20,899 nt of DNA from the IMG/VR virus record IMGVR_UViG_3300027736_000291, positions 1 to 20,899 of that record. One strand, written 5' to 3'. The notes below the pieces were generated by a model. That model had not been told where the DNA came from and searched no databases. It was given only the letters and a program-made list of their open reading frames with translations. Both the position numbers and the translations under genes were made by a program. Below, one piece after another: positions 1-20,899 of the stretch. Source of the DNA: a virus. Position 1 is the stretch's first letter; the number at the start of each line of letters is the position of its first letter.

Positions 1-437
1 AGAGCGGAGATCATCTGAGCTGTGTCAAACCGAATGGCCGCTCTGGCGGCGGCAGCATCCGCAACCATGTCCATGCGGCTCTTCTCAATAGCTGCCATTG
101 AGCGTTCGCGGTCGAGTGTCATGGCGGCGCGGGCAAGCGCGGATTCTTTCTCAACCTTGCCAATTTGATCGCTTAGGTTCTCGCGGATCTGAGCCATGTC
201 GATGGTAGTGCCCTGCGGGGGTATAGCTTTATTATCGGAGTTAACGACAACAGCTATTTTTGATTTCAACTGAATGATCTCGTTATTTGCGCTGGACAGC
301 GAACTCATAAGGTACACAACGCAAGAGAAGAGGATTGGGATGCCGGAGAAGGTGATCTTTTCAACCAAGGCGCTCTTGCTGGCCGTCGCGGCCATCTCAA
401 GAGCGATCTTTTCCTGCTTCTCTTCGGTCGTGCTCAT
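1..437 (-). CDS. Membrane-anchored coiled-coil protein, C-terminus cut by window edge
   Basis: An open frame begins at the ATG at 437 and runs off the left edge with 145 codons and no stop. It starts with a short charged stretch (MSTTEEKQEKIALEM) and has one hydrophobic segment at about residues 29-50 (FSGIPILFSCVVYLMSSLSS region). The rest is long, charged and Ala-rich (KVEKESALARAAMTLDRER), probably a coiled coil. Its start overlaps the stop of the upstream gene by four bases (ATGA), so the two are probably translationally coupled. One membrane segment plus a helical tail, at the end of a late operon next to another small membrane-type gene, would suit a lysis accessory (holin or spanin type) or a virion protein. 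The family is not recognised and the function is open. Confidence 0.75.
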   Translation of the reverse strand, partial: MSTTEEKQEKIALEMAATASKSALVEKITFSGIPILFSCVVYLMSSLSSANNEIIQLKSKIAVVVNSDNKAIPPQGTTIDMAQIRENLSDQIGKVEKESALARAAMTLDRERSMAAIEKSRMDMVADAAAARAAIRFDTAQMISA

Positions 438-667
438 TTGTCAGCCTTTCCATCAAGCTTGTCGTAGATGCGCTTGAACATATCCTCAATGTGGTCCATG
501 CGCTTGTCCATGTCGGGCTTGCTGACGTAGGACTTGGGAAGATCTACCTCTAATTCATGAAGGTCTTTGCGCAGTTCTTTGACAGCACCCCAAATTTCAC
601 GCGCAAACCAGCCGCCTGAAGCGATAGCAGCCCCGCCAACGAAATTTAGAATTGACTGTAATTCCAT
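434..667 (-). CDS. Small conserved phage protein with one membrane segment (holin-region type)
   Basis: This encodes 77 residues from the ATG at 667; an in-frame GTG one codon earlier (670) is an alternative start. The N-terminus (MELQSILNFVGGAAIASGGWFAREIW) is hydrophobic with a Gly/Ala core and could form one membrane helix. The rest is charged and helical, ending DMFKRIYDKLDGKADK. Short proteins with an NFVGG..GWFAR start and a DKLDGKADK-like end are, from memory, common near the lysis genes of many tailed phages and are usually left as hypothetical or holin-like. The start touches the stop of the glycosyltransferase gene, and the stop overlaps the next start (ATGA). A GAGAAAG stretch lies about 10 bases upstream. 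A holin or lysis-regulator role is inference from topology and position. Confidence 0.8.
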   Translation of the reverse strand: MELQSILNFVGGAAIASGGWFAREIWGAVKELRKDLHELEVDLPKSYVSKPDMDKRMDHIEDMFKRIYDKLDGKADK

Positions 668-1758
668 CACGCGGCTTCTTTCTCAGGCTCAACATTCCCC
701 ATGTACCAATTCAGGTTGGTGCGAAGACGAACATCTTCCGGCTCCATTTCAGCCGCAATTTGACCCTGCGCAATGGCTATATCCTTCAGACCAAGGTTCC
801 ACGCCGCGACGGCGGCAAGGTCATGTGCCTGATAGCCCCACACAGCGGGATCACAGGTGTAGACGGCTTCGCGGTTGGTGATTTGCAGCGCCCGCGAGGC
901 ATAGGCAAAGCACTCTTCCCAACGGCTCTGACGGTAACACAAAAGTGCCAATTCGCACCAAGGTTCGCGGGTGTTGGGGCCTTCACCAGCAGCGGAGTGA
1001 AAAGCTTGCTCTGCCTCTTGGGGCAAGCCAACTTCATTGTAGCAGCGGCCCATGACACGGTACGCATAACAGCGTTCATTCTGCCATGTGGCGCGGGGGA
1101 GCTTTAGGTAGTTCTTACAAGCCTCAATTGATTCCCACCAACGGCCATGGAAGCTCAGTTCGCGGGCATAGTAGAAGGCATTGCGCGGGCAATCAGGGTC
1201 TTCCTTTACAGAAAGCTCCAATAAATCCATGTACTGGCCACGGCTTTTGGTCGGGTCCGGCTTGTGGACAGCGATGAGGAAGTCGGTTTGCGCCCAGACT
1301 TCTTCAATGCGTCCGTCAGGTACAGGATATTCGTGGCATGGGTGGTGCCAGTGATAGCCGTGTCTGGCGTGGATCTTCTCGTAGTAGAAGCTGATCCCGC
1401 ATCCCCAATCAAACATATAACGGAGGCGGGTGGTTTCTCCCTTGATCCAAACACGCTCTATCTCCTCGCGCCAGCCCGGCTGAAGAACTTCGTCAATGTC
1501 CAAGCTGATGCAAACATCCATGTCGCGTGGCACCAGCGCCAAAGCCGCGTTGCGAGCGTGATCAAATCTCCAAGGAGATATGCAAATGTGGTGAACTACC
1601 GCGCCATATAACTCCGCCTTTTCAGGTAAACCGTCATTTGATCCAGTGTCAGCAATCATAATGAGATCCGCATCTGCCGCAGATTCACAGAAACGCTGCA
1701 CAAAATGCGCTTCGTTCTTACTGATGGCGTAGACGCATATCTTCAACTTATTCTCCAT
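667..1758 (-). CDS. Family 2 glycosyltransferase with TPR-like C-terminal half
   Basis: This 363-residue protein has the signs of a GT-A fold, family 2 transferase: an N-terminal strand (KICVYAISKNEAHFV), the nucleotide-sugar-site signature DTGSNDG at residues 37-43, WRFDHARN at about 63-70, and a DxD-type metal motif in LDIDEVL at 86-92. From about residue 175 to 340 the sequence turns into helical repeats (RVMGRCYNEVGLPQEAEQAF; LALLCYRQSRWEECFAYASRAL), which look like TPR units. Known enzymes of this type transfer a sugar from a nucleotide donor to protein or glycan. An AGGGGGAT ribosome site precedes the ATG. It lies directly downstream of the collagen-like tail gene, which makes virion glycosylation an attractive but unproven role; host-surface modification is the alternative. 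Confidence 0.88.
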   Translation of the reverse strand: MENKLKICVYAISKNEAHFVQRFCESAADADLIMIADTGSNDGLPEKAELYGAVVHHICISPWRFDHARNAALALVPRDMDVCISLDIDEVLQPGWREEIERVWIKGETTRLRYMFDWGCGISFYYEKIHARHGYHWHHPCHEYPVPDGRIEEVWAQTDFLIAVHKPDPTKSRGQYMDLLELSVKEDPDCPRNAFYYARELSFHGRWWESIEACKNYLKLPRATWQNERCYAYRVMGRCYNEVGLPQEAEQAFHSAAGEGPNTREPWCELALLCYRQSRWEECFAYASRALQITNREAVYTCDPAVWGYQAHDLAAVAAWNLGLKDIAIAQGQIAAEMEPEDVRLRTNLNWYMGNVEPEKEAA

Positions 1759-1782
1759 AGCGATCCCCCTTCGCTGCCAAAA

Positions 1783-2613
1783 TTAAACGATAGTCCAGTA
1801 GCTGCCCGATGGGACAGTCACTGTGATGCCAGAATTAATAGAAACTGGCCCAGCCGACATAGCATTGTAGTTGGTCGTAAGCGTGTAATTGACGGTAACT
1901 GTCTGCTGGTTTTCGTAGAAAATGCGATCAGGAGATCCGCCGGTTGGATAAATTGATCCTGTGGGGCCAGTAGCGCCAGTCGGACCCGTTGGGCCTGCTG
2001 CCCCAGCAGTGCCTGCTGTTCCGGTTGGTCCAGTCGGCCCGGCAACCGTCGATGCTGCCCCCGTGGGACCGGTGGGACCGGTGGGGCCAGCAACGGTAGA
2101 AGCCGCTCCGGTGGGGCCAGTGGGGCCAGTGACGCCTTGAATGCCTTGCGGCCCAACATCGCCTTGCGGTCCAGTAGGGCCAAAACCCGTGGGGCCAGTG
2201 GCTCCCGTGGGGCCAATACTTCCGTTTGGGCCAGTTGCGCCCGCAGGCCCGGTAACACCCGTAGGGCCAGTCGGGCCATACGGGCCGGTGGGGCCGGGGG
2301 TTGTAGAAACGGCTCCAGTAGCACCTGTCGGGCCGGTGGGGCCAACAGCGCCAGTATTTCCAGTGGGGCCGGTTGGTCCTGCTCCGGTGGGGCCGGTATT
2401 GCCGGTGGCCCCGGTAGCGCCCGTGGGGCCGGTGGGGCCAGTAACACTAGGACCAGCGGGACCAGTAGGGCCAGTTGCAGCTAGATTGGCAATTGCCTGT
2501 GTTGTTGTGCGCTTTGATTCACCAGACTGGACAATCTCAATTTGTTCCGTGCCATTGAGAGCAATAGCCGCGCCAAGATTTGGGATCTGAACATTACTAG
2601 CGTAACGAGGCAT
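1783..2613 (-). CDS. Collagen-like tail fibre/appendage protein
   Basis: This 276-residue protein has three parts. Residues 1-47 are an ordinary globular or helical lead ([21 protein letters not shown], ending [12 protein letters not shown]) that probably attaches to the virion. Residues 48-220 are almost pure Gly-X-Y repeats dominated by GPT, with short breaks such as GAASTVA and [20 protein letters not shown] occurs twice in tandem. Residues 221-276 form a C-terminal cap ending [20 protein letters not shown], a pattern I recognise from many phage tail proteins. Collagen-like stretches in phage fibres form trimeric triple helices, and trimer registration is usually set by the flanking domains. 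The start overlaps the stop of the preceding gene (TGATG). The repetitive DNA makes length variation by slippage or recombination likely. Confidence 0.9.
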
Positions 2614-3347
2614 CAGAGCGGTCCTGTCTTGGGCACTTCATCAAAGCCGTAGGGCAAGCTGGGATCGTTTATAACATATCCGCCGCTGGTGTACGCGCCC
2701 GCAAAAGTGGAATTTTGCAGATCAAATTGGCTAGGATTGATAACCGTTATGGTCCACTTCCCGTTCGCCGCTGTAATCCCCTCCACATCAGCTATAATGA
2801 CCCTTTGGCCAGTTTTGAAGCCAGAAGTCACGCTAACGGTGACTCGAATGATGCCAATGCCATTGTTGGAGACATTGACAATATTCCGATATGTCACCGC
2901 ATTTGGGTCAGTGCCTGGCTTCTGGTTTAACCCATAAGGCGGCTCGCCAGTTTGTTGCGTAACACGGGTTCTATCCGGCACATCATCATCGATGGTAGTG
3001 ACGCGAGTGTCACCTTGTTGAACCGGGATGCCGGTCTGGGGATTGGTTGTATTGTAACCTGAAACTTGGCGTCGGTCGATCTCGTCCCAAGCATAGGGCT
3101 CAACACGTGGGTTCACAATCGGCATAGGGTCAGCCGGTACAATAATAGCTCTGAGCTGCTCTTGAGGCGTGTCATAGCATGTATTGCAGACAAGAATACG
3201 CTTGTTTATGAGCGATGCGCCCGCCCAATCGTACTGCCAAGATAGTTGATAGTGGTTGTACCAGAGCGCACAACGATCACAGATCGCAAAAGCTCGCGGG
3301 TTGCGGGCATCTGTCCTGGCGCGGCCTGATCTGGATGCATAGCCCAT
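2613..3347 (-). CDS. Phage structural protein with N-terminal Cys4 zinc-ribbon-like motif
   Basis: This encodes 244 residues. Near the N-terminus are two CxxC pairs, C23-D-R-C26 and C54-N-T-C57, spaced as in a zinc ribbon. The middle is Pro-, Asp- and Thr-rich and probably extended. The C-terminal part (about residues 155-225) has the pattern [43 protein letters not shown]....[16 protein letters not shown], which from memory recurs as a beta-rich module in phage tail-associated proteins. The gene lies between the adaptor-like gene (10-base gap) and the collagen-like tail gene (overlapping). The position suggests a tail hub or fibre-attachment part. The exact role is not known to me. Confidence 0.85.
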
Positions 3348-3357
3348 CTATGCCCTC

Positions 3358-4077
3358 TTATCGGTAATAGCCAGAAATCATAGGCGAGATGTATTGCTGC
3401 GCGGTTTCTACGTTCTGATCGGCGGCGATCTGGTATGATTCGTCAGCCATAGGCTTGATCATTGCCACCGCAGCCGGGTTCCAGATCTGGGCAAGGCGCA
3501 TAGCAAGCCCATAGGCAAACGCTTCAAGCCACAAATAGGGGATTTCAACCGTCTGGCCGTTTGTGAGCCCGGAATCTTGTATCTGGCGCACCCTGTAATA
3601 CTTCAAAGACTGCGGGCCGTTGTCAGTGTTTGGGACGGGCCAGAGCGTGACCGTAGGACCGGCAGACCCAGTAGAGCGGGATGCGCTGATCAGGCGGTCA
3701 AACCAGTACACCGTAGGAAAGCCCTGCTGTTCCTTGTTGGGGTAACTGGCGTATTCCGTGCGGCTTACCGGCAAGATGATGCGGTCAATGTTGGCACCAG
3801 AGTCATCGTTCTGGACATAAGCATCCAAAATCATAACGGTGCTGGGGTCAACAGAATATGTAGCCTGATCGGTGACAAGCGGCGTCGTCACCAGATCAAC
3901 AGCCCACAAGTTCACACCTTGGTTCGACCAACGGGCGCATAGCATGTTGGATGCCATGCGAGCGGCCTCCATATGCTCTTGCAGCACCGCAGTGTTCCTG
4001 ATTCCTATAAGATTATAGGCATACAGAACCAACTCGCCGAGCGAAGGGTTAAACGTGTATGTGCCGCTCGTTGCCAT
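3358..4077 (-). CDS. Predicted head-tail adaptor / tail accessory factor (P22 gp4-like)
   Basis: This 239-residue protein resembles a family common in short-tailed phages and prophages. Its pattern is TFNPSLGELVLYAYNLIGIRNTAV.QEHMEAARMASNMLCARWSNQGVNLWAVD, then SRTEYASYPNKEQQGFPTVYWFDRLI, then the C-terminal helix EIPYLWLEAFAYGLAMRLAQIW. An N-terminal helical bundle followed by a strand-rich part fits gp4-type proteins that bind below the portal ring, complete the neck and retain packaged DNA. Start: the ATG at 4077 follows an AGAGGG stretch that overlaps the end of the upstream gene. The family assignment is from remembered sequence pattern and context; a structural search would settle it. 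It supports a podovirus-like particle. Confidence 0.8.
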   Translation of the reverse strand: MATSGTYTFNPSLGELVLYAYNLIGIRNTAVLQEHMEAARMASNMLCARWSNQGVNLWAVDLVTTPLVTDQATYSVDPSTVMILDAYVQNDDSGANIDRIILPVSRTEYASYPNKEQQGFPTVYWFDRLISASRSTGSAGPTVTLWPVPNTDNGPQSLKYYRVRQIQDSGLTNGQTVEIPYLWLEAFAYGLAMRLAQIWNPAAVAMIKPMADESYQIAADQNVETAQQYISPMISGYYR

Positions 4078-4086
4078 CTGACCCTC

Positions 4087-4872
4087 TTAGGTGCTGGCGT
4101 CATTCTTGATGTAGATAACGTGCATTTCGCCCGTCACCTGAGCCGCAGCAGACGCTAACGCCTGCATTTGAATGTCAGATTTTTCTTCAGCCACCAGATA
4201 TGTGTCAAAGTGACGGTCATACGTACCCCCGCCGTTTACTTTGGCCGTTGCTTCAAAACTGAACACACCTCCAAACGGACGGATAACAACCGCGCCAGTG
4301 ATTTGATTGTTTGCCGTTGAGCTATTGGACGTGAATGCGTAGCTCGTTATATAAGCAGTGTAGCCCGCCGGAACGGTCCAGAGAGCCATTTGCGACTTGT
4401 TATACCCAATCTCAATTTGAGCAAAAACATTCGCCGGGACACCGGAAGTAACGGTGCCCGTCCCCGCGTAGACGATGCCAGCATTTACACCACCGCTACC
4501 AGCCGTCAAAACTATGAGGCTAGTCAGCCGAAGATAGCTGTTGACCGTGTTAACCGCCGTCTGACCGTTCAGGGTCACGACTTCGCTAATTTCATTGTAG
4601 CTGCCGTCGAGACCGCTGATCTGAATGGTCCTTGCGCCTGTTCCCGCTGCCGCGTCATCCGCGCTACCGCTTGAAATCTTAATGACCGTCGCGGTTGACA
4701 AATACGAGTAGACGGAACTTGGCGTCCAAATTGTCTCAAAGGACGTTCCAACGGCATTGTTAATACCAAACTGGAACAGCGTCTCATGCCAAGTGATCTG
4801 GCCACGCGAAACCTGAAGCTCAAACGGCTCGTAACGGCCAGACTGTGTGATTGACCAAGCTGTAACCGGCAT
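4087..4872 (-). CDS. Virion structural protein, beta-rich
   Basis: This 261-residue protein is rich in S, T, A and G and appears all-beta. Around residues 66-107 it carries SSGSADDAAAGTGARTIQISGL followed by DGSYNEISEVVTLNGQTAVNT, a block I recognise from phage structural proteins, especially those of aquatic phages. A second region (WTVPAGYTAYITSYAF, VVIRPFGGVFSFEATAKVN, HFDTYLVAEEKSDIQMQA) looks like a beta-sandwich. The start has a strong AAAAGGAGC site overlapping the stop of the 54-residue gene upstream. Head fibre, tail or receptor-interacting protein are all possible; position before the adaptor gene suggests a virion surface part. No enzyme motif is visible. Confidence 0.85.
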   Translation of the reverse strand: MPVTAWSITQSGRYEPFELQVSRGQITWHETLFQFGINNAVGTSFETIWTPSSVYSYLSTATVIKISSGSADDAAAGTGARTIQISGLDGSYNEISEVVTLNGQTAVNTVNSYLRLTSLIVLTAGSGGVNAGIVYAGTGTVTSGVPANVFAQIEIGYNKSQMALWTVPAGYTAYITSYAFTSNSSTANNQITGAVVIRPFGGVFSFEATAKVNGGGTYDRHFDTYLVAEEKSDIQMQALASAAAQVTGEMHVIYIKNDAST

Positions 4873-4874
4873 CG

Positions 4875-5039
4875 TTAGCTCCTTTTGCCTGCTCTGGCAG
4901 CGGCTGCATTATCGACCAAATTTGGATAAGGGCGTCCCGCCGCTCTGGCCGAGGCTTTGGCTGACTGAATTTGTTTGCGGTTAAGATGCTTCGCTTTGGC
5001 ATCTTTTGGCGCGTCTTTCTCCCAAAATGGCTTGTCCAT
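4875..5039 (-). CDS. Small basic conserved phage protein (54 aa)
   Basis: This short gene starts at the ATG at 5039 and reads MDKPFWEKDAPKDAKAKHLN, ends GRPYPNLVDNAAAARAGKRS and stops at TAA. The form 'K-P-F-W-E-K ... AxxxGRPYPNLVDN.xAA' recurs, from memory, in small basic proteins encoded near structural genes of many phages, so I take it as real despite its length. It starts one base after the stop of the DUF6321-like gene, and its own end carries the ribosome site of the next gene. Function unknown; high Lys/Arg content suggests nucleic-acid or capsid-interior binding. A longer frame from 5053 in another phase overlaps it but lacks this conserved pattern. Confidence 0.75.
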   Translation of the reverse strand: MDKPFWEKDAPKDAKAKHLNRKQIQSAKASARAAGRPYPNLVDNAAAARAGKRS

Positions 5040-5040
5040 A

Positions 5041-5280
5041 TCAGCAATCCCACTTTCGGAGTGACTTATTAATGCGGCTGTCAGGATCAGCAGCCTTTGC
5101 AGATCCGGTTAGCTTACGCTTCATCCCGGTCATCCTAGCGCAAAAACTGTCCTTTCGCGACCCCCCTTCTGGCTGGGGACGCTTAATATCTTGACCCTGC
5201 GCCCTAAGAGACGCCCGGCCCTTTTCGTTGAGCCCGCCCTCGGGGTTTTTGCCTTCTTTACGTGTCCAAGCAGCAGTCAT
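5041..5280 (-). CDS. DUF6321-like small phage protein
   Basis: The ATG at 5280 gives 79 residues: AWTRKEGKNPEGGLNEKGRAS near the start, then a basic middle (QPEGGSRKDSFCARMTGMK) and SRINKSLRKWDC at the end. The 'AWTR.EGK.P.GGLN.KGR.S' head and 'SFCARM.GM' core match what I remember of DUF6321, a small family widespread in tailed phages with no established function. The start is chosen because AGGAG lies six bases upstream; a longer in-frame opening exists but would run through the terminator hairpin. It is the first gene after that terminator, so it may depend on read-through or a separate promoter. Confidence 0.82.
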   Translation of the reverse strand: MTAAWTRKEGKNPEGGLNEKGRASLRAQGQDIKRPQPEGGSRKDSFCARMTGMKRKLTGSAKAADPDSRINKSLRKWDC

Positions 5281-5292
5281 GGCAATCTCCTG

Positions 5293-5320
5293 CAAAAACG
5301 GGGGCGCACGGCCCCCGTTA
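5293..5320 (-). terminator. Rho-independent terminator between virion gene blocks
   Basis: A perfect 9-bp stem (AACGGGGGC at 5297-5305 against GCCCCCGTT at 5311-5319) has a 5-base loop. On the minus strand it is followed by a run of T (the A-run 5294-5298 on the plus strand). It sits just after the 85-residue gene and just before the DUF6321-like gene, both on the minus strand, so it should stop or thin transcription from the capsid region into the tail region. Confidence 0.8.
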
Positions 5321-5349
5321 GTCTCACACAAGATCCGGGAGAAGAGATC

Positions 5350-5607
5350 TTAGTAGTGAGAAGACTTGCCACGGGGCGTACCCGCGCTGGCAGACGAAAG
5401 AACCTTGCCGCCGCTCATACGGGGCTTGCGACCCATATCAGCCTTGGCCTTCTTGCCATCCATCTTGACGGTCTTTCCGCCGCGCTTGAAGCCCTCGGAC
5501 TTATCCTTGGCTTCCTTTGCAACTTCGGACTGACCACCGGCATAGAAATCGCCGCTAAGAACCTTAGAGGACGGGTTTCCAAGTTTGTGCTGACCTTTAC
5601 CCTTCAT
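5350..5607 (-). CDS. Small Lys/Gly-rich phage protein with KxGG motifs
   Basis: This 85-residue, strongly basic protein reads MKGKGQHKLGNPSSKVLSGD at the start, then FKRGGKTVKMDGKKAKADMGRKPRMSGGKV, ending TPRGKSSHY. It carries two copies of the [K/R]xGG[K/R] motif (KRGGK, MSGGK) that recurs in larger proteins of this window. AGGAGG precedes the ATG by a good distance. It is followed by a terminator, which makes it the last gene of its block. Proteins of this composition are frequent in phage structural regions and are usually hypothetical; a capsid-interior or DNA-associated role is a guess. Confidence 0.8.
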   Translation of the reverse strand: MKGKGQHKLGNPSSKVLSGDFYAGGQSEVAKEAKDKSEGFKRGGKTVKMDGKKAKADMGRKPRMSGGKVLSSASAGTPRGKSSHY

Positions 5608-5623
5608 AGAAGCCTCCTATGGC

Positions 5624-6082
5624 TTAGACGTTAGCAGCTTGCAGATAACGAACAACCAGTGTGCCTGTACCGGCAGTGGCACTCAGCGCGCCGGACAGAA
5701 CATAGATGATGTCATCCGTAGTCCCGGTATTGAGCCAAGCACCAGTGCGGGTAGCATCTGTGCCGGGGGTGAGCGAAAGAAGACCAATAGCATTGGCATT
5801 CGTCGCCGCAACCAGTTCAGTGGCCGTGGCGGAGGTGCCGACGCTGATGGTGTATGTCGTTGTCGCGCTCGTCCAAGCAGCCGTAACGAACAGGTTAATC
5901 GAGGTGATCAAGCTGTTGGCGGGGATTACGATGGTCGTTGCCGCAGCGGTAGCCGACTGCGTAACGGTAGCAAACTGCACCATCTCAACGAAGCCGACAT
6001 TCTTGATCGTGCCAGCAGTGGTGCCGGTCGTATTGAGAACATCGCCAGCCTTGATGGGGCCAGTGAAAGTAGTGGTGCTCAT
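5624..6082 (-). CDS. Small Thr/Ala-rich virion protein (decoration or head-fibre candidate)
   Basis: The ATG at 6082, with AGGAGG seven bases upstream, gives 152 residues; an upstream GTG would add five residues but lacks this spacing. The sequence is Thr-, Ala- and Val-rich with alternating hydrophobic strands (VQFATVTQSATAAATTIVIP, SLITSINLFVTAAWTSATTT, DDIIYVLSGALSATAGTGTLVVRYLQ) and few charged residues. This fits a small beta-barrel or jelly-roll virion surface protein. It lies just downstream of the major capsid gene and its hairpin, a usual place for decoration or head-fibre proteins. No named family is assigned. Confidence 0.8.
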   Translation of the reverse strand: MSTTTFTGPIKAGDVLNTTGTTAGTIKNVGFVEMVQFATVTQSATAAATTIVIPANSLITSINLFVTAAWTSATTTYTISVGTSATATELVAATNANAIGLLSLTPGTDATRTGAWLNTGTTDDIIYVLSGALSATAGTGTLVVRYLQAANV

Positions 6083-6104
6083 ATGAGCCTCCTGCACGAG
6101 TTGC

Positions 6105-6143
6105 CACGTAGTCTGTGCAGCGTCCGCTAGGTCGGTCTACGTG
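6105..6143. repeat. Inverted repeat in leader of the 152-residue gene
   Basis: CACGTAG at 6105-6111 and CTACGTG at 6137-6143 form a 7-bp inverted repeat around 25 bases. It lies in the untranslated gap between the capsid-gene hairpin and the next gene's ribosome site. It could be an RNA hairpin in the leader or a protein site. No clear promoter is visible here. Confidence 0.4.
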
Positions 6144-6160
6144 ACTGAGAACCCTAGATG

Positions 6161-6186
6161 AAAGGCGGGGCTTTGAACCCCGCCTC
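6161..6186 (-). terminator. Probable terminator after the major capsid gene
   Basis: AGGCGGGG (6163-6170) and CCCCGCCT (6178-6185) make a perfect 8-bp stem with a 7-base loop, seven bases beyond the capsid stop on the minus strand. The following T-run is short (three T then CATC), so it may be a partial terminator or an mRNA 3'-end stabiliser. Confidence 0.6.
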
Positions 6187-6192
6187 TTAGCA

Positions 6193-7104
6193 TTAGGTCG
6201 GGAACGAACCCCAGATGGCGCGCCAGTTGTAGTAAGCGAAGGAGTAACGCTCGTAGCCCTTAACAAGCAGATTGTCTGTGACAAAATCAACCTGCATATC
6301 GGATTCGAACTTCACTCGCTCCATGTACGACAGACCGTCGATGTTGGTCAGCAGGAACCAAGCGCGGGTTGAGGTCAAGAAGTCGTTGACCATGTACCCC
6401 TCGGGGAGACCGCCAGCCGTCATCATGATCGCGTTCACGTCGTTGTCCGCAGTGCCGGGGCGCAGTTCCGTCTTCGTCAGACGGATAGCAACCGGCTCAA
6501 GCTGCGGAGGCACAACAAGCTTGCGGCCACGGGCGAAGATCTTCAGACCAGCCTGGTCCTTGAACGCCGTCCTGATCCCAATCATGCCGTTCAGCAGGGT
6601 CGACTCATTCAGGTCAACGGGAGTTGCCGGAATGTTGGAAACCGTGCCGCCGTCGATAGGATGGTCAGAAGCGCAGAGCGCCTTGCCGTCGCCGCCGATG
6701 GACGCATTGTAGGTCGTCGCGGTGTTGAGGACGTTCGCGCCGTAGATTTCCTTGGTCTGATGGAAAGATTCAATCAGGCCGAGGTTCGAGGGCATGAACT
6801 GTGTCTTGTACAGGTTGTCATCAATCGCTTTGCGAGTGATGGCATAGCCGAGAGCGATCTCAGTATGCTCCTGATTGTAGACGTAGCGTTCGCCAGCGCC
6901 GTTATCAAAGGCAGTCTGACCGCCTTCGGTCTTGAGCTGAGCGAGACCCAAGAAACGCATTTCTGCGGTGCGCTCAAGCGCCATCTTGGAATCATGCTTC
7001 GTGAAGATCTTGTCGTACTGCGACGGGATCTGCTCGTACTTGCCTTCAACCCCACGGAGACCGGGGAGCAGAAGGTCTTTAATGGCAGAAAGATTAACAG
7101 CCAT
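6193..7104 (-). CDS. Major capsid protein (Mu gpT-like, HK97 fold)
   Basis: This 303-residue protein is the predicted shell subunit. Family signs include an N-terminal helical part (YEQIPSQYDKIFTKHDSKMALERTAEM, 23-49), GYAITRKAIDDNLY (86-99), the segment CASDHPIDGGTVSN (144-157), ARGRKLVVPPQLEPVA (191-206), NDVNAIMMTAGGLP, and a C-terminus with MERVKFESD and ERYSFAYYNWRAIWG. These match what I recall of Mu gpT-type capsid proteins found in many phages, which adopt the HK97 fold. No large cleaved N-terminal delta domain is obvious; the separate acidic coiled-coil gene upstream probably supplies the scaffold. A strong AAGGAG precedes the start. It is flanked by hairpins and a candidate promoter, consistent with high separate expression. 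Confidence 0.9.
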   Translation of the reverse strand: MAVNLSAIKDLLLPGLRGVEGKYEQIPSQYDKIFTKHDSKMALERTAEMRFLGLAQLKTEGGQTAFDNGAGERYVYNQEHTEIALGYAITRKAIDDNLYKTQFMPSNLGLIESFHQTKEIYGANVLNTATTYNASIGGDGKALCASDHPIDGGTVSNIPATPVDLNESTLLNGMIGIRTAFKDQAGLKIFARGRKLVVPPQLEPVAIRLTKTELRPGTADNDVNAIMMTAGGLPEGYMVNDFLTSTRAWFLLTNIDGLSYMERVKFESDMQVDFVTDNLLVKGYERYSFAYYNWRAIWGSFPT

Positions 7105-7119
7105 AGTCCCTACTCCTTA

Positions 7120-7704
7120 TTAGACGCCCGTGAGCTGCTTGGTGGAGACGTTATTGAAGGCAACGATAGCCCTCTGATAAGCGCCAGATTCCGTGCCGTT
7201 GGCCCCAGGGGGATCGGTCACGAGAGCAACCACCTTGAACGGCATGGAGCTGTCAGTTGCCAAGGTGGCAAGGAACGCGCCAGAAAGGCCGTTGTTGGCG
7301 TTGCCAGTACCAATGTTGAACCCAACACCGCTGTTGACATAGCTCTGAGCAACGCTGACGTTGCCAAACTGAGCCACAAACTTGGCGTTCGGGTCATTGA
7401 TGATGTACGCCTCGATGTTGCCGCTGTTGTCGCTGCCCGGCCACCAGTTAGACCAAACAGTGCGCTTCTGCGACACCGAGAGATACTTGCACCCAATGAA
7501 GATGCCAGCGATCTGGGTGTTGCCGGACGAGCTAGAAGTCGTACCACGGACAATGAAGCCGTTCGCATCGGGCTCTACGGGGTCGCCGTTATAGATAGCA
7601 GTCGTGCTGCTGGACGAGATAAGGACCGCGACCTGTTCGTAGGTCGGGGCGGAACCCGTGCCACTGTACTGTTGAAAACCGTTATAGGCGGCAGTGTTCG
7701 CCAT
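7120..7704 (-). CDS. Head decoration-type structural protein
   Basis: This 194-residue protein begins MANTAAYNGFQQYSGTGSAP and contains an AIYNGDPVEPDANGFIVRG stretch, IAGIFIGCKYL, and WSNWWPGSDNSGNIEAYIINDPNAKFVAQ. From memory, this 'GDPV ... G.F.GC.Y ... YWP ... A.V.DDP' pattern belongs to proteins encoded immediately before gpT-type capsid genes in many phages, where they are thought to be decoration or capsid-associated proteins. It is mostly beta, with few charged residues. The ribosome site AAAAGGAG is part of a small hairpin (CTCCT, GAAAA loop, AGGAG), which might tune translation. It is the first gene after the 7848-7872 terminator and the candidate promoter. Confidence 0.8.
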   Translation of the reverse strand: MANTAAYNGFQQYSGTGSAPTYEQVAVLISSSSTTAIYNGDPVEPDANGFIVRGTTSSSSGNTQIAGIFIGCKYLSVSQKRTVWSNWWPGSDNSGNIEAYIINDPNAKFVAQFGNVSVAQSYVNSGVGFNIGTGNANNGLSGAFLATLATDSSMPFKVVALVTDPPGANGTESGAYQRAIVAFNNVSTKQLTGV

Positions 7705-7821
7705 GACGGAATCTCCTTTTTCAGGAGGCTCGTCATCTCACGCCGGGGAGATTCGGAAGCCGGGGGAATTTTAACCATCCGCGCCGGGGGATGGGGACAG
7801 CCCATACGGGCTTCAAATGAG

Positions 7822-7860
7822 AAATTACAATTATAATCTACAAATGTAAAGGGGCCGCAA
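7822..7860 (-). promoter_or_regulatory. Candidate promoter for the capsid unit
   Basis: On the minus strand a perfect TATAAT occurs at 7835-7830 with TTGCGG 19 bases upstream (7860-7855). An overlapping alternative is TTTACA (7850-7845), a 17-base gap and TAATTT (7827-7822). The stretch is unusually AT-rich for this window and lies directly between the terminator and the decoration/capsid genes. Neither pair is a perfect match, and phage-specific polymerases are not excluded. Confidence 0.4.
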
Positions 7861-7872
7861 AATGCGACCCCT
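7848..7872 (-). terminator. Terminator after the scaffold/201-residue gene pair
   Basis: AGGGGCCGCA (7850-7859) pairs with TGCGACCCCT (7863-7872) over ten positions, one of them G-U, with a 3-base loop. On the minus strand it is followed by TTTACATTTG. It starts 13 bases after the stop of the 201-residue gene. This fits a rho-independent terminator ending the upstream block. Confidence 0.65.
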
Positions 7873-7885
7873 CCAAAAGCGTATT

Positions 7886-8491
7886 TTAATCGCCAGGAAC
7901 CTCAATCGGGGAATATCCCTTCTTGATTTGCGCCTTAGCGCTGGGATGATCACGGGTCAAAGTGCCATCCGGGGCAGCGTTAAGCTGTTGTTCTTTCACG
8001 CGAACTTGGTTTCGAGCCTTTCTCAGCTCATTTGCCCGCGCTTCGTTAGAAATAACTGCCGGGCGCTGCATGAGAACCATGCCTTTGCGCTCAATTACAG
8101 GGTGAGAGCCCTGCATTGGCATCATATTAGGGTGGCGAGCGGTTGAAACGGGCTCCCAACCCATTCGCGCCAGCTCAACTTGATACGCAGGATCTTCTTG
8201 GCCCAACAAAGTGCGGCGCTTCCACTCGTAGGTCCACCCATCCGGCGCATCCGGGGTGCGGAACTCGTCCACACCCTCGTCTACGTTCTCAAATTGGCCA
8301 CGAATTTCAGCCGCACGGCGGGCAGCGGCAGCCCTGGGGTCATCTTCCCGCATAGCAGGACGCATGGGCGGGCGGCTGACACCGGGGGTTTCGATGGTGA
8401 TGTTTGCTTCCGGCTCAATTGCCATCATTTCGGGTGGGATAGGCGATGTACGAGGCGGGCGACCGCGACGTTTTGCAGTAGAATCAGTCAT
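7886..8491 (-). CDS. Conserved phage protein, capsid-region, unknown function
   Basis: This encodes 201 residues. The N-terminus is basic and Pro-rich with an AT-hook-like RRGRPP at 8-13. The centre (about 82-115) reads PDGWTYEWKRRTLLGQEDPA then YQVELARMGWEPVSTARHP, followed by VIERKGMVLMQRPAVISNEARANELRKARNQVRVKEQQLN, a basic helical segment. I recognise this 'DGWTYEWK..T.LGQEDPAYQ..LAR.GWEPV' block from phage genomes, where it lies close to scaffold and capsid genes and stays hypothetical. It starts ten bases after the scaffold gene's end with GAGGAGAG as ribosome site. Possible roles are scaffold partner or internal capsid protein; the sequence shows no catalytic motif. Confidence 0.8.
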   Translation of the reverse strand: MTDSTAKRRGRPPRTSPIPPEMMAIEPEANITIETPGVSRPPMRPAMREDDPRAAAARRAAEIRGQFENVDEGVDEFRTPDAPDGWTYEWKRRTLLGQEDPAYQVELARMGWEPVSTARHPNMMPMQGSHPVIERKGMVLMQRPAVISNEARANELRKARNQVRVKEQQLNAAPDGTLTRDHPSAKAQIKKGYSPIEVPGD

Positions 8492-8501
8492 TTAACTCTC
8501 C

Positions 8502-9416
8502 TCAGTTCAGGCGATTATTTTCGCGCATCTTGTTTCGATAGTACTCTTGAGGCGTAATTCCGCTGATTTTAGCGGCTTCCACCTCTGCGGCAGTCAGCGT
8601 AATGACACCCGGCCTATGATTGGGTGAATCAATAGGTTGGCGGGACACCGGAGCTGACGGAGGAGCTGAGCGCCTCTGCTTGGTGGTTGCCGCACTGGAC
8701 ATCACGTCATCCACCTCGGGGATAGATCTACGGTTTGAATTAATTCCAAGCCTGTTCTCAACAAACTGGAAATACGCATCTGATTCCAGGGCGATCCCGT
8801 AGTCAACCGCATCCTCATGTGCCCGCGCCATCACGCGAATTGACCGCGCATCCGGCAAAGCATCCCGATTTTTCTTCAACCACTCCGCAGATCGCGGGGT
8901 AACTTGGTCAATGAGCGAATCAACCGTCAATTCCCCTGGCGGGGCTGTTTGAGGCTGCACTCTAGGCTGTTGCTTCATCTCCTCAAACCCACGCTCAAGC
9001 TGGCGAAGATTTGTAATGTTAGCAGTCATCTGCTCTTGAAGCTCAGCAGCCTTGTCAAAATCGCCAATGGCCATTGCATCGCGAAGGTTGCCCTTCAAGA
9101 TCTCTTGGTCACGGCGAACAGACTCAATTGCACCGCTCACAAGGTGCATATTGCTGTCACTGGCCTCGTTCTGGGCCATCCGCGCTTGCTCCGCAGCTTG
9201 CCGAGCCATAGCTTCAGCAGCCATACGGGCTTTACGCTCTTCCTCAAGATTTTTATTAAGCTTTTTTAAAGCCTTATCGACATCTTTTTCAGGTGCCTTG
9301 GCCTCAACCTCAACCGGATCATCAACAATTTCAACTTCCGGTTCGCCTTGTTTTGCCCCCTCTACTGGCGGGGCATCATCCAACTTAAACTCAATCTGTT
9401 CTTCTTCTCCAGACAT
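8502..9416 (-). CDS. Probable scaffolding protein
   Basis: This 304-residue protein has an acidic, disordered N-terminus (MSGEEEQIEFKLDDAPP..., to about residue 45), a long charged coiled coil (about 45-150: KALKKLNKNLEEERKARMAAEAMARQ and ELQEQMTANITNLRQLE), a middle domain (LTVDSLIDQVTPRSAEWLKKNRDALPDARSI), and a basic C-terminal tail ending EVEAAKISGITPQEYYRNKMRENN. Acidic head, coiled coil and basic C-terminus are what scaffold proteins of tailed phages show, the basic end binding the capsid subunit. It lies between the GroES-like gene and the capsid genes, as expected. The sequence is fast-evolving and the call rests on composition, predicted structure and order. AGGAGAAA precedes the ATG. 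Confidence 0.75.
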   Translation of the reverse strand: MSGEEEQIEFKLDDAPPVEGAKQGEPEVEIVDDPVEVEAKAPEKDVDKALKKLNKNLEEERKARMAAEAMARQAAEQARMAQNEASDSNMHLVSGAIESVRRDQEILKGNLRDAMAIGDFDKAAELQEQMTANITNLRQLERGFEEMKQQPRVQPQTAPPGELTVDSLIDQVTPRSAEWLKKNRDALPDARSIRVMARAHEDAVDYGIALESDAYFQFVENRLGINSNRRSIPEVDDVMSSAATTKQRRSAPPSAPVSRQPIDSPNHRPGVITLTAAEVEAAKISGITPQEYYRNKMRENNRLN

Positions 9417-9428
9417 GAATTTCTCCTA

Positions 9429-9821
9429 TTACCAAACGCGATCAGGCTGATCGATGCGGCCCTTGATGTTCACATCATCGATCATCCGGCAAAGGACGTT
9501 GTTGACGGTGATGCTCCACCCGTCAGACGGGCGAAACACGATCCAATCGCCCTCTTTGATTTTAAGGCCACTGAACCACTGGCCCGAATTGTCCTTAAAA
9601 GCCTGCGATCCCATCTTGACCACCAGCCCGACTTTGGACTGATAGCGGTCCTCATCAGTGGTCTGGCTGGTCAAAATGATCCCGCTCTTTGTTTTCTGAG
9701 GGCGGATGTACACCGCCACCAAAACTTGATTGTTGAACACTTCAACTGATGAAATGTCGCCCATTTCCGTCCGTATGGTCTCAGCCGGATCTGTTTCGTG
9801 CTGCATAGTCATAAACGGCAT
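9429..9821 (-). CDS. GroES-like co-chaperonin (Cpn10 family), phage-encoded
   Basis: This 130-residue protein aligns by eye with GroES. Residues 25-40 (SVEVFNNQVLVAVYIR) match the first strand (RPLHDRVIVKR in E. coli). Residues 41-60 (PQKTKSGIILTSQTTDEDRY) match the mobile loop, including the hydrophobic triplet IIL (48-50), equivalent to the GroEL-binding IVL. GLVVKMGSQ matches the following strand, GLKIKEGDWIVFRPSDG (85-101) matches VKVGDIVIFNDGYG, and NNVLCRMIDDVNIKGRI the final strands. It has about 23 extra N-terminal residues and a C-terminal tail. T4 gp31 and related phage GroES analogues cap host GroEL to fold capsid protein; the place just before scaffold and capsid genes suggests the same job. 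The start has a GGGGG stretch upstream. Confidence 0.85.
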   Translation of the reverse strand: MPFMTMQHETDPAETIRTEMGDISSVEVFNNQVLVAVYIRPQKTKSGIILTSQTTDEDRYQSKVGLVVKMGSQAFKDNSGQWFSGLKIKEGDWIVFRPSDGWSITVNNVLCRMIDDVNIKGRIDQPDRVW

Positions 9822-9832
9822 CTCTATTCCCC

Positions 9833-10045
9833 CTACTCCTTGCCATTCACAATGGCTTCCGCGTCATCGCAAAGCTCAAGAGCCAAGCGAAGTCCTTCGA
9901 CTCTACCAACTTGGTGTCGGTAGCCCGAAAAGTCAAAACCTTCGATTTGATAAGAGCTTACGAGAGTTTCTTTAATTCTCTCGATTTCAGCATTGAGGAG
10001 CTTTTTCAGCTCATACTGATAGTACGCCTGATATGTTGTCTTCAT
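9833..10045 (-). CDS. Small helical conserved phage protein (70 aa)
   Basis: The sequence MKTTYQAYYQYELKKLLNAE... continues IERIKETLVSSYQIEGFDFSG and ends YRHQVGRVEGLRLALELCDDAEAIVNGKE. It is almost entirely helical and charged, and resembles short phage proteins with a 'Y.YELK..LN.EI' start and a 'G...GLR.ALE.CD.AE' end, of unknown function. AGGGGG lies upstream of the ATG. It precedes the GroES-like gene by 11 bases, whose ribosome site overlaps its stop, so the two are likely co-translated. A helper in capsid assembly is possible but unsupported. Confidence 0.72.
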   Translation of the reverse strand: MKTTYQAYYQYELKKLLNAEIERIKETLVSSYQIEGFDFSGYRHQVGRVEGLRLALELCDDAEAIVNGKE

Positions 10046-10146
10046 AAACCGCCCCCTGCGGTTCCCCTGTTGGATTGGTGGGTGGAGACACGAAGGGGGA
10101 TCGCATCCCCACCCAATTCACAGCGATCTCGATCACCGCTGCAAAT

Positions 10147-10390
10147 TTAGTAGTTGCCCGGCTCAATGCGGGCGGTCTTGGAGGCAATCTCAGCCTTCTC
10201 CAACCGTCCTTTGCCCGAACCAGCGCCAGCATCCATGTCCTTGTAGGAGCTATAGGTGCGGCCACCAACTTTGCGAGCGCTGCGCTTGCTTTCGGCAATT
10301 TCTGTCTTTTGAAGACGGCCCTCACCGGAGCCCGCGCCAGCAGTCATGTCCTTATAAGACGTTGCCCGCCCGCCAGACTTACGAGGCATA
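10147..10390 (-). repeat. Duplicated 36-residue C-terminal module
   Basis: Two in-frame copies of a ~108-bp unit encode [R]K-x-GGR-x(2,3)-SYKDM-x-AGAGSG-x-GRL-x-K-x-EIA. The copies differ at scattered codons, so the duplication is old or has been under selection. The second copy forms the protein C-terminus. Confidence 0.75.
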
Positions 10391-11574
10391 GGAGCCCCAC
10401 CAGCAGCAGGCATAGGCATGGGGATAGGCATCGGCATGGGCATCGGCGCACCACCGGGAGCGCCACCCGGAGGCGGAACAGCTACAGGCATCCCGCCCGG
10501 CATCCCATCCATGCCCGGAGGCTTGGTCGGCCCACCCATGGGGTTAGGCATCATGTCGCCCATTCCAGCAGGCTTGCCCGCGCCAATGATGATGTTGATC
10601 GCGGTCTTGCCCTTACCCTTGGTCTTGCCGCCATCCTTGCGAGCCGTGCGGCCACCGGGGACTACGCCGGGGATCTTGCCGGGATAGCCGGGGCCAGAGA
10701 AGACCTGACCGCCGGTAGCGCGCTTGGCGCGGCCACCCTTTTTCATCCCACCCATTGCATTTTGTTGATCAGCAAGACTGGCATCTCTTGCGCCCATATT
10801 TGCAGCAGACGCCTGAGCCGCAGCCCGATCAGCAGAACCCATACGACTTTGGCGGCTTCCGTCATCCATCCCCATAGCTTGACCACCAACATCTTTGCCG
10901 GTGCGGCCACCGCTCTTCTTCTCATCTTTGTCGTGGCTCATTTCGTCCGCAGCAATGCCAGCGCCAACGCCGCCAAGTAGGCCCGCAAGACCACCACCCA
11001 TTTTGCCGGTGCGGGCCTCAGACTTCACCATCTTCTTGATGAGCGCCTTGTCAGCAGCGATGTCCTCGTGGCCTTCAGTCTTGCCGCCCTTCTTCATGCC
11101 GGTAGCCTTAAGGGGAGAAAGAGAACCTTTTTTAAGGCCAACAAAGTTCATGGTAGCGCCGGGGACATCGCCGACAGCCTGTGCGCGCTGCATCATTTTA
11201 GCGGCACCAGCCATAGGTCCGCCAACCATCTTCTTGGCGCGGCCACCAGACTTCAAGCCACCAATGTGCTTGTAGCCTTCGCGCTCCTCGTTGGCTTCCT
11301 TCATGTTCTTGTTCACAAGGGAGTCAGCGGTGATGGGCTTATTGCCAGTGCGGACAGACTTGCCCATGTTGGCTACAGCCTTGCTGCCCTCAACCTTGCC
11401 ACCCGACTTATAAGCCCGGCGAGAAATAGGGCGCATGCCCGTCTTCACATCTGCCTTGAGCATTTCAGGGGGCGTAAAAGTAGACGAATCAACCCTTTCA
11501 AGCGGGCGATCTGCCGTAAGGCGCTGGGCCTTAGCTTTCATGGCCGCACGGGCCTGTTTTGCCATATCAGACAT
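10147..11574 (-). CDS. Low-complexity Lys/Gly/Met-rich protein with repeated [K/R]xGG motifs
   Basis: This 475-residue, very basic protein has no recognised domain. About ten short motifs of the form K-x-G-G-[K/R/Q] are scattered through it (KSGGK, KSGGR, KKGGK, KKGGR, ATGGQ, KDGGK, KVGGR), most followed by A, T or V. A Met-Pro-Gly-rich stretch lies at about 340-390, with MPMPMPIPMPMP. The last 80 residues are a duplicated 36-residue unit (RKSGGRATSYKDMTAGAGSG and RKVGGRTYSSYKDMDAGAGS, each continuing GRL.K.EIA). AGGAG precedes the ATG. It lies in the portal-to-scaffold interval, where internal core or ejection proteins often lie; the composition would suit an intrinsically disordered, DNA-binding virion protein. 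That role is inference. The motif is also found in three neighbouring proteins. Confidence 0.8.
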   Translation of the reverse strand: MSDMAKQARAAMKAKAQRLTADRPLERVDSSTFTPPEMLKADVKTGMRPISRRAYKSGGKVEGSKAVANMGKSVRTGNKPITADSLVNKNMKEANEEREGYKHIGGLKSGGRAKKMVGGPMAGAAKMMQRAQAVGDVPGATMNFVGLKKGSLSPLKATGMKKGGKTEGHEDIAADKALIKKMVKSEARTGKMGGGLAGLLGGVGAGIAADEMSHDKDEKKSGGRTGKDVGGQAMGMDDGSRQSRMGSADRAAAQASAANMGARDASLADQQNAMGGMKKGGRAKRATGGQVFSGPGYPGKIPGVVPGGRTARKDGGKTKGKGKTAINIIIGAGKPAGMGDMMPNPMGGPTKPPGMDGMPGGMPVAVPPPGGAPGGAPMPMPMPIPMPMPAAGGAPMPRKSGGRATSYKDMTAGAGSGEGRLQKTEIAESKRSARKVGGRTYSSYKDMDAGAGSGKGRLEKAEIASKTARIEPGNY

Positions 11575-11594
11575 GACGACTCCTAGTACCAGGA

Positions 11595-12968
11595 TTACGG
11601 GCGTCCCCGTTGGCGATTTGCCAATTTAGAAGCTATCATAATAGCTTGCTCAGCAACAGAGCGGCTTTTCCCCTTTTGAGATTTAAGCTTAGGTTTCCGG
11701 CTTTGAGAAACATCCAAAGCTTTTTTTACCATTTTATCTCTACTGGACCGTGGTGTTTTGGTTACAAGGCCGCCGCGCTTCTCACCGCCGCCGCCCCCGT
11801 CTCCACCCCCACCGCCATCACCGCCGCCTCCATCGCCTCCACCATCGCCGCCACCGTCACCTCCGTCGCCACCATCGCCGTCACCACCATCGCCATCGCC
11901 ATCGCCGTCGCTGTCACCATCATCCCCATCATTATCGTCTGCTTCATTTTCAGGGGCCGCCGGAGGAGCGGGGGATGCAAGATTTGCATCATTTAATGCG
12001 TCTATCATGCTTTGCGGCATGTCAGCAGGGTCCATAACCGAAAGACCTTGGGCCGGTGCAGCAGATGGCGCACTAGCCCCAGAAGGACCAGAAGTTGATT
12101 CCGGCGCTTCAGTGTTGGCACTGGGAGCCGCAGGGGCCGCGCCAAATGCCCCGGTTTCTCCACTGATAGATTGGTCTTGCATCCCAGCGGTAAACTGCGC
12201 TCCCGCTGCTGTGGGACCAGTTATATCAGGGTTGTCTTCAAGCTGATCTGGCGTTGCAAATGCTGGCGGGGCAGAAAATGACGGGGCTTGTACGCCGGGC
12301 GTCATTGCGGGAGCTGGAGCAGGCGCGGGCGCTTCGCTGATCTGTCCCCTTGAGCCAGGCATGGCAACATTGCCCATCACATCATAAACGGGATCAGCAG
12401 TAGTGGGAGCAACAAGCGACCCAAACGGATTTGCCGCCGCTTTCCCTGTGTACATATCGCCAAACATCCCCGGCGTGGGGGCAACGGATGTGGTGGTGAC
12501 GGATCTGGTATCAACTGGGGACGCAGGCGCAGGGGCTGGAAGATCGTATGTGTCTACCTTACCAACAGGCGCGCCAGTAAACGAGAAACCGGGTGCAGTT
12601 CCTGATGGCGTCGCAGTTGCCGTTGGTGATGACATTACCCCTTGGGGAGTAGCTGAAGGCAAGCCATAGGATCCAGAAAGACCATCGCCTCCACCCCCGC
12701 CAGAAGGTAATGTCTTCCCAATGCTGTCCGATCTTTCCAGCACATCTGTATTTGGAACATCTTTAACCGGCGGCTCATAAGGGTTGGTTTTTGGACCTTG
12801 GTACCCAGTGCGGAGCGGTTCAATCTCTGGCAAAGGCTTGCGCTTTTGCGCGTCAATATCACGCATAAGCTGCTCATAGATGGACTGGTCATAGAAGGGG
12901 CTACCGCCATCAGCGTAACGCTTGCGGGCTAGACGCAGGGCTTCGCTGATGGAAGTAGGACGCTTCAT
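11595..12968 (-). CDS. Ala/Pro-rich disordered virion-type protein with Asp-Gly tract and basic C-terminus
   Basis: The ATG at 12968 with AAGGG seven bases upstream gives 457 residues; a TTG two codons earlier is a weaker start. The N-terminus (MKRPTSISEALRLARKRYADGGSPF) is a helix followed by YADGG. A long Pro/Ala/Thr-rich disordered region fills about 45-340. Then comes an acidic Asp/Gly tract of roughly 55 residues, followed abruptly by EKRGGLVTKTPRSSRDKMVKKALDVSQS and a strongly basic tail. The KRGG plus KAL[D/E][V/I] block also ends the neighbouring upstream protein. There are no RTX nonapeptides in register, so calcium binding is not claimed. A disordered internal virion or neck-associated protein is the best guess from position between portal and scaffold. 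Confidence 0.78.
   Translation of the reverse strand: MKRPTSISEALRLARKRYADGGSPFYDQSIYEQLMRDIDAQKRKPLPEIEPLRTGYQGPKTNPYEPPVKDVPNTDVLERSDSIGKTLPSGGGGGDGLSGSYGLPSATPQGVMSSPTATATPSGTAPGFSFTGAPVGKVDTYDLPAPAPASPVDTRSVTTTSVAPTPGMFGDMYTGKAAANPFGSLVAPTTADPVYDVMGNVAMPGSRGQISEAPAPAPAPAMTPGVQAPSFSAPPAFATPDQLEDNPDITGPTAAGAQFTAGMQDQSISGETGAFGAAPAAPSANTEAPESTSGPSGASAPSAAPAQGLSVMDPADMPQSMIDALNDANLASPAPPAAPENEADDNDGDDGDSDGDGDGDGGDGDGGDGGDGGGDGGGDGGGGDGGGGGDGGGGGEKRGGLVTKTPRSSRDKMVKKALDVSQSRKPKLKSQKGKSRSVAEQAIMIASKLANRQRGRP
11784..11945 (-). repeat. Asp/Gly-coding low-complexity tract
   Basis: On the plus strand this is a run of C/A/T-only triplets (ccg, cca, tca, acc) that codes on the minus strand for alternating Asp and Gly, shifting from D-rich (DDNDGDD) to G-rich (GGGGGDGGGGG). 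The near-tandem triplets and hexamers could slip during replication, so length variation between relatives is likely. Confidence 0.8.
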
Positions 12969-12978
12969 GGTCAAACCC

Positions 12979-14544
12979 TTAGCGAGAAGAGATCAGATGG
13001 TGAATGATCTCAAGAGCCTTGTGAACCGAGTCTGGTTTGCCAGCAGACCCGCCACGCTTCATGCCCTGCTCATTGAGCTTGGTCACATCAAAGTTGGGAT
13101 CATCCTTGTGGGTTCTGGCATACTGACGCTCTGCCCGCATCCATGCACCAGCGTCTCCGGGGTCAGCCTGCGACTGCTCAAAGAGCTGTTTTGTGGTAGC
13201 TGGCCTGTTTGTAAAGAGGTTTGACAGAAACCCTTCTTCAGGGCGGCGCGGTGATGCAGGGGCTGCTTCTCCAGTTGCTTGTGCCGCCGCCATGCGTTGC
13301 CTAGCTAATTGAACTGGGTTTTTGGGATAGGCTGAAAGCTCATCTACGCCTGGGGCATTGCTGCGATTGTAATTACGAACCGCACCAGCAGGATAAGCTG
13401 AAAGTTCGTCAACCCCAAGCGAATTGGTGCGATCCAAACTTCTGCGAACCGCACCAGAAGGATAAGCAGACAGCTCATCTACGCCCAACAAATTGCCTCG
13501 ATCCATATCCTTGGGTCCGGCTGCAGCAGTTGCAGAAGGGCCATTTATTGCAGGAGCAAGGGCAAAACCCGCAGCAGCAGGCACTCCAACATATGCAGTG
13601 CCCTGCGCAATGCGCTGGCCAGGCGTAAATGCTGTACGGCCCGGCCCGAACTGACCGTTTGGCATGATCTGCTGCAGTTGATACCCAGTTTCAGGGTTAA
13701 TGACTGGCCTAGGCCTTGTAAGATAATCTACCGGGCCAGGTATTTCGCTAACCCTTTGAGCAAGCGCCTCAAATGGGTCATGGATAGCACCCATAGCCGG
13801 TCTCATTTGGCCAGTTAACGGGTCTCTTACCGACTGGGGCATGCCAGTTTCTGGATTAACAAAGCGGCCCGGATTGCGGTTTTGCTGTATCGCCAGATCT
13901 ACTGGACTAATGGACCTAGCAGTCTCTACCGCCTCGGATGCAGCAGATGGCGCAGCAGGACGGGCGGCAACAGTTGGTGCCGGTGCCTGCGCTCCTCCTT
14001 CTCGCAACACCCTGAACACTTGCTCTCTGTCCGCAGAAGGCATTGCATTGATTGTCTCTTGCATGTCCCTAGGAAGATAAGAAAACTCTCTGGGGATGTT
14101 GGCAAGTTCAGACGCAGCAGCGGGTTTGGGGCGAGGCTTAAACATGGACGCACCTTTGGATGGAAGAGGGGTAAACATGCTTGCAATTTCAGCAGCGTGT
14201 TCGGGAGCTGGGCCAAGCGTTCTGCCAACAGGTTTGGTGAAATACTCGGTCACCCCCGCCAAGGGCGATATGGCGGATAAAGCAGACCCGCCAATAACCT
14301 GACCAGCCCCATAGAGGGGATTAGTTTTAAAGTTCTCATATCCGCGCTGGCTTATATCTCTACCAGCCCCGTAAGTTGCGGCGGTGCCCCCTGTAAAGTC
14401 AAACACCCTTGGAGAAAAATACTCTTTAGCTTTGCTGGCAACATCACCAAAAAACCCTCTAGGTTTTGACGCTGGAGTAGTTGCCGGAACAAGGATGGTG
14501 TTGCCATTGGCGTCAGTAGAAAGTTCATAGGAGGGAGAAGCCAT
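12979..14544 (-). CDS. 521-residue phage protein with GVDELSAYP repeats and KRGG C-terminal module
   Basis: This protein follows the portal gene with a one-base stop/start overlap (TAATG). Residues 28-110 contain a Gly/Ala-rich amphipathic part (FFGDVASKAKEYFSPRVFDF, LYGAGQVIGGSALSAISPLAG) that could contact membrane or pack in the capsid. The middle is Pro/Ala-rich with two NPETG words. Residues 354-407 hold three near-identical units around GVDELSAYP, spaced 23 and 22 residues. The C-terminus reads MKRGGSAGKPDSVHKALEII then HHLISSR. I do not recognise a named family. In phages of this layout, proteins between portal and scaffold are often ejected or internal-core proteins, which is my inference. 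The upstream stop and GGAGAACTG region supplies the ribosome site. Confidence 0.8.
   Translation of the reverse strand: MASPSYELSTDANGNTILVPATTPASKPRGFFGDVASKAKEYFSPRVFDFTGGTAATYGAGRDISQRGYENFKTNPLYGAGQVIGGSALSAISPLAGVTEYFTKPVGRTLGPAPEHAAEIASMFTPLPSKGASMFKPRPKPAAASELANIPREFSYLPRDMQETINAMPSADREQVFRVLREGGAQAPAPTVAARPAAPSAASEAVETARSISPVDLAIQQNRNPGRFVNPETGMPQSVRDPLTGQMRPAMGAIHDPFEALAQRVSEIPGPVDYLTRPRPVINPETGYQLQQIMPNGQFGPGRTAFTPGQRIAQGTAYVGVPAAAGFALAPAINGPSATAAAGPKDMDRGNLLGVDELSAYPSGAVRRSLDRTNSLGVDELSAYPAGAVRNYNRSNAPGVDELSAYPKNPVQLARQRMAAAQATGEAAPASPRRPEEGFLSNLFTNRPATTKQLFEQSQADPGDAGAWMRAERQYARTHKDDPNFDVTKLNEQGMKRGGSAGKPDSVHKALEIIHHLISSR
13324..13510 (-). repeat. Three tandem coding repeats with GVDELSAYP core
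   Basis: Three copies encode N-x-x-GVDELSAYP-x-x-[A/P]V. The cores lie at 13485-13459, 13416-13390 and 13350-13324, i.e. 69 and 66 bases apart. The nine-residue core is identical in all three while synonymous codons differ (for example GTAGATGAG versus GTTGACGAA), which points to selection on the peptide and not to recent duplication. Confidence 0.85.
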
Positions 14545-16868
14545 TACAGTTCTCCAGTCTGAGTGCCATCCAGAGTAGGCTCATTGCTCTCTAGACGCTG
14601 AAGCATTTGAGGATCCAAGAATTGCTGAGCATCAGCAAGCCCATCAGGGTTGCGCATGACTTCTTCAGCAAGTTTGATGGCGGCAAGGCGCTCGCGGCTT
14701 TCGCGGTCACGCTTACGGTTGATCGCATCCAGCATCGTGTCTTGGTTGCGCTGCTGGATCTCCATGCGCTGGGTATCCACTTGCGCCATCTTGGCGGGGT
14801 CACCCTGATCGCGCTGCATCTCCATTTGGAGCCGCATGTGATCAAGCTCCAGACGGGCTTGAGACTCTTGCGCACGGGTCTGGCTATCCAGCATGCGGGC
14901 GTCAGCGTTGCTCTTGTCGTTTTGGGCCTTGGCCATGGCCTGCATAAGCTCTGGCGGGGGCTTGCCCTGCGCAGACGCCGGAATCATGAACTGTTGCGGG
15001 TTGCTCCAACCAAGGGCTTGCAGCGCAGCCGTGTCCACTGCAATCGGGTCATAGAGAGCCGGGTTGGACGCCACCAACTGCTTTAATGCCAGCACTTTCA
15101 TAAGCCGCTGGGTTTGGCTTGAGGTATTGGGGTCCGCCTGCGGAACAAAATAGTAATTGTCCAACGCATCGATGAACGTCTTCTCGTCCCACGGATACGC
15201 AGTCTTGCGGCGCTTTTGCCAGAAGCTTTCTGGATGCTCCTTAAAGCACTCCACCAACATCTCAAACTCTTCGGACTGAGCCGAGTGCATCCTCTTATGG
15301 ACCGAATTTAAAACTTTCTGGGCCTGCTCAATCATGGCAAGCGTCGTGCCCACGGGCGCGTCTGGCTTGCCCTCGGTCACCATGACCTCAGACGTTCCGC
15401 CAACACGCATGCCGGTGTCAGACATCTGGGTGACAAGGTTCATGAGAGCGCCGGAGGGCTCCTTGTAAGGCAGAGGCATAATGGCTTGGTTGATGGGCAT
15501 GCCATTGGTCTTGACCAATGCACCCCCGCCAGGAGGAACACGGAATATGTTGGTGTTCTGCCTTGCCCCGGTGTCAGCCATGAGAAAACCGGGGAAATTG
15601 TTGTACATGCCAGCGTCTAACAGCTCCCGCCACGCCGCCGTGATAGCGTTTGTCGTGTTGCCGAGTATATGAAGTAGCCCAATATCATAAAAGCCCATGC
15701 CAGGAACAAAAGTGTATTTAACAAATCGGCGCTTAGCGACCGGAAGCTCCTGATCATCCTCTGCATAGTTGCGCACCACCGACAAAACTTGCTGTGACGA
15801 CAAATCGATAGTCACAATGTAGGGGATCTCAAGCCCAGACGGCTTGCCCTTGTGTTTATGCTCAAAACCGGGAATGTCCAGTTCGCAATAGACCTCATAG
15901 ATCTCGCGATCACGGTCATCCGGGTTCATGGAGCCGGTCGCAATGCCTTGCTGAGCGTTTTTCTCGCGCTGGACGCTGTCGAGATCCGGCTCTTTAGGCG
16001 TAGAAAGGTCAATATCGCGGTAAACACCGAGAATTTGCAACCTTTTGACCGTGCTGGGGCGCATATAGGACCGATGTGTAATGCGTTTTGCATTACGCAG
16101 GTCTGTCGCGGCGTTGTTGACGATCAAATCGTTTGCATCGACACTCTCGGAAACCGGGCGGTTGCGCAACGGGCAGAAATACACCTTCTTGAAGCTTGTG
16201 CCACCAAAGCCAAGCATAAGAAGCATGCGATCCGTGTCGGGATAGTACTCAGTAGCCGTTGCAGTCAGGTAATGATTGAGGTCATTCTCCAGCGCATTGG
16301 CTAACTGGTCGTTCTCAAGGGTTGCGTTGTTGTTATCATTGCGAATTTTGACTGGCCCATCGGTCGGGAGCAGCTCAGAACGCGCATTTGCTTGGAATCG
16401 CAGCACTGCTTCAAGCAGCAGCGGGTGTCGGACCTTACTCATGCCCTCCACCGGAGCGCCATCGGCGGTTCCCTGCAAGCCGGGGATCTCAATCTTGAGG
16501 CCGAGCAGCTTAATTCCTTGCGCCCGGTCCTCGATCCAGTCATTGCGGCTCTGGATGTCATCCCGAATGCCGCGCAAAAGCTCTTGTGCAATGTTGTTAA
16601 GGTTGCCTTCGGCGACATCATCGACCAGATTGCGATACCAATCGGTCTCGTCGCGCTCTTTGCGGTTGTCGTCAATGGGTTTCCCATCGAGGGAAATGGT
16701 TATTGAGCCGTCTGCATGCTCAATTTCAAGAATTGCGCCGCTTGAATCAGATTTAGGGGTGTCTTCGCCGTCCTCGATGATCTCAATAAGAGCGTCTTCC
16801 CCGCCAAGGGCCTCATCTTCAGGTGGTGCTTGCCTGATGTTGGGCATCAAACCGGGGGTCATCGGCAT
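14544..16868 (-). CDS. Portal protein (P22-type long portal)
   Basis: At 774 residues this has the length of P22-like portals. The N-terminus is acidic (PPEDEALGGEDALIEIIEDG). The core has recognisable portal blocks: DDVAEGNLNNIAQELLRGI, HPLLLEAVLRFQANARSELL, TDRMLLMLGFGGTSFKKVYFCP, RITHRSYMRPSTVKRLQ, GFYDIGLLHILGNTTNAITAAWRELLDAGMYNNFPGFL, and the clip/stem-like MSDTGMRVGGTSEVMVTEGKPDAPVGTTLAMIEQAQKVLNSVHKRMHSAQSEE. The C-terminal 150 residues form a long Gln/Arg-rich helix (LELDHMRLQMEMQRDQGDPA, INRKRDRESRERLAAIKLAEE), like the barrel helix of P22 gp1. It forms the dodecameric ring through which DNA is packaged and released. It follows the 70-residue gene by 5 bases; GAGG lies upstream of the ATG. 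Confidence 0.92.
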   Translation of the reverse strand: MPMTPGLMPNIRQAPPEDEALGGEDALIEIIEDGEDTPKSDSSGAILEIEHADGSITISLDGKPIDDNRKERDETDWYRNLVDDVAEGNLNNIAQELLRGIRDDIQSRNDWIEDRAQGIKLLGLKIEIPGLQGTADGAPVEGMSKVRHPLLLEAVLRFQANARSELLPTDGPVKIRNDNNNATLENDQLANALENDLNHYLTATATEYYPDTDRMLLMLGFGGTSFKKVYFCPLRNRPVSESVDANDLIVNNAATDLRNAKRITHRSYMRPSTVKRLQILGVYRDIDLSTPKEPDLDSVQREKNAQQGIATGSMNPDDRDREIYEVYCELDIPGFEHKHKGKPSGLEIPYIVTIDLSSQQVLSVVRNYAEDDQELPVAKRRFVKYTFVPGMGFYDIGLLHILGNTTNAITAAWRELLDAGMYNNFPGFLMADTGARQNTNIFRVPPGGGALVKTNGMPINQAIMPLPYKEPSGALMNLVTQMSDTGMRVGGTSEVMVTEGKPDAPVGTTLAMIEQAQKVLNSVHKRMHSAQSEEFEMLVECFKEHPESFWQKRRKTAYPWDEKTFIDALDNYYFVPQADPNTSSQTQRLMKVLALKQLVASNPALYDPIAVDTAALQALGWSNPQQFMIPASAQGKPPPELMQAMAKAQNDKSNADARMLDSQTRAQESQARLELDHMRLQMEMQRDQGDPAKMAQVDTQRMEIQQRNQDTMLDAINRKRDRESRERLAAIKLAEEVMRNPDGLADAQQFLDPQMLQRLESNEPTLDGTQTGEL

Positions 16869-16873
16869 GGAAG

Positions 16874-17086
16874 TTATTCCTCTTTAAGGCCAAGGGCTTC
16901 CATCTCCGCGACGAAGCGCCGAATACCTTCTTGAGCCGCAATAGTATCGGATTGCGCCATAATTTCATAGTGCCGCACATAGTCATGGGGTTTCTTGCCC
17001 CAGACTTCGACCCTGAAGTTGCCAATACGAACGGGCGTATTTGGCGTAATGACATCCACAATTGCGCTGGCGAGTACCTGGGACAT
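16874..17086 (-). CDS. Small conserved phage protein between terminase and portal (70 aa)
   Basis: The sequence MSQVLASAIVDVITPNTPVRI and GNFRVEVWGKKPHDYVRHYE leads into SDTIAAQEGIRRFVAEMEALGLKEE. The pattern 'G.F.VEVWG..PHD.VR.YEI.A.SDTIAAQEGIRRFV.EME' recurs, from memory, in phage genomes at exactly this place, next to terminase and portal, with unknown function. The fold is likely a small beta sheet plus C-terminal helix. AGGAAA precedes the ATG. The stop lies five bases before the portal start. It might bind terminase or portal, but nothing in the sequence shows this. Confidence 0.8.
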   Translation of the reverse strand: MSQVLASAIVDVITPNTPVRIGNFRVEVWGKKPHDYVRHYEIMAQSDTIAAQEGIRRFVAEMEALGLKEE

Positions 17087-17128
17087 GCGTTTTTCCTGTT
17101 TAATGCCCAGAACTCTACAGGATTTTCC

Positions 17129-18853
17129 TTAAACTGGATAGAGCGGGGTCCATTGATTATTGCCCTTAAAGGCCAAGCTATCCTCAAGTTCCGCCTTAAA
17201 CTCATCGCCGCGCATAATGGCCCCGGTCTCGCGCAGATGTCTCATGGCCATGCTTACGGTATCGACCAAGTCGTCATGCTTGCCTTTGGGAAACTGCCCG
17301 ACTTGGGTAATGACCATCTCGGCCCATTGCCTGGCGGGGGCAAAGACCAAACCTTCAGCGAACAAATGCTGAACTGAGTACAGCCGCGCCAGCTTATCTT
17401 GGGACTTGGGGTCGAACATGTGGACGCCAAACTTCTCAAACCCGTACATCCGGCGGATTTCTTGGGCGACCGAATGCCCGGCGGCTTTGTTCTCAATGAG
17501 GAGCGTGTCCACCTTGAGCCTGCGGCATGTGTCGGAGACCTTCAAAACCAGATCGTGCAACTCATACCGGCCTTGCCAAGCATGCATGAGCATAACCCTT
17601 GGCGCGGTTTCCGTGTACTGGCGCTCATATGCCATCCGTTCGCCGTGGCGATTACCGGCGTGGCTGGGAGACTGAACAGAAACTCCACTGGTAAACACGC
17701 CCCACACTGTCATGGCGGATGGGTCGTTCTCGGTCTTGGTCGTATATGCCGTGTCTAGCGTGGCGATGATCAGGTCCATGGCGGGGAAGTGCGGGGAATC
17801 CCAAGGTTGCCACCACTCACGCTTGATGATGCCGCCGCCTTTGGGCTCCGGGCGCTGCTGGAGCTGACCGGCTGCTGACCATGGGCCAAGCTGCTTTTCG
17901 AGGATTGTCACTTCGGTTTCGCCAAACCGTTCTGGCCAGAGCAGTTCACCTTCGCGGGTTTCTTCAAGCTCTATCTGGGCCTCAATGTTAATAGCAATTC
18001 GATTGCCGTCATCATCTATTTCAACAAGGGGCTCGCCTTCGTCGTCACAGCCACGGGGGTCATTCCAACCAATAGAGGTGACGGAGTGCCGCTGCCACTC
18101 GTAGCGCATGGGCAGACAGAGATGGGTCCACTCACCCTCATCCTTGGACATGATGTGGCCGGTTAGGTCTTCTTCTGACAACCTCTGCTGGATAACCACG
18201 AATGCGCCGGTTTTGGGGTCATTGAGGCGGGTTGAAAGCGCACCGTCCCACCATTCGATGGTCGATGCAATGGTAGCTTCGGAGAAAGCTTCTTGCGCTG
18301 CATTGGGGTCATCAACAACAATAATAGAGCCGCCCTCACCAGTAAGCGCGGAGCCCACCGATGTGGATAGGCGCGAACCATTCTTGTCATTGTCAAAGCG
18401 CCCTTTGGTGTTTTGGTCTGAGGTAAGCTTAAACCTGTCGCCCCAGAGGCTGCGGTACCATGGGCTTTCGATAAGGCGGCGGCATTTAACGCTATCGCGC
18501 AGGGACAATTGCTGAGCATATGATGCATGGAGGAATTGTACGCCCGCGCCAGAGGTTGGACTGGTGTGGGATTGCGCCCATGTCCAAGCCGGGAACGCGC
18601 ACGAGGTAACGGATGATTTGCCCATGCGGGGCGGAATGTTGATGATAAGGCGGCGAATTTCTCCATCGACTACAGCTTGCAAATGCTCTGCTATGGCTTC
18701 AATGGGCCAGCCCTCGGTGAAGGGGGATGCGTCGATATATTTCCATGAGTTCTTTAGGAATGTGTAAAGGCTTTCTTCACAATCTACGCGATCCAGCTCT
18801 GCAAGCTGACGCTCAATGTCGATCTGCTGGCCGTCGAGGGTAAGTGTGGTCAT
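17129..18853 (-). CDS. terL: Terminase large subunit
   Basis: This 574-residue DNA-packaging motor has both expected domains. ATPase: Walker A IPPRMGKS (73-80), Walker B IIVVDDP (177-183) followed by the coupling-type segment FVVIQQRLSEEDLTG (218-232), and QLQQRP near 331. Nuclease: three acidic positions of an RNase H-like site, D367 in ATLDTAY, E454 in LLIENKAAG, and D527/D528 in KHDDLVDTVSMAM. It cuts concatemers and drives DNA into the prohead through the portal, whose gene follows. The start overlaps the stop of the 53-residue gene (ATGA). No small terminase is recognisable in the window; it may lie elsewhere or be diverged. Confidence 0.95.
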   Translation of the reverse strand: MTTLTLDGQQIDIERQLAELDRVDCEESLYTFLKNSWKYIDASPFTEGWPIEAIAEHLQAVVDGEIRRLIINIPPRMGKSSVTSCAFPAWTWAQSHTSPTSGAGVQFLHASYAQQLSLRDSVKCRRLIESPWYRSLWGDRFKLTSDQNTKGRFDNDKNGSRLSTSVGSALTGEGGSIIVVDDPNAAQEAFSEATIASTIEWWDGALSTRLNDPKTGAFVVIQQRLSEEDLTGHIMSKDEGEWTHLCLPMRYEWQRHSVTSIGWNDPRGCDDEGEPLVEIDDDGNRIAINIEAQIELEETREGELLWPERFGETEVTILEKQLGPWSAAGQLQQRPEPKGGGIIKREWWQPWDSPHFPAMDLIIATLDTAYTTKTENDPSAMTVWGVFTSGVSVQSPSHAGNRHGERMAYERQYTETAPRVMLMHAWQGRYELHDLVLKVSDTCRRLKVDTLLIENKAAGHSVAQEIRRMYGFEKFGVHMFDPKSQDKLARLYSVQHLFAEGLVFAPARQWAEMVITQVGQFPKGKHDDLVDTVSMAMRHLRETGAIMRGDEFKAELEDSLAFKGNNQWTPLYPV

Positions 18854-19011
18854 AAGATGGGGGCGATCCTGTAGAAGTCCATTTCGGGGTGCTGGACCAG
18901 TGCTTCACTATATATGCGATCAAAGCCGTAGTGGTAGACCACCATGCCTGGGATCCATTTGCCTATGAGAAGCCTGGCTTTCCAACGGCGTTTGGAAATA
19001 TTTTTGCGCAT
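18850..19011 (-). CDS. Small basic ORF coupled to terminase (53 aa)
   Basis: From the ATG at 19011 the frame reads MRKNISKRRWKARLLIGKWI, then PGMVVYHYGFDRIYSEALVQ and HPEMDFYRIAPIL, stopping at TGA that overlaps the terminase ATG (ATGA). A long purine-rich AGGGGG lies about 10 bases upstream. The overlap, the ribosome site and the lack of any other gene in this stretch make it credible. It is the first minus-strand gene after the divergent intergenic region, hence the head of the late operon. It has a basic N-terminal helix and an aromatic-rich centre; too short for a normal small terminase. Function unknown. Confidence 0.65.
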   Translation of the reverse strand: MRKNISKRRWKARLLIGKWIPGMVVYHYGFDRIYSEALVQHPEMDFYRIAPIL

Positions 19012-19109
19012 GAGCAGCCCCCTGTTCAAATAAAATATAGCTCATGGTTGATTATTTTGCTATAGTGATTTGGACGGATGCTCCGTCATAGCAGCAGTAG
19101 GAGAGCAGC
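19012..19109. promoter_or_regulatory. Divergent intergenic region, promoter candidates and small hairpin
   Basis: This is the strand switch between the late minus-strand operon and the plus-strand genes. It is AT-rich at 19026-19070. TATAGT at 19061-19066 (plus) and TATATT around 19033-19038 (minus) are possible -10 elements, but neither has a good -35. GACGGA/TCCGTC (19073-19078 and 19082-19087, loop TGC) forms a perfect 6-bp hairpin just upstream of the plus-strand ribosome site; it could be an operator half-site pair or a leader hairpin. Confidence 0.4.
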
Positions 19110-19358
19110 ATGTTTACCATCAAGCACATCGACAAGCACAACACGGAACACCTTATTGAGGCTGAAAGCGTTTGGTACCGAGACAACACAGAAGAGGTCG
19201 TTGATACGGACAAGCCAATGATATGGGAACTTTCCTATACCACTGGGCCGCTGGTTCATGGCGGTCGGCTTACGCGAACCATTGATTTTGGCCTAGTTTA
19301 CGTAATGAACAGTAATGGGAAAACGGTAGCCAACTATGACCTTGGCGACCCAGAATAG
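19110..19358 (+). CDS. Hypothetical protein, 82 aa
   Basis: The ATG at 19110 has AGGAG eight bases upstream. The protein starts MFTIKHIDKHNTEHLIEAES and ends NGKTVANYDLGDPE; the alternation of hydrophobic and polar residues suggests a small beta-rich fold. There is no signal peptide, membrane segment or catalytic motif that I can name. It is the first plus-strand gene and lies between the divergent promoter region and the first parS-like palindrome. Role unknown. Confidence 0.75.
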   Translation: MFTIKHIDKHNTEHLIEAESVWYRDNTEEVVDTDKPMIWELSYTTGPLVHGGRLTRTIDFGLVYVMNSNGKTVANYDLGDPE

Positions 19359-19441
19359 TTAGGCATCTAAGGAACGCCCGGTTGGTTTAGCCGTGCCAAC
19401 ACGTCAGCGGGTATTGGGGATGGCTCCATAGCGGCCATTAA

Positions 19442-19457
19442 TGTTTCACGTGAAACA
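19442..19457. promoter_or_regulatory. parS: parS-like palindrome, copy 1
   Basis: TGTTTCACGTGAAACA is a perfect 16-bp palindrome and identical to the chromosomal parS consensus bound by ParB/Spo0J. It lies 15 bases before the ATG of the Tat-signal gene, in its untranslated leader. With the preceding A it also makes a six-codon frame MFHVKH followed by TGA (19441-19461). Confidence 0.85.
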
Positions 19458-19471
19458 CTGAGGACAGTGCA

Positions 19472-20200
19472 ATGATTGCATCGCGGCGTAGGTTCTTGGC
19501 CGGAATTGGAAGCATATTGGCCGCGCCAGCAATTGTGCGGGCAGACAGCCTGATGAAGCTTCACCATATTCCAGAGCGTTGGGCTACCGTTTGGGGCGTT
19601 GGCTGGGACTTTGAGGTTGTTGAGGTTCCGTTATGGGAGCCTATGTCGGTTGCTCAGTTTGGCGGGGCTGAGTGCATAGGTGGTCATATTGAAAAGTTTC
19701 GCGAAGTTACGGATTGGGTTTACACAAAACCTATGCCTGTGCCGTTTCTTACTCCCACTCAAATGCCGGACGGGCTAATACCCGCAAATCCTATGGACAG
19801 GTTTGCTGCAATGCAACGCGGTGAGTGGAAGATGGTGCCCGTACCGTCGTTAGAACATCCACATGCCGTTAGGTACGAGCCAGTGACCGTGTTTGATGAC
19901 GCCAAAGAGATGGATGGCAAACACCCCTACATTCGCAAGCTCGACCTAAAAAAACATTGTGGGGACCGTCATGCGGAGCACTTGGTTGAATTGGCAGAAG
20001 TTAACAAGACCCGCAATGATGATTGGGAAATTGAAGGCAAAGACCAGCACAGGGTTGATGTTGCCCATATGTATGAATTGTCTACCGGTAACAGCGACAA
20101 GTGGGATTACGACCGCTGGGAAGCTTTTAGGAACGCAAACCAACCTACTGGTCCGTTGCCAACAGTAAAGTTTAAGGTAGCTGTTAAATCTATTGTTTGA
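19472..20200 (+). CDS. Hypothetical protein with twin-arginine (Tat) signal peptide
   Basis: This 242-residue protein starts MIASRRRFLAGIGSILAAPA and continues IVRADS. The twin-arginine motif S-R-R-R-F-L (4-9), a moderately hydrophobic stretch (10-22) and an A-x-A-like end (VRA, near 25) match a Tat signal, which sends folded proteins across the inner membrane. The mature part has many Trp, Pro and His (VWGVGWDFEVVEVPLWEPMS, EGKDQHRVDVAHMYELSTGN) and no family I recognise. Upstream GAGGA serves as ribosome site. It is the second plus-strand gene and is flanked on both sides by parS-like palindromes. Short proteins with Tat-like starts ending PAIVRA occur, to my memory, in phage genomes and remain uncharacterised. 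Export to the periplasm is inferred from the signal only. Confidence 0.8.
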   Translation: MIASRRRFLAGIGSILAAPAIVRADSLMKLHHIPERWATVWGVGWDFEVVEVPLWEPMSVAQFGGAECIGGHIEKFREVTDWVYTKPMPVPFLTPTQMPDGLIPANPMDRFAAMQRGEWKMVPVPSLEHPHAVRYEPVTVFDDAKEMDGKHPYIRKLDLKKHCGDRHAEHLVELAEVNKTRNDDWEIEGKDQHRVDVAHMYELSTGNSDKWDYDRWEAFRNANQPTGPLPTVKFKVAVKSIV

Positions 20201-20216
20201 TGTTTCACGTGAAACA
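20201..20216. promoter_or_regulatory. parS: parS-like palindrome, copy 2
   Basis: An exact TGTTTCACGTGAAACA starts on the base after the stop codon of the Tat-signal gene. It opens the 700-bp non-coding region. Confidence 0.85.
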
Positions 20217-20241
20217 CTGCATTTGACTTCCAGAGCCCGCG

Positions 20242-20350
20242 CCAGTGAGGTATACTGGTTTTGCTGGAGAGCGCTTGGCAGCTCCCTCTTTGGCACGGGG
20301 GGCGCTTTTGAACACGGCGTCCCCCACCATAGTTAGCCAGACGCCTAACT
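20242..20350 (+). other. Run of hairpins between parS copies 2 and 3
   Basis: Three inverted repeats follow one another: CCAGT/ACTGG (20242-20246, 20254-20258) overlapping a TATACT; GGGGGGCGC/GCGTCCCCC (20297-20305, 20317-20325; one G-U pair if RNA); and AGTTAG/CTAACT (20331-20336, 20345-20350). TTGACT lies at 20223-20228 but 22 bases from TATACT, too far for a standard promoter. No T-run follows, so it is not a terminator. It may be a small structured RNA or cruciform-forming DNA. Confidence 0.35.
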
Positions 20351-20385
20351 AGGCCTAACACCTGGCGCGGACAGCCAAGACCACG

Positions 20386-20401
20386 TGTTTCACGTGAAAC
20401 A
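20386..20401. promoter_or_regulatory. parS: parS-like palindrome, copy 3
   Basis: An exact TGTTTCACGTGAAACA lies 185 bp after copy 2. It is preceded by CCACG, giving an overlapping CACGTG word just beside the central one. Confidence 0.85.
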
Positions 20402-20459
20402 TTCCAAGTATGTCAAATCTCTTATACCCCGCTAACCTCCATATAGGCCCCTACAGAAG

Positions 20460-20567
20460 GGTACCTATGACCGGGGGTACCGGGGGGGGTATGCCTATGG
20501 CCTATGCTGGGGTAGCGCGCCATGCCGCACTGTATAGAGAGCGGGTACCTACAGGGCGGGGGGGGGG
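20460..20567. repeat. G-runs and repeated GGTACCTA / CCTATG words
   Basis: GGTACC palindromes occur at 20460, 20476 and 20544 (a fourth at 20640); three of these four extend to GGTACCTA (20460, 20544, 20640). CCTATG occurs three times. The plus strand has runs of five (20473-20477), eight (20482-20489) and ten G (20558-20567), compatible with a G-quadruplex. This lies between parS copies 3 and 4. Confidence 0.5.
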
Positions 20568-20570
20568 TAG

Positions 20571-20586
20571 TGTTTCACGTGAAACA
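20571..20586. promoter_or_regulatory. parS: parS-like palindrome, copy 4
   Basis: An exact TGTTTCACGTGAAACA lies 185 bp after copy 3, directly following a ten-G run and TAG. Confidence 0.85.
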
Positions 20587-20773
20587 TAGCTTGGGCATAT
20601 GGGTTTGGTATATTGGCGCGGTTAACAGAGGGGGGATTTGGTACCTAAGACCCCCCGGCCTCTTCTGGACAGCGGCCTGGGGTGGTGGTCCGTCAGAGTA
20701 CCTTGGAAACTAAAACTAAACTGGAGAAACATAGTTAAGCTTGTCTCCGAGCGGTGACGAAGTGCATAAACTA

Positions 20774-20840
20774 TTAGTTTAGTTTAGTTTAGTTTAGTTA
20801 TGTTGCGTGGTTTAGTTTAGTTATGTTTAGTTTAGTTTAG
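20774..20840. repeat. TTTAG pentamer array
   Basis: TTAG is followed by four TTTAG, one TTATG, the spacer TTGCGTGG, two TTTAG, one TTATG and three TTTAG. Two inverted CTAAA words lie upstream at 20710-20720. Because the period (5) is coprime with 3, TAG falls in all three plus frames and TAA in all three minus frames, so the array cannot be coding. Two units make 10 bp, close to one helical turn, so alternate units face the same side of the DNA as iterons would. Confidence 0.85.
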
Positions 20841-20899
20841 TCATCCCTCTATTAGTTTGGAGTCGCGTACTTGTGTGAGCATTGCGCGCAAGGCCGAAC

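Follow-up and report, generated by a model that had tools for sequence, protein, structure and literature searches.

The ParB-parS system is a near-universal chromosome segregation mark of bacteria. Why, then, does a tailed phage carry four exact copies of the chromosomal parS site, and which protein would read them? We addressed these questions in a 20.9 kb virus record, analyzed over its whole length and hereafter called the window, and in its relatives.

RESULTS

Four exact parS sites lie between the terminase genes

The 16-bp palindrome TGTTTCACGTGAAACA occurs exactly at positions 19442–19457, 20201–20216, 20386–20401, and 20571–20586 (site-to-site spacing of 759, 185, and 185 bp) and nowhere else in the window; allowing up to 3 mismatches revealed no further site of this kind, and the reversed (not complemented) pattern gave 0 matches. 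The original prediction that the window holds four such 16-mers and no others was thus borne out, as was its claim that they are not random, since shuffled sequences gave an expectation of 0.00 exact sites, or 0.04 with 3 mismatches. Control palindromes also spoke against a chance origin, which we rejected: in IMG/VR, TGTTTCACGTGAAACA was present in at least 120 stretches, with 17 multi-site stretches among the matches listed; the control palindrome with a CAGCTG core was found in 33 contigs, never with two sites per locus, and the reversed palindrome in 1 contig. The CACGTG core of TGTTTCACGTGAAACA, unlike the CCCGGG core of Noc sites, marks it by sequence as a chromosomal-type parS (the site of ParB/Spo0J), in agreement with the identification made at the outset, and the same 16-mer was present in 42 of 58 sampled alphaproteobacterial genomes (mostly 1–3 exact sites, often two copies ~2 kb apart; reversed control, 0). 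Since the four copies in the window have only a core of 16–19 bp in common and their flanks are unrelated, we rejected duplication of a longer repeat as their source.

The window is a tailed-phage contig with its structural module on the minus strand, including genes for a glycosyltransferase (667–1758), the major capsid protein (6193–7104), and the portal (14544–16868); a collagen-like protein with G-P-T repeats is also encoded in this region (1783–2613, minus strand). One border of the parS-bearing interval is terL, the gene for the large terminase subunit (17129–18853, minus strand; PHROG 38, E = 3.2e-85). The other is the C-terminus of terS (20841–20897, minus strand), cut by the contig end to 18 codons and a stop, which matches the TerS of a relative, L181, at 94% over 18 aa; the L181 protein in turn matches PHROG 1482, terminase small subunit (E = 1.3e-18). 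These 18 residues and stop at the right end place all four parS sites within the terS-terL interval. A misassembly, a host chromosome segment, or a prophage boundary at this end, any of which had been named as fatal to the prediction, was rejected because the end encodes a phage terS.

Within the interval, site 1 is 14 bp upstream of the start codon (ATG), and site 2 abuts the stop codon, of a 242-aa open reading frame (19472–20200, plus strand, from the ORF listing) that begins with MIASRRRFLAGIGS, a twin-arginine-like signal; sites 3 and 4 follow, each 185 bp past the one before. This ORF had no PHROG or NCBIfam match, and several relatives have shorter, homologous-looking ORFs at its place (RRFI/RRFVL start, 'YATVWGVGWD'). 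Between terL and site 1 is an 82-aa ORF (19110–19358, plus strand) that is kept in several relatives, with an N-terminus, MFTIKHID, similar in L181, L129, and L142. A TTAGT tandem repeat (20774–20841, plus strand) adjoins the terS end and is present in the closest relatives only. A search of Rfam returned no known RNA match, a scan for terminators and promoters gave signals no higher than in shuffles, and GC skew displayed no consistent switch at the parS sites; a skew-based origin reading was rejected.

Many relatives carry parS upstream of terL

The original prediction had suggested looking for the same 16-mer at the same place in related phages. Relatives were fetched from IMG/VR by TerL alone, regardless of parS, and near-identical contigs were kept in the counts. 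Exact parS was present in 38 of the 78 rows obtained (1–5 sites per row, 101 in total), and all 101 sites were upstream of terL, no more than 5 kb from it, with none downstream; distances ranged from 68 bp to 4.7 kb. Of the 77 sites in contigs with a locatable TerS, near-identical contigs included, 76 fell between TerS and TerL, even when this interval spanned 4–5 kb. The sites were therefore where they had been looked for, and their absence from close relatives, which had been named as a refutation, was not observed; the original prediction overlooked that the sites keep to the terminase genes. Quantification of 16-mers in 56 dereplicated upstream regions revealed that parS was the commonest (85 copies in 32 regions), and that the next palindrome occurred in 3 regions.

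The spacing and flanks of the sites turn over among relatives and the exact sites stay. When homologous flanks less than 80% identical were compared, parS was intact at 16/16 positions in 48 of 54 comparisons vs. ~2–12% of flanking 16-column windows, with seeds inside parS masked, an arrangement in which extension through parS may still favor it. Of the 39 rows forming one clade of the TerL tree, 35 had parS, and 3 of the other 4 were contigs too short to judge; distant TerL clades were mostly without the site. It was also missing from MW202675 and from G006, a complete-looking relative (57.6 kb, 127-bp end overlap), indicating that the trait can be lost and is not essential to the group. The nucleotides bordering the palindrome also follow a rule: a purine at −1 and a pyrimidine at +1 were present in 146 of 156 phage half-sites vs. 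43 of 64 in sampled alphaproteobacterial chromosomes. The A at −1 of phage sites is not a feature of betaproteobacterial chromosomal sites and is partly shared by alphaproteobacterial ones.

A second phage family and other phages with parS

Among 120 IMG/VR loci listed for the 16-mer alone were 29 further loci with a distant TerL, in which 15 of 32 sites lay no more than 300 bp upstream of that gene. We used one such TerL as query (457 aa; 64% identical to that of Pelagibacter phage HTVC027P and about 28% to the window's TerL). Of the 80 loci fetched with it, 60 had a single exact site, always upstream of terL and in 51 cases within 300 bp; eight sites were close to −1057, a position that in L441 immediately precedes a terS-like ORF. 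After dereplication the site was present in 35 of 55 upstream regions, a proportion that similarity to the query favors, since the query contig itself bears parS; the position is still strikingly fixed. The isolated phages HTVC023P and HTVC027P had no parS near terL. In one locus (L100, at about 270–350), a TGTTCCACGTGGAACA palindrome, which we take to be a Pseudomonas-type parS, stands beside TGTTTCACGTGAAACA upstream of terL.

In a collection of phage genomes, a tandem-site query matched 213 records vs. 0 for the reversed palindrome. Exact sites without a ParB_N domain were found in Ruegeria phage DSS3P8 (3), Butyrivibrio virus Bo-Finn (3), Gordonia phage PatrickStar (2), and Lactobacillus phage Bacchae (2), and at very high density in two inovirus-like genomes of ~6 kb, L287 (PQ006135.1) and L288 (PQ006097.1), with six each. 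That the pattern extends to phi29 and to other families of phages had also escaped the original prediction. Under the names of Listeria phages LM 4-11-1 and LM 4-14-1, the collection has numerous short 'phage' records that lack annotation and contain parS; they are possibly host chromosome contigs, and the Listeria count is not trustworthy.

Partition genes, integrase, and likely host

The window is a part of its genome, and relatives reach about 57–61 kb, so that ParA and ParB genes outside the window, as the original prediction allowed, could be sought in the longer contigs (including ones of 61.1, 59.7, 57.6, and 57.5 kb). ParB_N (PF02195) was found in 0 of 24 window-family contigs of up to 61.1 kb and 0 of 12 second-family contigs, and the ParA-type domain AAA_31 (PF13614) in 0 of 24 window-family contigs; control genomes were positive for both. 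The early region of one relative, G007, encodes an HTH_36 initiator, DEAD helicase, Toprim primase, ERF, YqaJ, RusA, and a Cro/YdaS-like regulator, and the 32 ORFs of its non-structural region gave no ParB-like or partition Pfam match among the 25 of 31 families listed. Neither the ParB nor the ParA of a self-contained ParABS system was thus found in the relatives; the genome of the window phage itself is incomplete. Integrase PF00589, which covers one recombinase family, was likewise found in 0 of 24 window-family and 0 of 12 second-family contigs (controls positive), and ordinary maintenance as an integrated prophage is therefore unlikely.

GcrA homologs (PF07750, E about 1e-18) are encoded by G007 and by G019, the window's closest longer relative, and tblastn detected GcrA in 7 of 7 window-family contigs with long coverage of the early region. 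The homologs in window-family phages include L205: 11756–12463 and L212: 15342–15875, both minus strand. According to PMC9437464, conservation of GcrA is broad among Alphaproteobacteria, and phiCbK-like phages encode it as well. Since relatives encode this protein, the host of the window family is likely an alphaproteobacterium. Among genomes of the family to which the metagenome-assembled genome (MAG) holding L224 belongs, 30 of 41 carried the exact 16-mer (reversed control, 0). A GcrA homolog is also present in a window-family relative without parS. We also tried to assign the host through a prophage search of 84,980 genomes, and rejected this route: the closest TerL matches came from MAG contigs assigned to various phyla (beta, Paceibacterota, and Methylococcales), whose binning we judged unreliable. 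GcrA is the better host evidence.

DISCUSSION

The phage sites are most likely, judging from their sequence and setting, a borrowed host centromere: the phage would supply DNA sites only, and the host's chromosomal ParB (Spo0J) would be the reader. We are confident that host ParB would bind them, given the exact recurrence of the sites among relatives, the failure to find a ParB or ParA gene in longer relatives, and the identity of the motif with the chromosomal site of likely alphaproteobacterial hosts. Upon infection, ParB-CTP clamps would load at the terS-terL array and slide over neighboring phage DNA, and the origin-handling machinery (ParA and SMC and, in alphaproteobacteria, also MipZ/PopZ-type partners) would handle phage DNA as if it were an origin region. 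An unintegrated phage genome could in this manner be held, positioned, and passed to daughter cells when lysis is delayed, which we see as the likeliest benefit. Taken as a whole, the explanation that the four sites are working parS read in trans by host ParB, with the phage genome positioned or partitioned as a result, is probably correct; the benefit itself is its least certain part, and we propose positioning or partition only tentatively. Recruitment of host ParB, the core of the original prediction, is accordingly the reading best supported by these results; the prophage segregation offered there as one use is unlikely, as no integrase was found.

Some observations count against the borrowed-centromere explanation. 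G006 and MW202675 have no site, and HTVC023P and HTVC027P have none near terL; the preference for purine at −1 and pyrimidine at +1 is stronger in phage sites than in alphaproteobacterial chromosomes; and a partition role needs no fixed position at the terminase genes. The fixed position favors a local or locus-linked role, and the variable number and spacing of sites argue against a precise promoter or packaging element. Host ParB clamps between terS and terL may thus silence, insulate, or time the late and packaging genes, or label DNA close to where packaging begins. This is possible but rather unlikely: it suits the confinement of sites to the TerS-TerL interval in the window family, their position immediately ahead of terL or a terS-like ORF in the second family, whose TerL is so distant, and the reported repression of promoters near parS by ParB in Pseudomonas aeruginosa (PMC5521831), but distances ranging from 68 bp to 4.7 kb and numbers from one to five are loose for such an element, the sites of Bacchae, DSS3P8, PatrickStar, and the inovirus-like genomes lie in regions without a known terminase link, and the terS-terL interval may merely be free intergenic space. 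Many replicated phage genomes, with 1–5 parS each, may alternatively draw ParB and, in alphaproteobacteria, ParB-MipZ off the chromosome and stall host segregation and division during infection. We regard this too as doubtful, though worth keeping in mind. A replicating phage with up to 5 sites would outnumber the 1–3 exact sites of most alphaproteobacterial genomes, and the presence of GcrA, a host cell-cycle regulator, in relatives makes interference with the host cell cycle plausible; a decoy, however, could sit at any genomic position, which fits poorly with sites kept beside the terminase genes, and second-family loci mostly have a single one. Partition, sequestration, and local action all share the ParB step and may co-exist. 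More speculative still, chromosomal-type parS beside terminase genes could be an old and widespread phage device, with host ParB clamps at the packaging locus contributing to genome entry, to packaging choice, or to the timing of late genes, and coupling the handling of phage DNA to the segregation machinery of the host.

Readings without host ParB fare worse. The palindromes could be operators of a phage-encoded regulator, their identity to parS being coincidental, and relatives do encode HTH proteins (P22_Cro/YdaS-like); we consider this very improbable, given the identity to the universal 16-bp parS across unrelated phage groups (Gordonia, Lactobacillus, Ruegeria, Bacillus, and inovirus-like) and the reversed-palindrome control, with 0 matches in phages and a single contig in IMG/VR. 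That the sites are the phage's own centromeres, served by its own ParAB, gains some room from the length of the window, 20.9 kb against about 57–61 kb in relatives, but across both families 36 longer contigs gave no ParB_N and 24 gave no AAA_31, and G007 gave no ParB-like match among the families listed, which renders it highly improbable. Joining of host chromosome to a phage contig, which the chromosomal origin of the motif might have suggested, is refuted for practical purposes by the phage TerS at the contig end and by the same arrangement in dozens of independent contigs.

Phage use of host ParB and parS is already known from phi29; what appears to be new here is the terminase-linked parS arrays in two further phage families in which no own ParB was found. 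Our literature search, which covered little subscription literature and so is weak evidence of absence, did not turn up any description of phages like these with arrays of chromosomal-type parS. If host ParB does read these sites, phages of several lineages, apparently non-integrating, would exploit the host centromere routinely, beyond the special case of sporulating Bacillus. Cultured phages bearing parS, such as Ruegeria phage DSS3P8 and Lactobacillus phage Bacchae, make a direct test possible. In addition, parS-based origin calling in metagenomes can match phages.

Comparison with known systems

The genome of phi29 (L492) contains four TGTTTCACGTGGAACA sites, at 10445, 15903, 17243, and 18760, each one mismatch from TGTTTCACGTGAAACA; the related phage B103 has two sites, one of them exact and the other a variant. 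The phi29 variant presumably fits the B. subtilis parS consensus. Like phi29, the window family has host-type parS on phage DNA without a ParB of its own, and no integrase (PF00589) was found in it. In phi29, however, the sites are scattered and three of the four are inside annotated genes, the one at 17243 being directly 3′ of the packaging ATPase gene, whereas the window family has 1–5 exact sites confined to the terS-terL interval. The host of phi29 sporulates, and that of the window family is likely alphaproteobacterial; Alphaproteobacteria form no endospores. To our knowledge, no Spo0A-like lytic switch has been described for window-family phages. Entrapment of the phi29 genome in spores uses host Spo0J, according to PMC9437464, which cites Meijer et al. 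(2005).

Clustered centromere sites on extrachromosomal DNA are also a feature of phage and plasmid partition systems such as P1-type and mycobacteriophage parABS (cf. PMC7157519), but those systems encode their own ParA and ParB, and none was found in the window family. SGI1, as described in PMC10954446, resembles the window family in being a mobile element that uses a partition system encoded by another, the parABS of its IncC helper plasmid; in contrast, that system is a plasmid's and not the host chromosome's, and SGI1 is an integrative mobilizable element and no phage. Alphaproteobacterial phages with CtrA sites and GcrA genes (PMC9437464) are similarly wired into the host cell cycle, with the difference that they co-opt a transcription factor, whereas phages of the window family would co-opt a chromosome segregation mark.
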